Assembly (NCBI GenBank): GCA_003169975.1
Contig: PNAA01000033.1
Location: forward strand, 1-64,000
From: Spartobacteria bacterium
GTDB lineage: Bacteria > Verrucomicrobiota > Verrucomicrobiia > Chthoniobacterales > UBA10450
Reading direction: 5' to 3'
Length of the DNA: 64,000 nt
The translations under genes and the position numbers were made by a program. Below the pieces are notes generated by a model, which saw only the letters and a program-made list of their open reading frames with translations, did not search any database and was not told where the DNA came from. Positions 1 to 64,000 of the stretch are shown here, in pieces; the first letter of the stretch is position 1, and each line of letters opens with the position of its first letter.

Positions 1-352
1 ATAAATCTTCTGGTCTAGAGCCTTTCTTTTTATCGTCGAGACGCGGGTCGAAGAAGGTCCCTTTGCCATGCATTTCGAGGTTGGCGACAAAAGCGTTCCA
101 GTAAGTGACGTTTCCCCAAGCCCCCGTCCAGGTGTGATTGTTGACACCGGCCAAGCCAAAAGCGGCTGGAATAAGTGTAGCGGCGGTTTTCCCATCCGGG
201 CGAAAAGCTTTGCCATCGAGAAACAGTTCGGCATCGAATTTTCCCGTTCCCCAACTATTCAACACCTTGCGCACCGTCGCCTCAGGAACTCCCAGCTCTC
301 GCGATCCCCGGTTATTTCCGCCGGATCTCGAGGAAGAAACCAATCGACGCAT
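1..352 (-). CDS. Partial protein of unknown function, 3' end outside window
   Basis: The minus strand is open from an ATG at 352-350 to the window edge, about 117 codons, without a stop. Visible features are a Trp/Gly/Asp/Asn-rich body with ELFLDGKAFRPDGKTAATL near residue 40 and YWNAFVANLEMHGKGTFFDP near residue 85. The pattern looks like a conserved extracytoplasmic protein and vaguely recalls segments of Verrucomicrobial c-type cytochrome proteins, but no CxxCH is present and I do not recognise it securely. There is no signal peptide, and an in-frame TGA lies about 60 bases upstream of the ATG, so the piece may be a 5'-truncated remnant. It lies downstream of the 3' end of tRNA-Ser. Confidence 0.45.
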   Translation of the reverse strand, partial: MRRLVSSSRSGGNNRGSRELGVPEATVRKVLNSWGTGKFDAELFLDGKAFRPDGKTAATLIPAAFGLAGVNNHTWTGAWGNVTYWNAFVANLEMHGKGTFFDPRLDDKKKGSRPEDL

Positions 353-465
353 CGTGCAGGTTCGCCAACGATCTTGAATGATCGCATCGGGTTTATGGAC
401 GAGAAGCGCTCAGAAGATTCCGCCGACGATAAGCCGTTGAGCGACGAGCCGCCGAAGAGGGCCGG

Positions 466-550
466 CGGAGGGGGTGGGATTCGAACCCACGAGGGCTTGC
501 GCCCTGCCGGTTTTCAAGACCGGAGCCATCAACCGCTCGACCACCCCTCC
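466..550 (-). tRNA. tRNA-Ser(UGA)
   Basis: Read on the minus strand, the acceptor stem GGAGGGG (550-544) pairs with CCCCTCC (473-467). The anticodon stem-loop is CCGGT-CTTGAAA-ACCGG with anticodon TGA. A long variable arm (CAGGGCGCAAGCCCTCG) is typical of class II serine tRNAs, followed by a T-arm containing GGTTCGAATCC. The discriminator base is G, and CCA is not encoded. It reads UCA and, by wobble, other UCN serine codons. Confidence 0.95.
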
Positions 551-656
551 CATGGCTCTGCCTGGCATCCGGCGGTGAGCCGCCGAGCACACTAACGCAT
601 CAGGGAATGGCGCGGCAAATCCTCAGTGGACCGATGACTTCAAAGGCGGCTGGTCG

Positions 657-2810
657 CTAGCGCGTGGGGTTGAGCTGAGCAGCGACGGACTGGGCAAGGT
701 GGTCGGTGAGATAAGGCTTGGAGAGGAAGCCGTGCTCCTTTTCCTGTTCAAACTCCGGCCCGATCAACTCGGCGCTGTAGCCGCTGGTGAAAATGATTTT
801 CAAATCGGGCTTGTCGATCATGAGAGTGTGCGCGAGCTCGCGGCCGGAGATGGACTCAGGCATGACCACGTCGGTGAGCAACAGGTCGATCTCGTCACGA
901 TGCTCGGCCCAGACTTCCAGCGCCTCGCGCCCGTTGGACGCGGAACGCACATGGTAACCGAGGGAGTCGAGCGCGGTGCTGACGAATTCGCGGAGCATCT
1001 CTTCATCCTCCACGAGGAGGATGGTCACGTCTTCCCGCGGTGCGAGCGGCGCGGGGTTTTCGCTCGGCGCGGCGGGTGGTTCCTCGAGCGCGCCATCGCA
1101 GATCGGCAGGAAGGCGCGCATGACGGCGCCACGACCCGGCGCGCTCTCGACTTCGATCCAGCCGTTGTGCTGCTTAAGCACGCCATAGACCGTGGCCATG
1201 CCCATGCCGGTGCCTTTGCCTGGCTCCTTGGTGGTGAAGAACGGCTCGAAGATGCGGCTCATTGTGGCCGCGTCCATCCCGTGTCCACTATCTTTCACCG
1301 TCAGGCAGACGTGGCGGCCTAGTTGCGCCTCGGGGAAGCGCTTGCGGTAGTCCTCGTCGATCTCGACGGCGGAAGAGGAGAGAGTGAGCCTGCCGCCATC
1401 AGGCATGGCGTCGCGCGCGTTGAGCGCAAGATTCATGATGACCTGATCGACACTGCTCAAATCGGCGAAGATGAGCGGGAGCTCGGGCGCGAGGTTCACG
1501 TCGATGGCGATGTGCTCGCCGATGACATGGCGCAGCATGTTGACCGTCTGGTTGACGATTTCATTTAACTGTAGTGGCCGGCGTTGGATCATCTGTTTGC
1601 GGCTGTAGGCGAGAAGCTGGCGAGTGAGCGCAGTGGCGCGCCCGGCCGCTTGTTCCACCTGCCGGAGATACGAGGCGAGTTTCCCATCGAGCTGTGGAGT
1701 CGAGTTCTGCATCATTGAGGCATATCCGAGAATAACCGTCAGCATGTTGTTAAAGTCGTGTGCGACACCGGCGGCGAGGCGGCCCACGGCTTCCATCTTT
1801 TGGGCCTGGCGAAGTTCGTTTTCAAGACGCACGCGCTCAGTGATATCCTGGAGAATCAGGAGATGGTAGGGGGTGTTGGCGAGAGCCAGATTTTCCGCCG
1901 AAAGGAGCACTTCACGCACTTCGCCCGCGGCTGTGCGGATGCTTGCCGCGAGCCCGCGCACAAGTCGTTTCCCCGCGAGAGCATCGCGGAGGACGCCGGC
2001 GGTGGCAGGGTCGTTCCACCACTGTGCCGTCCCGGCGAGCACCGCCTCGCGAGTCGCGCCGACGAGATCCAGAAAGCTGGCATTGGCGTCGAGGCAATCC
2101 GAGCCGTCGGGTCGCTGGATGACCATGGGCACGGGGCTGCCGTGGAAGGCTTTGGAGAAGCGCTCCTCGGAACGGCGGAGCGCGTCCTCCGCCGCGACGC
2201 GCTCGGCAACTTCGCCAGTGAGGCGGGCATTGGCCTCACGCAGCTCGGACGTGCGCTGGTTGACGAGCGCATCGAGTTCCTCCATTTGCCGGGAGGCGAT
2301 TTGCGTGAGCTGCCACTTTTTCGAGAGGGCATGGGCCATCTGGAGGACCTCGATATTGTCGAACGGTTTCTTGAGGACGAGCACTTGATCCGTGTTGCCA
2401 ATGGCCTTGGAAATTTCGTCCCACGAGTAATCCGAGTAGGCGGTGCAAATGACGATCTGGAGATCGCTAAACTCCCTCCAGATGCGGGTGATCGTCTCGA
2501 TGCCGTCCCAGCCCGGCGGCATGCGCACATCCACAAACGCCACGGCATATGGTTGGCCGGCCGCGACGGCGGCGCGCACTTTCTCGAGACCTTCCTGTCC
2601 TTGAAACGCGGAGTCGATTTGGAAGTTCATCGCGCGGGAGACGGCCGGCGCATCGCCGAAGATGGCCGCTTCTTCGTCGTCGAGTTCCCCCGCCAGGGCG
2701 GAGTCGACCGGATTGAGAACTTTGCGAAAGTCCTGGTGGATCGCGAGGTTATCGTCAATGACGAGGATGCGATGGTTAATGGGCGTGGATGTCGATGTTA
2801 GCGTGTTCAT
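657..2810 (-). CDS. Hybrid sensor histidine kinase with receiver domains at both ends
   Basis: This 717-residue protein has no membrane segment and is probably a cytoplasmic phosphorelay hub. An N-terminal receiver (about 15-160) has acidic DD19-20 and phospho-acceptor D94 in AFVDVRMP. A short coiled linker (170-215) and a PAS domain (about 215-330) follow. The HisKA H-box is [12 protein letters not shown] with H351, and the HATPase_c domain has an N-box near 460-467, DSGHGMD near 507 and GTGMGMATV near 533. A C-terminal receiver (595-715) has D647 in [10 protein letters not shown]. Its ATG overlaps the stop of the upstream kinase gene by 4 bases (ATGA), so the two are translationally coupled and probably act in one relay. 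No DNA-binding output domain is visible. Confidence 0.93.
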
Positions 2811-4756
2811 GAAACGGATGGGGTAGCGATTGGGAGTTCGAGGGTAAAAGTGGCGCCGCGGCGTGGACCGAGGCTTTGGACGCTGAGCGAGCCGCCCATC
2901 TCCCTGGCCGCTAACGCGCCGCTGTGCAGGCCGAAACCGTGGCCGTTTTTGCGGGTCGTAAAGCCGTGCGCGAAAATCCGCGCGAGATTCTCCTGCGAGA
3001 TGCCGATCCCATTATCCGCCACGATCACCTGCACCATCTTCTCGCCCGCCGGAGCGATCGTGATCGTGATGCGCTTGTCGAGTCGCTGCACATCATCGAG
3101 CGCATACTTGGCGTTGCGGAGGACGTTAATGAGAATTTGCAGCACCCGGTGGCGGTCCACGCGCACCAGCGGTGAGGCGGAAAAGCGCCGGTCCACAACC
3201 ACGCCGTGGCGCTCGAGTGCGCCGATGTTCATTTCGATGGCGTCCTCGACGAGCCGTTCGGCCTGCAGGTCTTCGAACGCGCCGCTGACCTTGGCGTAGC
3301 TCTGCTGCATGGCCACCACTTCCTTGATGTGCTCGATATTGCGCGCCAGGAGATCGACTTCGCTGAGAATTTGAGCGTTTTCTTCGACGAGATATTGGCT
3401 GAGCTTCGCGAGGTAGCCGGGGAGCTTCTGCCCGTTGGGATCGTGCGCGAGGAAGTCGCCGAGATCGCCATTGCGCTCGGCGAGCAAGGCCGCGGCCTTG
3501 CCGAGCTTTGACACCTTCGAGCGCCGCAATTGATCAACCACCAGCCCGGCGGAAACATTCACGCTGTTGAGGACGTTGCCGACGTTGTGGAGGACGCCGG
3601 TGGCGACCTCTGCCATGCCGGCGAGACGCGAAGTCTCGAGCAGTCTCTGCTGCGAATCGCGCAGCATGACTTCCGCCGTCTTGTGCTCGCTCACGTCGCG
3701 GATCACACCGCTGAGAAATGTACCCGAGCCGGTCTTCCAGGTGGACAACGCCATCTCAAAGGGAAACTCCGTTCCGTCTTTCCGCAGGCCGGAAAGCTCG
3801 ACCCGCCGGCCGATGATTTCCGCAGTGCCGGTTTCGTGAAAGCGTTTCATGTCGGCTTCATAGGTCGGCCGAAGGCGTTCGGCCAAAAGCATCGACAAGG
3901 GCTGGCCGCGGACCTCAACCGGTTCGTAGCCAAACATCAAACGCGCGCCTTTGTTCCAGGAAAGCGCGCGCCCGGTTCCGTCGGCGATGATAATGGCGTC
4001 GCTAGCCGATTCAGCGACCGAACGGAATCGCCCCTCGCTCTCCCGCAACGCCGCGTGCTGCGACTGAATCTGCGCGAGCATCTGGTTGAAGGCATCGGTC
4101 AAAACTCCGACCTCGTCATCGCACACTTTGTCTGCGCGGACGGAATAATCTTTGTGGTCTGCGATGGTGCGCGCGGTGCCAGCGAGCCGGAGAATCGGAT
4201 TGGTAATGAAACGCAGAAAATGACTCGAAAGGAGGAATGCGAGGAGGAGGGAGGCGGCGAGAACCAGAGCAAAAATGCCGAGGTAGAGCTTTAGCAACTG
4301 CGCCGTCATCGCCTGCAAATCGGCCAGGAGGTAAAGCGTTCCTTCTCGTTTGCCATCGAGCATAACTGGCTGAGCAAGGAAAATTCGATGGCCATCGATC
4401 TGGAAGCCCGATTTTAACCGTGCTGCTTTAATTTCGAGCTCATCCCTGTCGCCTCCAAAAAAGGCGAGCCGCTGCTGGTCCATGAGCTCAAGGCGTGCAC
4501 TGACGATTTGCGGCATTGTCTTCAATCCCGCCAGGATTTCGGCGGCGGCGCCCTCATCCTTAAACATAACCGCTGCGGCACAATTGTGGGCCGTGATTTC
4601 ACCCACGACCGCGAGCTCATGAGCGGACTGCTGTTTGAGGGCGTAGGCCTGGACGAAAAACAGCGCTGCAAATGCGACGAGCAGCACCACGCCCGAAATT
4701 AGCATGATCACGTAGGTGATTTTTTGTCGGATAGGGCGATCGCGCAGATTTTGCAT
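2807..4756 (-). CDS. Membrane sensor histidine kinase (sensor-HAMP-PAS-kinase)
   Basis: The 649-residue protein has two membrane segments (about 13-36 and 155-178) enclosing a periplasmic sensor whose start (VVGEITAHNCAAAVMFKD) resembles CHASE8-type domains. HAMP (180-235), PAS/PAC (240-365) and a kinase core follow. The H-box is GVLHNVGNVLNS with H390, the N-box is ILINVLRNAKYAL, and the G-boxes are DNGIGIS (581) and GHGFGLH (605). The kinase can phosphorylate itself after membrane sensing and pass phosphate to the receiver-containing protein encoded next, whose start overlaps this stop. It is divergent from the TolB-like TPR gene at 5040. The ligand is unknown. Confidence 0.92.
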   Translation of the reverse strand: MQNLRDRPIRQKITYVIMLISGVVLLVAFAALFFVQAYALKQQSAHELAVVGEITAHNCAAAVMFKDEGAAAEILAGLKTMPQIVSARLELMDQQRLAFFGGDRDELEIKAARLKSGFQIDGHRIFLAQPVMLDGKREGTLYLLADLQAMTAQLLKLYLGIFALVLAASLLLAFLLSSHFLRFITNPILRLAGTARTIADHKDYSVRADKVCDDEVGVLTDAFNQMLAQIQSQHAALRESEGRFRSVAESASDAIIIADGTGRALSWNKGARLMFGYEPVEVRGQPLSMLLAERLRPTYEADMKRFHETGTAEIIGRRVELSGLRKDGTEFPFEMALSTWKTGSGTFLSGVIRDVSEHKTAEVMLRDSQQRLLETSRLAGMAEVATGVLHNVGNVLNSVNVSAGLVVDQLRRSKVSKLGKAAALLAERNGDLGDFLAHDPNGQKLPGYLAKLSQYLVEENAQILSEVDLLARNIEHIKEVVAMQQSYAKVSGAFEDLQAERLVEDAIEMNIGALERHGVVVDRRFSASPLVRVDRHRVLQILINVLRNAKYALDDVQRLDKRITITIAPAGEKMVQVIVADNGIGISQENLARIFAHGFTTRKNGHGFGLHSGALAAREMGGSLSVQSLGPRRGATFTLELPIATPSVS

Positions 4757-5039
4757 GGCACTGTCAGTTCACGACTGAGGATTACGGAGTGGTCGATGCA
4801 TGATTTGAGCCAAGCGTGGCGGACCGCAGCGGAATTCGCCTCCCGGCTTGCCCGCAACGCCCCAGCTTCGAAAGGAAAGCAACAATCGTGCTACTTCCCG
4901 TTACCCGATGAGATGGGGCGACTCTGGAACACATTCTGCTCCCAAGGGCGGGACCGACGGCCCGCGCATCCCGGCACCTGCAGTCTCACTCACACGAACC
5001 TGGAGAATAAAAGGTCAGCAGGAGGTTGAGGACTGTTTA

Positions 5040-6956
5040 ATGAATTTCTACACAGACGAGATCGAGGAAAAGTCCGCAAAGCTCGGACCGGAAATGCGGA
5101 ACCAATTTGCAGGGACGGCCAGTTCTTTGGATTCCAGTCGCAAGGGTAAGCGCGTTTTGACTACCGCCGTCCTGATGGCGGTGGCATTAGCAATGGGTTT
5201 CGGGATTTGGAGTTTGTCGCGCCAGCTAGCGCCGGAGCTAATCAGTGTGTCAAAATCGCCAGAGGCCGCCGCCATGGCCGTCATCCCGGAAAAAGGTATC
5301 GCGGTGCTCCCGTTTGAGAATCTAAGCGAAGATCAACAGAACGCGTTTTTGGCTGATGGCATCCAGGATGACATTCGCACCGCCCTTGCCAAAGTGGCGG
5401 ACCTCAAGGTTATCGACCGCACTTCCGTTAATACTTACGCGGCAGGAACGCGACGCAACTTGCGCGAGATTGCCCAGACCTTAGGCGTTGCCTACGTCCT
5501 GGAAGGGAGTGTCCGCCAAACCGGTGAAAAAGTGAGCATCACCGCGCAGCTGACCGATGCTCGGCGCAGCGCTCTGGCATGGGAAAAAAGTTACGAAAGC
5601 AATCTAGCCGACGTCTTCGCGATCCAAGGCGACATCGTGCAGCGAGTTACCTCTCGGCTCCAAGCCACCGTTTCGCCGAAAGAGAAAACCGCCGTCGACC
5701 AGCGCCCGACCAAAGATCTCGTCGCCTATGGCCTTTACGTCCGCGCCAAGGCACTTATCGCGACGATTTCTCTCAATACCAAAATCAACGAAAACCTACG
5801 CGAGGCCGTTCAATTACTCGATCAAGCCATCGCGCGGGATCCCGATTTCTTCCTCGCTTACTGCCAGTTAGCCTCCGCCCACAACTACCTCTATTTCTTC
5901 GGTTTCGATCACACACCCGCCCGTCTGGCTCTGGCGGATGGCGCGCTCAAAGCTGTCCTTCGCCTGCGTCCCGAGGCGGGGGAGACTCATCTCGCGCAGG
6001 CTGATTTCCTCTACCGCTGTTATCTCGACTACGAAAAGGCGCGCACGGAACTCGCCATCGCCCAACGTGCGTTGCCGAATAGCTCGGAGATCTTCGAGTT
6101 GACCGGCTATATCGACCGACGCCAGGGCCTCTGGAAGGAATCCGCGCGGAGCCTGCAAAGAGCTCTCGCGCTGGATCCGCGCAACTTTTTCATGCTACAG
6201 CAGATCGCGCTCAGCTACCAAGAGTTCCGGCAGTTTCGGGCGATGGCTGCTGCCCTCGACCGCGCGCTTGCCTTGGTTCCGCGTGACCTGGACACCCAGA
6301 TCACGCGCGCTTCGGTCGATCTTGAGTGGCGAGCCGACCCGCGGCCCCTTCGCGAAAGCATTCGAACAATTCTGATGGAAAATCCGGCCGCGGCGCCAGA
6401 CCTGGCCGCTCAATGGTTCTACCTCGCGCTCTGCGAACGCGATTCGGCCGCGGTCACCCAAGCTTTGGCTGCGATCCCGGCCAGCGGGACGGACCCGGAC
6501 CTGAATTTCCCGCGCTCTTGGTGCGAAGGCGTGGCCGCCCGCGCCAAGGGCGATGCTGCCACGGCTCAAGCTGCTTTCCTCGCCGCGCGCGCGGAACTCG
6601 AACACACGGTGAGCGCGCAACCGGGTTATGCGCCGGCGCTGTGCGTGCTCGGTCTGATCGACGCCGCCCTCGGCCGCAAGGATGAAGCGATCCGCGAAGG
6701 CCGCCGGGCGGTCGAGCTGCTGCCGACTACGAAGGACTCCATTGACGGCGCGGAGCTGGTGAAATATCTCGGTGTCATCTATGCCTTGGTTGGCGAGAAA
6801 GATCTCGCCATTCAGCAAATCGGCGCGACTTTGCAAATCCCCAGCACTTTGAGCTACGGCAATTTGAAGCTGCACCCTTACTGGGATGCGCTGCGCGGCG
6901 ACCCGCGTTTCGAAAAAATCGTGGCTGATCTCGCACCGAAGAACACCGGGAAATAA
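5040..6956 (+). CDS. Membrane-anchored TolB/FlgO-like domain protein with TPR repeats
   Basis: The ATG at 5040 is preferred because GAGGA lies 7 bases upstream and the sequence before it is not protein-like; the frame is open further upstream to 4848. The 638-residue product has a cytoplasmic N-terminus, one membrane segment (about 38-59) and a TolB/FlgO-type domain (about 84-205) beginning GIAVLPFENLSEDQQNAFLA and containing LGVAYVLEGSVRQ. The rest is helical TPR-like sequence. Related proteins often carry an N-terminal winged-helix or cyclase domain in place of the short tail here. Such proteins are usually scaffolds linked to signalling. The divergent arrangement with two kinases suggests a shared regulatory module, but this is inference. 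Confidence 0.85.
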   Translation: MNFYTDEIEEKSAKLGPEMRNQFAGTASSLDSSRKGKRVLTTAVLMAVALAMGFGIWSLSRQLAPELISVSKSPEAAAMAVIPEKGIAVLPFENLSEDQQNAFLADGIQDDIRTALAKVADLKVIDRTSVNTYAAGTRRNLREIAQTLGVAYVLEGSVRQTGEKVSITAQLTDARRSALAWEKSYESNLADVFAIQGDIVQRVTSRLQATVSPKEKTAVDQRPTKDLVAYGLYVRAKALIATISLNTKINENLREAVQLLDQAIARDPDFFLAYCQLASAHNYLYFFGFDHTPARLALADGALKAVLRLRPEAGETHLAQADFLYRCYLDYEKARTELAIAQRALPNSSEIFELTGYIDRRQGLWKESARSLQRALALDPRNFFMLQQIALSYQEFRQFRAMAAALDRALALVPRDLDTQITRASVDLEWRADPRPLRESIRTILMENPAAAPDLAAQWFYLALCERDSAAVTQALAAIPASGTDPDLNFPRSWCEGVAARAKGDAATAQAAFLAARAELEHTVSAQPGYAPALCVLGLIDAALGRKDEAIREGRRAVELLPTTKDSIDGAELVKYLGVIYALVGEKDLAIQQIGATLQIPSTLSYGNLKLHPYWDALRGDPRFEKIVADLAPKNTGK

Positions 6957-7277
6957 GGCGGCCCGGTAAACTAATCCGCCTGGCGCGCGCTCCGCACGAC
7001 GGCTCGCACCCAAATCCAGCCAATCCATCAGCCGGATCGGAGATTGATATGATCTTCGGAAACAGCTATCGCGCCGGCTCGACCCGGAATCGCTAGATCT
7101 TCGTTCCATTGCCGCTCTCGCCATTCGCCCGCGCGGTGACCCCACCGCGTTCACACTGGACAACCAGACTTGTTCGTTTGAACGTATGCTGTGATCAAGC
7201 GTCGATCGGGAGCGCGAGGTTCGGACGAAAACGAGAGCGAGCGCGCTGCTCCGTGCGACGAGACCATCGAGCCGGTT
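6957..7277. other. Non-coding gap, no feature recognised
   Basis: This is 321 bases between the TPR gene and the radical SAM gene. The frame of the radical SAM gene is open back to a GTG at 7191, but the extra 29 residues are Arg/Ser/Glu-rich and unlike the family, so I treat them as untranslated. I see no tRNA, hairpin terminator or clear promoter. Confidence 0.5.
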
Positions 7278-8360
7278 ATGAAACGCCCGCTCCCGGCACC
7301 GATCCACGGACGGGGCGCGTCGGCGAATCCGGCGAACCGTTTCGAAGCCCTCGCCATCGAGCCCGATCCCGAGGAATGCCCGGAGGATGAAGTTCCCGCC
7401 CTAACGACGAAATTTTACCGCGACTTCAGCCGCACGATCATCGCGCATAATAACAGCCCGGATGTCGGCTTTGAGTCGAGCATCAATCCCTATCGCGGTT
7501 GCGAACACGGCTGCATTTATTGCTACGCGCGGCCGACGCACGAATATCTCGGCTTCTCCGCCGGACTCGATTTCGAGAGCCGCATCATGGTGAAAGAAGA
7601 CGCGCCGGAGTTGCTCACGAAGGAACTTTCCTCGCCGCGCTGGAAGCCGCAGGTACTCGCGATGAGCGGCGTGACCGACCCGTACCAACCGGTCGAAAGG
7701 CGGCTGAAGCTGACCCGCCGTTGTCTCGAAGTGCTGGCGCGCTTTCGCAATCCAGTCGCGATCATCACGAAGAACCAGCTCGTGACGCGCGACGCCGACT
7801 TGTTAGGCGAGCTGGCGGCGCAGCACGCGGCCGCGGTCAACATCTCCGTCACTTCGCTCGATCCGAAACTTCAGCGCATCCTCGAGCCGCGCACCTCCGC
7901 CCCGCGCGCGCGGCTGGATGCGATCGCGCAGCTGCGCCAGGCGGGCGTGCCGGTCGGCGTGATGGTCGCGCCGATCATTCCCGGCCTGACGGATCACGAA
8001 GTGCCGGCGATCCTGCGGGCCTGCGCCGATGCGGGGGCTCAATTCGCGGGCTACACGATCGTTAGGCTGCCGCTCGCTGTCGCGCCGCTTTTCGAGCGCT
8101 GGCTGGCGGAGCATTTTCCCGATCGGAAAGAGAAGGTCCTCGGCCGTATCCGGCATCTGCGCGGCGGCGGGCGGCTGAACGATCCGCGGTTCAAATCGCG
8201 GATGCGGGGCGAAGGCATTTTCGCGGAACAGATTCGCGATCTCTTCGCCGCCGGGTGCAAACGGGCCGGGGTCGGGGAACGCCCGATGCTTTCGGTCGCC
8301 GCCTTTCGCCGGCCAGTTGAACAATTATCGTTGTTTGACCGGCCTTTGCCTAACGATTAG
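7278..8360 (+). CDS. Radical SAM protein, PA0069/Rv2578c family
   Basis: The 360-residue product starts MKRPLPAPIHGRGASANPAN, matching the usual GRGA-xx-NP-x-RF opening of this family. The 4Fe-4S/SAM cluster motif is RGCEHGCIYCYARP (CxxxCxxC). SGVTDPYQPVE, ITKNQLVTRD and the C-terminal RGGGRLNDPRFKSRMRGEG are also family features. The family is related to spore photoproduct lyase-like radical SAM enzymes, but its reaction is not established. CCTAACGA sits at 7400 and again at 8349, just before the TAG stop. Confidence 0.9.
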   Translation: MKRPLPAPIHGRGASANPANRFEALAIEPDPEECPEDEVPALTTKFYRDFSRTIIAHNNSPDVGFESSINPYRGCEHGCIYCYARPTHEYLGFSAGLDFESRIMVKEDAPELLTKELSSPRWKPQVLAMSGVTDPYQPVERRLKLTRRCLEVLARFRNPVAIITKNQLVTRDADLLGELAAQHAAAVNISVTSLDPKLQRILEPRTSAPRARLDAIAQLRQAGVPVGVMVAPIIPGLTDHEVPAILRACADAGAQFAGYTIVRLPLAVAPLFERWLAEHFPDRKEKVLGRIRHLRGGGRLNDPRFKSRMRGEGIFAEQIRDLFAAGCKRAGVGERPMLSVAAFRRPVEQLSLFDRPLPND

Positions 8361-8361
8361 C

Positions 8362-9672
8362 TCAGGCCTTGGCGCCGGCCTTGGTCAGCGTCACCCGGCC
8401 AAAAATCGTCAGCATGAGAATTCCGCCGATGACGCCGAAGGGCGCCATGAAGTAAAAATAACTGCCCCAACTTTTGTCGAGCAACGCGCCGAGAAAATAG
8501 CCGGCCAGGCTGCCGCCGAAATATTGAAACGAATCGATCACCCCGGAGGCGAAGCCCGCCATTTTTGGTCCCCCGATATCCATCGCTGCGGCCGTCCCCA
8601 GGATCGAGTGGGTGGCGTTGGCCGTGAATGAGATCAGGACCAGGAACAGCACCGCGGCGTTCGCAGTGTGAAATTGCGCTGCGAGCAAAATGATCGCGGT
8701 CTCGATAAAATAGAGCCCGGCGGCGACCGGCGCGCGGCGTCCCTGGAAGAGAGTGTCGGAGAGGTAGCCGGAAATGAGCGACCCAGCCGAGGCCACGAAT
8801 GGGATGAGAAATCCAACCAACTGAAATTGGGCCGATTGAAAATCAACGTGGTAGGCCTCGTTCATGAAGCGCGGAAACCATTGGTCGATCCCCTGTCGGA
8901 CGGCGCCGGTGCAGGCGTAGGCGCAGGCGACGACCCAGACGACCGGATTCGACGCGATTGTGTAGAGCACGGTCTTGACGCTCGCGCGCACGTCGCCGGA
9001 AGGGCCCTGCGGATTCGGGCTCGGGAATCCCGCACCTTCCGGTGTATCCTGGACGACGCAGCCCATCCCAAGCGCGACGACTGTCGTGATGCCGGCCGGT
9101 ACCCAGAAAAGCCAGCGCCAGTGGAGCGGCGGAATTTGCCAGAGACCAAGAAAGACGAAACCGGCGAGCAAGGCAGGGCCGAGTTTAAAAATTCCAAAAC
9201 GCCCGAGATTGATCATGAACCCGAAAATGCCGGCAAAGCGCCCGCGCTCGCGATGGCCGAACCAGGCAGCGTTGATCTTTACCATGCCGGGCGCGCCAAA
9301 CGCCTGGAGATAGCCGTCGATGCCGCGGATGGTGACAAACATCCAGAGCAACCCCCAGAAGGAAGCGACGCCGAAGAGGACGTTCATTGTCACGGTGCCG
9401 GCGGCGCCGATCAGCATCGCCCGCTTGCCGCCGAGGCGGTCGGCGAGGAGGCCGTTGATAATCTGGCCGCAGGCATAGGCGAGCAAAGCGGTGGTGATGA
9501 TTGCGCCCATGTCAGCCTTGCTGAATCCGAACTCCTTGCTGATCGCGCCATTGGCGATCGAGAAGTTGTAGCGGCACATGTAAAACGACGTGTAGAGCAG
9601 GCCGATGAAGGCCCAGTTCAAGCCACGGCGCTGCCGAAAGCCGGCCGGATGTTGGGTTGCGATCGCGTTCAT
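8362..9672 (-). CDS. Organophosphate:phosphate antiporter family MFS transporter (GlpT-like)
   Basis: The 436-residue inner-membrane protein is predicted to have about 12 helices. The frame is open to 9864, but the upstream part is not protein-like, so MNAIATQHPAGF at 9672 is chosen. GLLYTSFYMCRYNFSIANGAI in the first helix, LLADRLGGKRAML in loop 2-3 and GYLQAFGAPGMVKINAAWFG are typical of the GlpT/UhpT/PgtP group, which exchanges sugar phosphates or glycerol 3-phosphate for phosphate. The substrate cannot be assigned. The stop is one base beyond the stop of the convergent radical SAM gene, with no terminator room. Confidence 0.88.
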   Translation of the reverse strand: MNAIATQHPAGFRQRRGLNWAFIGLLYTSFYMCRYNFSIANGAISKEFGFSKADMGAIITTALLAYACGQIINGLLADRLGGKRAMLIGAAGTVTMNVLFGVASFWGLLWMFVTIRGIDGYLQAFGAPGMVKINAAWFGHRERGRFAGIFGFMINLGRFGIFKLGPALLAGFVFLGLWQIPPLHWRWLFWVPAGITTVVALGMGCVVQDTPEGAGFPSPNPQGPSGDVRASVKTVLYTIASNPVVWVVACAYACTGAVRQGIDQWFPRFMNEAYHVDFQSAQFQLVGFLIPFVASAGSLISGYLSDTLFQGRRAPVAAGLYFIETAIILLAAQFHTANAAVLFLVLISFTANATHSILGTAAAMDIGGPKMAGFASGVIDSFQYFGGSLAGYFLGALLDKSWGSYFYFMAPFGVIGGILMLTIFGRVTLTKAGAKA

Positions 9673-10294
9673 ACCGTTAGGCGGCGGAGAGAATGCGCGA
9701 GCGGCGGACGAATGCAGAGAGGAAAATCGCGGGGCCCGGGGTTCGCCAGCCGGCGTCTTCGCGCAAAGCCAGCGCGCAGATAGTTGTGTTCCGCACTGCG
9801 CAATTCCCGGGGGATATCGGCGCCGACGTGATGCTTGATATGGCCAAGCCGTTAGGCGAGACAAGGGAACCGCTCCCGCCGGAATTGGAACAGACGCTCG
9901 CTCTCCGCAAACGCGCGAGCCACCGCGGCGTTGGCTCGAAGCGATACTTCCCGGCCAGCTTTTTCAGTGGGTGGGTGGTGGTAGAGCCACATTCCTTTAT
10001 CGGCCCGGGAGGACGTTTGCGAGACAAGAAATGCGGCGCCGAAAGTGAAATGACCTTCGAATCATCGGGCGACGCATGGCCTAACAACCAATGGGGGCGA
10101 CTGATCATCCCAAAAGCAGCCGGGGAGAAAGAGCTGCGATCGCCATCCACCAGCCAAGTCGTGCTCCAATGTGTCCATTTCCCCGTCGTCACGACCGGCT
10201 CGGGCAACGGGCAAAAATACCCTCAGAATTGTCTTGCACCCGGCGATTCAAGCCGCTGGCTCCCCTAAGGAGCCAATCAACCACGCTCGGTCTT
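9673..10294. other. Long gap without a supported gene
   Basis: This is 622 bases between divergent genes. Open frames exist on both strands (9693-10268 plus, 9677-10207 minus), but their translations are Arg/Ser/Pro-rich, show no domain and have no credible start. Short stretches in different minus frames look faintly protein-like, so a decayed gene is possible. One-mismatch copies of the iterated motif (CCGTTAGGC) occur near 9674 and 9849, and GCCTAACAA near 10079. AAGGAG at 10267 is 22 bases before the next ATG, too far for an ordinary ribosome site. Confidence 0.4.
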
Positions 10295-11851
10295 ATGCCA
10301 TTTTGCACCTCTTTCTCTCAGCGAATTGCCGCTCTGCCTGCTTCGTTAGGCTTGGCCCTCGTCGCCTCCCTGAGCGTCGCGCAAACCGTGGTGACCGATC
10401 CGGTCGGATTTACCACTACCTCCTGCCTGAGTAACTCGGATACGCTGGTCTCGCTGCCCTTCACTCGGCCGCCGGCTTTCAATGGCACCATCGTCTCGGT
10501 GGCCGGCGGAACCGTGACGGTTTCCGGGTCGCCCAGCTGGACGACGAATCAGTTTGTCTACGCCCAGGGATCGCAGCCGAATCACTATTACGCGCTCATC
10601 GGTCCCGCGAGCGTGGCGAATCCGAAGGAAGGTCACACCTTTACAATCACGGCGAACACGTCGTCCACCCTTACCGTGGACACGACGAACGACACGCTCA
10701 CTGGCATCCCGGCGAATGCCCAGATTGTGATCATTCCCTACTGGACACCGGCGGCCGTCTTTCCGGCCAGCAACGCAGGCATTTCGTTCACGCCCACCAC
10801 TTCGCCCCCGGCTTACGCAACTCTGCTTCGGGTCCCGAACTATTCCGCTACGGGCATCAATCTTCCTTACTCTTCCGAATACTATTTCTATGGCGGCTCG
10901 TGGCAGCGCATCAGCCCGGCGGGCGTGGGCGATGACGACCCTTTGCTGCCCGACGGCTATTTTGTTGTGCGCAACGCAAACGGAGCGCTGACGCTTCCCC
11001 TGACCAATCTCGGCGGTGTCTTGCTCAAGAAAATTTCCGTGCAGCTCGCGACGGCGGCCAGCCCGGGACAGGATAACCCGCTCGGCATCGTTCGACCTTT
11101 AAACGTCGCGCTCAACGCGACCGGACTGAGTAGCGCGATGGGCGCCGATGATCAGCTCCTGCTCTACGACAACACGCAGACCGCCTTCGATAAAACACCA
11201 AGTGCGACCTATTTTTACGACACCCACTGGAGATTGACTGGCGACGCTACCCTGGCCGATCGCGGAAGTGACCTCATTCCACAGGGAGCCGGGTTCATCG
11301 TCCGGAAGATCGGCGGCACGCCGGTATTCTGGACGAACGCGTTTCCCGTGACGGCGACCAGCGCAGTTTCGCGCATGGTTCACAATGGGACTCCCTACGA
11401 TGTGAACCTCCCCCTTGGCGGCGCTCCGGGAATCGAATGCCGATCATCGGGTGGGGCTTATCAAATCATTCTTACTTTCCCGACTGCTGTCACCTACACC
11501 AGTGCATCCGTCACGTCGGGAGCGGCCGCCATCGGCAGCGCTGGTGGCAGCGGCACCACGACTGTGACCGCAAATGTCACTGGGGCAACGAATGCGCAAT
11601 ACATCACCCTCACTCTCGCCGGGGTAAACGACGGCACGAACACAAACGACGTTGCCGTTCGGATGGGTATTCTGATCGGAGACACCACCGGCGACGGCAC
11701 GGTCAATGCCGGCGACATCGGCCAGACCAAGTCCCAATCGGGCCAGCCGGTCACTGCCTCCAACTTCCGGGAAGACGTGACGGTCGACGGCAGCATCAAC
11801 GCCGGCGACATCGGACTCGTTAAATCAAAATCGGGCACCGGTTTGCCATAG
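10295..11851 (+). CDS. TIGR02597-like secreted protein with C-terminal dockerin-like repeat
   Basis: The ATG at 10295 gives a 518-residue product with a signal peptide (FSQRIAALPASLGLALVASL...AQ). The frame is open to 10091, but without protein character. The mature N-terminus TVVTDPVGFTTTSCLSNSDT and the following beta-rich region match the TIGR02597 family as I know it from Verrucomicrobia. The last 60 residues hold two Ca-binding-like repeats, GDTTGDGTVNAGDIGQTKS and DVTVDGSINAGDIGLVKS, as in type I dockerins. It is likely exported and surface-associated, and may bind a partner through the dockerin-like module. Function is unknown. One iterated motif (10343) encodes Ser-Leu-Gly... in the signal peptide. 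Confidence 0.82.
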   Translation: MPFCTSFSQRIAALPASLGLALVASLSVAQTVVTDPVGFTTTSCLSNSDTLVSLPFTRPPAFNGTIVSVAGGTVTVSGSPSWTTNQFVYAQGSQPNHYYALIGPASVANPKEGHTFTITANTSSTLTVDTTNDTLTGIPANAQIVIIPYWTPAAVFPASNAGISFTPTTSPPAYATLLRVPNYSATGINLPYSSEYYFYGGSWQRISPAGVGDDDPLLPDGYFVVRNANGALTLPLTNLGGVLLKKISVQLATAASPGQDNPLGIVRPLNVALNATGLSSAMGADDQLLLYDNTQTAFDKTPSATYFYDTHWRLTGDATLADRGSDLIPQGAGFIVRKIGGTPVFWTNAFPVTATSAVSRMVHNGTPYDVNLPLGGAPGIECRSSGGAYQIILTFPTAVTYTSASVTSGAAAIGSAGGSGTTTVTANVTGATNAQYITLTLAGVNDGTNTNDVAVRMGILIGDTTGDGTVNAGDIGQTKSQSGQPVTASNFREDVTVDGSINAGDIGLVKSKSGTGLP

Positions 11852-11983
11852 CCCCGGCCTTCGGCTGCTGATCCGGACAAGTTTGACCCTTCATACGGTC
11901 GGGTTTGCGCGCCCCGGCCAATCCCCGACGATGTTTCTGCTCAAAAGTCGGCCACGGATCTTCTTTACGTCGGCGGATTGCTG

Positions 11984-13083
11984 ATGAAAGTTCCCGTCAT
12001 GCGCCGCGCTGCTTCCCTGCTGATCGTCGTCTTCACCTTCGCCCTCGAAAATTTTCTCGCGGCATCCGCGTCGGCGCAAACCCCCTCGCCCACGCCGAGC
12101 GCAACGGCCACCGTTAGCCCCACCCCGAGCATCACCCCAACCCCCAGCGCCACGCCCACACCGAGCGTGCCCCCAACGCCGAGCGTCACCCCCACGCCCA
12201 GCGTCACGCCGACTCCTTCAGTCACCCCCACGCCGAGCGTGACCCCGACGGTCAATCCCTCAGCCACACCCACACCCACGGTATCGGGAAATACGCTCCT
12301 CAATATTTCCACTCGCGCCCGCGCCGAGACCGGTGACAATGTGCTCATCGGCGGTTTTATCCTCGGAGGTGGTGGCAGCTCCAAGACCGTCGTTGTCCGG
12401 GCGCTTGGGCCATCGTTAGGCGCGCGCGGCGTCCTCTCTCCGCTGCTCGACCCGAGCCTGCAGCTCTACGATTCCTCCGGCCAGGTGATCGCGAGCAATG
12501 ACGATTGGATGACGAGTGCCAACGAACAGGCGATCATCGACAGCGGATTGGCGCCGACCGATCCGCGGGAATCGGCCATCCTCACTACGCTGAACCCGGG
12601 CGCTTATACCGCGGTGGTCACCGGCATCGATGGGACCCAGAACAACATCGCCCTGGTCGAAGTTTACGACTTGGATTCGCTGGATCCGCCATTCCTGCTC
12701 AACATCTCGACGCGCGGGTCGATTGATACCGGCGAGGGGATAATGATCGCCGGTTTGATTGTCGGCGGCACCACCGGGCAAACCGTCCTGATTCGTGGCC
12801 TCGGTCCGTCGCTTGCCAGCGTCTCACCACCAGTGGCGAATCCTTTGCCTGATCCGATGCTGGCGCTCTACGACGCCTTTGGGCAGGTGCTAGCGACAAA
12901 CGACAACTGGCAGGATACGCAAGCCACCGAAATCGCCGGTACGGCCTCGCGCCGACCCAGGCGCTCGAAGCCGCGCTCCTCGTCCCGCTGCCACCCGGGA
13001 GTTATACCGTGCAATTGTTCGATGTGAACGGCGCGACTGGAGTCGGGTTGGTCGAGATTTACAACCTCTCGAACAACCCATAG
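11984..13083 (+). CDS. Secreted surface protein: Pro/Thr linker plus two repeat domains, frameshifted
   Basis: A signal peptide (best from the ATG at 11999; ATG at 11984 is also possible) is followed by a low-complexity [10 protein letters not shown] linker (about 12080-12290). Two related beta domains of about 130 residues follow, each with LLNISTR, RxLGPSL, a calcium-loop-like NDDW/NDNW and PGxYT. The second domain is interrupted. After the codons for ATEIA (about 12938-12943) the frame reads into a stop at 13027, while the next frame continues as [20 protein letters not shown] to TAG at 13081-13083, completing the domain. This is one lost base in the gene or a sequencing/assembly error. 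The product is probably cell-surface or secreted; I know no biochemical role. The same domain recurs, also broken, at 30834-31190. Confidence 0.8.
12080..12290 (+). repeat. Low-complexity Pro/Thr/Ser-coding tandem repeat
   Basis: Imperfect 12- to 18-base units encoding (P/S)-TPSVTP are repeated about ten times, forming the flexible linker between the signal peptide and the first beta domain. Unit variants differ at third codon positions. This is a coding repeat, not a CRISPR array. Confidence 0.85.
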
Positions 13084-13125
13084 CCGCCTACGAACACTCG
13101 AGATGCCGCCACTTGCTGAGCGGCC

Positions 13126-13326
13126 TCAGCCGCCCGCGGCGACGCGCAAAAATTCGAGTCGATCGTTTTCCCGCAACTTCTGCGTCGTCCAATCGCGGCG
13201 ACGCGGCGCGACGCCGTTCAACTCCACCAGCGTCGTCTCCGGCGAAAGCGCGAGCAGCTGAATCAGGTCGTGGACCGTGCATCCATCTTCGCTCTCGGCG
13301 GGCTCGCCGTTCACGAAAATTTTCAC
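13126..13326 (-). CDS. thiS: Sulfur-carrier protein ThiS
   Basis: The 66-residue protein is read from a GTG at 13326-13324 that overlaps the thiH stop by 4 bases (GTGA). [11 protein letters not shown] at the start and FLRVAAGG at the C-terminus are the hallmarks: the terminal Gly-Gly is adenylated and thiocarboxylated to supply sulfur for the thiazole of thiamine. The ubiquitin-like length is normal. The ATG at 13359 would only prepend thiH-overlapping sequence. It pairs with thiH upstream; thiG and thiF are not in the window. Confidence 0.92.
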   Translation of the reverse strand: MKIFVNGEPAESEDGCTVHDLIQLLALSPETTLVELNGVAPRRRDWTTQKLRENDRLEFLRVAAGG

Positions 13327-14441
13327 CGCGTGATCAGCGCCTGGTCCCAGTCCTTCCAAACCGGCTCAAACCCGCGCCGGCGCAGGACGTTGGCGACCTC
13401 CGCCGGGGAACGCTCGTCGCTGATCTCGAACTGACCGGTCGCGAGCGCGTCAATCCCCGCATCGGGCGGCAGGATCCGACCGCGCACCGTCTGGTGGACG
13501 GCATGGCGCCCCTGGCCGGTGTAGCCCCCCGGTTCGGTATGGCTCCCCGAGCTCATAATCGTTACGCCTAACGAGGCTAGGACGTCCCGCAGCGGCGCTG
13601 GCTCCCGCGTGCTAAGCACGATTCCGACCTGCGAAAAACAAATCCGAAAGGCGCAAATCAACTGCCCCAGCTCGCGCTCCCCTAACGAAAAGGGCGGAAC
13701 GAAATCTCCGGCCGCCGGGCGGAGTCGCGGCAGACTGACTGTGAGATCGGACCGCCAGCAGCGTTTGAGCAAATACTCCAGGTGAGCCGCGAGCGCGAGC
13801 GCCTCCGGCCGCCAGGCCGATAACCCAAACAACGCGCCGATCCCGATGCGGCGGAACCCGGCGGCATAAGCGCGCTCGGGACAATCGAGCCGCCAATTGA
13901 AATCCTGTTTCGGACCGGAGGTGTGCATCCGGGCATACGACCCGCGATCGTAGGTTTCCTGGTAAACGACCAGACCTTCCGCGCCAGCCTCGACCAATGG
14001 CGCATATTCCGCCGACTCCATCGGCCCCAGTTCGAGCGCGATCGACGAAAAATACGGCCGGAGCGCGCGAATGCAGTCAACGAGATAGCTCCCGTTAACA
14101 AACTTCGGATGCTCGCCCGCCACCAGGAGGACCTGCCGAAATCCCTGTGCCGCCAGATGCCGCGCTTCCGCGACCACCTGCTCCACCGTCAGCGTGACGC
14201 GCAGGATCGGGTTGTCGCGCGAAAAACCGCAGTAGCGGCAATTGTTAATGCATTCATTGCTCAGGTAAAGCGGCGCGAACATTCGCATCGTGCGTCCGAA
14301 GTTTTGCCGGGTCAGCTCGCGCGCCTCCTGCGCCATCCGCTCGAAGGACGCGTCGTCGTTAGGCTCGAGCAGGGACGCAAAACGCCGCAACAACGGCGAT
14401 TTCGCCGGCGGCAGCTGATCGAGGATCGTGGCAAAGGACAT
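13323..14441 (-). CDS. thiH: Radical SAM 2-iminoacetate synthase ThiH
   Basis: Cleaves tyrosine to dehydroglycine (2-iminoacetate) for thiazole synthesis. The 372-residue product starts [13 protein letters not shown] at 14441; the frame extends 24 residues upstream without support. The cluster motif is [20 protein letters not shown] (CxxxCxxC), followed by [20 protein letters not shown] and [20 protein letters not shown], both characteristic of ThiH. It is followed by thiS with a GTGA overlap, and two iterated motifs fall inside it on the minus strand near 13567 and 13681, with a third at 14356. It is divergent from the nitroreductase gene, 64 bases away. Confidence 0.93.
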
Positions 14442-14505
14442 CGCGGCAATTTCGCTTCTCGCGCCGGAATCGCAATTGCGCAGGTGGCGTTGTAGGATTT
14501 TCGCC

Positions 14506-15180
14506 GTGAACAAACCGAAGTTTATCCCGCTCCCGCCGCGCGAAATCCTGGCCGATGACGAAGTGCTGCGGCGCGCGGCTGACTTTCACGCCGAAATGGC
14601 CCGTCGCCGCACGGTGCGCGATTTTTCCGATCGACCGATCTCCCGCGCCGTAATCGAAAATTGCCTGCGCACCGCGGGGAGCGCGCCGAACGGCGCCAAC
14701 CTGCAACCATGGCATTTCGCGGCGGTGAGCGATCCGGCCTTGAAGCATGAAATTCGGATCGCGGCCGAAGCGGAGGAAAGGGAGTTCTACGAACACCGCG
14801 CGCCTAACGAATGGCTGGAGGCGCTGTCCGCGCTCGGGACCGACTCGCACAAGCCCTTTCTCGAGATCGCTCCCTGGCTGATCGCGATCTTCGCGCAGCC
14901 TTATCGCCTTTTGCCCAACGGACAACGGATGAAGCATTACTACGCGACGGAATCGGTCGGCATCGCGACCGGCCTGCTCGTCGCGGCCATTCACCGGGCG
15001 GGCCTGGCCTCGCTCACGCACACGCCGAGCCCGATGAACTTCCTGAACAAACTTCTCCACCGGCCGACGCACGAAAAGCCTTTTCTCCTGCTCGTGGTCG
15101 GTCATCCGGCCGAAGAGGCGATCGTGCCCGATATCCAGCGCAAACCGCTTACCGAGATTAGCTCGTTTATTGGCGGATGA
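14506..15180 (+). CDS. Nitroreductase-family flavoprotein (iodotyrosine deiodinase-like)
   Basis: The 224-residue protein is read from GTG at 14506. [20 protein letters not shown] and [12 protein letters not shown] form the FMN-binding start of the nitroreductase fold, and [14 protein letters not shown] and [14 protein letters not shown] follow as in bacterial homologues of iodotyrosine deiodinase. It is expected to be a cytosolic FMN enzyme reducing or dehalogenating small aromatics; the substrate is unknown. Its TGA overlaps the ATG of a broken glycosyltransferase gene (ATGA). Confidence 0.87.
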
Positions 15181-15420
15181 TCGCGGGGATCCAGCCGCTG
15201 GCGATCTTGTTTCACGCCTTCGTCGGCCTGACGCTGCTCCCTCGTTTGGCTGAACTCTCTCGCCACTTTGCTTTTCGTTAGGCGGCCGCGCGTCGGAAAA
15301 ACGCTGGCGGACGAGCCCTTCGTTTCGATCCTCGTCCCGGCGCGCAACGAAGCGCGGCGGATCACGCGTTGTCTTGCGTCCCTTGCAGCGCAGGATTACC
15401 CGCGCTTTGAGGTCCTGATG
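15177..15420 (+). pseudogene. Family 2 glycosyltransferase remnant, frameshifted and truncated
   Basis: ATG at 15177 overlaps the preceding TGA. The frame encodes a membrane-type N-terminus (AGIQPLAILFHAFVGLTLL) and stops at 15276-15278. Removing one T from the TTTT run at 15272-15275 restores the frame through FVRRPRVGKTLADE to PFVSILVPARNEARR and LAAQDYPRFEVL, the classical GT2 nucleotide-binding start. After FEVL the similarity ends abruptly near 15420, where a cluster of palindromes begins; the catalytic DxD region and the rest are absent. The iterated octamer lies exactly at the frameshift (15275). Confidence 0.8.
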
Positions 15421-15500
15421 TCGGTGACCCCGGTTTTCCCGCAGCGATCCGCCACGTGTCGGGTCAGCGACCCCGGCTACAACTACCGCCAGAGGCGGTA
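15420..15500. repeat. Cluster of short palindromes with 3-base loops
   Basis: GTC-GGT-GAC (15420-15428), GGGTC-AGC-GACCC (15461-15473) and TACCGCC-AGA-GGCGGTA (15484-15500) lie together, with GGCTACAACTACC between the last two. The same GCTACAAC sequence follows the palindrome at 48007. The cluster sits between the truncated glycosyltransferase and the end of the beta-barrel gene. Confidence 0.75.
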
Positions 15501-15507
15501 CGGAGAG

Positions 15508-16113
15508 CTAGAACGCGAAGCGCAATCCCGAGCGCACCATGCCGAAATTATTGTGATCGCCGTTGACCACGTTCCAGCTGAAATCGTTGATGATTCCGAT
15601 ATGGGGCGTGACGCGGACTTCGAAGCCGGCGCCAAACTGGCCCATGCCCTCGGTGTCGCCATTATGTCGGAAGTCACCGCCACGGTCGACCAGGTCTTCG
15701 ACGCGTGAGCCGTTAAAGATCGCGCCGCCGCCGGCGTAGGCGTAAGGCGCAATTCGCGTGTTAGGAATTGGATAGCGAAAAATCAGATTAGCTGAGGCCT
15801 GACCCACAACGTCGTTCGGATCGAGGAGAAAACCTTCCACGCCCACTCCGAGATAACGACTGAACATGTAGTTGGCGTCGATCCCGCCACCCCAGGCATG
15901 GTCCGCATCGAGATAGCGATCGGTGCGATACGGTTCGCCGGTAAAGGCGTAGGCGCCGAATAGGTCGATATTCCATTCCCGGTCCCGATACCAGTCCTGG
16001 GTCGGTTGATAGGTCGACTGCTGCACTTCCTTACTCGTTGCCTCCACTGGTCCGGCCTGGCTGCCGGCAACGAACGTCATGACCGCGAATAAACTGACGA
16101 TAAATTTTTGCAT
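15508..16113 (-). CDS. Outer-membrane beta-barrel protein (OmpA/porin-like fold)
   Basis: The 201-residue protein begins with a signal peptide (MQKFIVSLFAVMTFVAGSQA). Alternating aromatic/glycine strands follow: WNIDLFGAYAFTGEP, AWGGGIDANYMFSRYLGVGV, ANLIFRYPI, IAPYAYAGGGAIF and FGAGFEVRVTPHIGI. It ends in Phe (SGLRFAF), the usual outer-membrane barrel signature. Eight strands would fit the length. Role unknown; structural or small-pore proteins have this form. A palindrome at 15484-15500 just past its stop may help to terminate transcription. Confidence 0.82.
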   Translation of the reverse strand: MQKFIVSLFAVMTFVAGSQAGPVEATSKEVQQSTYQPTQDWYRDREWNIDLFGAYAFTGEPYRTDRYLDADHAWGGGIDANYMFSRYLGVGVEGFLLDPNDVVGQASANLIFRYPIPNTRIAPYAYAGGGAIFNGSRVEDLVDRGGDFRHNGDTEGMGQFGAGFEVRVTPHIGIINDFSWNVVNGDHNNFGMVRSGLRFAF

Positions 16114-16312
16114 TTCCCTTTTTCTCCCTGGTTAATTGTTTCGAATGGCGGCGCCGGAGTTTGCCTGGAACGCGCGCCTTTCAACTTCCAAACGGAATCA
16201 AACCTCCTTCTGGATGTCATATCCTTGCAGAGGAAGACAACGCCGCAAACGCCCCGGTTACGCGACTTTTTTAAACTTCTCCGGATAAGAGAATTGCGTC
16301 GGGGAAAAAATT

Positions 16313-17887
16313 CTACGTTTTCAGTTCGGCGCCGGTGTTCGCGTCGGTGACGACGAACTTTTCATGGTGAAAAGTCGGATCCGCCCGGAACATCAGGCGA
16401 CCGGCATAACGCCGCTCCAGTTCCACGAGCAACTCTTCATCCTCTTCTTTCAGGCGCTTCAACACGTCGGGATTCAGGATCACGCGGATATCGTGAATCG
16501 AGTCCTGATATTTTCGCATCACAGCGTTCAAGGCGCGATGCACTTCGACGCTCGTGCTCATGGTCGTCTTGACCACGCCGCGACCCTCGCAGTAGGGACA
16601 GTTTTGATAAATCGAATCGCTCAGGCTTTCCTGCGCGCGCTGCCGCGTCATCTCCATCAAGCCTAACGACGAAAGCGGCAGGACGTGTGTCTTCGCCTTG
16701 TCGCGCTTCAGCCGCTCGCGCATCCGGTTGTAAACCATTTGTTGATCGCGGCGGTTCTTCATATCGATGAAATCGCCGATGATCAGGCCGCCGATGTTGC
16801 GGAGACGCAGTTGGCGCGCGATCTCGTCGGCCGCTTCGAGATTGGTTTGCAGAATCGTTTTCTCCACGTCGCGCCCGCCTTTGTTGCGCCCCGTATTCAC
16901 ATCCACCGCGACGAGCGCTTCGGTTTCGTCGATCACGATGTAGCCGCCGCATTTCAGCCAGACCTGACGATGAAAGGCGTCGTCGATCTGCTTCTGCACT
17001 CCGAAAGTTTCGAAAATCGGCGCCGCGCCGTCGTAATATTTGATCCGGCTCTTCGCGCGGCGCGAGATTTCACCGACCATCTGCGCCATGCGCTCGACCG
17101 CGGCGTGGTCATCGCAGGCCACCTCGTCGATCTCGTCGGTCAGAAAATCACGCACCGTCCGGTCCACGAGATCGGGCTCTTCGAAGACGCGCGCGGGGGC
17201 GGGCAGATCCTTGATCTGCTGTTCGATCTTCGACCATTGCTCGAGGAGGAAACGCAAATCCCTAACGAAATAGCGGGCGCGCTGACCTTCACCCACGGTG
17301 CGAAAGATGACCCCGATCCCGTCGGGAATCTCGAGTTCGCGCAGGATCTTGCGCAAGCGCGCACGCTCTTTTGGATCTTCGATCTTGCGCGAGATGCCAC
17401 TGCGATCGCTAAACGGCATGAGCACCAGGTAACGACCGGCGAAGCTAAGATTGGTCGAGACGCGCGGCCCCTTGGTTCCGATCGGTCCTTTCGTCACCTG
17501 CACGATGACCTCGGACCCAACCGGATAAATTTCGGGAATATCCTTCGCCACCAGGCGTTTTCTCGACCGTTTCTGGTCGGGCCGCTCGATTTCTTCGATG
17601 CCGCTGTCGAGCGCGGCCGGGATCGCGTCCCAGAAATGGAGGAAGGCGTTCTTTTCGAGGCCGATGTCGACAAACATCGCCTTCAGGCCGGGCTCGATAT
17701 TCTTGACCCGGCCCTTGTAAACACTGCCCGCGATGTTGCGCGAGCTGTCGCGCTCGACGCTATACTCCTCGAGCTGGCCATCCTCGAGCAGGGCGACACG
17801 CCGCTCGAGTTTCTCGACGCTGATAATCAATTTGTTGCCGGTCTTGCGACGCGACAGTCCAAGAAGTTTTTTCACTTGTTCGATCAT
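16313..17887 (-). CDS. rng: Ribonuclease E/G family endoribonuclease
   Basis: The 524-residue protein has an S1 RNA-binding domain (about 50-145), catalytic Mg2+-binding Asp in VAVDVNTGR (D329) and IIGDFIDM (D372), and the zinc-link cysteines in CPYCEGRG (C430, C433). It cuts single-stranded AU-rich RNA in rRNA maturation and mRNA decay. The long C-terminal degradosome scaffold of E. coli RNase E is absent, so it is RNase G-like. It is the last gene of the mre-PBP2 operon, 63 bases after the PBP2 stop, the association also seen for rng (cafA) in proteobacteria. Confidence 0.94.
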   Translation of the reverse strand: MIEQVKKLLGLSRRKTGNKLIISVEKLERRVALLEDGQLEEYSVERDSSRNIAGSVYKGRVKNIEPGLKAMFVDIGLEKNAFLHFWDAIPAALDSGIEEIERPDQKRSRKRLVAKDIPEIYPVGSEVIVQVTKGPIGTKGPRVSTNLSFAGRYLVLMPFSDRSGISRKIEDPKERARLRKILRELEIPDGIGVIFRTVGEGQRARYFVRDLRFLLEQWSKIEQQIKDLPAPARVFEEPDLVDRTVRDFLTDEIDEVACDDHAAVERMAQMVGEISRRAKSRIKYYDGAAPIFETFGVQKQIDDAFHRQVWLKCGGYIVIDETEALVAVDVNTGRNKGGRDVEKTILQTNLEAADEIARQLRLRNIGGLIIGDFIDMKNRRDQQMVYNRMRERLKRDKAKTHVLPLSSLGLMEMTRQRAQESLSDSIYQNCPYCEGRGVVKTTMSTSVEVHRALNAVMRKYQDSIHDIRVILNPDVLKRLKEEDEELLVELERRYAGRLMFRADPTFHHEKFVVTDANTGAELKT

Positions 17888-17950
17888 AGTGCTGCAAATT
17901 TTTCGAAGTCATCGCGGTGGAGTCGGAGCGAACTTCATTGGTTAAATTTT

Positions 17951-20233
17951 TCAATAACCGAGTCGCGCGCGCCGGGCAGGAGTCGGCGTCGGACCGGCGG
18001 GACGCGGATTGCGATTAAACATCCGCTCGAAAAAGCTGCGTTGACGTTGCGGCGCCGGAGTCGCGACCGGCAGAGCACGCAGGACGCGTTTCGAAGTGCG
18101 GGCGCTTTGCACTTTGCCGCGGGCGTCGGCCTCGGGTTCGACGTCCGGCGAATCGCTGGGCTGCGCCATCTGAGTATTTTGCGCCACCGGTTTCCCAGTC
18201 GCGCCTTCTTCGTCGTTATCCCCGGTTTCGGGAAGCTCATCTTTATAGGAAACGGCGGCGATCAGTTTGAAAGGATCATCTTTGTGCGCGGGCGCGACCC
18301 AGGCGAGCTGCGGTTCAAATTTTCCGGCGTCCATCGCGAGCGTGCGCTCGAGGATGCGATCGGCGATCGGACCGGCAACCGGACCCCCGTGCCCAGAGGC
18401 GCCCTGCACCATCACGGCGATGACGTATTTCGGATGATCAAAGGGCGCGAAGCAGCAAAACCAGGCGACGTTTTCGCTCTTTCCGTTCGACATCACCTCC
18501 GCGGTGCCAGTCTTGCCCGCCACCTGCACGTCCTTCATCCGCGCGACGCGCCCGGTGCCGCCGTCTTCATTCACCACTGCCCAAAGTCCGTGCCTAACGA
18601 GTTCGATTTGCTCCGGAGTAAAATCATTGCGCAGATCAGCATGCACCTTCGGCGTCTCCGGAAACGCGACTTTCCCCTCTTCATCGAGCGCGGGCGTCCC
18701 ATCCTGATTTAGGACCTTCTCGACGATGCGCGGATAGTAAGAGATGCCACCGTTAGCGACCGTCGCATAAGCCATCGCCATCTGCAGCGGCGAAGCAAGA
18801 ACGTATCCCTGGCCGATGGAGACGTTCGCGGTGTAGGCCGAGGACCATTTCTCCTGCGGGCTGTGAATCGCCATCCATTCCGGGCCTGGGAGAACGCCCG
18901 CTTGTTCGCCGGTGAGGCGAATGCCCGATTCCTGCCCGAGCCCAAGGAGCGCACCGGTGGCGTCGATCGAATCAATGCCCGCCGCGTTCCCATACTGGTA
19001 AAAATAGGCGTCGCAGGAAACCTTCAGCGCGTCGGCCAGGCCGATCGTGCCGTGCCCGCCGCCCTTAAACCCGATCCAGCAATGGAAATAATGATCGCCG
19101 TAGGTGACGCCGCCGCTGCAGTTAAACTTCGCGGCGCTCATGTGTTTCCGCAGACCGGCGAACGCGGTGACGATCTTAAAAGTGGAGCCAGGCGGGAGGC
19201 CGCTGAGGGCGCGATTGACGAGTGGATGCGCCTCGTCGTTGCGCAGTTGTTTCCAATCTTTCGCCTTGATGCTGGGAATGAAGGTGTTCGGATCAAAGGA
19301 CGGCACCGATGCCATCGCGAGGACATTGCCATTGTTAGGGTCGACCACCACCGCCGCGCCCCGGCCGACGGCGCGCAACGCTTCGTCGGCGATCGTCTGG
19401 ATCCGCGCGTCGATCGTGAGGTAGACATTCGCGCCCTGCTTGGGCGCTTCCTCGCGGATCACGCCGTCGATTGTGCCCTTGGCGTTGCGCCGCATGACCC
19501 GAATCCCCGGCTGGCCGCGCAGGTAGGCATCCATCGTTTTTTCGACGTTCGATTTCCCCTCCACGTCGCCCTGGTAGAAAGTGTACTTCTTCGCTTCTTC
19601 CAGGTTGGTGTCGTCCGGCGCGCCGACATAGCCTAACAAGTGAGAAGCGAGCGCGCCATAAACGTAGGAACGCACCGGCTTGATCGCGATGTCCACTCCC
19701 GGCAACCCGACATCGTGCTCGGAAAATTTCGCCATCGTCTGGAAATCGATGTCCTTGATGTAGGAATAAGGAACCTCGGTGTTGTTGCGGTAATGTTTTT
19801 GCAGCTGGTTCGCGTTGTAGTCGCGCGCCAGGTCGAGATCCTCGAGGCGGGGAACGACGCCGTCGTTCACGATGCGCACAATGTCCGGCTCTTTCAGATC
19901 CTTCGGCATCCCGCTGATCGTCGCGCGGTAGCGTGTTTCAGGCGGCCGGCCGTAGCGTTGCCGGTAACCTTTGACCATCTCCGGCAGGTAGAAATCGACC
20001 TCGTAACTGGCGCGATTCTGCACCAGGGCGACGCCGTTGCGATCGCGGATCTCGCCGCGAATCGACGGAATGCGTACCGTCGCTTCGGAGCTGCTCTGGA
20101 CGCGCGCCGTCCATTCGTAGCCGCGCGCCACCTGCACCCACCACAGCCGGAGGACGAGCGCACCGAGACCGACGAGCATGCAGAGGCCGAGAAACTGGAT
20201 GCGCAGAGTCGGCTTAGCGCGACGCATATTCAT
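17951..20233 (-). CDS. mrdA: Penicillin-binding protein 2, elongasome transpeptidase
   Basis: The 760-residue protein has an N-terminal membrane anchor (about 12-32), a pedestal domain with the SIRGEIRDRNG motif, and a transpeptidase domain with nucleophile S350 in GSTFK, SCD at 406-408 and KTGT at 574-577. It cross-links peptidoglycan during lateral wall growth with MreBCD. Start: the ATG at 20233 lies inside the end of mreD, a 20-base overlap. About 120 residues after 640 are low-complexity, Pro/Arg/Glu-rich and end in basic repeats; this tail is not usual for PBP2. No rodA gene is adjacent. Confidence 0.94.
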   Translation of the reverse strand: MNMRRAKPTLRIQFLGLCMLVGLGALVLRLWWVQVARGYEWTARVQSSSEATVRIPSIRGEIRDRNGVALVQNRASYEVDFYLPEMVKGYRQRYGRPPETRYRATISGMPKDLKEPDIVRIVNDGVVPRLEDLDLARDYNANQLQKHYRNNTEVPYSYIKDIDFQTMAKFSEHDVGLPGVDIAIKPVRSYVYGALASHLLGYVGAPDDTNLEEAKKYTFYQGDVEGKSNVEKTMDAYLRGQPGIRVMRRNAKGTIDGVIREEAPKQGANVYLTIDARIQTIADEALRAVGRGAAVVVDPNNGNVLAMASVPSFDPNTFIPSIKAKDWKQLRNDEAHPLVNRALSGLPPGSTFKIVTAFAGLRKHMSAAKFNCSGGVTYGDHYFHCWIGFKGGGHGTIGLADALKVSCDAYFYQYGNAAGIDSIDATGALLGLGQESGIRLTGEQAGVLPGPEWMAIHSPQEKWSSAYTANVSIGQGYVLASPLQMAMAYATVANGGISYYPRIVEKVLNQDGTPALDEEGKVAFPETPKVHADLRNDFTPEQIELVRHGLWAVVNEDGGTGRVARMKDVQVAGKTGTAEVMSNGKSENVAWFCCFAPFDHPKYVIAVMVQGASGHGGPVAGPIADRILERTLAMDAGKFEPQLAWVAPAHKDDPFKLIAAVSYKDELPETGDNDEEGATGKPVAQNTQMAQPSDSPDVEPEADARGKVQSARTSKRVLRALPVATPAPQRQRSFFERMFNRNPRPAGPTPTPARRARLGY

Positions 20234-20771
20234 CGAATCCCTCCTCTCGCGGAAGATACGGATTATTCGTCAGGCGGGAAACCCAGTCGAGCGACCAGAA
20301 AACGAGCGGGGCCATCAGCATCGCGAGGAGACCGGGCCCGCCGATCTGCCACCAGACCTCGTGATTAAAAATGAGGGAGCCGCGGCGAAACGAAATCATA
20401 AGATATTGGGCGAGGAGAATGAGTGACGTGCAGACGCCGCTGAGGACACAATGCACTTCCCACCGCCCGCGATTAAACAAGGGCTTGAGACCGTGCATGA
20501 TGGCGGCGAGCACCGCGTAGAGCAGTATCGACCATCCGAACGAGATTTCAACATGCGCATCGAGCACCTGCACAGTCATCGCGTCCCATAAGAAGCCGGC
20601 GATAAAGGCGAGGGCCAGCATGAGCGGAAGAGGCAGCGCCATCGCGCCGTAAAAGACGATGACCGGCACGATGTAAACGTGCGCGTTGAACATCCACTCG
20701 AGCGGCGGAATGAAAATCTCCGCGACTTGCGCGACGAAGACGAGCGCGACGAGGACGAGGAAGAAGATCAT
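20214..20771 (-). CDS. mreD: Rod-shape determining protein MreD
   Basis: The 185-residue inner-membrane protein has about five or six helices and starts MIFFLVLVALVFVAQ at 20771; the frame upstream to 20834 merely reads through the palindromic repeat. HVYIVPVIVFYGAMALPLPL and GFLWDAMTVQVLDAHVEISFGW fit MreD. It links MreC and PBP2 in the elongation complex. The position between mreC and mrdA supports the call better than the poorly conserved sequence does. Confidence 0.88.
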   Translation of the reverse strand: MIFFLVLVALVFVAQVAEIFIPPLEWMFNAHVYIVPVIVFYGAMALPLPLMLALAFIAGFLWDAMTVQVLDAHVEISFGWSILLYAVLAAIMHGLKPLFNRGRWEVHCVLSGVCTSLILLAQYLMISFRRGSLIFNHEVWWQIGGPGLLAMLMAPLVFWSLDWVSRLTNNPYLPREEGFDEYASR

Positions 20772-20791
20772 GGCGGAAATGACCAATGACC

Positions 20792-20860
20792 AATGACGAA
20801 GGACGAAGCCCGAACGCGGAAGCGTGCCGGCCATTCGGGCTTTGTCATTCCTTCGTCATT
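20792..20860. repeat. Long imperfect inverted repeat between mreC and mreD
   Basis: The left arm 20792-20814 (AATGACGAAGGACGAAGCCC...) pairs with the right arm 20834-20860, which carries a 4-base insertion, around a 19-base loop. Further TTCGTCATTC units follow to about 20885. The transcript of the mre operon would form a long hairpin here, between the mreC stop and mreD start. The repeated GTCATTCGTCATT units suggest a dispersed non-coding repeat. Confidence 0.75.
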
Positions 20861-20890
20861 CGTCATTCGGAAATTCGTCATTCTCCTCTC

Positions 20891-21694
20891 TCATTTTCTC
20901 CCGATCACCACGAAGACATCTTCCAGCTTCGCCAAATCCACGGCCGGCGCGAGCTTGGCCTGGCCGTCGAGCGCGCGGACCTGAAAACTGCGGACGGTCC
21001 CGACAAAAAGCCCGGAGGGAAAAACCCCGCCAACGCCCGATGTATAGACCTTTTGGCCGGGCTTCAGTTCCGCCTGCTTGGAGAGATAATTCAAGTCGAG
21101 CATCGGGGTCAGACTCCCAGCCACTCGCTCCCCGGTAACAATCCCCTGCTCGCGCGTGCCCTCGACACTCGCGGCCACCCGGCAGTTTTCGTCCGAGATG
21201 AGCAGAACGACGGAGATATTCGCGCTCACTGTGGTCGTGCGCCCAACGAGCCCCTCATCGGTCAACACCGGCATCTCCGGCGCGAGACCGTCCTCCTCGC
21301 CGCGGTTGATCGTTACCGTGCGCCACCAAGTCGACGAATCACGCGAAACGACTTCCGCCGGAACGAGCCGGAAGAGCGAGCGCTCGCGATAGTTGAGCGC
21401 GTGCCGGAGACGGTTGACCTCGTGCTCGACGTCGCGCAGCGCTTCGTTCGTCGCTTTGAGCGATCGGTTCTCCACCCGGAGCGCGGCGTTGTCGCGTTCC
21501 AGTTCCTCGAGCGACTTCAGCCCGGCGCGCACCGAAGTAATTTGTCGTTCCAAACCGGAACCAGTCTTGAGGAAAGGCGAAATGACCTGAAAGAAGGTGG
21601 CCTGAATCTTCCGCGTCGTCTGCGGCCCGATACTAAGAAGCGCGAGAAGAGCCGCGGCGAAAAGGACAATCGCGACGATACTGCTGCGGCTCAT
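20891..21694 (-). CDS. mreC: Rod-shape determining protein MreC
   Basis: The 267-residue bitopic protein has a short cytoplasmic tail, a membrane helix (about 5-22), a coiled coil (about 50-95, LEELERDNAALRVENRSLKA) and a periplasmic two-barrel domain with VTINRGEEDGL, GLVGRT and GVFPSGLFVGTV. It couples cytoplasmic MreB to PBP2. Gene order mreB-mreC-mreD is conserved. Confidence 0.94.
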   Translation of the reverse strand: MSRSSIVAIVLFAAALLALLSIGPQTTRKIQATFFQVISPFLKTGSGLERQITSVRAGLKSLEELERDNAALRVENRSLKATNEALRDVEHEVNRLRHALNYRERSLFRLVPAEVVSRDSSTWWRTVTINRGEEDGLAPEMPVLTDEGLVGRTTTVSANISVVLLISDENCRVAASVEGTREQGIVTGERVAGSLTPMLDLNYLSKQAELKPGQKVYTSGVGGVFPSGLFVGTVRSFQVRALDGQAKLAPAVDLAKLEDVFVVIGRK

Positions 21695-21695
21695 G

Positions 21696-21770
21696 GAATC
21701 TCAGATTTCAAATTTTCGATCTCAGATTTTTCCTGCAATCTGCAATCGTCAATTCGAGATCTGCAATGGT
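21696..21770. repeat. AT-rich repetitive spacer between mreB and mreC
   Basis: GAATCTCAGATTTCAAATTT, ATCTCAGATTTTTCCT, GCAATCTGCAAT and GAGATCTGCAAT are near-repeats of an AATCTCAGATTT-like unit. The base composition is strikingly lower in GC than both flanking genes. It appears to be a dispersed non-coding repeat that has landed in the operon spacer. Confidence 0.6.
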
Positions 21771-22811
21771 TCACTGCCGCCACTGGCGATCGGCCGTCGC
21801 GACCTGGCGGAGGAACTTGATCTCGTTCAAACATTTGCCCGTGCCCTCCGCGACCGCGCTCAACGGATCTTCCGCGACGTGCACCGGCAGCCCGGTCTCC
21901 TCGCTCAACAAGCGATCGAACCCGCGAAGGAGCGCGCCCCCACCCGCGAGGACCAACCCGCGATCGACCAGGTCAGCCGACAATTCCGGCGGACAACGCT
22001 CGAGCGTGATCCGCACCGAATCGACAATCGTTGAGATTGGTTCGAGCAACGCCTCGCGCACTTCCTGCGAAGTGATCGTCAGGGTCTTTGGCAAGCCGGC
22101 GACCAGGTCCCGTCCTTTCACTTCCACGCTCGTCTCTTTGTCGCTCGGGTAAGCGGAGCCGATTTTAATTTTGATTTCCTCCGCCGTGCGCTCGCCGATC
22201 ATTAAATTGTAGGCGCGCTTCATGTATTGCACGATCGCTTCATCCAGCTCATCGCCCGCCACCCGCACGCTCCGGCTGAAGACGATGCCCGAGAGCGAAA
22301 TCAGCGCGACCTCCGTGGTCCCGCCCCCGATATCGATGATCATGTTGCCGGCCGGATCCTGCACCGGCAGTCCGACGCCGATCGCCGCCGCCATCGGTTC
22401 TTCAATCAGGTAAACTTCCCGCGCCCCGGCATGCGTGGCCGATTCTCTCACCGCGCGCTTTTCCACCTCGGTGATTCCGGACGGCACCGCGATCACGACC
22501 CGCGGGCGGGCGCGCACCCGGCTGTTGTGCACCTTGGTGATGAAATGCCGCAGCATCGCCTCAGTCACTTCGAAGTCGGCAATGACGCCGTCTTTCAACG
22601 GCCTAACGGCCACAATATTGGCCGGAGTGCGTCCGAGCATGCGCTTTGCTTCGTCGCCGACGGCGAGCACTTTCATGGTGCCGGCCTGCACCGCCACGAC
22701 CGACGGCTCGCGCAGGACGATGCCCTGATCCTTGACGTAAACGAGCGTGTTGGCGGTGCCAAGATCGATCCCGATGTCGCTGGAGAACCAACCGAAAAGT
22801 CTATTTAGCAT
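21771..22811 (-). CDS. mreB: Rod-shape determining actin homologue MreB
   Basis: The 346-residue protein starts [20 protein letters not shown] at 22811; the frame continues upstream to 23144 without homology. The phosphate-1 loop [11 protein letters not shown], the [14 protein letters not shown] segment and [14 protein letters not shown] are the actin-fold ATP-binding motifs. It forms membrane-bound filaments that orient cell-wall elongation. First gene of the mreB-mreC-mreD-mrdA-rng set, divergent from rpe. Confidence 0.96.
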
Positions 22812-22950
22812 GAGAGAAGCCTTGGAATGGAGTCCGCCGGCCGACCCATTACAAGCGAAAGCTGTGCCGCACGTCCGGACCGCGAAAAACCCCACTATCT
22901 TGGAACGGCGCAGAGTGGCGTCAAGGGAAAGCTGGCCAGCCTGCGGCCGG

Positions 22951-23005
22951 AACCCCGAAAGCTTTCGGGGTTGAACGTTGCCCGTTGGACGTTGAACGTT
23001 TCCCC
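22951..23005. repeat. Perfect 22-base palindrome plus GTTGAACGTT direct repeats
   Basis: AACCCCGAAAG at 22951-22961 and its exact complement at 22962-22972 form a perfect palindrome. It runs into GTTGAACGTTGCCC, GTTGGAC and GTTGAACGTTTCCC, direct repeats of a GTTGRACGTT unit. It lies between divergent mreB and rpe, ending about 20 bases before the rpe ATG. GTTGAACGTTTCCC recurs at 32583-32596, upstream of trpS. Confidence 0.7.
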
Positions 23006-23025
23006 TCTTCTTCGATCCACGCCTG

Positions 23026-23712
23026 ATGACCTCGCGCCCCATCCTCATCGCTCCCTCGATTCTCGCGGCCGATTTCGCGCACCTCGCCGACGATCTAGAG
23101 CGCGTCCTCGCCGGCGGCGCCGACTGGTTGCATCTCGACATCATGGATGGTCAATTCGTCGACAACATTTCATTCGGACCGGGGCTCGTAAAGACAGTCC
23201 GTGGCCTAACGAGCGTCCCGCTCGATGTCCATTTGATGATTGAGCGGGCGGATCATTACGTCCCTCGCTTCGTCGCCGCCGGCGCGAACTCGATCACCGT
23301 CCACGTCGAGCCGGAAGCGAAGCACGATGTCGCAAAAACGCTGCGGCTGATTCGCGAGAGCGGCTGCCGCGTCGGCCTAACGTTGAATCCGGCGACGCCG
23401 TTCGCCGCCGTCGAGCCGCACCTGCCGAAGATTGACCTCCTGCTCATTATGACCGTCCATCCAGGCTTCGGCGGCCAGTCGTTCCGACCCGAGATGATGG
23501 AAAAGGTAAGGCGCGCGACCGAACTTTGCGATTCGTTAGGCACGCACTACGACATCGAAGTCGATGGCGGGATCAATCCTGAAACCGCGCATCTTTCGCT
23601 CGAAAACGGCGCCAACGTCCTTGTCGCCGGCACTTCCGTTTTCCAAGCGGACGATTACGCGGCGGCGATTCGCACCTTGCGGGGCAGCACTCTCAAACCA
23701 ACGATCCTCTAG
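23026..23712 (+). CDS. rpe: Ribulose-phosphate 3-epimerase
   Basis: Interconverts ribulose 5-phosphate and xylulose 5-phosphate in the pentose phosphate pathway. The 228-residue TIM barrel has [30 protein letters not shown] with catalytic His/Asp, [23 protein letters not shown] and EVDGGINPE. Length is normal. Iterated motifs at 23204 and 23533 encode Leu-Thr and Ser-Leu-Gly; the latter uses the TTA codon otherwise uncommon here. Transaldolase of the same pathway is at 48032. Confidence 0.96.
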
Positions 23713-23730
23713 ATTCAACCCTCACTGGTT

Positions 23731-24168
23731 ATGGACGCCGACAACGACAACATCCAACTCTGCGCGGTCGAAGATCATGATGGCATCTTGACCATTCGTG
23801 GCGGCGGCGCCCGGAGGGATTGGAACGGCATTCACTATAAACAGGGCATGTCGGCAAAAAATGTCGGCACGACCAAACTCTCGGCCAATATCGCCACGAT
23901 CCCGCCGGGCGGCGTGGCCTATGCCCATATTCATGTCGGCTTCGAGCTGATCCTTTATATCCTCGAAGGAAAAGTGCGCCATGAATTCGGGCCCGGGCTC
24001 AAGAACGTGCTCGAAAATGAAGCCGGTGATTTCATTTGCATAAAACCCGACGTGCCTCACGAAGTTTTCAACCTGAGTGACACCGAACCAGTCGTCGCGT
24101 TTGTGGCCCGTTCTTCGGCCGATGAATGGGATAATATTATTCCTTACGATCGCAATCAGGACGGCTGA
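23731..24168 (+). CDS. Small cupin-domain protein
   Basis: The 145-residue protein has a single cupin fold. PPGGVAYAHIHVGFELILYI corresponds to cupin motif 1 (two His and Glu as metal ligands) and DFICIKPDVPHEVFN to motif 2 (His). It probably binds a divalent metal. No pathway can be assigned, although similar small cupins are often isomerases, dioxygenase-like or sensory. It lies 18 bases after rpe and is likely cotranscribed. Confidence 0.82.
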   Translation: MDADNDNIQLCAVEDHDGILTIRGGGARRDWNGIHYKQGMSAKNVGTTKLSANIATIPPGGVAYAHIHVGFELILYILEGKVRHEFGPGLKNVLENEAGDFICIKPDVPHEVFNLSDTEPVVAFVARSSADEWDNIIPYDRNQDG

Positions 24169-24186
24169 AGAGATAGAAATATCTCT
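24169..24186. terminator. Weak hairpin downstream of cupin gene
   Basis: AGAGATA-GAAA-TATCTCT is a perfect 7-base stem with a GNRA loop, starting at the cupin stop. No T-run follows, so its role as a terminator is uncertain. The gene beyond (24349) converges from the other strand. Confidence 0.35.
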
Positions 24187-24348
24187 GCTATCCGCCCCCG
24201 CAGACCAAGGCCCGGGCAACTAGGGCGCGAACGAAAGAAGTGCGCGTCGCGCGACCCGGCTGTCTGTCCTTGCAACACAAATTGCGTTTCGACTGAAGAA
24301 ATTCGGAAAGGTGTTCCGGAGTAAAGGAAATTTTGCGCTCGTTGCACG

Positions 24349-26085
24349 CTAACGCGTCACGACCGGCTCGGAAAAGCCGGTGGTCTCGGCCATTACTTCG
24401 TCGGTTTGGGTAACCCTAACGACTTCTTCAATGGTCGTTTTGCCTTCCGCCACGCGCCGCCAGCCGTCCTGCCGGAGCGTCAACATGCCTTGGGCGATGG
24501 CGCATTGTTTCAACTCGCCGCCGTCGCGCTTCTGCATGATGAGACGCTTCAACGGTTCCGTCACAACGCAGATCTCATAGATCGCGAGCCGGCCTTGATA
24601 GCCGGTTTGGCGGCAATTTTCGCAGCCCGCGCCCCGATAGTATTTGAAGTCGGGCGAAATCATTGCGCCAATTTCGTCAAGATACTCGACCGGATAGCCG
24701 ACCACTTCCCGACAATCGGGACAGATGGTGCGGACGAGCCGCTGGGCAAGGAAAGCCTTCACGACCGAGGCGAGCAGGAACGGCTCGACATCCATGTCGA
24801 GCAAACGCGTGATGCCGCCGACGGCGTCGTTTGTGTGCAGGGTGCTGAAGACGAGGTGACCGGTCATGGCGGCGCGGATGGAGATGTCCGCCGTCTCGAC
24901 GTCGCGAATTTCTCCCACCATGACGACGTTCGGGTCCTGGCGCAAAATGTGACGGAGACCCTTGGCGAAAGTGAGGTCGATCTCCGGTTTCACGTCGATC
25001 TGCGAGACGCCGGGCAAGCGATATTCGACCGGTTCTTCGATCGTGATGATGCGGCGCTGGACCGAGTTGATGCTGCTGAGGAAGCAATAAAGGGAAGTCG
25101 ATTTGCCACAGCCGGTCGGGCCGGTGATGAGGATGATTCCGTTAGGCAGGGCGAGCAGGTTGCGGATGGTCGTGCTCTGCTGCGGGCTCATGTCGAGGCG
25201 GTCAAAGCCGAATTGCTGCTCAGTGCGACTGAGCAAGCGCAAGCTGATCGATTCGCCGTTGACCGTCGGGATGGTGGAAACGCGGACGTCAATAGTTTGC
25301 TCGGCGGATTGGAGATTGATGCGGCCGTCCTGCGGGAGGCGGCGCTCCGCGATGTCCATGTGGGCCATCACTTTCAAGCGCGAGATGATGGCCGATTGCA
25401 GAAGACGCAATTGCGGCGGAACCGCGACTTCGTGCAGGATGCCGTCGATGCGGTAACGAATGCGCAGATCGTTCTCGAGCGGCTCGACGTGAATGTCGGT
25501 CGCGCGTTCGTGGATCGCTTCGCGAATGATTTGGTTAACGAACTTCACGACCGAGGCATCGGGGTCGTCGGCGTTTAGGTCGGTGCTCGTCTCGATGTCC
25601 TGGAGCGCTTCGAAGGAGCGGTTGGTTTTGAGAATTTCGTCGAACGTCTCCGCGCCCACGCCGTAGAGCGTCTTCATCGCGCGCAGGATTTGCCCGCGCG
25701 GCACGAGCACCCACTCGGCCGGTTTGCTCAGCAGTTGGGAGGCAAGCTGCCGGCCGGTCGAGTTAAACAAATCGTAGGTCGCGAGCACGACCGCGTTCTC
25801 CTTGATCTCGATCGGCAGAATATGATGCTGAAAGACGAAGCGGCTCGGCAGGACGAGCAAGGTGGCGCGCTCGATCTTCTTCGCGTCGATCGAGATGACC
25901 GGCACGCTGAAGAGCTCGCCGATCGCGTTCAGGAACTTTTGTTCGTCGACCTTGCCGGAGTTGAGAACCTCGGCCGTCCATGAGTTGCCGTTCAGGTTGG
26001 TGGTCAGCGCGGCCGCGTCTTCGCGCGTCGGCACACCGCTGGCGAGGAGGATGTCGACGAGTGATTTACTAAGGTTCGGACTCAT
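24349..26085 (-). CDS. gspE: Type II secretion / type IV pilus assembly ATPase
   Basis: The 578-residue protein has an N-terminal MshEN-like domain (about 1-150), NTE/ATPase region with RATDIHVEP, Walker A GPTGCGKST (322-330), Asp-box ITIEEPVEY, Walker B VVMVGEIRD and a His-box STLHTNDA. The C-terminal zinc tetracysteine is CPDC (455-458) and CENC (488-491). It powers pseudopilus or pilus extension at the inner membrane. It could equally be pilB; the neighbouring secretin does not decide. Confidence 0.93.
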   Translation of the reverse strand: MSPNLSKSLVDILLASGVPTREDAAALTTNLNGNSWTAEVLNSGKVDEQKFLNAIGELFSVPVISIDAKKIERATLLVLPSRFVFQHHILPIEIKENAVVLATYDLFNSTGRQLASQLLSKPAEWVLVPRGQILRAMKTLYGVGAETFDEILKTNRSFEALQDIETSTDLNADDPDASVVKFVNQIIREAIHERATDIHVEPLENDLRIRYRIDGILHEVAVPPQLRLLQSAIISRLKVMAHMDIAERRLPQDGRINLQSAEQTIDVRVSTIPTVNGESISLRLLSRTEQQFGFDRLDMSPQQSTTIRNLLALPNGIILITGPTGCGKSTSLYCFLSSINSVQRRIITIEEPVEYRLPGVSQIDVKPEIDLTFAKGLRHILRQDPNVVMVGEIRDVETADISIRAAMTGHLVFSTLHTNDAVGGITRLLDMDVEPFLLASVVKAFLAQRLVRTICPDCREVVGYPVEYLDEIGAMISPDFKYYRGAGCENCRQTGYQGRLAIYEICVVTEPLKRLIMQKRDGGELKQCAIAQGMLTLRQDGWRRVAEGKTTIEEVVRVTQTDEVMAETTGFSEPVVTR

Positions 26086-26093
26086 GCCGCAAT

Positions 26094-26510
26094 CTAAGGC
26101 AAATGCAACGCTCTGCGAACCTGGCCGGTGAGAGTGCCGGTCACGAACAGGGAATAGTTTTTTTGCATCCGCGCGATCGCGTCGCGGACTTGATCAGAGA
26201 AAACTCCATTGATCGGGCCGCAATAGTAGCCGAGGCGACGCAAAGAAGACTGGAGTGCGCCGACGTAAGCCGGATCGGAGATCAGGCTTTCTCCCGACTC
26301 GAAATAATAGGGGAAGCGGCAATCATGGCGGGGTGCGGAGTCGGTTCGATCCAGCGTCGGGCCCTGGTGGAGCAGCCCATACTCATCTCGAGCGGCCAAT
26401 GGATCACTAGAATGATAAAGTCTGTCAAAAAAAAATGTTCCGTCCGCAAAACAGGCCTGCGGGATACAAAACGACACCGCCAAAACAAAGAGAGCAACAA
26501 CTCGGTTCAT
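26094..26510 (-). CDS. Exported small protein with peptidoglycan-binding-like domain
   Basis: The 138-residue protein has a signal peptide (MNRVVALFVLAVSFCIPQACFA). Its C-terminal half, VGALQSSLRRLGYYCGPING and DAIARMQKNYSLFVTGTL, matches the PG_binding_1 helical repeat pattern (xxLxxLGYYxGxIDGxxGxxTxxAIxxFQ), weakly at the end. It lies 9 bases from gspD and 8 from gspE, so the three are one transcription unit. An inferred role is anchoring or opening peptidoglycan around the secretion channel. Two other genes with a better form of the domain are at 45971 and 46901. Confidence 0.7.
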   Translation of the reverse strand: MNRVVALFVLAVSFCIPQACFADGTFFFDRLYHSSDPLAARDEYGLLHQGPTLDRTDSAPRHDCRFPYYFESGESLISDPAYVGALQSSLRRLGYYCGPINGVFSDQVRDAIARMQKNYSLFVTGTLTGQVRRALHLP

Positions 26511-26519
26511 GATGGGACG

Positions 26520-28805
26520 CTATCGTTGCGGCGGAAGATCGGGTGGCGGCAGTTGTTTTCCATCGGCCGGCGGCGGGCAATCGGGACAATCGTCCTGTTC
26601 CAGGTCAGGCCCGAAATGAGTCCGGTCCTCGTGTTTTTGACGGAGGCGATAGGAGTCCAATTTCGTCAGAGTTACCTCCGGGTGCATCAAAATAATCAGT
26701 TCATTTCGCATCTTGGATTTGGTCGTGCTCCGGAAAAGGGCCCCAACCAGCGGGAGGCGATCTAATATCGGGACTCCAGTTCGATTGTCTTGCTTGTTGT
26801 CTTGGATCAGTCCGCCCAGAACAATGGTGGCGCCACTCGGCGCCGATACGGTCGAGCGGATATAGCGTGTCGCAATGTTCGGGATGGAATTGCCAGAGAT
26901 CACGGTGGTACCAGCTAAGCTGTCAATCTTCTGCAAAATATCGAGCGAGACCTCATTCTCAGAGTTGATGAGCGGCACCACTTCGAGTTGGAGCGCCACT
27001 TTCTTGAACTCAATATTTGATTGCTGCGCGAGCCCGGTGTTGATGAAGCCGCTGCCGGTCGTATTTGAGATCGTACTTACCGGAACGGGGATCTCCGTTC
27101 CTGAAGCAATAATCGCCTTTTTGTTGTTGCTCGTAAAGACCATCGGCCGCGAAATCACCTTGAATTTCCCAGTCGAATCAAGCGCATGCACAAGGGCCGT
27201 GAGACCAGCGGCGACAGAGACATAAACGTTGGTGCCGGATCCCACGTTTTGAAGAATATTACCGAAGTTAACCAAGCCTCCGGGATCAAGGATTCCATTA
27301 ACCGGGGCAGCGGAAGCAGCAGCAGAAGGACCCGGGATGGCCACGGAGGTGTTGCGCGAAATGGCCACCGCCGAGTTACTATGCTTCAGAAAATAATCGA
27401 CGCCGAATTCCTCATCGTTGGTCAGCTGCAACTCGCCAATCACGGTGCTGAGGGCGACCTGGGGCGCCCTCACATCCATTTCGTCGAGGATCTTGGAAAC
27501 CTTCACCACCACGTCGCGATTGCCGAGGACAATGATCGAGTTGGCGCGCGCGTCGGCGATCAGCTTGGTGTTGCCGACCGTGACCGCCTGCGGCGCGGTG
27601 TCGACCGGTTGCGTGGTCAACTCTTCGGTCACTTGCAGCGTGCTGTCGCCTCCGGTGCCGGAGGTGCCGCCAGTGCTTGATTGATTGGTCGGGGGCGTCG
27701 GATTGGCCCGTGGGTTCCGCCCCTGCTGTTGCCCCGGAGCGCCCTGCCCCTGCTGGTTCTGATCGCCCGGCTCGGTCAACGCCTGTACCAACACCGGCAG
27801 GACCTCGGCCGCTGCGATATATTTTAGCGGACGTGTCACCGGCTTGCCGAACTCGACGTTGGCATCAAACTCCCCGATCAACTTCTCGATGAAAGGCAGA
27901 TTGATCGGCCGGGTGATGACGTGGATTCGGTTGGTGCGCACGTCGGCTTCGAGCTTGATCTTGCCGACGATGAGTGAATCCTCCGAAAGCACCGCCGAGC
28001 CTTCATCGTCGTTGCCCTGCGGCACCCCGGGCGGCACGACGCCACGGATGGTGCGGATATTTCCGCCGGGCTGTCCCTGCTGGTTCCCTTTGTCGAAAAT
28101 CTCCTTCATCATGTCGACCACCTTGGTCGCGTCGGCCCGCTCCAGCTTGATGAATTCGCTCTTCACTTCGGCCGGGGGGGTGTCGATTTGTTCGACCATC
28201 TTCACCAGTTTGCGGAGAACGTCCGCGCTTTGCGTCACCAGCAGGCTCGAAGACTTGGGCAACGCCAGGATCGGCGCCTGCCCGCCAATGCCCGCCAGAT
28301 ATTGCGCGAGCACTTGCTGGAGCTCCTGCGGGTCGGCGTAATTCAACTTGAAGAGGAAGCTGACCACCTTCGCGCCGGGCGGGATATCCGCGGGATCGGA
28401 GAAAATCGGCACCGCGGCCGCGCGGGGATTCTTATTAATCCCGATGACCTCGATAATGTCGCCTTCCGCAGGCACGAGCGAGAACCCGTTCAAGGCCAGG
28501 TTCATCTCGATGATCTTGATTGCCTCTTCCCGCGGCACCGGTTTGGCGATGAAGATGTTCACCTTGCCCTGGACGTTGTTGTCCATCACCAGCTTCTTGC
28601 CCGTGAGATTTTCGTAAAGGTGCAGGACGTCGAGCACGTCGCTGTTTGGGTATTGCATTGTCACCATGTCGACGGCCCGGTTCGGCAAGCCGGGCCGGCC
28701 GGTGGCACCGAGCGGGACAAACGGCGTCGGCCTGGACACCTGCCCAAAAGCGGCCACGGCAAGAAAAAACGACGGGGCGAGGCTGAAGAAGAGGCGGCGC
28801 AGCAC
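26520..28805 (-). CDS. gspD: Type II secretion secretin GspD
   Basis: The 761-residue outer-membrane channel protein has a signal peptide, an N0 domain (DVLDVLHLYENLTGKKLVMD), N1-N3 repeats (for example FKLNYADPQELQQVLAQYLA and LKYIAAAEVLPVLVQALTEP), and a long Gln/Gly/Asn-rich insert around residues 375-425. The C-terminal secretin domain has IASGTEIPVPVS, VVPLINSENEVSLDILQKI, APSGATIVLGGLI and PLVGALFRSTTKSKMRNELI. A Pro/Cys/Asp-rich tail ends the protein. Together with gspE it indicates a type II secretion machine; other gsp genes are not in the window. Confidence 0.93.
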   Translation of the reverse strand: MLRRLFFSLAPSFFLAVAAFGQVSRPTPFVPLGATGRPGLPNRAVDMVTMQYPNSDVLDVLHLYENLTGKKLVMDNNVQGKVNIFIAKPVPREEAIKIIEMNLALNGFSLVPAEGDIIEVIGINKNPRAAAVPIFSDPADIPPGAKVVSFLFKLNYADPQELQQVLAQYLAGIGGQAPILALPKSSSLLVTQSADVLRKLVKMVEQIDTPPAEVKSEFIKLERADATKVVDMMKEIFDKGNQQGQPGGNIRTIRGVVPPGVPQGNDDEGSAVLSEDSLIVGKIKLEADVRTNRIHVITRPINLPFIEKLIGEFDANVEFGKPVTRPLKYIAAAEVLPVLVQALTEPGDQNQQGQGAPGQQQGRNPRANPTPPTNQSSTGGTSGTGGDSTLQVTEELTTQPVDTAPQAVTVGNTKLIADARANSIIVLGNRDVVVKVSKILDEMDVRAPQVALSTVIGELQLTNDEEFGVDYFLKHSNSAVAISRNTSVAIPGPSAAASAAPVNGILDPGGLVNFGNILQNVGSGTNVYVSVAAGLTALVHALDSTGKFKVISRPMVFTSNNKKAIIASGTEIPVPVSTISNTTGSGFINTGLAQQSNIEFKKVALQLEVVPLINSENEVSLDILQKIDSLAGTTVISGNSIPNIATRYIRSTVSAPSGATIVLGGLIQDNKQDNRTGVPILDRLPLVGALFRSTTKSKMRNELIILMHPEVTLTKLDSYRLRQKHEDRTHFGPDLEQDDCPDCPPPADGKQLPPPDLPPQR

Positions 28806-28895
28806 GCGCTTATGTAATTGTTCGCCGCCCCGAGGTCAACCAATTCTCCTAGGAGAACGCTCGACTGGTTGTGGAAATTGCGGAATGCTCGGCAC

Positions 28896-29333
28896 ATGCG
28901 GAACATCCACATGCGACTGCTCATTAGTTCGTTAGGCACGCTCCTCGCCCTGGCCGCGGTCGCCGCGGCGGCCGCGCCGGATCCCATTCGCGCCGTGCTC
29001 GACGCCCAGGCGGCGGCCTGGAACCGCGGCGATATCGACGGCTTCATGCAAGGCTACGCGCACTCGTCCCGGACAACCTTCGTCTCGGGCGACGAAGTGA
29101 CCCGCGGCTGGCAGACGGTGCGCGATCGTTATGCCAAAAAATACGATAGCCCCGTGAAAATGGGCCGGCTGACCTTTTCCGGCCTGACGATCACGAAGCT
29201 CTGTGATGATGCCGCGATCGTCCTCGGCAGCTGGAGTCTGCGGCGCAAGAAAGATCAGCCGCATGGGAAATTCACGCTCCTTTTCCGCCGCCTGCCCGAG
29301 GGCTGGCGGATCGTGCTGGATCACACGTCGTAA
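28896..29333 (+). CDS. Exported SnoaL-like / DUF4440 domain protein
   Basis: A 145-residue product starts at ATG 28896, or 140 residues from ATG 28911; a signal peptide (RLLISSLGTLLALAAVAAAA) fits either. The mature part has VLDAQAAAWNRGDIDGFMQG and HGKFTLLFRRLPEGWRIVLD, the cone-shaped NTF2-like fold of the SgcJ/EcaC/DUF4440 group. No catalytic residues are evident, and related proteins are of unknown function. An iterated motif (28929) encodes part of the signal peptide. It is divergent from gspD. Confidence 0.78.
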   Translation: MRNIHMRLLISSLGTLLALAAVAAAAAPDPIRAVLDAQAAAWNRGDIDGFMQGYAHSSRTTFVSGDEVTRGWQTVRDRYAKKYDSPVKMGRLTFSGLTITKLCDDAAIVLGSWSLRRKKDQPHGKFTLLFRRLPEGWRIVLDHTS

Positions 29334-29364
29334 GCTAATGAAAGCGGTGCATTCTGCTCCAGAG

Positions 29365-30753
29365 TCAACCGCGCAGTGCGTCCAGCAACTTCCCATGAAT
29401 TCCGTCAAACCCGCCGTTGCTGAAAATCGTCACCACATCGTTAGGCTGGAGGAGCGGCACGATCCGCTCGACGATCGCGGCCGCGTCGCGCTCGTAAAAT
29501 GCCATCCGGCCCGCCGCCGCGATCGCGGCGACGACCGCTTCCGGGTGGAGCCGTTCCTCCGGCGGAATCTGCTCGAGGGCCGCGATCTGCGCGATGAAAA
29601 CGCCGTCGGCCAGTTGCAGGGCTTCGGGCAACTGCTGCTGAAACACCGCGCGCCGCGTCGTGTTCGAGCGCGGCTCGAAGATCGCCCAGAGCCGTTGCCC
29701 CGGATAACGATGCCGCAGCGCGCCTAACGTCTCGCGAATCGCGGTCGGATGATGCCCGAAATCGTCGATCACCGTCACCCCGCGCTCCGTGCCCCGCACC
29801 TCCTGCCGACGCGCGATCCCCTCGAAGCTGGTGAGCGCGGTCTGGATCACTTCTGGGGTGAGACCGTAGAAGCGGGCCGCGACCGCCGCCATGGCGGCGT
29901 TGCGGACGTTGAACTCGCCGAAGAGTGGCGAGTCAAAGGTCGTCTCGCCTAACGAAAAGCGGGAGCCCTTGGCCGAGGAGCTGACGTCGCGAATCCGCTC
30001 CGCGCAATTCTCCGAGAAACCCACCGCCACGATCGGGGCGAGGCATTCGCGCGCGACTTCGACGCAGTTCGCGTCGTCCCCGTTGAGCAGGATCATCCCG
30101 TTCTGCGGCACGATGTTGACCAGTCGGCGAAAGCTCAGCTTCACCGCCGCGAGATCGTCGAAAATATCCGCGTGATCGAACTCGATATTGTTGATCACGA
30201 GGAGTTCCGGCAGGTAGTGAATGAACTTGGAGCGCTTGTCGAAAAACGCCGAGTCATACTCGTCGCCCTCGATCACGAAATACTTCGAGTCGTTGAAGAG
30301 CGCGCCCTGTCCCAGATTGCGCGGCAGACCGCCGATCATATAGCCAGGCTCCAATTCCCCGACCGTCAGCATCCAGGTGAGCAGCGCCGTCGTCGTCGTT
30401 TTCCCGTGCGTTCCGGTGACGACGAGATTGTGCCGGCCGCGGAGGAAAAATTCTTTCAGCACTTCGGAGAGCGACAGATAATAAAGCTTCCGGTTGAGGA
30501 TCGCTTCCACTTCCGGGTTGCCGCGCTTGATCGCGTTGCCGATCACCACCACCTCGGCATCGTCAGGCAAATTCTCCGCCTGATACGGCTCGGTCAGCGG
30601 GATCCCTTTGGCGCGGAGGAAGTCGGACATCGGGGGATAAACCTTTTCATCCGACCCGGTGACGATACAGCCCCGATCGCGCAAAGCGGCGGCCACCGAA
30701 CCCATCGCCGTCCCGCAGATTCCGAGGAAATGGAAATGCCGGGGCTGCTTCAC
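29365..30753 (-). CDS. mpl: UDP-N-acetylmuramate:murein tripeptide ligase Mpl
   Basis: The 462-residue Mur-ligase family enzyme attaches recycled L-Ala-gamma-D-Glu-meso-DAP to UDP-MurNAc in peptidoglycan recycling. HFLGICGTAMGSVAAALRDR is the N-terminal nucleotide-sugar loop, VVTGTHGKTTTTALLTWML is the ATP P-loop (113-120), and NNIEFDHADIF, FNVRNAAMAAVAA and FGHHPTAI follow. DEYDSAFFDKRSKF separates Mpl from MurC. Iterated motifs lie at 29438 and 29947. Confidence 0.92.
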   Translation of the reverse strand: MKQPRHFHFLGICGTAMGSVAAALRDRGCIVTGSDEKVYPPMSDFLRAKGIPLTEPYQAENLPDDAEVVVIGNAIKRGNPEVEAILNRKLYYLSLSEVLKEFFLRGRHNLVVTGTHGKTTTTALLTWMLTVGELEPGYMIGGLPRNLGQGALFNDSKYFVIEGDEYDSAFFDKRSKFIHYLPELLVINNIEFDHADIFDDLAAVKLSFRRLVNIVPQNGMILLNGDDANCVEVARECLAPIVAVGFSENCAERIRDVSSSAKGSRFSLGETTFDSPLFGEFNVRNAAMAAVAARFYGLTPEVIQTALTSFEGIARRQEVRGTERGVTVIDDFGHHPTAIRETLGALRHRYPGQRLWAIFEPRSNTTRRAVFQQQLPEALQLADGVFIAQIAALEQIPPEERLHPEAVVAAIAAAGRMAFYERDAAAIVERIVPLLQPNDVVTIFSNGGFDGIHGKLLDALRG

Positions 30754-30833
30754 GCCCGCACCTCTAAGCTGATGGACAAACTTTTGCCAGCGACAGGCCC
30801 TCGCGAAAGTAACAATCTGAGTCCGGTGAAGGC

Positions 30834-31190
30834 GTGATGATCGCGGGCACCATCATCGGCGGAACCGCGGCGGAGACATTGGTCTTTCGCGGGCTCGGTC
30901 CGTCGCTCGCCACCGACCGATTGGGGATCAGCGATCCGTTGCCGAACCCGATGCTGCAATTGGTGAATTCCCAAGGCACAACCTTGTTTACCAACGCCGA
31001 TTGGCAGGACACACAAGCGGCGGAGATCACCGCCGCTGGCCTGGCTCCGACTAACCCCCTGGCGGCCGGTATCCGTCAACCTTGCTCCCGGCAGTTACAC
31101 CGCGCTCTTGTTCGATGCCCTCGGAGCGACCGGCATCGGTTTGCTGGAAATTCATAATATCACGAGCAGCCAGCCCGTAAGGAGAAAATA
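30834..31190 (+). pseudogene. Decayed fragment of the surface repeat domain
   Basis: From 30834 the frame reads MIAGTIIGGTAAETLVFRGL, then GPSLATDR, NADWQDTQAAEITAAGLAPT, clearly the domain found twice in the protein at 11984. The frame leaves the domain near 31067-31075; the neighbouring frame resumes with VNLAPGSYTALLFDALGATG and ends with TAA at 31188-31190. Upstream, an in-frame TAA precedes the fragment within 40 bases, so there is no signal peptide, linker or domain start. It is a fragment, most likely non-functional. Confidence 0.82.
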
Positions 31191-31237
31191 ATACGCCTGG
31201 TTCCTCTGCGGTAAGACATCGGGTCCGACCGTCAGGG

Positions 31238-32113
31238 ATGAAGAAGGTTTTCCTTTTCGTCGCCTTGCTCTGCACGGCGCAGATCGCAATGGGGCAGTCC
31301 GCACTGAGCCGGTCCAGGCCGACGCCAACCCCGCCGCCGCGAGTCGAGGTCTACGCCATCGCGAATGACGGCACGCAGCTCCAGTGGACCGTTTACACGC
31401 CGCCGGGCAAAGGGCCCTGGCCAGCCGTCCTCGTGATTCACGGCGGTCTTTTTAGAGACGGGAGCTTTGCGGACCCGGGCGTGGTGCCATGCGCGCAAGA
31501 CCTGGCCAACGCGGGTTACGTCGCGTTTGCGATCAACTATCGCCTGGCCCCTCCGGGCTCCCTGCCGGGCCAGCGCTCGTTAGGCCGATCCCCCGACCAG
31601 TATAACGATGTTCACCTCGCCGTGCAGGCCGCGCGGGATGATTCCAGAAGCAATGGTCAAGTCGGCGCGGTCGGAGGCTCCGCCGGCGGGACGCACGCCG
31701 TCTGGGTCGCAGCGACGGGAACCGCCGGGGCTGATCGACTGGACGTCGGCGTCAGCCTCTCGGGTGCCTACGATTTTTCCGACTTCACGCCCGATCCAGA
31801 ATTGGCTCTCTTTATCGCCACCGTGACCAATTACGTCGGTGTTCCTTCGACTAACACCGCGGCGTTGCGCGCCGCATCTCCCGCCTGGGTCGTGAATAAT
31901 ACGGTTTCGCCGCTCCTCCTGGTCCAAACGGTGGGGGACTTAATGCCCGCCGCGCAGTTCGCAGACATGGTCGCGCAACTGAACGCCCACGGTGTCCGCA
32001 ATTATACCGCGATGACGATTAGTGGCGCGCTCCATTCCTTTGAGTACTGGCCGCAGATCAAGAGCACGGCGCTCGCCTTCCTCGCCTCGGGATTCGCCGG
32101 CAGGACGCACTGA
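31238..32113 (+). CDS. Exported alpha/beta-hydrolase (esterase/lipase, BD-FAE-like)
   Basis: The 291-residue protein begins with a signal peptide (MKKVFLFVALLCTAQIAMGQ). VLVIHGGLFRDGS is the oxyanion HGG motif, VGGSAGGTHAV carries the nucleophile Ser (GxSxG) and GALHSFEYWPQ a plausible catalytic His; an Asp in VQTVGDLMPAAQF could complete the triad. It probably hydrolyses esters on carbohydrates or lipids outside the cytoplasm. The substrate is unknown. The motif at 31577 encodes Ser-Leu-Gly. Confidence 0.85.
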   Translation: MKKVFLFVALLCTAQIAMGQSALSRSRPTPTPPPRVEVYAIANDGTQLQWTVYTPPGKGPWPAVLVIHGGLFRDGSFADPGVVPCAQDLANAGYVAFAINYRLAPPGSLPGQRSLGRSPDQYNDVHLAVQAARDDSRSNGQVGAVGGSAGGTHAVWVAATGTAGADRLDVGVSLSGAYDFSDFTPDPELALFIATVTNYVGVPSTNTAALRAASPAWVVNNTVSPLLLVQTVGDLMPAAQFADMVAQLNAHGVRNYTAMTISGALHSFEYWPQIKSTALAFLASGFAGRTH

Positions 32114-32128
32114 TCGCCGCGCCAACAG

Positions 32129-32518
32129 TTATCGGTAAGCCGGGTCTGGAAACCGATCCGCATAGCGCAAACGCTCGATCAGGTTTGCCTTGCGGAGATT
32201 GGGATCGTTCCGGCGCAGGTATTGGTGCTCCCGGAGCGGAGTGAGGGCGACGATCGATCCATCCGGGAGCACTTCCTCCACCCGCAAATATTTATACGCG
32301 AGGTAATCATACGACTCGCCGTGTTCCGACGGATAGACCCGAAGCGCGTCCGGGCTCGGGCAGTTGGAAGTTTCCCGCACCCGATAGACAATCGGGGTAC
32401 CGGTCCGCAATACCCCCCGCCGCGGAAAATGGCCTAACGAGTAAGCACCGCGACCGCAGACCAACCCGACGGTCGCCGGCAGCGCGACGAGAAAGAAAAG
32501 AAGCGAGAGTGTGACCAT
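32129..32518 (-). CDS. Small single-pass or exported protein of unknown function
   Basis: The 129-residue product starts with a hydrophobic segment (MVTLSLLFFLVALPATVGLV) that may be an anchor or signal sequence. The rest is polar (LRTGTPIVYRVRETSNCPSP, YLRVEEVLPDGSIVALTP, LRYADRFPDPAYR) with one Cys after the anchor. I do not recognise it. The body has the look of a small beta domain. It converges with the esterase gene and is divergent from trpS. Confidence 0.6.
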   Translation of the reverse strand: MVTLSLLFFLVALPATVGLVCGRGAYSLGHFPRRGVLRTGTPIVYRVRETSNCPSPDALRVYPSEHGESYDYLAYKYLRVEEVLPDGSIVALTPLREHQYLRRNDPNLRKANLIERLRYADRFPDPAYR

Positions 32519-32625
32519 GCTCGTTAGCGAGCATGGGATATGCCGAGGGGCATGAGATTCTCGCCGGCAGCGTCATTGGCGGTTGAACGTTTCCCGGCCA
32601 GCGTGGAAACTGCCGGCCACCTCTC

Positions 32626-33588
32626 ATGCGCATTCTTTCCGGCATCCAACCCAGCGGCGTCCTGCACATTGGCAATTACTTCGGCATGATGCGGCCGGCG
32701 ATCGTGCTCCAGGCGGAGGGTGAAGCGCTCTACTTCATTGCCGATTACCATGCCCTAACGAGTCTGCGCGCCCCGGCCGCGCTGCGGGAAAATTCGCGCC
32801 GGGTGGCGCTCGATTTCCTCGCCTGCGGGCTCGATCCCGCCCGCGCCGCGCTCTTCCGCCAGTCCGATGTCCCGCAGGTGACGGAGTTGGCCTGGATTCT
32901 CAGCACGGTGACGCCGAAGGGACTCCTGGAACGCGCTCATTCCTACAAGGACAAAGTTGCGCGCGGGCTCGCCGCCTCCGCCGGATTGTTCTCTTACCCG
33001 GTATTGATGGCGGCGGACATTCTCATTTACGACAGCGACGTGGTGCCGGTGGGGCGCGATCAAAAGCAGCACGTCGAAGTGACGCGCGACCTCGCGATCA
33101 AGATGAATGAGACCTTCGGCGAAATCCTCAAGCTGCCGGAGCCGCGGATCCACGCCCAGACCGCGACGGTGCCGGGACTCGACGGCCAGAAGATGAGCAA
33201 GAGCTACGGCAACACGATCGACATTTTTGCCGAGGAAAACGAAATGCGGAAACGGGTGATGAGCATCGTGACGGACTCGACGCCGGTGGAGGCGCCGAAG
33301 AACCCCGATGCGTCTCCCATCTGTCAGCTCTTTTCGCTCGTCGCCTCGCCGGAGGAAACGGCGGCGCTGCGCGCGGCGTTTGCCAAAGGCGGGAGTGGTT
33401 ACGGGGATTTCAAGAAGCAGCTCTTCGTTAGGCTGTGGGAGTTCTTCGCGCCGATGCGCCAGCGCCGGAACGAGATCCTCGCGCAGCCGGATTACATCGA
33501 TGCGGTGCTGGCGCAGGGCGCGGCGCGCGCCAACGCGATCGCGGATGGAGTGATGGCGCGAGTCAGGACGGCGGTCGGCCTTCGTTAG
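32626..33588 (+). CDS. trpS: Tryptophanyl-tRNA synthetase
   Basis: The 320-residue class I synthetase has the HIGH-like HIGN at 14-17 and KMSKS at 189-193, with SGIQPSGVLHIGNYFG at the start and VGRDQKQHVEVTRDLA in between. It charges tRNA-Trp. Length is normal. The TAG stop (33586-33588) is inside an iterated TCGTTAGGC motif, and two more copies lie at 32754 and 33425. GTTGAACGTTTCCC, also found before rpe, lies about 30 bases upstream of the ATG. Confidence 0.96.
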   Translation: MRILSGIQPSGVLHIGNYFGMMRPAIVLQAEGEALYFIADYHALTSLRAPAALRENSRRVALDFLACGLDPARAALFRQSDVPQVTELAWILSTVTPKGLLERAHSYKDKVARGLAASAGLFSYPVLMAADILIYDSDVVPVGRDQKQHVEVTRDLAIKMNETFGEILKLPEPRIHAQTATVPGLDGQKMSKSYGNTIDIFAEENEMRKRVMSIVTDSTPVEAPKNPDASPICQLFSLVASPEETAALRAAFAKGGSGYGDFKKQLFVRLWEFFAPMRQRRNEILAQPDYIDAVLAQGAARANAIADGVMARVRTAVGLR

Positions 33589-33609
33589 GCGCGGGACGGC
33601 GCAGGCTGC

Positions 33610-33718
33610 GGAAGTCAGGCATCCTGCCTCGCTCGGCCGGCGGGCATCCTGCCCGCCGATTCCCCGAGCCGACAGGCTGGAAGCCTGTCAGCCGAGTCAG
33701 CCAGGATGGCTGACTTCC
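33610..33718. repeat. Composite of four perfect hairpins with TCC/GGA loops
   Basis: AGGCA-TCC-TGCCT (33617-33629), CGGCGGGCA-TCC-TGCCCGCCG (33638-33658), GACAGGCT-GGA-AGCCTGTC (33671-33689) and GTCAGCCA-GGA-TGGCTGAC (33696-33714) lie in a row. The whole is bounded by GGAAGTCA (33610-33617) and its complement TGACTTCC (33711-33718). The first two loops are the complement of the last two. It separates convergent trpS and the PIN-TRAM gene and could act as a two-way terminator, but it has no T-runs and looks like a mobile or REP-like element. Confidence 0.8.
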
Positions 33719-34761
33719 TAACCGGACGCTTGCGGCTGCAAGGCGGTACGTGCTCTCGCGTTTTCCTTCAGCTCCGCGAAGATGAGGCGACCGCCCGCCG
33801 TTTGCAGCGCGCTCGAGACGACGACGGTCGCGACTTTCCCAATGTGCGGGCGCCCCTGGTTGACCACAATCATCGTCCCATCCGGCAAATAGCCGACGGC
33901 CTGATGCGGATCGCGGCCTTCCTTTAAGAGGTTCAATTCCATTTCGTCGCCCGCCACTACCACCGGCCGCAGGGCGCGTGAGAGATCACTCAGGTTGAGC
34001 ACCGGCACTTGTTGCAATCGCGCCACCTGGCAGAGCGCCTGGTCGTTCGTCAGGAGCCGCGCCTGGAGCACTTGCGCGACGCGCACCAGCCGCGCATCGA
34101 TCGGCAGTTTGCTTTCATCGAGGCCGCTGTTGTGAATCGTGAGTTCGATCTCGTGCGAGCGCTGCAATTGATTCAAAATATCCAGCCCGCGGCGGCCGCG
34201 TTCCCGCTTCGTGCCGTCGTGCGAATCAGCCAATGTCTGCAATTCACCGAGAACAAAACGCGGGACGATGAGCGACTGACTGAGGAACCCGGTGGCGCAA
34301 AGATCGGCGATGCGGCCGTCGATGATGATGTTGGTGTCGATCACCAGCGGTTCGTGTTGCGTCGTCTCGCGAGCAAAGCGCACATAGGGAATGATGAGCG
34401 AGAATTCATCCCGATTGCTCCGCATCGCGAGCATCGTGCCGAGATAGCCAAAGGCGCAGTAAACAATCAGGCGCGCGGCCCATTGCGTCGTTTCCGACTG
34501 GTAACGCAAGACCTCCGAGGCCAGGAGCAGATTGGCGAAGAAGAGCCCGAGGAGAAGACCGAGCGTGGCGGAGGAAAAGGCGCGGAGCGACAGTCCCTTG
34601 AGCAATCGATCAACGAGCACGAGCAGCAGCCCGAAAGTCAAACCAACGAGAAGCCCCGGAACCGCGTTGTCCATCGCCTCCCCCGAGACGATCGAGCCGA
34701 CCGTCGCGCAAAAGGCGATGAAGAGCACCCGCAGGAGATTGACCGTCAGCTGCGGAGTCAT
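33718..34761 (-). CDS. Membrane-anchored PIN-TRAM domain protein (YacL type)
   Basis: The 347-residue protein has about four N-terminal membrane helices (10-125), a PIN domain starting PLVIDTNIIIDGRIADLCAT with acidic residues (DTN, DGR, E in VLGELQTLAD, DAR, TND) expected to bind Mg2+, and a C-terminal TRAM RNA-binding domain (ELNLLKEGRDPHQAVGYLPDGTMIVV). It is probably a membrane-bound RNase. It is the last gene of the mla operon, 6 bases after mlaD. Its stop is in the hairpin composite. Confidence 0.88.
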   Translation of the reverse strand: MTPQLTVNLLRVLFIAFCATVGSIVSGEAMDNAVPGLLVGLTFGLLLVLVDRLLKGLSLRAFSSATLGLLLGLFFANLLLASEVLRYQSETTQWAARLIVYCAFGYLGTMLAMRSNRDEFSLIIPYVRFARETTQHEPLVIDTNIIIDGRIADLCATGFLSQSLIVPRFVLGELQTLADSHDGTKRERGRRGLDILNQLQRSHEIELTIHNSGLDESKLPIDARLVRVAQVLQARLLTNDQALCQVARLQQVPVLNLSDLSRALRPVVVAGDEMELNLLKEGRDPHQAVGYLPDGTMIVVNQGRPHIGKVATVVVSSALQTAGGRLIFAELKENARARTALQPQASG

Positions 34762-34767
34762 TTTGGC

Positions 34768-35676
34768 CTAACGAGTGGTCCGGCGGCGGGGCGGCGGGCT
34801 GCTTTCCGGCGGCGGCGATACTTTGTCGGCACTGTCACGATAAAAGAGAACGCCATGGCGGCGAAGGTTGCTGATGAGCGCGCGCAAGTTATTAGCCACT
34901 TCTTCGTTCGTTAGCAACACGGCGAGCAATCCATTCCCGGAGGTCGCTTCATTCAGGATGCGCCCGGCGGACTGAATTGTCTTCCGCGCGTCGTCCGCCG
35001 CAAGCTGTAATTTATCCGCCGCCTCCTTCGCGGAACCCATCGTGCCGTCGGCTTTTTCGATCACGCCGTCAATCTTCTGCGAAGAAGCGGAGAGGGACGC
35101 GCTCGTCTTGCTTAGATTAGCGAAGGTCTCCTTGAGATGATCCATGTTCGCCGGCGAGAGCGCCTGGTCGTTCAACCGGCTGACCGCCGTGTCGATTTTC
35201 GCGACCGTTCCGCGCAAGTCCTTGATCAGCGCCCCGCCTTCTTTGGTAAGGTCGTCGAGACCTTTCTCGCGCGCCCCCTCGATGTGGGAGCCCTTCGCGA
35301 TATAGGTCGCCGGTTTTCCGGCCGGCACGGTGATGGTGACGAAGCGATCGCCGAGCAGGCCCGAGCTGCCAATCGCGAACGAGCTGCCGGCCGCGATCTG
35401 CACGTAATCGTAAATGCGCAGCGGCACGTCCACTCCGCGGCCCGCCCTCACCAGCATCGGCGCGCCCGAGACGCGCCCGACTTTCGCGCCGCCCATCAGC
35501 ACATCCGAGCCCTTGAGTAACCCGCTCGCATCGACAAAATGGACGGTCAGGTCGTAGTAGGTCTTGATGCCTTCGCCGAGCCGGCCGAATTGCACGACCA
35601 GCGCCGCCAGGATCGCGAGGCCGACGGCGACAAAAATCCCCACCTTTAATTCCAGTCCACGATCCTGTTCGTTCAT
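34768..35676 (-). CDS. mlaD: MCE/MlaD-type lipid-transport protein
   Basis: The 302-residue protein has one membrane helix (about 10-28, VGIFVAVGLAILAALVV) and an MCE domain (VHFVDASGLLKGSDVLMGGA, VGRVSG, GSSGLLGDRFVTI). A long alpha-helical, heptad-like C-terminal part (about 155-270) follows. It forms the periplasmic substrate-binding ring of an MlaEFD-type phospholipid transporter. TAG at 34770-34768 comes from an iterated motif (34766-34774). The Pro/Arg tail is low complexity. Confidence 0.9.
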   Translation of the reverse strand: MNEQDRGLELKVGIFVAVGLAILAALVVQFGRLGEGIKTYYDLTVHFVDASGLLKGSDVLMGGAKVGRVSGAPMLVRAGRGVDVPLRIYDYVQIAAGSSFAIGSSGLLGDRFVTITVPAGKPATYIAKGSHIEGAREKGLDDLTKEGGALIKDLRGTVAKIDTAVSRLNDQALSPANMDHLKETFANLSKTSASLSASSQKIDGVIEKADGTMGSAKEAADKLQLAADDARKTIQSAGRILNEATSGNGLLAVLLTNEEVANNLRALISNLRRHGVLFYRDSADKVSPPPESSPPPRRRTTR

Positions 35677-35680
35677 TTCG

Positions 35681-36487
35681 TTAGTCGGCGAGCGCGGCGC
35701 GCCCGATCAGAAAATCCTGGATAAGCGGATCGGGCGAAGCCTGTATTTCCGCCGGAGTCCCGTGAAAGTAAATGCGGCCTTCGTGCAGATACGCGATCCG
35801 ATCGCCCACATGAAACGCGTTTTTCATGTCGTGCGTCACGACCACGCTCGTTACGTGATAACGTTCCTGCAGGCGGCGAATCAGGCGGTTGATGCTGTCG
35901 GAGACCACCGGGTCCAAACCGGCCGTCGGTTCATCGTAGAGAATGCATGAGGGTTGATTAATGATCGCGCGCGCCAGTCCGACGCGCTTCTTCATGCCGC
36001 CACTCAAGTTGACCGGCATTTTTTTTTGCTGCCCTTCGAGTTCGATCACCTCAAGCATTTCGGCGATCTTGCGCTCGATCACGCGCCCATCGCGCTCGCC
36101 CGCTTCGCGTAATGGGAACGCGATATTCTCCTCGACCGTCATCGAGTCGAAGAGCGCGCCACCCTGGAACAAAATGCCGACTTTGCGGCGGATGGCTTCC
36201 AACTGGCGCTCGCCCAGTCCAATGATGCTCTGGCCGTCGATCCAGATTTCGCCCTCGTTAGGCTGCATCAAGCCGATCAGGTTTTTCAGGAGAACGGTCT
36301 TGCCGCCGCCGCTCCGACCGATGATGACGAGCGTCTCGCCCGCGGCCACGCTCAGGTCGACACCGCGCAATATGTCCTGGGGGCCAATACGCTTTTTCAA
36401 TCCGCGCACCGCGATCATGGGCGCGGCGCGGAGGTTGGATCTTCCGTCGACTGCAACGGAAGCCGGAATCGTTGGCGCGGTGGTCAT
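35681..36487 (-). CDS. mlaF: ABC transporter ATPase MlaF
   Basis: The second ATG (36487) is preferred because it overlaps the mlaE stop by 4 bases (ATGA), giving 268 residues; ATG 36493 is possible. Walker A is GRSGGGKTVL, the signature NLSGGMKKRVGLARA, Walker B CILYDEPTAGLDP and the switch His VVVTHDMKNA. The GGMKKR form and the Q-loop LFQGGALFDSM are typical of MlaF/Ttg2A. It hydrolyses ATP for the MlaE permease. The motif at 36255 encodes Pro-Asn-Glu. Confidence 0.93.
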   Translation of the reverse strand: MTTAPTIPASVAVDGRSNLRAAPMIAVRGLKKRIGPQDILRGVDLSVAAGETLVIIGRSGGGKTVLLKNLIGLMQPNEGEIWIDGQSIIGLGERQLEAIRRKVGILFQGGALFDSMTVEENIAFPLREAGERDGRVIERKIAEMLEVIELEGQQKKMPVNLSGGMKKRVGLARAIINQPSCILYDEPTAGLDPVVSDSINRLIRRLQERYHVTSVVVTHDMKNAFHVGDRIAYLHEGRIYFHGTPAEIQASPDPLIQDFLIGRAALAD

Positions 36488-37281
36488 TGCCATCCTGCCG
36501 GAAAAATTACGTTGAGGAACATGGTGAGGAAGAAATTCGAAATCAAAATCGCGAGCGAGGCATTGACCACCGCCTCAGTCGTGGCCCGGCCCACGCCGAC
36601 CGCGCCTTCGCGGCTGTTCAGACCTTTGTGGCAGCTGATGAAAACGATCAGGATGGCGAAGCAGAATCCTTTCGTCAGGCCCATGATAATGTCGCGCATC
36701 AAGGTCCAGCGAACCATGTTGGCAACGTAATAGGGGCCGCTGATATCGAGCAAATTGACCGAGACAAAATAGGCGGCGACGAGACCGAAACCGATGCATT
36801 CCGCAACCAGCAACGGCATCGAAACCATCATCGCGAGCATGCGTGGTACGACCAGGTAGTCGACGGGGTGCACCGCCAACGCCCGCAGGGCATCGATTTG
36901 CTCTGTCACTTTCATGGTGCCGATCTCGGCCGACATCGCGGCGCCGACCCGGCCGGTCACCATCAATCCGGTCAGGACCGGACCGAGCTCCCGAAAGAGC
37001 GCGGCGGAAACGACCGCGCCGACTCCGGAAGCGACGCCCAGTTTGTTAAACTGAAAATAGGTTTGGGCCGCGAAGACCGCGCCGGTGAAACCGCCGGTGA
37101 TGACGACGACCAGTTGCGAGAGCAACCCGATATCAACCATCTGCCGGAGAAACAAGCGCCAGCGCATGCGATGCGTCAGCGCGGAACGCACGCTCTCCGC
37201 TGCGAGCATAACGAGCTCACCCAGGTAAATGAAGAAGGCGAGGACGACCCCGCCGATTCCGGTCAAAAAGCGGGCAACCAT
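36484..37281 (-). CDS. mlaE: MCE-family permease MlaE
   Basis: The 265-residue inner-membrane protein has about five or six helices. GAVFAAQTYFQFNKLGVASG, PVLTGLMVTGRVGAAMSAEI, GTMKVTEQIDALRALAVHPV and YLVVPRMLAMMVSMPLL are conserved MlaE motifs. With MlaF and MlaD it moves lipids between inner and outer membranes, consistent with a diderm envelope. No MlaB (STAS) or MlaC is in the window. It is 42 bases downstream of a small conserved-looking gene. Confidence 0.93.
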   Translation of the reverse strand: MVARFLTGIGGVVLAFFIYLGELVMLAAESVRSALTHRMRWRLFLRQMVDIGLLSQLVVVITGGFTGAVFAAQTYFQFNKLGVASGVGAVVSAALFRELGPVLTGLMVTGRVGAAMSAEIGTMKVTEQIDALRALAVHPVDYLVVPRMLAMMVSMPLLVAECIGFGLVAAYFVSVNLLDISGPYYVANMVRWTLMRDIIMGLTKGFCFAILIVFISCHKGLNSREGAVGVGRATTEAVVNASLAILISNFFLTMFLNVIFPAGWQ

Positions 37282-37323
37282 GTGATCTCGATCCGGAGGA
37301 TGGCGCGCGGCGAGCCCACCGGC

Positions 37324-37614
37324 TCAGGCACTGAGCAGCTGCGTCTTGGAGCGCGGCCGCAACTCCGGCGGAATCGCACCGACGAAGCGCGGCTCCAGTC
37401 CAAGTTTGGAAAAAATGCCGCGAATTTCGCGCAAAGTGATGGTCGGTTCGTCAAGCTCCAGATAGACGATGTCGTGATTACTATCGACCTTGTAACGCAA
37501 GCCCGGCACCGCCTCGAGTTGATGATCGAGTTCCAGGATCTTGTTCAGGTCGCGCACGCCGGCCGCGTAGACTTCCAGTTCGATCATAATGCGGTGATCC
37601 AGCTTAACCAGCAT
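37324..37614 (-). CDS. Small protein of unknown function upstream of mlaE
   Basis: The 96-residue product starts MLVKLDHRIMIELEVYAAGV at 37614 (an internal ATG 9 codons later is possible). The alternating beta-alpha pattern (IMIELEVYAAG, LEAVPGLRYKVDSNHDIVYL, ITLREIRGIFSKLGLEPRFV) suggests a ferredoxin-like fold such as ACT or HMA. The frame extends to 38127 but overlaps the lipoprotein gene on the other strand and is not protein-like there. I do not recognise it. Being cotranscribed with mlaEFD suggests an envelope or regulatory role. Confidence 0.7.
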   Translation of the reverse strand: MLVKLDHRIMIELEVYAAGVRDLNKILELDHQLEAVPGLRYKVDSNHDIVYLELDEPTITLREIRGIFSKLGLEPRFVGAIPPELRPRSKTQLLSA

Positions 37615-37671
37615 GCGATTGCGATGCAAAAGTGAATTGTTTGCGCTTACCGGTGGTGAATACACTGGCTG

Positions 37672-38136
37672 GTGCGACCGAGCTTCCTGCTTCTCAGCCT
37701 CCTTCTGCTTGGCGGTTGCCAGACTGTTCCCAATGAGATGGAGCGAACGCGGCGCGCGACGGCGGAAAGGATCCAGGCTGAGCCGCCCGGTGATTACTTT
37801 GTTGGCCGCCGTTACTTCAAACCGGAATTTCATTTTTGGGGATATGTTCGCCGGCCCGGGCAGCCGTGGAGCACAGCGCAACTGGTAGTCTTGAACGAAA
37901 ACCGGAAGCTCGCACCCGACCGCGAACAGTTGAACGTCGGGAGCGACAACAACTACGAATATAAGCTCCGAGGCTATTTCAGCGGCGATAAGGTTTACGA
38001 GCTGGTCAGCGATCGTTTTCTTCCGGAGTTCGTCCTGGAAGGCTACGAATTGATTTCGACCAATCCACCCCCCATTTTCCGGAGCCAACTCGGAGGGCAG
38101 GAGGATAATCGCCTGAGGGTCGAGCAACCATTGTAG
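37672..38136 (+). CDS. Lipoprotein, copy 1 of a tandem pair
   Basis: GTG start; 154 residues. The signal peptide ends in LLLLGGCQT, a lipobox with Cys16, so it is predicted to be lipidated and exported. The mature domain has GRRYFKPEFHFWGYVRRPGQ, WSTAQLVVLNENRKLAPDRE, NNYEYKLRGYFSGD, FVLEGYELISTNPPPIF. I know no family name. Its neighbour at 38334 is about three quarters identical by eye, indicating duplication. Confidence 0.8.
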   Translation: MRPSFLLLSLLLLGGCQTVPNEMERTRRATAERIQAEPPGDYFVGRRYFKPEFHFWGYVRRPGQPWSTAQLVVLNENRKLAPDREQLNVGSDNNYEYKLRGYFSGDKVYELVSDRFLPEFVLEGYELISTNPPPIFRSQLGGQEDNRLRVEQPL

Positions 38137-38198
38137 ACTTCACCCTCTGGGCGACGTGGGGGTGCGGCGTGTCGCAGAACAGACATCGCCGGCTCCCG

Positions 38199-38217
38199 CG
38201 TTTCGCAGAGCGAAACG
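38199..38217. repeat. Palindrome CGTTTCGC-AGA-GCGAAACG
   Basis: A perfect 8-base stem with an AGA loop, followed by TCTAC, between the two lipoprotein genes. Sequence and flank match the palindrome at 38921-38939 (CGCTTCGC-AGA-GCGAAGCG) with two compensating changes, so pairing is conserved. Confidence 0.75.
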
Positions 38218-38333
38218 TCTACAACCGGTTCGTTCTCCTCCTCGTGGTCGTCCTCGTCCTCGATCCCTTTTCCGAGGACGAGGAGGATTACGAGCAAAGC
38301 ATGTGCATTGCGAGACGCGCCAAGCTGCGATAG

Positions 38334-38834
38334 ATGATGCCAGCCATTCGTCCGATGAGATTTCGCTCGCTCAAAAACCTGTCGTTGCTCGTCTGCCTTT
38401 GTTTTCTCGCAAGTTGCCAGACGATGCCGGAAGGCATTCATCAGGCGCGGCTCGCGATGTCCGCGAAGATCCAGACGGAGGCGGCGGGCAACTACTTCAT
38501 CGGCCGGCGCTATTATAAACCGGCCTTTCACTTTTGGGGCTACGTCCGCCGGCCCGGCCAGCCCTGGAGCACGGCGCAACTCGTGATGTTAAACGAGAAT
38601 CAGAAGCTCGCGCCTGATCGCGAGCAGGTGAATTTCGGCTTCGACAACAATTACGAGTACAAGCTTTATGGCCGCTTCAGCGGCGACAAAGTTTATGAGC
38701 CGGCGAGCAATGGCGTCTATCCGGAATTCGTGCTCACGGGCTACGAGCTGATCTCGACCAACCCGGCGCCCATTTTCAAAAGCCAATACAGCGGCTCGGG
38801 TGACAACCGATACCAAATCGAAAAGCCGGAGTAG
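38334..38834 (+). CDS. Lipoprotein, copy 2 of a tandem pair
   Basis: The 166-residue product (ATG 38334; an ATG 7 codons later also works) has signal peptide and lipobox CFLASCQTM. The mature domain has GRRYYKPAFHFWGYVRRPGQ, WSTAQLVMLNENQKLAPDRE, NNYEYKLYGRFSGDKVYEP, ELISTNPAPIFKSQ. It is a paralogue of the gene at 37672, with the strongest conservation in the FHFWGYVRRPGQPWSTAQLV core. Function unknown; likely periplasmic or outer-membrane attached. Confidence 0.8.
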   Translation: MMPAIRPMRFRSLKNLSLLVCLCFLASCQTMPEGIHQARLAMSAKIQTEAAGNYFIGRRYYKPAFHFWGYVRRPGQPWSTAQLVMLNENQKLAPDREQVNFGFDNNYEYKLYGRFSGDKVYEPASNGVYPEFVLTGYELISTNPAPIFKSQYSGSGDNRYQIEKPE

Positions 38835-39849
38835 GCGCGGCGCCAAGGGCGCGTCCTGTAGACGCCTCCCTCTGGGAGGCGCGGGGACGGAGGCTGCTTC
38901 CCCGGCCAAGTCTCGTGCCGCGCTTCGCAGAGCGAAGCGTCTCCACCTAACGACTGAGCGTCCGGCGAAAGACAAGCTGGTCGAGGAATTTCTTGGCTTC
39001 CTCGAGGTCGAGCGCAACGCTTCGCCGCGCACTTTGCGCATCTATCGGGACGCGCTCCGCGACTTTCAGGCCCAGACGACCGCCCCGGGCTGGCGCCAAT
39101 GCCGGCCGCAACACTTCCGCGATTATCTCTTCGCGCTGATGAAGCGGAAACAGGCGCGCTCCTACATCCGGCTGCAATTTTCCGCCCTGCGTAGCTTTTA
39201 TCGCTTCCTCGTCGCGCGAAATCGCCTAACGAAAGATCCGGTGCGCGAAATTCAGTTGCCGAAAGCGGCCAAGCAGCTCCCGCTCGTCCTGACGCAGACC
39301 CAGATCGGCGAACTTCTCGCCGCCCCTCTCCAGGTCAAAAAACCGAAGAGCGCGCCCGTCTGGATGCCGCAGCGCGATGCCGCGATCCTCGAGGTTTTTT
39401 ACAGCAGCGGCTTGCGTCTGGCTGAACTCGCCTCGCTCAATGTGAACGATCTCGACCTCTACACGGAATCGGTCCGCGTGCTCGGCAAAGGGCGCAAGGA
39501 ACGCGTTTGCCCGGTGGGAGCACCGGCGCTGCAAGCGGTCTCCCGTTATCGGGCCGCCGCCAATGTGCACAGTGGTCCGCTCTTTCTCAATAAATCGCGC
39601 CGGCGCATTTCGCCGCGCTCGATCTGGTTGATTCTCAAGCGCTATCTCCGCCACACCTCGATCCCGATCGCGCTCAGCCCACATAAGCTCCGGCACAGTT
39701 TCGCGACCCACCTGCTCGATAACGGCGCCGACCTGCGCAGCGTGCAGGCATTGTTAGGCCACGCCAGTCTTTCGACCACGCAGATTTACACCCACGTCAC
39801 CACCGAGCGGTTGAAAAAAGCCTACGCGGACGCGCACCCGCGGGCCTGA
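38800..39849 (+). CDS. Tyrosine recombinase XerC/XerD
   Basis: The core (from about residue 57, KDKLVEEFLGFLEVERNASP) has the SAM-like N-terminal domain and catalytic residues: Arg in YSSGLRLAELASL, Lys in GKGRKERVCPVG, His-x-x-Arg in SPHKLRHSFATH, His in LGHASLSTTQIY and the Tyr nucleophile. It acts at dif to resolve chromosome dimers, or is a related integrase. The only in-frame start before the core is GTG 38800, so the first 45 residues are read through the lipoprotein end and two palindromes (38864-38880, 38921-38939). A non-standard start is possible. Motifs at 38946 and 39224. Confidence 0.88.
   Translation: MTTDTKSKSRSRRGAKGASCRRLPLGGAGTEAASPAKSRAALRRAKRLHLTTERPAKDKLVEEFLGFLEVERNASPRTLRIYRDALRDFQAQTTAPGWRQCRPQHFRDYLFALMKRKQARSYIRLQFSALRSFYRFLVARNRLTKDPVREIQLPKAAKQLPLVLTQTQIGELLAAPLQVKKPKSAPVWMPQRDAAILEVFYSSGLRLAELASLNVNDLDLYTESVRVLGKGRKERVCPVGAPALQAVSRYRAAANVHSGPLFLNKSRRRISPRSIWLILKRYLRHTSIPIALSPHKLRHSFATHLLDNGADLRSVQALLGHASLSTTQIYTHVTTERLKKAYADAHPRA
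38864..38939. repeat. Two palindromes inside the 5' end of the recombinase frame
   Basis: GCCTCCC-TCT-GGGAGGC (38864-38880), preceded by GTAGAC, and CGCTTCGC-AGA-GCGAAGCG (38921-38939), followed by TCTCC. Each has a 3-base loop and perfect stems. The first is nearly the same as the palindrome at 39924-39944 beyond the gene. Confidence 0.75.
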
Positions 39850-39874
39850 CGAAGGCGCGCGCATCCGGTCGACG

Positions 39875-39944
39875 TTTCGCTATGCGAAATGCGAGTGTAA
39901 CGGCGCCGTCCAATCCCAGACCTACGCCTCCCACAGGGAGGCGT
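39875..39944. repeat. Two palindromes downstream of the recombinase gene
   Basis: TTTCGC-TAT-GCGAAA (39875-39889) and ACGCCTCCC-ACA-GGGAGGCGT (39924-39944), the latter followed by CTACAG. They lie between convergent recombinase and clpC genes and may terminate both, but they belong to the same 3-base-loop family. Confidence 0.75.
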
Positions 39945-39960
39945 CTACAGTCCGCGCACC

Positions 39961-42438
39961 TTAACTCGCGCTCGCGGCCGCGTTGTCGTGCGGTTCGGCC
40001 ACTTTGAAAACGAGTTTTTCGTTTTCGACCGTCACCTGCACCATGTCGCCCGCTTTCACGCCGCCCCGGAGCAGCTCTTCCGCAAGCGGGTCCTCCAGGT
40101 AACGCTCCACCGCGCGCCGCATCGGACGCGCGCCGTAGGTCGGGTCGTAGCCTTTCTCGATCACGAATTCGTGGGCCGCATCATCGAGCGCAATCTCGAT
40201 TTCCTTCAACTGCAGCCGGCGCTTCACTTTGTTCACTTCGAGGTCGACGATCCGCATCAGGTCCGGTTTGCTGAGGGTGTGGAAAACAATGATCTCGTCG
40301 AGCCGGTTCAAGAACTCGGGCTTAAAGACGCGCTTCGTTTCCTCGAGAATCTTGTCGCGCATCACATCGTAGTTCGCCTCGTCGCGCTGCGCGCCGAAGC
40401 CCATCGTCGTCTGGCGCTTGATTAGCTCGGCGCCGACGTTCGAGGTCATGATGATGATTGTGTTTCGGAAATCGATCTTCCGGCCTAACGAGTCGGTGAT
40501 CTTCCCTTCTTCCAGGATTTGGAGCAACAGGTGCATCACGTCGGGGTGCGCCTTTTCGATCTCGTCGAAGAGCACGACCGAGTAGGGCCGCCGCCGCACG
40601 GCTTCGGAAAGCTGGCCGCCTTCCTCGTAGCCGACGTAGCCCGGGGGCGAGCCGATCAGGCGCGAGGCGGTGAATTTTTCCATGTACTCCGACATGTCGA
40701 TCTGGATGAGCGCATCGGCGTCGCCGAACATGAATTCGGCGAGAGTGCGGGCGAGGAAGGTCTTGCCGACTCCGGTCGGGCCGAGGAAAACAAACGAGCC
40801 GATCGGGCGTCTCGGATCCTTCAGATCGGCGCGCGAACGCCGCAGCGCTTTGCTGATCGCGCCGACCGCTTCGTCCTGGCCGATGACGCGTTGTTTGATG
40901 TCGGTTTCCATCGCGAGCAGTTTCGCGGTTTCCTTCTGCTCCATTTTCTGGAGCGGAACGCCGGTCATCTTCGAGATGATGTGCATCATGTCGTCGGCCG
41001 TCACGAGCACTTCCTTCTCCTCGCGCTGCTCGCGCCATTCGGTTAAAATGCGGTCGAGTTTTTCCCTGGCTTGCTTTTCCTTGTCGCGGAGCGCCGCGGC
41101 TTTTTCGAAGTCCTGGGCTTTAATCGCCGCTTCCTTGTCGACCCGGATTTCCTCGATCTCTTTCTCGATTTGCTTCACGTCCGGCGGACGCGTCATTGCG
41201 TTGATTCGCGCGCGCGAGCCAGCTTCGTCCATCACGTCAATCGCTTTGTCGGGCAAAAACCGCCCGGTGATGTAACGCTCGGAAAGTTTGACTGCGCTCT
41301 CGAGCGCCTCGTCGGTCAGCTTCGCTCGGTGATGCGCTTCATATTTCGGCCGCAGACCTTTCAAAATCAGAATCGCTTCGTCAACCGTCGGCGCTTCGAC
41401 TTTAACGGTCTGGAACCGTCGCTCGAGCGCCGCGTCTTTTTCGATGTATTTGCGATACTCGTTGAGGGTGGTGGCGCCGACGCACTGCAACTCGCCGCGA
41501 CTAAGCGCCGGCTTGATGATGTTGGATGCGTCCATCGCGCCTTCCGCGGAACCGGCGCCGACGATGGTGTGCAGTTCGTCGATGAAAAGGATGACGTTTT
41601 TCGAGCGGCGGATTTCGTCCATCACCGCCTTGATCCGCTCTTCGAATTGTCCGCGATACTTCGTGCCCGCGACCATCAAGGCGAGGTCGAGAGTGATGAC
41701 TTTTTTGTCCCGCAGCAGTTCCGGCACGTTCCCACTGGCGATTTCCTGCGCAAGGCCCTCGACGATCGCCGTCTTGCCGACCCCGGCTTCGCCTAACAAT
41801 ACCGGGTTGTTCTTCGTCCGGCGGCAAAGCACCTGGATGACGCGCTCGATCTCGTTATGCCGGCCGATGACCGGGTCGAGCTCGCTCTTCTTCGCGAGAT
41901 CGGTCAGGTCGCGGCCAAACGCGCGAAGAGCCGGCGTCTTGACGTCTTTTTTGGACGTTTCGCCCGGCGCGCCCAGCTCTGGATCGTTTTCCGGCGGGGT
42001 GAAATTTGGATCGAGTTCCTTCAGGATTTCGTTGCGCGTCCGCTCGATATCGACCTCGAGGCTTTTCAAGACGCGGGCGGCGACACCTTCGCCTTCGCGG
42101 AGCAGGCCGAGCAGGATGTGCTCCGTGCCAACGTAGGAATGATTGAGCGCGCGCGCTTCCTTGCCGGCCAGCGCGAGCACTTTTTTCACCCGAGGAGTGT
42201 AGGGAATGTTGCCGACCATTTTCGTCTCGGGGCCGGAGCCGACTTGTTTTTCGACTTCCATCCGCACGGTTTCGAGATCGAGCCCCATTTTCTGGAGCAC
42301 ATTGACCGCGACGCCCTGGCCGAGCTTGATCAGACCGAGCAGGAGATGCTCCGTCCCGACGTAATTGTGGTTGAAGCGGTCCGCTTCTTTACGGGCCAGC
42401 GCGAGGACTTGCTGCGCCCGAGGAGTAAAATTATTCAT
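39961..42438 (-). CDS. clpC: AAA+ unfoldase ClpC of the Clp protease
   Basis: The 825-residue protein has two Clp_N repeats (about 1-145), AAA1 with Walker [16 protein letters not shown] (from 216), a middle domain with a UVR motif ([20 protein letters not shown]) and AAA2 with [15 protein letters not shown], ending in the D2 small domain. It unfolds substrates for ClpP. In Firmicutes ClpC recognises phospho-arginine marks made by McsB, whose gene lies directly upstream and overlaps the clpC start by 8 bases. Motif at 40483. Confidence 0.95.
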
Positions 42439-43555
42439 TATGGTGAGGCTCGGAGGGCGGTTTGTCGGCGGGCTCCCGCGCCACTTTACCCATATCAGGT
42501 TTAGGAAAGAGTTTCAAACGATCGCGGATGATTTGGGCGCGCAGGAAGTCGCGTTCTTCGGCGTTGAGCTTCTGTTGCGAGGTCTTTTGCAGGTGCGCCG
42601 GCTGGGTTTCAATGAAGAGCTCATCAACCGGCAACCGCCGGTCTTCCGGGAATGCACCGAGATCCACGCCGAGTTTCATGACCGATAGCAAATTAAGCGC
42701 CTCCTTCGAGGTCATCGCATGAGCATAAGTGAGCACACCGTATGCCCGGCCGATCTGATCCCAGAGCGTATCGGACTTTTTCTGGATCAACATCTGACGC
42801 GCATCGTGTTCTTTTTCGATGATTGTCTCGATCACCTTGGTCAGGCGGGCGATGATTTCGTCCTCTTTTTCGCCGAGCGTCGTTTGGTTCGAGATCTGGA
42901 AAAGGTTGCCCATCGCCTCGGTGCCTTCGCCGTAGAGCCCGCGGACGGCGAGACCGATCTTGTTTACCGCCTGGATGACTTGATTGATCAGGTCGCTCAG
43001 GACGAGGCCCGGCAAATGAAGCATCGCCGAGGCGCGCATGCCGGTGCCGACGTTGGTCGGGCAGGCGGTCAGGTAACCGAGACGCTGATCGTAGGCGATG
43101 TCGAGTTTGGATTCCAGCGTGCTGTCGACTTTATCGACCAGCTTAAAGGCGTTTTTCAATTGCAGCCCGGAACGGATCGATTGCATCCGCAAATGATCCT
43201 CTTCGTTGATCATGATGCTGAGCGTTTGCTTGCGATTCATGACGACCGCGCTGCCGATGCTTTTCGCGGCATGCTCGCGGCTGATGAGATGACGCTCGAC
43301 GAGCACTTGTTTCTCGAGCGCGGAAAGATCCTGGAGCAACTCTGCGAACGAATCCTGCATCTCCGGCAACTCTTCGACGCGCGGTTTGATCTGGTCGAGA
43401 ATCTGGCTGCGCTCGGCTTTTTTCGCCCAGCCGGGAAAGGCCCGGTGGCGCAGATTCCGCGCCAGCCGCACCCGGCTGCTGACCACGATCTGGTGGTGCG
43501 GACCCTCGCCGCGGACCCACTCGCCGGCGCTCGACATGACTTGGGAGAACTTCAT
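42431..43555 (-). CDS. mcsB: Protein-arginine kinase McsB
   Basis: The 374-residue phosphagen-kinase family enzyme phosphorylates arginine side chains of proteins, marking them for Clp[22 protein letters not shown] is the ATP-binding start, [12 protein letters not shown] the catalytic loop and [20 protein letters not shown] the family signature with the reactive Cys; [13 protein letters not shown] and [20 protein letters not shown] follow. The N-terminal guanidino-substrate domain of creatine kinases is replaced, as in McsB. It is between mcsA (4-base gap) and clpC. Confidence 0.94.
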
Positions 43556-43559
43556 TCGG

Positions 43560-44051
43560 TCAACTCGCCATTTCGTGTTCGAGCTTCTTGATCTGGTCGC
43601 GCAAGGTCGCCGCGGTTTCGTAGTTCTCTTCCGCGACGGCTTTGTCCAGATGGTCGTTGAGGGCGCGCATCTTGTCGGTCAATTTCATCTGGCGCGAGGC
43701 GCGTTCCGGCAACTTGCCGACATGCTCGGTCCCCTTGTGCATCGCCTTGAGCAGCGTCCCCAGACCTTCCGAAAATGTTTCGTAACAGGCGCTGCAACCG
43801 AGCCGCCCGGTCTTCTTGAAATCCGCCTGGGTGAAACCACAAACCGGGCATTTCTGGGTCGGCGCGCCCTTCTCGATCTCCTCGGCAGCGCCAATCCCTA
43901 ACAATAAATCGGCGAGGGCAAAACCGGTTGGATCCTGCACCCCCTTCTCCTTCGAGCAAGCATCGCAGAGGTTCACCTTCTGCATTTTGCCCTCGAGAAT
44001 CTGGGTCAGAAAAACCGTCGCATCATTACATTTACAAACGTCGCACAGCAT
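43560..44051 (-). CDS. mcsA: McsB activator McsA
   Basis: The 163-residue protein has four CxxC pairs forming zinc-binding modules: MLCDVC, NLCDACS, KCPVCGFT and GCSACYET. A C-terminal UVR motif (LDKAVAEENYETAATLRDQI) follows. It activates McsB and stabilises the complex in Bacillus. No ctsR repressor gene precedes it; upstream is the aminotransferase, which ends 90 bases away on the same strand. Confidence 0.92.
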   Translation of the reverse strand: MLCDVCKCNDATVFLTQILEGKMQKVNLCDACSKEKGVQDPTGFALADLLLGIGAAEEIEKGAPTQKCPVCGFTQADFKKTGRLGCSACYETFSEGLGTLLKAMHKGTEHVGKLPERASRQMKLTDKMRALNDHLDKAVAEENYETAATLRDQIKKLEHEMAS

Positions 44052-44141
44052 GGCTGATCAATTAGACCACAAACTGGTGGGAAAATTCAACCGGCAGCCC
44101 GGGGGCGGCGCCTTTTCGTCTCCTGCCCGACGCGCGCCCGT

Positions 44142-45116
44142 TCACTCCGGAAAAATCGGCGTCCCGGTTTCGCGTGTCAATTCACGGAAGCGCGCGATCG
44201 TGCGCAGGGTGATCGCGCCGGGCTTCCCGTTCCCGATGGTGCGGCCATCGACTTTGATCATCGGGATGACCTCCGCCGCCGTTCCGGTGAGGAAGGCTTC
44301 GTCGGCGATGTAGAGATCGTGGCGCGTCACCTCGGGCTCGGAAATTTTGATCCCGAATTCCGCGGCGATGTCGAAGACCACCGAGCGCGTGATGCCGCGC
44401 AGCGCACCGGCGGAAATCGGCGGCGTCATGATCTGGCCGCGCTTGACGAGGAAGACGTTATCCGCGGTGCACTCGGCGACATTGCCGGCGTCATTCAGCA
44501 TGAGGGCTTCGTCGGCGTTAGCGAGGTTCGCCTCGATCCGGGCGAGGACGTTGTTCAGGTAATTCAGCGACTTGATCGCGGGATTCAAGGTCGCCGGTCC
44601 CATCCGCCGGGTCGGTACCGTGACCACAGTCAGGCCGCTGCGATAAATCTCCTCGGGATACAGCGCGATCGTCGAGGCGATGATGATCACGCTGGGCCGC
44701 TTACAATGGATCGGGTTGAGGCCGAGGTTGCCGACGCCGCGGGTCACGATCAAGCGGACGTAACCGTCGCGCAGACCATTTTGCCGGATGGTTTCGAGCA
44801 GCGCCTCATCCATCTCCGAGCGCGACATCGGGATATCGATGCAGATGGAGCCGGCTGATTCCCAGAGTCGGTCCAGGTGTTCCTCCATGCGAAAGACGCG
44901 GCCGTTGTAAAAGCGAATGCCTTCAAAAACGCCATCGCCGTAGAGCAGGCCGTGATCGAAAACCGAGACCTTGGCGTCGGCCTGGTCGAAAAATTCGCCA
45001 TCGATATAGATCTGCAGAGATTTCGTGGCCGAAGTTTTCACCGCGGCTTTCTGCGCGGAATCGGATTTCATCGGGAGCGTCGCGACGGCGGTGGCTACAG
45101 CGTCTTTGGTTAGCAT
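44142..45116 (-). CDS. ilvE: Branched-chain amino-acid aminotransferase (class IV PLP)
   Basis: The 324-residue protein (ATG 45116; ATG 45134 adds six residues) is a fold type IV transaminase. YIDGEFFDQADAKVSVFDHG, LYGDGVFEGIRFYNG, PAIKSLNYLNNVLARIEA with the PLP Lys, and GNVAECTADNVFLVKRGQI match IlvE, which makes Leu, Ile and Val from their keto acids. D-amino acid transaminase and aminodeoxychorismate lyase are related, but length and FEGIR favour IlvE. A 30-residue Ala/Thr/Ser-rich extension precedes the domain. Confidence 0.88.
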   Translation of the reverse strand: MLTKDAVATAVATLPMKSDSAQKAAVKTSATKSLQIYIDGEFFDQADAKVSVFDHGLLYGDGVFEGIRFYNGRVFRMEEHLDRLWESAGSICIDIPMSRSEMDEALLETIRQNGLRDGYVRLIVTRGVGNLGLNPIHCKRPSVIIIASTIALYPEEIYRSGLTVVTVPTRRMGPATLNPAIKSLNYLNNVLARIEANLANADEALMLNDAGNVAECTADNVFLVKRGQIMTPPISAGALRGITRSVVFDIAAEFGIKISEPEVTRHDLYIADEAFLTGTAAEVIPMIKVDGRTIGNGKPGAITLRTIARFRELTRETGTPIFPE

Positions 45117-45146
45117 GAAAAAACTTCCGGTCATTCGGAAGCCAAT

Positions 45147-45833
45147 TCAAGCGGAGAATCGGTCCTGGAGGGCAAGCAAGCCGTCGACGATCCGCAGCGT
45201 GCGGTCGCCGCGCCGCGCGAGGTTGTTGTCGTGCGTCACGACGACGAGCGTTTTCTGGCGTTCCTGCGCCAGGCCGAGCAGGAGGTCCATGATCGCGTCG
45301 CCCGTCTTGGAGTCGAGGTTGCCGGTCGGTTCATCGGCGAAAATGATGTCGGGATCGTTCGTTAGGGCGCGGGCGATCGCGACCCGCTGCTGTTCGCCGC
45401 CGGAGAGCTCCGGCGGGAGATGGTTCTCCCGGTCGGCCAGCCCGACCGCCGCCAGACTTTTCGCGCAGGCTTCTTTCGCGGCGCGATGACCGATCATTCC
45501 CGGGAGCATGACATTCTCCAGCGCGGTCAATTCCGGGAGGAGAAAATAGCCTTGGAAAACAAAACCCATCTTCTGGTTGCGGAGTTTGGCCAGGGCCGAT
45601 TCGCCCCCGCGATAAAGCTTCTGGCCCTCAAACTCCACTTCGCCCGATTCCGGCCGCTCGAGCCCGGCCAGGGTGTAAAGCAGGGTCGTCTTCCCCGCGC
45701 CCGAGGCGCCGCAAAGGAAGATCGACTCGCCGTGCTGGACCTCCAGAGAAACTCCCCGCAGCACCTCGATCCGGCGCCGGCCGATCTGGAAAGAGCGGCG
45801 CAGGTCGCGCGCGACAAGTTGTGGAGGCGGCAT
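45147..45833 (-). CDS. lolD: ABC transporter ATPase, LolD/MacB type
   Basis: The 228-residue ATPase has Walker A GASGAGKTTLLYTLAGLE, Q-loop VFQGYFLLPELTALENVMLP, signature LSGGEQQRVAIARAL, Walker B DIIFADEPTGNLDS and VVVTHDNNLA. LPELTALENVMLP and the size fit LolD, which extracts lipoproteins from the inner membrane, or a related MacB/FtsE-type pump. No LolC/LolE permease is adjacent. The next gene, ilvE, begins 31 bases on and is functionally unrelated. Motif at 45359. Confidence 0.85.
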   Translation of the reverse strand: MPPPQLVARDLRRSFQIGRRRIEVLRGVSLEVQHGESIFLCGASGAGKTTLLYTLAGLERPESGEVEFEGQKLYRGGESALAKLRNQKMGFVFQGYFLLPELTALENVMLPGMIGHRAAKEACAKSLAAVGLADRENHLPPELSGGEQQRVAIARALTNDPDIIFADEPTGNLDSKTGDAIMDLLLGLAQERQKTLVVVTHDNNLARRGDRTLRIVDGLLALQDRFSA

Positions 45834-45970
45834 CGGGCAGCATCATTGGCCAACTCGGCGATGGCCGCAAGGGAGAGGCGCGCATCGAGCAACCATCGAC
45901 GCGCAAAGGCGGCTCCCACATTTTGAAGAATCAAAATCGCCGCGCGGCGAATTCTGTTAACAGACTTTCG

Positions 45971-46747
45971 TTAGGCCAAACCGAGCGTCACCAAGGTCGG
46001 CTCGTCGACCGCGGAAGTGACCTCCAAACCGTTATCCCGCTGAAAAGCCACCAAGGCGGCGCGCGTCTGCGGCCCGATCAAGCCGTCGATCGGGCCGTCA
46101 TAATATCCCTGGTCGCGGAGAGCCAATTGCACGTTTTCGAGCACCTGGCCGGGGGCGAGATCGTTGTAGCCGTAGATCGGCTCATCGTAGGAGTAACTGT
46201 TGTAGAGCGGGCTATAGCCATAGGCCGGATACCAATACCCGGCGTCCCAATAAAAGTAGCCGCCGCCGAAGAAGACGAAAGTCGTGTGGTAATGACTCCT
46301 CCACCAGTTGCGATCGTGCGGCACGCGGCTGACGCGGCTCCGCGCGACGGTGAAGCTGTTACGATCAAAGCTGCCGTTGCCGCGATTCCGTCGCGCCGAC
46401 ACTTGCGAATTCGTCCGGCCACGGTTGACGGCTTGGTTCCGATTGTTCGCCTGGTTCACCACCGGCGTGCGCGGGCGATTCCGTCCGGCGAAATCCGCCT
46501 CGCTTCGCGCCGTCTGGTGCTGCACCGGGGCCACCGTGCGCGGCGTCCGCGCCACCGTGCGTTGGACCGGCGCCACTCTGCGCTGCGTCTGTTGGACCGG
46601 TTGCCGCACGGCCTGCTGGGGGCGGTGCGCGGCGGCGGCTTGGACCTGGTGTTTACGCTTCTTGAGATTGTCGTTGTCGTTATCGGCCCGCACCACCTGC
46701 GCCAGGGGCAGGGAGAGGATGACCGCTAAGAAGAGGAGTTTTTTCAT
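45971..46747 (-). CDS. Exported protein with peptidoglycan-binding domain, copy 1
   Basis: The 258-residue protein begins MKKLLFLAVILSLPLAQVVR (signal peptide). A basic Gln/Arg/Asn/Val-rich low-complexity region (about 30-130) is followed by a Tyr/Gly/Trp-rich stretch (FVFFGGGYFYWDAGYWYPAY) and a C-terminal PG_binding_1 domain (VQLALRDQGYYDGPIDGLIG, PQTRAALVAFQRDNG). It probably sits in the periplasm on peptidoglycan. Its TAA stop is part of an iterated motif. A shorter paralogue follows at 46901. Confidence 0.82.
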   Translation of the reverse strand: MKKLLFLAVILSLPLAQVVRADNDNDNLKKRKHQVQAAAAHRPQQAVRQPVQQTQRRVAPVQRTVARTPRTVAPVQHQTARSEADFAGRNRPRTPVVNQANNRNQAVNRGRTNSQVSARRNRGNGSFDRNSFTVARSRVSRVPHDRNWWRSHYHTTFVFFGGGYFYWDAGYWYPAYGYSPLYNSYSYDEPIYGYNDLAPGQVLENVQLALRDQGYYDGPIDGLIGPQTRAALVAFQRDNGLEVTSAVDEPTLVTLGLA

Positions 46748-46849
46748 AATTTGTTGCCTTGTGGATTCGACTCGTTCGACCCGGGGTTTATTCAAAGACG
46801 AGATGATCGATGGCACACTCGTGGTTCCAGTGTTGCGGCAAAAGCAGCC

Positions 46850-46877
46850 GCCGCGTGGAGGATTTCCTCCACGCGGC
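46850..46877 (-). terminator. 13-base perfect hairpin downstream of the copy 2 gene
   Basis: GCCGCGTGGAGGA (46850-46862) and its complement (46865-46877) flank a two-base loop. Read on the minus strand it lies 24 bases after the stop of the gene at 46901, and GCTTTTGCC follows within 10 bases, so a rho-independent terminator is plausible though the T-run is short. Confidence 0.6.
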
Positions 46878-46900
46878 GCAGCGCATCCAATCGAACGTCG

Positions 46901-47422
46901 TTAGGCCAAGCCGAGCGTGACCAGCGTAGGCTCATCCACTGCGGAGGTCACAACCAGGCCGTGGCTCTTCTGGTAACGGGCCAGCGCGGCGCGCGTTTGC
47001 GGGCCAATCAGGCCGTCGATCGCGCCGCGGTAGTAGCCCTGATCGCGCAAGGCCACCTGGACATTCTCGATCACCTGGCCGGGGGCGTAATTGTTATACC
47101 CGTAGATCGGACCATCATAGGGGTAGGTCGAATAATACGGATCGTAGCCGAAGGCCGGATACCAGTATCCGCCCCACCAATAGTAATAGCCGCCGCCGAA
47201 GAGGACGAAACGGGTGTGCGGAAAACGCGCGATCCACCAGGCACGGCCATGCCGGATGCGGATGACATTCCGGTTGGCGACCGCGAAGCTATTGCGATCG
47301 AAATGATGGACCGCGGCGGCCCGTTCTTGCACTCGAGGACGCCGTCTGCGGGCGGGATCCGCCTGGGCGCCCTGTGTCAGCGCCAAGGCCAGGATGACAA
47401 ATCCAAGTATTAATCTTTTCAT
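46901..47422 (-). CDS. Exported protein with peptidoglycan-binding domain, copy 2
   Basis: The 173-residue product has signal peptide MKRLILGFVILALALTQGAQA, a shorter basic linker, the aromatic/Gly stretch FVLFGGGYYYWWGGYWYPAF and a PG_binding_1 domain ending TSAVDEPTLVTLGLA, identical in its last 15 residues to copy 1. It ends with TAA within an iterated motif (46898-46906), as does copy 1. A tandem duplication with the low-complexity linker shortened or expanded. Function unknown; an envelope structural role is inferred. Confidence 0.82.
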   Translation of the reverse strand: MKRLILGFVILALALTQGAQADPARRRRPRVQERAAAVHHFDRNSFAVANRNVIRIRHGRAWWIARFPHTRFVLFGGGYYYWWGGYWYPAFGYDPYYSTYPYDGPIYGYNNYAPGQVIENVQVALRDQGYYRGAIDGLIGPQTRAALARYQKSHGLVVTSAVDEPTLVTLGLA

Positions 47423-47468
47423 AATAAAGACTCCTTCTTTTCTGACTTAGACATTCCGGGCACGCCAA

Positions 47469-47954
47469 TTATTCAAACACCTCGGACGCAGCGTTAATTC
47501 CCTCCGACCCACCGAGTTGGCGGATGGCTTCGAAGAGAACGATGGCCACGGCGGTGGCCAGATTGAGACTGCGCGTCCCGTGCATCGGGATAGTCAACAG
47601 GTGGTCGGCGTTCGCCTGCAGGAGCGCTTCGGGAAGGCCCTTGGTCTCGCGTCCGAAAACCAGAAAATCGCCGAGCTGAAACTTGATCGCGTGATAAGGG
47701 CGGGGCGATTTCGTGGTCAGGTAAAAATAGCGCGCGCCCGGATCCTGCGCCGCTTGCAGTTCACCGAATGAATTCCAAAATCGGACGTCGACCTCCGCCC
47801 AATAATCGAGGCCGGCCCGCTTCAAGGTGCGATCGTCGGTCGAGAAACCGAGTGGCCTAACGAGATGCAGGATCGAGCGCGTCGCGAGGCAGAGCCGTCC
47901 GATGTTGCCGGTATTCGGCGGAATCTCCGGCTCGACCAGGACGACGTTAAACAT
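47469..47954 (-). CDS. trmL: tRNA (cytidine/uridine 2'-O)-methyltransferase TrmL
   Basis: The 161-residue SPOUT enzyme methylates the ribose of wobble nucleotide 34 of tRNA-Leu isoacceptors. VLVEPEIPPNTGNIGRLCLA, LVRPLGFSTDDRTLKRAGLD, LVFGRETKGLP and IPMHGTRSLNLATAVAIVLFE are its motifs, the last forming the deep trefoil knot. Length is normal. Motif at 47855. Confidence 0.93.
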   Translation of the reverse strand: MFNVVLVEPEIPPNTGNIGRLCLATRSILHLVRPLGFSTDDRTLKRAGLDYWAEVDVRFWNSFGELQAAQDPGARYFYLTTKSPRPYHAIKFQLGDFLVFGRETKGLPEALLQANADHLLTIPMHGTRSLNLATAVAIVLFEAIRQLGGSEGINAASEVFE

Positions 47955-47966
47955 CTGCTTTGTAGC

Positions 47967-48025
47967 GGTGCTCTAAGAGCGCCGATTCCCGGTCGCGGCG
48001 GAGATTCGGCGGTCATAGACCGCCG
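47967..48025. repeat. Two palindromes with 3-base loops before trmL
   Basis: GGTGCTC-TAA-GAGCGCC (47967-47983, one mismatch) and CGGCGGTC-ATA-GACCGCCG (48007-48025, perfect), the first preceded by GTAGC and the second followed by GCTACAACTAC. The latter flank matches the repeat at 15475. They lie between the transaldolase stop and the trmL start. Confidence 0.7.
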
Positions 48026-48031
48026 CTACAA

Positions 48032-49021
48032 CTACAACTTCGAAGCGACGAATTTCTCCAGCTTCACGATATCCGCCGCGAACTTGCGGATGCCTTCCGC
48101 AGTTTTTTCCGTCGCCATCGCGTTATCGTTGAAGAGATAGCGGAACTTCTTCTCGTCCATCTCCAGTCGTTCGAGGGCCGCATCCTTCGATCGATTCGGA
48201 CCAATCTTGCGCTCGATCGGCTCGTAGGAATGACTCAGTTTGTCGAGAAGATCGGGACTGATCGTGAGCAAATCGCAACCGGCCAGTTCGAGAATCTGGC
48301 TCACGTTGCGGAAGCTCGCGCCCATCACTTCGGTCTTGTAGCCGAACTTCTTGTAGTAGGTGTAAATCTCCTTCACCGATTGCACTCCCGGATCCTCCGC
48401 GCCCGTGTACTCGCGTTTGTTCGCCGCCTTGTACCAATCGTAAATCCGGCCGACGAAGGGCGAGATGAGTTCAATGCCGGCTTCTGCGCAACGCACGGCC
48501 TGGGGCAATGAAAACATCAATGTCAGGTTGCAATTGATGCCTTCCTTTTCCAACACTTCGCCCGCGGCGATCCCTTCCCAGGTCGAGGCGATCTTGATCA
48601 GGATGCGCTCCTTCGGGATGCCGCGTTTTTCATAGAGTTTGATCAACTGGCGGCCTTTGTTGATCGAGCCTTCCACGTCGAAGGAAAGCCGCGCGTCCGT
48701 CTCGGTCGAAACGCGGCCGGGCACGATGTCGAGAATTTCGCAGCCAAACTGCACGAGCAAATGATCGATCACATCTTCGATCTGGGCCGCCCCGCTCAGG
48801 CCGGAATTTTTCTGATCCGCCAGGACCTTGTCGAGAAGATGAAAATACTGCTCGTTCTGCGTCGCCGCGTAAATGAGACTCGGGTTCGTGGTCGCGTCCC
48901 GCGGCTGGAATTCGCTGATCGATTCGAAATCCCCCGTGTCGGCGACGACGACCGTGATTTTTTTCAATTGCTCGAGCTGGCTGAGCTTGGTTTTTTCTTC
49001 TTCGGCGACGGCAGTACTCAT
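48032..49021 (-). CDS. tal: Transaldolase
   Basis: The 329-residue class I aldolase moves a dihydroxyacetone unit in the pentose phosphate pathway. [20 protein letters not shown] and [14 protein letters not shown] open the barrel; [20 protein letters not shown] carries the Schiff-base Lys; [15 protein letters not shown] and [14 protein letters not shown] follow. Length and the long form are those of TalA/TalB. Divergent from the glycan-export permease gene. Confidence 0.94.
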
Positions 49022-49120
49022 GTCGTAAAATTACGGCCCAACGCGGCACATCACAATCTCAAAGTCGCGCACACCGGCGATTGTCAGGCGGCGTTTTCCC
49101 GCTACACTCGGCGCGCGATC

Positions 49121-49951
49121 ATGACCACTGCGCCGCCCGAATTGCTCATCGAAGCCGGCCACACCGAGCGCAATTACTGGCGCGACCTCTTCCGCTATCG
49201 CGAGCTGTTTTATTTCCTCGCCTGGCGCGATGTGCTTGTGCGCTACAAGCAAACCGTCATCGGCATTCTCTGGGCGGTGATCCGACCGCTGCTCACGATG
49301 ACCGTCTTTACTTTCGTCTTCAGCTGCATCGCGAAGCTGCCTTCCGGCGGCATCCCCTATCCCGTGATGGTCTTAGCCGCGATGTTGCCCTGGCAACTCT
49401 TCGCCACCTCGCTCAGCGAAGGCAGCGGCAGCCTCATCAACAACGCCAATCTCATCTCGAAAGTCTATTTCCCGCGCCTCATCGTGCCGGCCAGCGCGGT
49501 CATCGTTTCGTTCGTTGATTTCGCGATCTCGATGGTCCTGCTCGGCGTGCTCATGGCGATCTACCACGTCTGGCCGGGCTGGCCGGTGCTCATGCTGCCG
49601 GTCTTTACTGTTCTCGCGCTCCTCGCCTCGGCTGGCGCGGGTATCTGGCTCGCTGCCTTGAATCTGAAATACCGCGACTTCCGTTACGTCGTGCCCTTCA
49701 TCGTTCAGTTCGGCCTCTATGTTTCACCGGTCGGTTTCAGCAGCGCGATCGTCCCGGAAAAATGGCGAACCCTTTACGCCTTTAACCCGATGGTCGGCGT
49801 AATCGACGGCTTCCGCTGGGCAATTTCTAACGGTCGCAGCGCCTTCCCCCAGCAGAGCCTGCTCCTCTCGCTCATCACAATTGCCATTCTCCTCGTCAGC
49901 GGCATTTGGTATTTTCGCAAAACGGAACGGACCTTTGCGGACGTGATCTGA
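49121..49951 (+). CDS. ABC-2 type polysaccharide/LPS exporter permease (Wzm-like)
   Basis: The 276-residue inner-membrane protein starts MTTAPPELLIEAGHTERNYW at 49121 (the frame opens at 48761 inside the transaldolase gene). It has six helices and the family signatures LFRYRELFYFLAWRDVLVRY and YKQTVIGILWAVIRPLL near the N-terminus, and VPEKWRTLYAFNPMVGVID near the C-terminus. Such permeases export O-antigen or capsule chains with a Wzt-type ATPase. No ATPase gene is in the locus. It begins the surface-glycan cluster. Confidence 0.9.
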   Translation: MTTAPPELLIEAGHTERNYWRDLFRYRELFYFLAWRDVLVRYKQTVIGILWAVIRPLLTMTVFTFVFSCIAKLPSGGIPYPVMVLAAMLPWQLFATSLSEGSGSLINNANLISKVYFPRLIVPASAVIVSFVDFAISMVLLGVLMAIYHVWPGWPVLMLPVFTVLALLASAGAGIWLAALNLKYRDFRYVVPFIVQFGLYVSPVGFSSAIVPEKWRTLYAFNPMVGVIDGFRWAISNGRSAFPQQSLLLSLITIAILLVSGIWYFRKTERTFADVI

Positions 49952-49981
49952 CGATCGGTCAGTTTCGCCGCTCTCGCGCCC

Positions 49982-50968
49982 GTGAACTCTTCCACTCCGC
50001 TTCTTTCGTTCTGCATTCCGACCCGCAACCGGGCCGAATTTCTGCGCGAATTGCTCGAGAGCATCGCGCCACAGGCAACGCCGGAAGTGGAGGTGGTGAT
50101 CTCGGATGACGGCTCGACCGATGATACCAGGATGGTGATCGAGTCTTTCCGCACCCGTCTTCCACAACTTTCCGCCCACCGGGTCGATCCGCCGCTGCGC
50201 TACGATCGCAACTTGCTCCACGTCGTCTCCATGGCGCGCGGCAAATATTGCTGGCTCTTCGGCGACGACGACCGGCTGGAGCCGGGCGGCCTCGCCGCGG
50301 TCCTGGAGGCGCTCGAGGCCGAACCAGACCTGACCGGCCTAACGACCGACCGCGTTTCCTACGACAGCGCGCTGGCCCACCGGCTTCCGGTGCGCGCCTT
50401 GAAGCAGCAGCAGAGCGCGCTTTTCCGCGATGCCGATGAAGCTTTCCTCCGATTGCTCGACCGACTGGGCTTTCTCTCCTGCCAAATCGTCAACCGCGCC
50501 ATCTGGAACGAAATCGTCAGGCGGGAAAACCTGGAACCGTATTTCACCGGCTATGTGCAGCTCTATGTCATCGCCCGCATGCTCGTGCAGGCCCCGCGCT
50601 GGCAGTTCCTCGCCCAACCCAGCGTCGCCTTTCGCGCCGACAACGATTCCTTCCGCGCCCTCGGGCAGTTCGGCCGTTTGCAGATGGATGTCTGCGGTTA
50701 CGAGACGATCGTGGGCAACGTCTTCGGTCGGGACTCGCGGCTTTATCACGAGGCCATGGCCGAGGTCGCTCGCACTCATGCGCGACACCACATCGTAACG
50801 GCGAAGCGCGCCGGCGCCCCGCTCTCGTTTTTTCGGCAGGCGCTCGGGCTTTGCGTGCAACACTACGGGCGCTACGCCAGCTTTTGGCTGCATACTTTTC
50901 CTGTCCTCATCATGCCGCGATCGATCATGCTCTTCATGCGAAGCTGGTATCAACGTTTACGCCCCTAG
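49982..50968 (+). CDS. Glycosyltransferase family 2
   Basis: GTG start; 328 residues. LLSFCIPTRNRAEFLRELLE and VEVVISDDGSTDDTRMVIES are the GT-A nucleotide-sugar motifs, and YCWLFGDDDRLEPGGL carries the metal-binding DxD. The C-terminal part is helical and aromatic with no obvious membrane span. It transfers a sugar onto a surface glycan; the sugar is unknown. It is 30 bases after the permease gene. Motif at 50337. Confidence 0.88.
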   Translation: MNSSTPLLSFCIPTRNRAEFLRELLESIAPQATPEVEVVISDDGSTDDTRMVIESFRTRLPQLSAHRVDPPLRYDRNLLHVVSMARGKYCWLFGDDDRLEPGGLAAVLEALEAEPDLTGLTTDRVSYDSALAHRLPVRALKQQQSALFRDADEAFLRLLDRLGFLSCQIVNRAIWNEIVRRENLEPYFTGYVQLYVIARMLVQAPRWQFLAQPSVAFRADNDSFRALGQFGRLQMDVCGYETIVGNVFGRDSRLYHEAMAEVARTHARHHIVTAKRAGAPLSFFRQALGLCVQHYGRYASFWLHTFPVLIMPRSIMLFMRSWYQRLRP

Positions 50969-50971
50969 CAG

Positions 50972-51787
50972 ATGGACAAGGCCATCGTGGGTGTTTGCTG
51001 CGATGCGCGGCAACGACGCATTCTTGAAGTCACCTTTCCGTCCTGGCGCGAGTACGGAAAACGGCACGGCTTGCCCGTGATCGTTCTGGAGCGTTCCCAT
51101 GCGGGCGAGGATTTCTATTGGAACAAGCACCTGCTCTACCGCGTCCCGGAGCTGCGCGCGGCGCAGCGACTCCTCTTTCTCGACAACGACGTCTTCGTGA
51201 ATCCAAACGCCGGGCCCCTGCTCGAAGAGTGGGATTCGCCGTTGATCGGTGCCACCGCGGAGAGCACGCAGGCCGGCTGGTCGCCAGAATTCATCGCTCG
51301 CTATTACGCTGAGTATGCGGTCGATCAGTCTTCGCCGGTGCCGGACCTGCAAATCATCAACACCGGCGTGCTCGTGATCCCGCGCGAACAGGCCGAATTT
51401 CTCGAGTGCGTCTACCAGCGCTGGCGAGAGCGAAAGAACGCTCGGGAGAAGTCGGCGGCGAAGTCGAGAGACCCGTTCGTTCACGCCGCCGATCAGCCGC
51501 ACGTTTCCTACGCCCTCCAGGCGGAACACCGCTCGAAAGACTTCGGCCCGTGCTCCAACACCCTCTGGTGGCATTGGTATCGTCAACATATTAGTTCCCG
51601 ACAAATGCCCTTTCTTCTCCGTTCCAAGGCGGCTGCCCTAACGAGCGGCCGGATCCCGAGAAAGCTTTGGCGCGCTCTCTTTCGTCGGGAGCGCGCCACT
51701 TTCGCTCGCGGGCTGGCGAGCGCCGATTTCCTGCATGTAGCCGGCAGCAAGTCTTCGCTTTTTCTCGGGGAGGGCTGCTGCCAGTGA
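50972..51787 (+). CDS. GT-A type glycosyltransferase or glycan-modifying protein
   Basis: The 271-residue protein has a Rossmann-like start (DKAIVGVCCDARQRRILEVT), then RLLFLDNDVFVNPNAGPLLE with a DxD-like metal site, and QIINTGVLVIPREQAEFLE, the layout of GT8-like and related transferases with a partly unusual sequence. It is 3 bases from the previous stop and overlaps the next gene's GTG by 4 bases, so one operon. The acceptor is unknown. Motif at 51637. Confidence 0.75.
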   Translation: MDKAIVGVCCDARQRRILEVTFPSWREYGKRHGLPVIVLERSHAGEDFYWNKHLLYRVPELRAAQRLLFLDNDVFVNPNAGPLLEEWDSPLIGATAESTQAGWSPEFIARYYAEYAVDQSSPVPDLQIINTGVLVIPREQAEFLECVYQRWRERKNAREKSAAKSRDPFVHAADQPHVSYALQAEHRSKDFGPCSNTLWWHWYRQHISSRQMPFLLRSKAAALTSGRIPRKLWRALFRRERATFARGLASADFLHVAGSKSSLFLGEGCCQ

Positions 51788-52479
51788 CCGCGATGTGGCT
51801 CACGCGGCTGCGAGTGCAGCTCAAGAATGTGCTTCCCAGAGAATCGCTGCCGTATCGTCTGGGGCATCACTGCTATCAATTATTGGTCAGGGTTCAGAAT
51901 GTGTTCCTCCGCCAAGATCCTCCGCGCGAGATCTCGGACAACTCGATCTTCATCCGCGAAGAAGAGATGTCGATGTGCTCGATTTTCCCCAAAGAAATTC
52001 TCGACCTGACGATCGAGCTTTTCCGTCCACGGTCGGTTCTGGATGTCGGCTGCGGGACTGGGATCAGCCTCGACTACTTCAAGAACAAAGGAATTTCCGT
52101 CCGCGGTTTGGAAGGTTCGGCGTTGGCCATTTCCAAAGCGCGCAACGCCCCGCTGATCCGACAGCATGATCTGAACGAACCCATCAATCTCGAAGAACGC
52201 TTCGACCTGGTTTGGTGTTTCGAGGTCGCCGAGCACATTCACCCGAATTACGTCGGAGCGCTGCTGGCCACCCTGACGAATCACGCCGACCGCATCGTTC
52301 TCTCCGCCGCGCGGCCCGGCCAAGGCGGCCTGGGTCACTTGAACGAGCAACCTCCCGATTACTGGATAGGGCGGATGAAAGAGCACGGCTTCGCGCTCGG
52401 CCACGAGACCGACAGATATCGCGAACTGCCGGACCACTTCGCAGAAAACATCCTCGTATTTGAGCGCTTCAGGGCTTGA
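51784..52479 (+). CDS. SAM-dependent methyltransferase
   Basis: The 231-residue protein starts at a GTG overlapping the previous stop (GTGA); ATG 51793 is also possible. SVLDVGCGTGISLDYFKNKG is SAM motif I and FDLVWCFEVAEHIHPNYVGA the acidic/post motif. The last 11 bases overlap the convergent methyltransferase gene. Fifty-three bases of its 3' end (52402-52454) recur exactly at 55283-55335. Likely an O-methylation of a surface sugar. Confidence 0.85.
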   Translation: MTAMWLTRLRVQLKNVLPRESLPYRLGHHCYQLLVRVQNVFLRQDPPREISDNSIFIREEEMSMCSIFPKEILDLTIELFRPRSVLDVGCGTGISLDYFKNKGISVRGLEGSALAISKARNAPLIRQHDLNEPINLEERFDLVWCFEVAEHIHPNYVGALLATLTNHADRIVLSAARPGQGGLGHLNEQPPDYWIGRMKEHGFALGHETDRYRELPDHFAENILVFERFRA

Positions 52480-53170
52480 AGCGACGCCCTTCATTGCCGG
52501 GGCTCGGTTTCTGCGCGACGACTAGGAACTGATTCCCGAAGAGTGGCCACAATCCAGGCATCGCGAGGTAGATCTTTATAAGACTCTGAGGATACTCGCG
52601 CGCTTTCACCATTGTGTAGGGCAGGAAACGATCCACACTTTTGATGACTTCGAAGCCGCGGTTCGTTAATCCTTCGCCGAGCGAAACCTCGGTGAGGGGT
52701 AGATGATGATCCCAGAAATCCCAATACGCGCCGGGGAGATACCGGACGTTGGGTCCCAGCGCAATCAACCGGCCCCCGTGGGCGAGGCCACGGAAAATCT
52801 CATCCAAGGTTCGTCCGAGAGACGCCTTGTCGGGCAGATGCTCGAAGAAATTGCTGGTGAAAACGACGTTCAAAGACTCCGGTTCCACCTGCCAGCGCGT
52901 CGCACAATCCTGGTGGAGAAACTGGACCGACGAATCCAAATGGCGCTGCGCATCTGGATTCAAGTCCATCGCTAATTTCTTCGCGCACCTGACTTCGTTA
53001 ATAAACTCTCCGTAACCGCAGCCGAGGTCCAAAACGGTGTCGGTGGATTTAACGAATTTCTGAAAAAACGCCCGGACAAGAACTTGCCAGACGCGCTTTC
53101 GGTAGGCGGCGGTTCCGGCGAACCGCGCTTCATAGATTCTCTGCAAATCGGCACCGCTATGCGCGCTCAT
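52469..53170 (-). CDS. SAM-dependent methyltransferase
   Basis: The 233-residue protein starts MSAHSGADLQRIYEARFAGT at 53170, 4 bases into the stop of the preceding glycosyltransferase. TVLDLGCGYGEFINEVRCAK is motif I and LNVVFTSNFFEHLPDKASLG the post motif. The frame upstream to 53293 overlaps the glycosyltransferase gene. Last of a three-gene minus-strand set (epimerase, glycosyltransferase, methyltransferase). Confidence 0.86.
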   Translation of the reverse strand: MSAHSGADLQRIYEARFAGTAAYRKRVWQVLVRAFFQKFVKSTDTVLDLGCGYGEFINEVRCAKKLAMDLNPDAQRHLDSSVQFLHQDCATRWQVEPESLNVVFTSNFFEHLPDKASLGRTLDEIFRGLAHGGRLIALGPNVRYLPGAYWDFWDHHLPLTEVSLGEGLTNRGFEVIKSVDRFLPYTMVKAREYPQSLIKIYLAMPGLWPLFGNQFLVVAQKPSPGNEGRRFKP

Positions 53171-53928
53171 ACTTTGCGGTAGTCTCCGCGGCTGAAATAC
53201 TTTTCCAGCCAGATGTAGAGGCAGATGAAAAGATATCGACTCCCCATTTCCCTGAGTTTCAATTTCGCTGCGCCATGACGACGATTCCGCCACGTGATAG
53301 GGATGACCGTCCAGGAATAGCCGCGCACGATCGCTTTCAGGGGCAGTTCCACGGTGAGATTGAAATGAGGCGCGATCAAGGGCCGGCTACCGTCGATCGC
53401 GGTCCGTCGATACGCTTTGAAGGCATTCGTCGTGTCGTTCAGCTTGACGTTGAAGAGCAGCCGCAAGAACAGATTGGCCAGCCGATTAAGGATAAGTTTC
53501 GCGCGCGGATAATCGATCACGCCACCGCCCCGCATGAAACGACTGCCAAACACGCAGTCGTATCCTTCATTCAGCTTCTCCCAGTATCGGACCACGTCGC
53601 GGCAATCGTCTGATTCGTCGGCCATCATGATCACCACCGCGTCGCCGACGCTGTGATCCAACCCTTGGATCACCGCCCGTCCAAATCCGTAGTTTGGATG
53701 GTTTTGGACGGGCCGAACCTCGGGGAATCGCTCTGCGAGGTTGGTCGAAATCTTCCAAGTTCCATCGGTGCTTCCGTCGTCCACGACAACGATTTCATGC
53801 GGCACTCCACGCAGAGAAAGTTCCACGTGGAGATGCTCAACGGTGGAGGCGATGCAGTCTTGTTCATCGCGCGCCGGGATGACGACGGACAACAACGTGA
53901 GCGGTTGCGCGCTGATCCCGTCGGTCAT
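53167..53928 (-). CDS. Dolichol-phosphate-mannose synthase-like glycosyltransferase 2
   Basis: The 253-residue GT2 protein has LLSVVIPARDEQDCIASTVE, HEIVVVDDGSTDGTW, NYGFGRAVIQGLDHSVGDAVVIMMADESDD (metal-binding DESDD) and FGSRFMRGGGVIDYPRAKL, the Dpm1/polyprenol-phosphate glycosyltransferase pattern. It probably charges a polyprenyl phosphate with a sugar at the membrane. No C-terminal membrane helices are apparent. 4-base overlaps join it to both neighbours. Confidence 0.89.
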   Translation of the reverse strand: MTDGISAQPLTLLSVVIPARDEQDCIASTVEHLHVELSLRGVPHEIVVVDDGSTDGTWKISTNLAERFPEVRPVQNHPNYGFGRAVIQGLDHSVGDAVVIMMADESDDCRDVVRYWEKLNEGYDCVFGSRFMRGGGVIDYPRAKLILNRLANLFLRLLFNVKLNDTTNAFKAYRRTAIDGSRPLIAPHFNLTVELPLKAIVRGYSWTVIPITWRNRRHGAAKLKLREMGSRYLFICLYIWLEKYFSRGDYRKV

Positions 53929-54989
53929 GGATTGGAGATTTCAAGCCAGTCGGGATGGCGCTCGGCGTGGTCGGCTATTTCCGCAAAAATATCGGGCAGC
54001 GGCGTCTCAACTTTCCAATCCCATTCCACCTCCGCGCGCCGCGAATCAAGCACCATCCACGGCACATCAAAGGGCCGTGGCTGCGAATCCGATCCCACCT
54101 CCATGGGCCCGAAACGTTCCGCGCACCATCGGCTTAACTGTGCCAGAGAAATGCTGTTCTTGATCCCGCCACTTACGTTGCAGACCCGATGCAACGCTGT
54201 GGGAGTGGCCATTTGCTTTTGCAACAACGGAACAAGATCGCGTGGGTGCAGGCAATCGCGCACCTGGCGCCCGCGACCGTCGAATCCGATATACTGAAGC
54301 GGGCGCCGCCTCAGCCAGGAGTTGATCCAGAAACTGAAGATGCCTTGATCCGCGCGCCCGAATTGCCCTGCCCCCGCGAGCACTCCGCAGAGATTGATCC
54401 AAACCGGAAAATCGAAAGTGTCTCCATATTCGAGGGCCAATAACTCCGAGGCGAGCTTCGTGCAGCCGTAGAGCGACAAGGGCGGCGTGGTGGAAAACTC
54501 TTCGGAAATCCCCGCCCCGGACAGGCCCGGCCGCGCGCTCGCGCTAAAATCAGGACGGAAGCCGTTGCCCTCGACCGCCACCTTCATCTCCGCCAACGGC
54601 TTGATCGAATAAATGCGGCTTGTGCTCAGCAGAATGAAGCCTGTTCGCCGTGCCTTGCAGAATTCCAGAAGATTGACCGTTCCCGCGAGGTTGTGGTCGA
54701 CGAGCTGCCGGCTGCTGGTGCGGCCATCCACGCCCGCGAGGACGCTCGGATTGGCCGCGGCGTCGATCACCCAATCCGCCGCCGGCAGGGCATCCATGTC
54801 GCTCGCATGGCGCATGTCGGCATGCCGCATTGCGATTCCTGCCTCCGCCAGTCTCGGTCGATTTCGTTCGCTGCCGGGCCGAATAAGATTATCGAAGCCA
54901 AAAATTTCCGCGTCGGGAACGACCTCGCGGAGTCGCAGGGCGATCGTGCTCCCCACAAATCCGCAGATGCCTGTGATCAAAATTCGCAT
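53925..54989 (-). CDS. NAD-dependent nucleotide-sugar epimerase/dehydratase (CDP-paratose 2-epimerase type)
   Basis: The 354-residue extended SDR has GICGFVGSTIALRLR (GxxGxxG), AADWVIDAAANPSVLAG, ILLSTSRIYS (catalytic Ser) and SLYGCTKLASELLALEYG (YxxxK). DNLIRPGSERNRPRLAEAGI and the whole layout resemble CDP-paratose/tyvelose 2-epimerases, but the substrate is not certain. It supplies a nucleotide sugar to the adjacent glycosyltransferases. First gene of a minus-strand trio. Confidence 0.87.
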   Translation of the reverse strand: MRILITGICGFVGSTIALRLREVVPDAEIFGFDNLIRPGSERNRPRLAEAGIAMRHADMRHASDMDALPAADWVIDAAANPSVLAGVDGRTSSRQLVDHNLAGTVNLLEFCKARRTGFILLSTSRIYSIKPLAEMKVAVEGNGFRPDFSASARPGLSGAGISEEFSTTPPLSLYGCTKLASELLALEYGDTFDFPVWINLCGVLAGAGQFGRADQGIFSFWINSWLRRRPLQYIGFDGRGRQVRDCLHPRDLVPLLQKQMATPTALHRVCNVSGGIKNSISLAQLSRWCAERFGPMEVGSDSQPRPFDVPWMVLDSRRAEVEWDWKVETPLPDIFAEIADHAERHPDWLEISNP

Positions 54990-55208
54990 TAAAGGTGGAA
55001 TCCGTTCATTCTTTACGAGGCCGACGTGATACCGCCTGATCCTCTCATAATTTGGAAGCCTTGAGGATTAATTCTCTCCACAACAAACAATCGGAAGGTT
55101 CGGATCGAACCTCAGATATTTCCGATTGCCCGGAGAGTAAGCGCAGACGAAAACCTCCGGCAGCCGTTCCATTTGCTCCAGGTGATAGCCGCCAATACTC
55201 GTCAGCCA

Positions 55209-55366
55209 TGAATCGCAGCCGTTTCGACCTCGAAACGTGGCCACCGCGTGAGCGGCTGAAGGAGCGCAGCTTCGACCTTAGTCACGAGACCGACAGATAT
55301 CGCGAACTGCCGGACCACTTCGCAGAAAACATCCTGGTTTTTGAAAGGATCGATGGGCCTCGATAG
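55209..55366 (+). pseudogene. C-terminal relic of a methyltransferase
   Basis: The reading frame MNRSRFDLETWPPRERLKER...HETDRYRELPDHFAENIL to the TAG at 55366 matches only the last 40 residues of the protein at 51784; no SAM-binding part exists upstream (54990-55208 has no supported gene). It overlaps the next gene's start. It is a duplication remnant, with the exact 53-base segment inside it. Confidence 0.75.
55283..55335 (+). repeat. 53-base exact copy of the methyltransferase 3' end at 52402-52454
   Basis: The two segments are identical over 53 bases, encoding HETDRYRELPDHFAENIL. Weaker similarity continues: upstream both encode KE-x-x-F-x-L, downstream both VFER. Outside the 53 bases the nucleotides differ at roughly half the positions. 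The copy lies in a reading frame starting about 55209 that ends at 55366 and has no start of the methyltransferase, so it is a C-terminal relic. Confidence 0.9.
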
Positions 55367-56240
55367 CGACGGAACCAAATTTCTCTTCGCCGCTCAGGCG
55401 GGCGGGGTTTCTTTTCAAAGCACCGCAATGCTGGGGCGGCAGAGTTTCTTTCCCGCTGCGGGTCCACTGCAAAAACTTCTCGATCTTCGCAAACCGGGAT
55501 TGTCAGCGGCCCAGTTCCTTGCCGACTCGGAAGGCTACGCGGAACAGCTGTTCAAATTTTTCGGCGCCGAAGAAGTCGTCGCGCTCGATAACTCTGATTA
55601 CGAAGGCGCTGCGATCGTCACGGATTTAAATATGCCGATCGCCGCGTCGCTAAAAAACCGGTTCACCGCAGTCTTCGACGGCGGCTGTCTTGAACACGTT
55701 TTCAATTTTCACCAGGCGATCAAGAACAGCATGGAGATGTTGCGCGTCGGGGGCCACTTCCTCGCCATCACCCCGGCAAATAACTTTTGCGGGCATGGCT
55801 TCTACCAATTCAGTCCCGAACTTTTCTTTCGCGTTTTTTCAGAACCAAACGGCTTTGCGATGCGCGCCATCCTCACAAAGGAGAAAGAGCGCTGGTTTCG
55901 CGTCATCGATCCGGAGGTTTTCCGCGGTCGGGTGGAAATACAAAACAACCGGCCCACCTATCTGTTTGTCCTGGCAAAGAAACTCGAAACTCGGGAAGTC
56001 TTCCTGCAATCGCCGCAGCAAAGCGATTACGCGCGGCAGTGGGAGGGGAAGGCAAAGAGGAACATGGCGCCGCCTGTCGCCGCGCCATCTTTTTCGGCAA
56101 AAGTGCGGGCGATTCTTCCCACGAAATGGAAGGAAGCCTTGCGACCTTTTGCCGCCAACATCTCCATCCAGCATCGTTATCCGTGTTATCAACCAATCGA
56201 CGAGCGGACCCTGCTGAGGGGTGAATTCACGATCGATTGA
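55353..56240 (+). CDS. Methyltransferase-like protein of the glycan cluster
   Basis: ATG 55353 is chosen because GAAAGGA lies 5 bases before it; TTG 55341 is in frame. The 295-residue product has a degenerate class I methyltransferase core: AEEVVALDNSDYEGAAIVTD, FTAVFDGGCLEHVFNFHQAI and MLRVGGHFLAITPANNFCGH. The glycine-rich motif I is not obvious. A role as an O-methyltransferase on a surface sugar is possible, but activity is uncertain. A basic C-terminal region ends the protein. Confidence 0.75.
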   Translation: MGLDSDGTKFLFAAQAGGVSFQSTAMLGRQSFFPAAGPLQKLLDLRKPGLSAAQFLADSEGYAEQLFKFFGAEEVVALDNSDYEGAAIVTDLNMPIAASLKNRFTAVFDGGCLEHVFNFHQAIKNSMEMLRVGGHFLAITPANNFCGHGFYQFSPELFFRVFSEPNGFAMRAILTKEKERWFRVIDPEVFRGRVEIQNNRPTYLFVLAKKLETREVFLQSPQQSDYARQWEGKAKRNMAPPVAAPSFSAKVRAILPTKWKEALRPFAANISIQHRYPCYQPIDERTLLRGEFTID

Positions 56241-56249
56241 TCCTGGGAA

Positions 56250-57017
56250 ATGAACTCGTTCCATCTCGTTAGGCGAAAGTTGGCAACGGTCGCCGCCACC
56301 GTGCGAGCCTGCTCTAATTGGCCGGCCGTGGCGCGGGCGAGGCTCGATGCGTCGGTCACGCTGGAGGCGCTGCGATTTCGCAACGGTCTCCAGCTACGAC
56401 CAATGCAGCCGTTGCAGCGCACCTGGGGCGAAATCTTCGAGCCTGCCATCGCGGATGTGTATGGAATTCGCGTCTGCGAGCCCGACCTGATCGTCGATGT
56501 CGGCGCTAATATTGGCGCGTTTGCCTGTCTCGCCGGGCATACGCACCCGCGCGCGCAGGTCCATGCCTTTGAACCATCGGCGACCCACGCGGATTTGCTG
56601 GAAGCAAACGTCGCGCTCAATTGCCTAACGAACGTCACCCTGCACCGTGCGCCGGTGACGAAGAATGGGCGGGAAGTGATCTTCAGTGAGCTGGGCGCGG
56701 GCGGCGCGTCCGGGATCATTTTGCACGAGAATGGCCGGGCGGTTCCGATGCAGAGTGTCTCGCTTGACTGCTTGGACTTCTCAGGAAGACAATCCGCGTT
56801 TCTCAAACTCGACTGTGAAGGTGCAGAAGGCGAAATCATCGAGTGGATCTGCGCGAATCTTACTCTCTTGCCGCCGCGCATCGAGCTGGCCTGCGAGTAT
56901 CACCACTGGTGCCCGATCCCGAGCGATCAACTCTTGATGATGCTCCGCACACACGGATTCCAAGCCGAGCCGCGCACTCTTTTTGACGAATCCTATCTGT
57001 TCGCCAGCCGAGGATAG
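56250..57017 (+). CDS. FkbM-family methyltransferase
   Basis: The 255-residue protein has DLIVDVGANIGAFACLAGHT (motif I), AQVHAFEPSATHADLLEANV, VTLHRAPVTKNGR, MQSVSLDCLDFSGRQSAFLK and KLDCEGAEGEIIEWI, the FkbM fold. These enzymes O-methylate sugar or polyketide hydroxyls. It is 9 bases after the previous gene. Motifs at 56266 and 56623. Confidence 0.88.
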   Translation: MNSFHLVRRKLATVAATVRACSNWPAVARARLDASVTLEALRFRNGLQLRPMQPLQRTWGEIFEPAIADVYGIRVCEPDLIVDVGANIGAFACLAGHTHPRAQVHAFEPSATHADLLEANVALNCLTNVTLHRAPVTKNGREVIFSELGAGGASGIILHENGRAVPMQSVSLDCLDFSGRQSAFLKLDCEGAEGEIIEWICANLTLLPPRIELACEYHHWCPIPSDQLLMMLRTHGFQAEPRTLFDESYLFASRG

Positions 57018-57030
57018 GAAGAGAACGAAC

Positions 57031-57864
57031 GTGACTCCAAAGTTTCAAAATTTCGAAAGCCTCGCGCTGTGCCCGGGTTGCGGCAGCGCCAGCATCGGGA
57101 AGGCGATCGAGCCAGATATCGGGCAATGCTCCAACTGCCGGCTCTATTTCCGCAACCCGCGCCCGACGCAGGCCGAGATTGCGCGCTCTTACAATACTGG
57201 CGGAACTTTCGAGGCGTGGCAGGCGGAAGAACCGGCTCGCTCCATGATGTGGGAGCGGCGCCTCGCCCTCATCCAGCGTTACGCCTCAAGCGGGCGACTG
57301 CTCGATGTCGGAACTGGCGATGGCCGCTTTCTCGCCACGGCGCAACAAGCCGGTTACGAAGTCACCGGGACGGAGGTGTCCGAAGCTGGCGCCAGTTATG
57401 CCCGGCAGCGTGGCTTTGAGGCTCATCTGGGGCAAATCACCGATCTCGCCCTGCCGCCGGAGAGTTTCGATCTGGCCACGATCTGGCACGTGTTGGAGCA
57501 TGTGCCCGATCCGGGCGCCGTCCTGCGCAAAGTGCACTCCCTGCTCAGTCCCGGTGGCATCCTGGCGGTGGCTGTGCCTAACGAAGAAAACTTTTTCATC
57601 CGGCGACGCCTGGGCATGGCGAAAAGCAGCCCGTTCGATCCGCTCACCTTCGGGGGCGAGATCCACCTCACTTACTTCCGGCCGGCGACGTTTCGCTCCA
57701 CGCTTCGCGCTGCGGCATTCGAGGTGCTGGAGTTTGGCGTGGACGATATCTATCACGTGCGCGACCTGAAGATGCGCCTGAAGCTCCCGTTCCAACAGGC
57801 GTTGGCAGGCACCCTGAACTGGCATTTTGCGGTCGCGATGTATGCGGTCTGCCGGCGAAAATGA
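57031..57864 (+). CDS. SAM methyltransferase with N-terminal zinc ribbon
   Basis: GTG 57031 with AGGAAGAG upstream. The 277-residue protein begins with a CPGCGS...CSNC zinc ribbon (about 12-35, LCPGCGSASIGK, GQCSNCRLYFRNPRPTQAEI), as in sugar-modifying methyltransferases of lipopolysaccharide clusters. SGRLLDVGTGDGRFLATAQQ is motif I, and LATIWHVLEHVPDPGAVLRK and LLSPGGILAVAVPNEENFF follow. Possible role: methylation of an O-antigen sugar. Motif at 57576 encodes Pro-Asn-Glu. Confidence 0.88.
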   Translation: MTPKFQNFESLALCPGCGSASIGKAIEPDIGQCSNCRLYFRNPRPTQAEIARSYNTGGTFEAWQAEEPARSMMWERRLALIQRYASSGRLLDVGTGDGRFLATAQQAGYEVTGTEVSEAGASYARQRGFEAHLGQITDLALPPESFDLATIWHVLEHVPDPGAVLRKVHSLLSPGGILAVAVPNEENFFIRRRLGMAKSSPFDPLTFGGEIHLTYFRPATFRSTLRAAAFEVLEFGVDDIYHVRDLKMRLKLPFQQALAGTLNWHFAVAMYAVCRRK

Positions 57865-57943
57865 ACAGTCATCGCGCACTGGCCAATAGCTCGTCGATGG
57901 CCGATTTCAGCGCGCAGCAACCAGCACGAATCTCCCCGCTCCG

Positions 57944-59371
57944 ATGATGACCCTGCTCCAGCGAATCGCCACCCGCATCTACGGCTCGGCCGTGGCCTGG
58001 TCCTTCGTTTTCACGGCCATCCGCGCCGGCGGCAACCTGCTCGTGCTGCCGTTAATGCTGCACAAGCTCACGCCCGAAGATCTCGGTCTTTGGTATGTCT
58101 TTCTTTCGCTCGGAGGGCTGGCCAGCCTGGTCGATTTCGGTTTCTATCCCACGATGTCGCGGGTCACCGCTTATCTCTGGGCTGGCGCGGAGGAAATCCA
58201 CGAGACCGGCGTTCCTCCAGTCCCTCTCGCGGGCGATTCACCGCCGTCGCCCAACTATCGGCTCCTCGCCGATCTCGTGAAAACGATGCAAATTTATTAC
58301 CGCGGGATCGGCCTCCTGATCACCGCGGTAATGGGGGTTGCGGGAACGATCTGGATCGTCCAAAAGGCGGCGCACCTGCCCGACGCACACCTGGTGCTGT
58401 GGGCGTGGCTGCTGTTTCTCGCTGGCATCTTTGTCAATATCACCAGCGGGATGTGGCATCCGCTGCTCTCCGGCATCAACCAGGTCCGGCTCAATCAGCA
58501 GGTCTTTGTCTGCGGATTGATCGCCAACTACCTAACGATTGTTGTTGGGTTGCTGCTGGGCGCCGGACTTTTCGCCCCGGTCGCCGGCTTCTTTCTCATG
58601 GGCGCGATCTCGCGCGGCGCGGCGCGGCTGAAATTCAACCAGTTTACCAACGCCAAAGAGCATGCAGCGGCGGCGCGCTGGTCATCCAAGCTGTTGCGCG
58701 GACTGTGGCCCACCGCGTGGCGGACGGGCATCGTCACTTTGGGCATTTACGCCACGGTCAACCTAGGGACTCTGATTTGCTCCGCTTTTCTTGGTCTCAA
58801 GGCGGCGGCCTCTTATGGGTTGAGCATGCAACTCGTGCTCGCGGCCGTCGCGATCGCCGCCTCTTTCATCGCGGTCAAGATCCCGCTCATCGCGCAAATG
58901 CATGCGCTCGGGAAAACCCGCGAGATTGGAGGCTTGGTCTTCCCGCGGATGCGCTGGTATTGGTCCATCTATGTAGGTTTGGCTTTAATAACGATCGTTT
59001 TCGGGGACCGCGTGATCCACGGTTGGTTTCACTCGAAGACGCCGCTCCTGTCCACGCCGCTCCTTATCGGGCTCTTTGTTGTCACCGGCCTCGAAGGACA
59101 TCACGGTATCTTCCGCGAACTGGCCTTGACCGCTCACCGCAACCCATTCGCCGTGCCGGTTGTCGTCTCAGGGATTTTGATCGTGCTTCTAAGTTCTCTC
59201 CTTGTCCCGAGGATTGGTCTTTGGGCACTGATCCTCGTCCCTGGAATCATTCAACTCAGTTTCAACAACTGGTGGACGGTGTTGGTGGGACTGCGATCCA
59301 TGGGGAGTTCCGTGGGCGATTACCTGCGAGGCTTGCTCGGGCGCACAACCGCCGCTCCGACTCCTTCCTAA
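57944..59371 (+). CDS. Polysaccharide flippase, MOP superfamily
   Basis: The 475-residue membrane protein has about 12-14 helices. RIYGSAVAWSFVFTAIRAGG, MLHKLTPEDLGLWYVFLSLG and LVDFGFYPTMSRVTAYLWAG are Wzx/PST-like at the N-terminus, and LGIYATVNLGTLICSAFLGL is a mid-protein MOP signature. It moves lipid-linked oligosaccharides across the inner membrane. Its coexistence with a Wzm-like ABC permease means either two glycans or a mixed route. Motif at 58531. Confidence 0.86.
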   Translation: MMTLLQRIATRIYGSAVAWSFVFTAIRAGGNLLVLPLMLHKLTPEDLGLWYVFLSLGGLASLVDFGFYPTMSRVTAYLWAGAEEIHETGVPPVPLAGDSPPSPNYRLLADLVKTMQIYYRGIGLLITAVMGVAGTIWIVQKAAHLPDAHLVLWAWLLFLAGIFVNITSGMWHPLLSGINQVRLNQQVFVCGLIANYLTIVVGLLLGAGLFAPVAGFFLMGAISRGAARLKFNQFTNAKEHAAAARWSSKLLRGLWPTAWRTGIVTLGIYATVNLGTLICSAFLGLKAAASYGLSMQLVLAAVAIAASFIAVKIPLIAQMHALGKTREIGGLVFPRMRWYWSIYVGLALITIVFGDRVIHGWFHSKTPLLSTPLLIGLFVVTGLEGHHGIFRELALTAHRNPFAVPVVVSGILIVLLSSLLVPRIGLWALILVPGIIQLSFNNWWTVLVGLRSMGSSVGDYLRGLLGRTTAAPTPS

Positions 59372-59382
59372 CTCACGTTGCG

Positions 59383-60123
59383 ATGGATACGCCAATCCTT
59401 TACACGACCAAGCGCTTGCTGCGGATTTTGGATAGCCGTTGGACGCGTAAGACACGATCGGTTCAATTCCGTGGAATCAGCTTCCAGTTTTACTCCACTT
59501 ATTGGTGGAGCGACGTCTCGCAGACTCTCCTGGAAACAGAAATCGCTCCCTATTTCGACGCCCTCGAAAAAGACTTCGAACCTTCGATTGTCATCGACGT
59601 GGGCGCCGCGACCGGTCACTTCGCAGTTCTCGCGGCAAAGCTTTTCCCTGGCTCGAAGGTCTACGCCTTTGAGCCCTCCGAGAGACAACGAATATTGCTG
59701 GAGCGAAATGCGCGGCTAAATGGAGTCGAGAACCTGGAAATCGAGCCGTTCGGTCTCTGGAATCGCGCCGACCAGCTTGCCTTCCGAACGAACGGTGCTG
59801 AAAGTTCGTTTGAATCCGTCAGTCGATTTCGCGGGCAACTTCAGTTCCTTGAGAAGGTGTCCGTGCTATCACTTGATCAATGGGCGCGCGAGAAAAACAT
59901 CTCGGGCATCGATCTAGTTAAACTGGACGCCGAAGGAGCGGAGATCGAGGTTCTCGAAGGCGCAAGCGCGGTGTTGGAGCGGGATCATCCTCACCTCCTG
60001 ATCCAGGCATATCACATCCGCGAGGGAGCGCGCACGCTGGAACGATGTGCCGAGATCTTGCATGGACATCGTTACACGACTCGTGAGACTGGTGAGCAGT
60101 CGGGACTGCTGTGCGCAAAGTAA
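59383..60123 (+). CDS. FkbM-family methyltransferase
   Basis: ATG 59383 is 11 bases after the flippase stop; the frame is open upstream to 58090 only as a shadow of the flippase. The 246-residue protein has PSIVIDVGAATGHFAVLAAK (motif I), GSKVYAFEPSERQRILLERN, VSVLSLDQWAREKNISGIDL and VKLDAEGAEIEVLEGASAVL. It is a second FkbM enzyme of the locus, fairly dissimilar to that at 56250, with a shorter N-terminus. Confidence 0.88.
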   Translation: MDTPILYTTKRLLRILDSRWTRKTRSVQFRGISFQFYSTYWWSDVSQTLLETEIAPYFDALEKDFEPSIVIDVGAATGHFAVLAAKLFPGSKVYAFEPSERQRILLERNARLNGVENLEIEPFGLWNRADQLAFRTNGAESSFESVSRFRGQLQFLEKVSVLSLDQWAREKNISGIDLVKLDAEGAEIEVLEGASAVLERDHPHLLIQAYHIREGARTLERCAEILHGHRYTTRETGEQSGLLCAK

Positions 60124-60192
60124 GTCGTTCAGACCCAAACAGGCAACAAGCAAGAAACATCGCAACGCGCAAGATATGAAAGGAGTGACTAA

Positions 60193-61005
60193 GTGACCTC
60201 AGAACACAAGGATTCGGCGGTGCTCCGTTTCCTTCCAAAGTATCTCTACGCCGTCATCTCGAGTCTTTTTCTCTTCACGATTGGAGTCTTCTCGGGCCGT
60301 CATCGGTATCTGATCTTCCGGATCGCGGAACACTTTGGGATGAAGACGCCACAAGCGCGCCAATCCATCCCGACAATTCCGCTCACTTCCGTCCTGGATT
60401 CCAAGTTGGACATCACGCTGCTCGAACCTTTGGGCGACCCAGGCAACGTCACCTTGCTGGAATTGATGGTCATCTCCTTTCTGGCGCGCCGGGCGAGGCC
60501 GCAAGCGGTCTTCGAGATAGGTACCTTTGACGGCCGAACGGCCCTGAACCTCGCCGCTAATCTTGGCCCGGAAGGCAAGGTTTACACCTTAGACCTGCCA
60601 AGCGCGGCCCTGGACGCCACCAAGTTTCCCCTGGCGGTAGGCGAGCGTTCCTTCGTCGCCAAAGCGAGTTCCGGGGCGAAGTTTGTCAACACGCCGCACG
60701 CCGCCAAGATCACACAACTCTACTGCGACTCGGCGACTTTCGACTTCTCGGCCTATGAGAATCGAATGGGTCTTGTCTTCGTAGATGGTTCGCATACGCG
60801 CGAATATCTCCAACAAGACAGCCAAACGGCGCTGCACCTGGCCGCCGATGGCGCGGTCATCCTGTGGCACGACTACCAACAGGATTGGCCAGGAGTGATC
60901 GCGGGGTTGAACGAACTCTACGAAACGAACCCGGCCTTTTCAGCCTTGCGCAAAATCGAAGGCACAACCCTGGTCATGTTGCAGCGTGAAAACTATCGTC
61001 GTTAG
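60193..61005 (+). CDS. Membrane-anchored SAM methyltransferase (Methyltransf_24 type)
   Basis: GTG 60193; 270 residues. One N-terminal membrane helix (about 15-36, KYLYAVISSLFLFTIGVFSG) precedes a class I core: AVFEIGTFDGRTALNLAANL (motif I), GKVYTLDLPSAALDATKFPL, MGLVFVDGSHTREYLQQDSQ and VILWHDYQQDWPGV, as in cephalosporin-hydroxylase/CmcI-like and O-methyltransferase proteins. Its TAG stop is supplied by an iterated motif (60999-61007). It overlaps the next start by 20 bases. Confidence 0.84.
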   Translation: MTSEHKDSAVLRFLPKYLYAVISSLFLFTIGVFSGRHRYLIFRIAEHFGMKTPQARQSIPTIPLTSVLDSKLDITLLEPLGDPGNVTLLELMVISFLARRARPQAVFEIGTFDGRTALNLAANLGPEGKVYTLDLPSAALDATKFPLAVGERSFVAKASSGAKFVNTPHAAKITQLYCDSATFDFSAYENRMGLVFVDGSHTREYLQQDSQTALHLAADGAVILWHDYQQDWPGVIAGLNELYETNPAFSALRKIEGTTLVMLQRENYRR

Positions 61006-62002
61006 GCTGGATCATCTCGGCGATCTCCTGCTGACCACGCCGCTGGTGCGCGCGCTGGCCCTGGCGGGTCATGATGTGGATGTGCTCTTGCGCCAGGCTT
61101 TCGCGCCCATTTTTGATCATTCTCCTCATGTGCGGGAATGCATTTGTATCGAGCAAGTGGCGCCCGATTTCCCGCGCGGCTGGTGGCGCTTGTCCCGCTG
61201 GCTTCGCTCCCGAAATTATGACCTGATTATTCTCGCTTACGCGAAGGAGAAGCGGCTCTGTTTCGCTTCAGCCTTCAGCGGGACTCCGCGGCGGATTGCG
61301 ATGTGGAGCGGCGTCTGGGGACGGCTGACTTTCCACCAATGCCTGCGGTCTGAAATTTTGACTAGCCCTCGCCCTTTCTCCCAGATTCTCCTTCGTTGCG
61401 CCGAGGCCGTGGGCGCGCCCGCGCAAGGACTGAAACCGGATCTCTTTCTTTCCGAGCCGGAGCGAGCTGCGGCGCAGGCGCTCATCCCGCCGTCGCTGGC
61501 CGGTCGCGCGCTCATCGGGATTCATCCCGGATCAGCTGGCAACGCCTGCAACTTGCCGAGCAAAATTTATGCGGATCTAGCCGCCAAAATCCTGCAGGAA
61601 ACCAACTACGGCGTGGTGCTTACCGGCACGGCCGATGAAACGCCACTGCTGACGGAGTGGCCCGGAGAGGTTCTGAGTTCGGAGCGGGTCTGGAACGCAA
61701 TGGGAAAGCTCAATCTCCGGCAACTGGCGGGCGTGGTGGCGGAGATGAAAGTCTATGTCTGCTCAAGTACCGGGCCGCTGCATGTGGCCAGCGCGCTGGG
61801 GACGCGAACGGTTTCGCCATTTTGTCCGGCTGTGCCCCTCAATGCCGCGATTTGGGGGAATGTCGGAGCGCTTGCGCGCGTGATTGAGCCGGCGACTTGT
61901 CCCCGAGTTTCGCCAAGCCAGACTTGCTGCGATTTTGGTGGGCAAATTTCTTCATCGCAGTTATTCGCTGAAATTCAGCGGCTGCTCCGTTCTCCGCCCT
62001 GA
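60986..62002 (+). CDS. Glycosyltransferase family 9 (heptosyltransferase-like)
   Basis: GTG 60986; 338 residues. VVRLDHLGDLLLTTPLVRAL is the N-terminal acceptor-binding motif of WaaC/WaaF enzymes, and IGIHPGSAGNACNLPSKIYA and YVCSSTGPLHVASALGTRTV are the ADP-heptose-binding C-terminal motifs (HPGS; STGPxHxA). It probably adds a heptose to LPS core, consistent with a diderm envelope. A second GT9 gene converges 3 bases away. Confidence 0.9.
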   Translation: MKTIVVRLDHLGDLLLTTPLVRALALAGHDVDVLLRQAFAPIFDHSPHVRECICIEQVAPDFPRGWWRLSRWLRSRNYDLIILAYAKEKRLCFASAFSGTPRRIAMWSGVWGRLTFHQCLRSEILTSPRPFSQILLRCAEAVGAPAQGLKPDLFLSEPERAAAQALIPPSLAGRALIGIHPGSAGNACNLPSKIYADLAAKILQETNYGVVLTGTADETPLLTEWPGEVLSSERVWNAMGKLNLRQLAGVVAEMKVYVCSSTGPLHVASALGTRTVSPFCPAVPLNAAIWGNVGALARVIEPATCPRVSPSQTCCDFGGQISSSQLFAEIQRLLRSPP

Positions 62003-62005
62003 CGA

Positions 62006-63112
62006 TCAACCCCTCTCTTTGCTCGCGACTTGCCGCCTAACGAGTTCAGCCACGGCTTCCGGCTGCAGGAGTTCGAATGCCTGTTCCTGCGCGGGCGGGG
62101 GCACGCGCTCGAGATCCGGCGCGGCGTCGATCTCGGTTTCGCAATAGGCGCCGGTCTCAATCTTTCCGACCGCGAAGTTACGCACGAAGACCACCGGCGT
62201 CTGCACCGCGTTCGCCAAATGGCGGGGACCGGAGTCGGGGCAGAGGGTCACTGCGCATTTTCGCAGAAAGCAGGCGAGTGAAAGAAGATTGAGCTTGCCA
62301 GCGAGCAGCAGTGCCCGCAGGCCAAACTCGGTCTTCAGTTTCTCGAGCAGCTCGGCCTCGCCAGCTGTTCCGCAAAGAACCGCCTGGTGGCTTTCGTCCG
62401 CTTCGAGATAAGCCACTGTTTCGGCAAACTTGCGCGCCGGCCAGACACCGGAAGCCTGGCGACTCGTTAGGAAGCAAGCTACGACCGGCTTCTCGCCCAT
62501 CCCCGCTTCGGTCCAGATTGCGTCCGCCTTTTCAGCATCTCGCGCAGCGGGGTAAACTCTCGGACGCAGCGGCCAATCGGCGGCGCGACCGGCGAGCTGA
62601 GCGACGAGATCGCGAAAGTAGGCCGGATAAGGCTGCGGATAACTAATTGGCACGGGATAGGTGGCTAGTGCGGAGAAGCCTTTGTGGATGTAGCCGACGC
62701 GGTTGGGAATCCCGCGACGCGTCACTCCGACGAGGTCGCGCCAATAGCCGCCGCTGTTGTAGCAGATCGCCACATCAACCGGGCCCAATGAGTCGAGCGA
62801 TTCGACGCAGCTTTTGATAAAGGGGTTGTTCGCCAGGACCTCGGTCGCGGGCGGTTTGGCAAGGAAATGCCACTCGCACTCCGGGAAAGCTTCGACCAGA
62901 GCCGGAAGCGACGCCGTGTTGTAAAGGACATCGCCGATGTGGTGCGCGCCGACGAGGATCCCGCGGCGCCAGGAGGCCGGCGGAGTCGGGCGGCCAGGGC
63001 ATGAAACCCTCGCTGCCACTTTCAAAAGCGGCGCGGCAAACTCGCTCCACCGTGCCAGGGCGAGGTTTCGTCTGTCGCGAAAGGTCGCGGGGTTGACGGG
63101 CGAAGAAGGCAT
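62006..63112 (-). CDS. Glycosyltransferase family 9 (heptosyltransferase-like)
   Basis: The 368-residue protein is read from ATG 63112 (MPSSPVNPATF); ATG 63124 adds four residues. ILVGAHHIGDVLYNTASLPA is a GT9-like start with HxGD, and VACFLTSRQASGVWPARKFA and VTLCPDSGPRHLANAVQTPV are the C-terminal sugar-nucleotide motif (DSGPxHxA). It diverges from the convergent GT9 gene in sequence. Motifs at 62035 and 62464. Its role in LPS core or a surface glycan is inferred. Confidence 0.88.
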   Translation of the reverse strand: MPSSPVNPATFRDRRNLALARWSEFAAPLLKVAARVSCPGRPTPPASWRRGILVGAHHIGDVLYNTASLPALVEAFPECEWHFLAKPPATEVLANNPFIKSCVESLDSLGPVDVAICYNSGGYWRDLVGVTRRGIPNRVGYIHKGFSALATYPVPISYPQPYPAYFRDLVAQLAGRAADWPLRPRVYPAARDAEKADAIWTEAGMGEKPVVACFLTSRQASGVWPARKFAETVAYLEADESHQAVLCGTAGEAELLEKLKTEFGLRALLLAGKLNLLSLACFLRKCAVTLCPDSGPRHLANAVQTPVVFVRNFAVGKIETGAYCETEIDAAPDLERVPPPAQEQAFELLQPEAVAELVRRQVASKERG

Positions 63113-63169
63113 CATCGCTATCATCGCGAATAAATTGCCGGACGCACTTCGACAATCTATTTTGCGCCT

Positions 63170-64000
63170 ATGTCGTTCGAATCCGGTCGGCTATTTGGGC
63201 CACGCGTCGGGCTTTGGCTCGTGACCGCGCTCGGGCTGGTGGTCTGTGCCGCGATCGGTATGACAATGGGATCGGGCGCGCTCCCGCTTGTGATCGTGAT
63301 CGCGACCATCGTTCTGGCCCTCACCTGGGTGACGCGGGCGAAGCAGCGCTGGTGGTTGCTGGTTCCGGCCGCGGGCACGCTCGGGGGCTATTTTTGGTTT
63401 GGTTTCAAGTTGTACCCGCACGAGGTGGCGCTGGCGGGCAGTCTTATTCCTCTTATTATCGCGACGGCGGTTCGCCGCAGCGGTCGGATTGAGAACCGCC
63501 CGCCTTTTCCAACGGTTCTCTATCTGCTCAGCCTTTATCTCCTGGCGCACTGGCTGGGGAGCAACATCTACAACAAACTCGACAGCGGCGGCGGCTACGG
63601 CAATGTCACCCGCGCTTACTTCAACGCCTATTGGGTCATCATCTTTCTCATCGCCTTTTGGCGCCATGGATCGACGGCATACATCCCGGCTGCTCTTTTT
63701 CTGAGCTATCTTGCGGCGGCCTTCCGGGTCATTGTTGGGCTGCTGACCTATTTCACCAACGGTTTCGCCTACATCCCGGTAATCAACTACGTCCTTCCCG
63801 GCTCGACCCACGCCCGCGGGGCCGATTTGCGTGCCTCGGGTTTGACTCTCGCCACCCTGGCAGCCTGCTACTTTTTGATCCACAAGGGCTTTTTCCGGAA
63901 GTCGTTTCATCTCCTGATCTACTTTGGCAGTTGTGTGGCCCTGCTCTTCGGCTCCGGGCGAACCGTTCTCGTCCTCGCCTGCCTCATCCCGATTTTTGCT
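63170..64000 (+). CDS. Polytopic membrane protein, O-antigen ligase/polymerase-like, partial
   Basis: ATG 63170 opens a frame of 277 codons that runs off the window without a stop. The product begins MSFESGRLFGPRVGLWLVTA and has about seven membrane helices so far (for example LVTALGLVVCAAIGMTMGSG, LPLVIVIATIVLALTWVTRA, IIFLIAFWRHGS). The alternation of helices with a long periplasmic segment (SNIYNKLDSGGGYGNV) and its place beside glycosyltransferases suggest a Wzy/WaaL-type enzyme. The signature region of the family has not been reached, so the name is provisional. Confidence 0.65.
   Translation, partial: MSFESGRLFGPRVGLWLVTALGLVVCAAIGMTMGSGALPLVIVIATIVLALTWVTRAKQRWWLLVPAAGTLGGYFWFGFKLYPHEVALAGSLIPLIIATAVRRSGRIENRPPFPTVLYLLSLYLLAHWLGSNIYNKLDSGGGYGNVTRAYFNAYWVIIFLIAFWRHGSTAYIPAALFLSYLAAAFRVIVGLLTYFTNGFAYIPVINYVLPGSTHARGADLRASGLTLATLAACYFLIHKGFFRKSFHLLIYFGSCVALLFGSGRTVLVLACLIPIFA

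Follow-up and report, generated by a model that had tools for sequence, protein, structure and literature searches.

A GGAA-tagged REP doublet in a Spartobacteria genome and a RAYT transposase read in frame within carB

Introduction

The closest described systems are the REPINs and RAYTs of Pseudomonas fluorescens SBW25, reported in PMC3116915 as inverted doublets of short palindromes lying outside genes, with each type linked to a RAYT that this repeat flanks. The GTAG/CGTC REPs, which include those of the verrucomicrobium Opitutus terrae, form inverted dimers in convergent and co-directional spacers, and PMC3733652 already reports REPs in Opitutus, REPs within coding genes and stop codons supplied by repeat ends. 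The TnpAREP/REP pairs of PMC8266576, whose activity was tested in vitro, combine an HUH enzyme with a single-stranded REP hairpin and its preceding motif, and enzyme and repeat are described there as co-evolving. A modelling study, PMC8049555, describes RAYTs as single-copy and vertically inherited and takes insertion into genes to be destructive. In a classification of Y1 proteins, PMC6006769, unexpectedly long members are described as discarded, being taken as fusions or annotation errors. In the titles and abstract openings of the literature surveyed, drawn mostly from outside subscription journals, RAYT genes in frame in housekeeping genes were unreported.

Inteins are in-frame occupants of conserved genes. 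They are found at one recurrent site, have a patchy distribution, carry a nuclease domain and have trees that conflict with those of their host genes.

The window examined here is a stretch of 64,000 nucleotides from a Spartobacteria bacterium. An initial annotation, made from its letters, had pointed to a 109-nt composite of four hairpins and had proposed a REP/BIME-like or miniature mobile element between convergent genes.

Results

A head-to-head pair of hairpin units

The element occupies positions 33610-33718 and consists of two 49-nt units placed head to head, each with a GGAA tag and two hairpins. A hairpin scan of this region found exactly the four perfect, disjoint stems with 3-nt loops that the initial annotation had described. 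The loops of the two halves are complementary (TCC and TCC on the left, GGA and GGA on the right), and the bounding octamers GGAAGTCA and TGACTTCC lie at the two ends as written there. The convergent setting was also confirmed, with trpS ending at 33588 on the plus strand, the PIN-domain gene ending at 33718 on the minus strand and the element in the spacer; base 33718 is common to the element and the TAG stop codon of the PIN gene. In the list below, R2 is a covariance model of half the element (49 nt, 18 pairs) and A3 is an alignment of 25 pairs from this genome and its relatives.

32626..33588, plus strand: flanking gene trpS, named by eye from its translation (orthologues by tblastn)
33610..33658, plus strand: left 49-nt unit, GGAA tag with hairpins 1 and 2 (R2 match 69.6 bits, E 1.3e-11)
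33617..33629, plus strand: hairpin 1, 5 bp, loop TCC (hairpin scan; helix 1 covariation)
33638..33658, plus strand: hairpin 2, 9 bp, loop TCC (hairpin scan; helix 2 covariation)
33659..33669, no strand: variable spacer between the units (alignment A3)
33670..33718, minus strand: right 49-nt unit in opposite orientation, GGAA tag (as TTCC) with hairpins 4 and 3 (R2 match 73.3 bits, E 2.1e-12)
33671..33689, plus strand: hairpin 3, 8 bp, loop GGA (hairpin scan; helix 3 covariation)
33695..33715, plus strand: hairpin 4, 9 bp, loop GGA (hairpin scan; helix 4 covariation)
33718..34761, minus strand: flanking gene with a PIN domain, named by eye (orthologues by tblastn)

Four such hairpins within 109 nt were found in only 3 of 12,778 overlapping segments of the 64 kb (step of 5), all three overlapping the element, and in none of 2000 dinucleotide shuffles of the element itself. 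Its folding energy lay 5.8 s.d. below that of shuffles. The stem of hairpin 1 is longer in relatives (GTYAGNC/GNCTGAC) and has been shortened in the window copy by two substitutions. Rfam families gave sub-threshold matches only for the region, mostly to microRNA families, and these were set aside as chance matches on a long hairpin.

The repeat family in the genome

The initial annotation had advised a genome-wide search for copies and would have abandoned its reading if no others existed. The genome searched comprises 4.47 Mb in 59 contigs and is 97% complete. The element as query gave 28 matches, and R2 gave 33 at E ≤0.1, made up of 30 strong matches (61-77 bits) followed by two moderate and one weak at 47, 44 and 28 bits. 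The presence of 30 strong units in the genome removes that objection. Twenty-six of them form 13 pairs, always in plus then minus orientation with the GGAA tags outward and a short spacer between; two flank a RAYT-type HUH transposase and two are single. The tag is GGAA in 24 of the 25 rows of A3 and GGAG in the other, and the edges of the family are sharp at GGAA in this alignment. The GTAG tag at the hairpin foot, canonical for REPs, is not the tag of the window family. This is an apparently new family of GGAA-tagged REP doublets, ordinary in kind.

A RAYT in frame inside carB

Among the 11 Y1_Tnp matches in the genome, one (C23:136354-136512) sits between two units of the window repeat family, located by R2 at C23:135923 and C23:136684 and both in the same orientation (locus L068). 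The RAYT-like transposase that the initial annotation had recommended looking for is therefore present, in the REPtron arrangement of a cognate RAYT flanked by its own repeat. Its protein, P0001, scored 64.4 bits against the NCBIfam REP-transposase model NF047646, below the cut-off of 80, and 23.5 bits against Pfam Y1_Tnp, for which the cut-off is 23. Beside the other ten Y1_Tnp matches no window repeat was seen in the loci scanned. Contigs C27, C25 and C5 (two on C5; loci L069-L071) encode longer Y1_Tnp proteins of another subclass (about 314-362 aa), also with no window repeat in the loci scanned.

This RAYT has no gene of its own and is read in frame within carB as part of a single 1339-residue reading, P0002, both sides of which match models of the carbamoyl-phosphate synthase large subunit. 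It is the only carB match in the genome. Reading of the sequence from the end of the CarB part to just past the first conserved RAYT strand found no in-frame ATG, GTG or TTG, so the RAYT of this genome is probably not produced on its own but solely within CarB. Pfam matches of P0002 at E 0.001 included no intein family and, with no splicing domain in CarB-RAYT, the insert probably stays in the protein. A further single unit lies at the 3' end of carB (C23:138517), where it supplies the stop codon (GGA AGT TAG).

A fold was predicted for the 451-residue CarB-RAYT of a relative (L259, 34 rows), a different protein from that of the genome studied here. The mean pLDDT was 72.5, with values of mostly 80-98 in the RAYT part (about residues 110-310) and below 50 where the chain is encoded by the repeat (residues 73-98 and 317-330). 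Fold comparison paired the leading part with carbamoyl-phosphate synthetase and the RAYT part best with PDB entry 4er8, in which a RAYT is bound to a REP hairpin (E 2.7e-5, Z 13.7, rmsd 2.9, 133 aligned). At the sequence level the RAYT had no PDB match at E 0.1. The model fits a RAYT forming a separate domain on flexible linkers, with an overall pTM of 0.49 that does not fix the placement of the domains.

The carB site in relatives

Comparison of 32 carB loci found a RAYT in frame at one common site in 15 (G000, G002, G003, G007, G008, G018, G021, G024, G033, G039, G040, G042, G045, G048 and G050) and none in 17. Aligned to 1bxr, the site falls in E. coli CarB between about residues 477 and 489, and all 15 carB-RAYTs keep the HUH histidines and the catalytic tyrosine unchanged. 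Three of the 17 have further features: in G004 contig ends divide carB, whose N half lies with a RAYT on a separate contig; G020 (L147) has the repeat and a short RAYT remnant in frame in carB, which is possibly an intermediate in the loss of RAYT from this site; and G001 has a lone unit at carB (R2 45.1 bits). In the empty-looking alleles of G010 and G017 traces of the repeat were suspected by eye, and R2 gave no match.

It might be supposed that CarB has long had the RAYT as a domain, passed on vertically and serving the host, and that the repeats dispersed in the genome do no more than bind the RAYT. The position of the RAYT is identical in all carriers, other RAYTs are described as vertically inherited in PMC8049555, and it is under purifying selection, with a dN/dS between G000 and G002 of 0.096 for RAYT and 0.06 for CarB. 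Median values were 0.134 for RAYT (23 pairs) and 0.071 for CarB (76 pairs), with synonymous sites near saturation. However, such a domain is absent from 17 of 32 carB loci, and its occupancy on the CarB tree takes 10 changes, hardly below the 10.9 averaged over shuffled labels (197 of the 500 shufflings needed no more, with G004 scored as empty). The protein family is also found in many unrelated hosts, and the RAYT and CarB trees disagree. G048 groups with G050 in the RAYT tree (99/94) and with G042 in the CarB tree (100/98), where G050 is placed with G018 and G024 (100/100); G045 groups with the G000 group in the RAYT tree (97/95) and with G039 in the CarB tree (99/96). For clades chosen after the trees had been seen, three CarB clades were rejected by the RAYT data (p 0.0016, 0.00016 and 0.0023) and two RAYT clades by the CarB data (p 9.7e-45 and 7.7e-102). 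Vertical descent as a CarB domain is thus unlikely.

The conflict between the trees indicates that RAYTs have apparently arrived repeatedly at one carB site; an alternative is that old copies were lost and that exchange took place among paralogues. By eye, the tag was GGA[A/G]GT[C/T]AG in G000, G002, G003, G018, G024, G042 and G045, GGAACA[C/T]AG in G048 and G050, and GTAAC[A/T]CAG in G021, G033 and G040. The repeat tag tracks the RAYT clade and not the CarB clade, which indicates that the RAYT travels with its repeat and separately from the host gene. The DNA within 180 bases of the insert goes mostly with the CarB relatives and not with the RAYT relatives (G048, G050 and G045). Homologous replacement of whole carB alleles was rejected as the route of transfer, since the nearby DNA mostly follows the CarB kin in these three cases, although the contrast is modest throughout and slight for G050. 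Transfer may thus have gone through short tracts or through an exchange between the flanking repeats.

Structure and probable mobility of the window copy

The orthologous spacer between trpS and the PIN gene was readable in seven related genomes (G001, G002, G003, G004, G005, G007 and G018; for G002 and G005 the end of one flanking gene was identified by eye), and the element was absent from all seven. The best R2 scores at these loci were ≤11.7 bits, as against 69.6 and 73.3 for the window units. The element must then have been gained in its own lineage or lost several times. In G005 the spacer contains a different palindrome with the tag GTAG (L110, near 2530-2575), so the same spacer has taken another repeat type.

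The hairpins could alternatively form a device acting at the RNA level, a two-way terminator or a stabiliser of mRNA 3' ends, selected in place and immobile. Their fold is stable, and none of the 15 places examined (13 pairs and 2 singles) lies within a predicted gene, the units flanking the carB RAYT being the exception to this extragenic rule. Six of the places are convergent, nine co-directional and none divergent, and at ten the element runs into the 3' end of a neighbouring ORF, whose stop codon it often supplies. An immobile device is hard to square with a single sequence family, its edges sharp at GGAA, at 13 paired and 4 single places, with its absence from all seven orthologous sites and with a transposase flanked by two copies; nor does a T-run follow the element's stems. 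Such a device is judged quite improbable, while a secondary RNA role alongside mobility is possible.

In A3 the four local hairpins gave a covariation score of 0.341 versus 0.133 when shuffled, and 106 compensatory cells versus 32 by shuffling and at most 16 with slid partners. The minimum-energy fold of the window copy is a long form joining both ends, of the kind that a REPIN doublet is expected to take, and this end-to-end hairpin scored 0.107 versus 0.089, a value reached by 19 of 500 shuffles. Covariation is thus present in the local hairpins and not clearly in the long pairing, indicating that the short hairpins of each unit are the conserved objects. Covariation does not back the view that one long hairpin is what is conserved.

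Target duplications, a check also proposed in the initial annotation, were sought as direct repeats of 2-9 bases abutting the 13 pairs of this genome, and none of the 13 had them. Counting only flanking direct repeats of at least 3 bases, none was found at these 13 pairs or at 11 pairs from relatives. Such an absence is expected for REP-type movement and not for a classical MITE. A classical MITE, with GGAAGTCA as its terminal inverted repeats and a DDE transposase acting on double-stranded DNA as its mover, would agree with short inverted ends and an internal spacer but not with the missing direct repeats, the covariation of the local hairpins or the HUH type of the flanking transposase, and is very improbable. 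The same HUH enzyme led to the setting aside of an integron attC or group I intron.

The proposal of a REP/BIME-like element was correct, as seen from the paired units, the other copies and the RAYT flanked by the same repeat, and 'miniature mobile element' holds in the REPIN sense, without target duplications. Judging from these sequence comparisons, the element has probably moved.

Repeat load across genomes

R2 matches were present in 30 of 58 genomes, including the one studied, with a maximum of 65 per genome. The 16 genomes with a carB-RAYT, G004 being counted among them, contained 4-65 units versus 0-8 in the 16 without (p 2.7e-6; G005, from which carB was not recovered, was left out). 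When kinship was controlled there were about 3 independent pairs, of which 2.7 went the expected way, and by itself this lacks significance. G005 is an exception to the load pattern, having 35 units. Its carB is poorly recovered from the assembly, in which a RAYT of the carB-RAYT clade was not found.

In-frame RAYTs in other genes and phyla

A search of the phylum found P0001-like RAYTs in at least 105 of 387 genomes. Fifty-seven RAYT loci were fetched, and as these were picked for long frames the survey gives no unbiased rate of in-frame residence. In all 57 the RAYT was in an open frame of at least 491 aa, and in 52 at least 48 residues were present on both sides. Hosts recognised by eye, with one site each, were leuS (4 genomes; L184, L189, L192 and L198), priA (4), ispG (2), tsaC (2) and Eco57I-type restriction genes (7), and L219 appeared by eye to have a RAYT in carB of another order of the class. 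Profile libraries named 22 of 24 in-frame RAYT proteins, leaving L236 and L252 without a name. The hosts so named include leuS, priA, ispG, clpB, valS (2), carB, xseA and hypF, together with metH, diphosphomevalonate decarboxylase, hsdR, Eco57I-type, radical SAM, MgsA and others. HsdR-type restriction genes seemingly share one RAYT site (L242, L248, L254, L267 and L180) in carriers from Verrucomicrobia, Flavobacteriales, Chlorobiaceae and Methylomirabilis, with hsdR named by profile only in L242, L248 and L267.

A scan of named genome contigs placed 38 of the best 80 database relatives in frames of at least 450 aa. Among them are records that carry no MAG label (Pontiellaceae bacterium B12227 and Chloroflexales bacterium ZM16-3) and other phyla. 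In B12227 the host of the in-frame RAYT is a radical-SAM gene. The hairpin tag beside 92 in-frame RAYTs was GTAG in 23, GTGG in 19, GGAG in 13 and GGAA in 11. As GTAG is the commonest, many of these repeats are REPs in the ordinary sense.

Discussion

The window element is best explained as a REP doublet of the REPIN/BIME type and a non-autonomous passenger of the RAYT that is in frame in the genome's only carB, with a probability of roughly 0.8. The RAYT would then be active, would mobilise the doublets in trans and would be fused to a working CarB. The hairpins of a unit would fold while the DNA is single-stranded, and the RAYT, with its HUH histidines and catalytic tyrosine intact, would recognise tag and hairpin, cleave, and copy or move the doublet into new single-stranded targets. 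The surviving copies would be those landing just behind stop codons. The RAYT itself would be translated as a part of CarB, joined to it through flexible linkers encoded by the repeat. Against this explanation are the GGAA tag, the NF047646 score below its cut-off, the kinship-controlled load and G005, which has 35 units and in whose assembly no RAYT of this clade was found. Another of the ten Y1_Tnp matches might act instead of the carB-RAYT.

The wider survey prompts a tentative proposal, which we consider more doubtful than probable, that in-frame REPtrons are homing, non-splicing protein inserts. RAYTs would invade conserved genes (carB, leuS, priA, ispG and others) at a single permissive site, would be translated as part of the host protein via repeat-encoded linkers and would be kept because only clean loss is harmless. 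They would spread horizontally into empty sites and feed genome-wide REPINs such as the window element.

The carB-RAYT bears on the open question of how RAYTs and their repeats persist. Most deletions or frameshifts cannot remove a RAYT that is in frame in an indispensable gene, and the host provides its expression; the tree conflict suggests that the seat in carB has been taken repeatedly. Because a single family contains carB alleles that are empty, occupied or scarred, the persistence of RAYTs is directly testable. Many CarB, LeuS, PriA and restriction proteins also carry a transposase domain. What is not ordinary here is a RAYT in frame inside carB, apparently arriving there repeatedly.

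The carB-RAYT resembles the inteins in being in frame, at a recurrent single site and patchily distributed, and in having a nuclease domain and a tree in conflict with that of its host, and differs from them in that a splicing domain was not found. The Rickettsia palindromic elements, as outlined in the background of PMC3733652, are likewise palindromic repeats read in frame in proteins; they have no transposase gene, whereas here a whole RAYT is in frame and the 15 dispersed copies examined in this genome lie outside genes. The TnpAREP/REP pairs of PMC8266576 share the HUH enzyme, the REP hairpin with its preceding motif and the co-evolution of enzyme and repeat, and are set apart by their in vitro activity, the present system being known from its sequence, and by a different tag and host arrangement. 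With the GTAG/CGTC REPs of PMC3733652 the window family has in common a verrucomicrobial host, inverted dimers, convergent and co-directional spacers and stop codons supplied by the repeat; that paper reports REPs, but seemingly no RAYT genes, inside other genes, and here the tag is GGAA and the RAYT gene itself is inside another gene. The closest likeness is to the REPINs and RAYTs of SBW25 as presented in PMC3116915, with the same extragenic inverted doublets and the same RAYT flanked by cognate repeat, but here there are two hairpins per unit, a GGAA tag and a RAYT inside a metabolic gene with whose tree its own conflicts.
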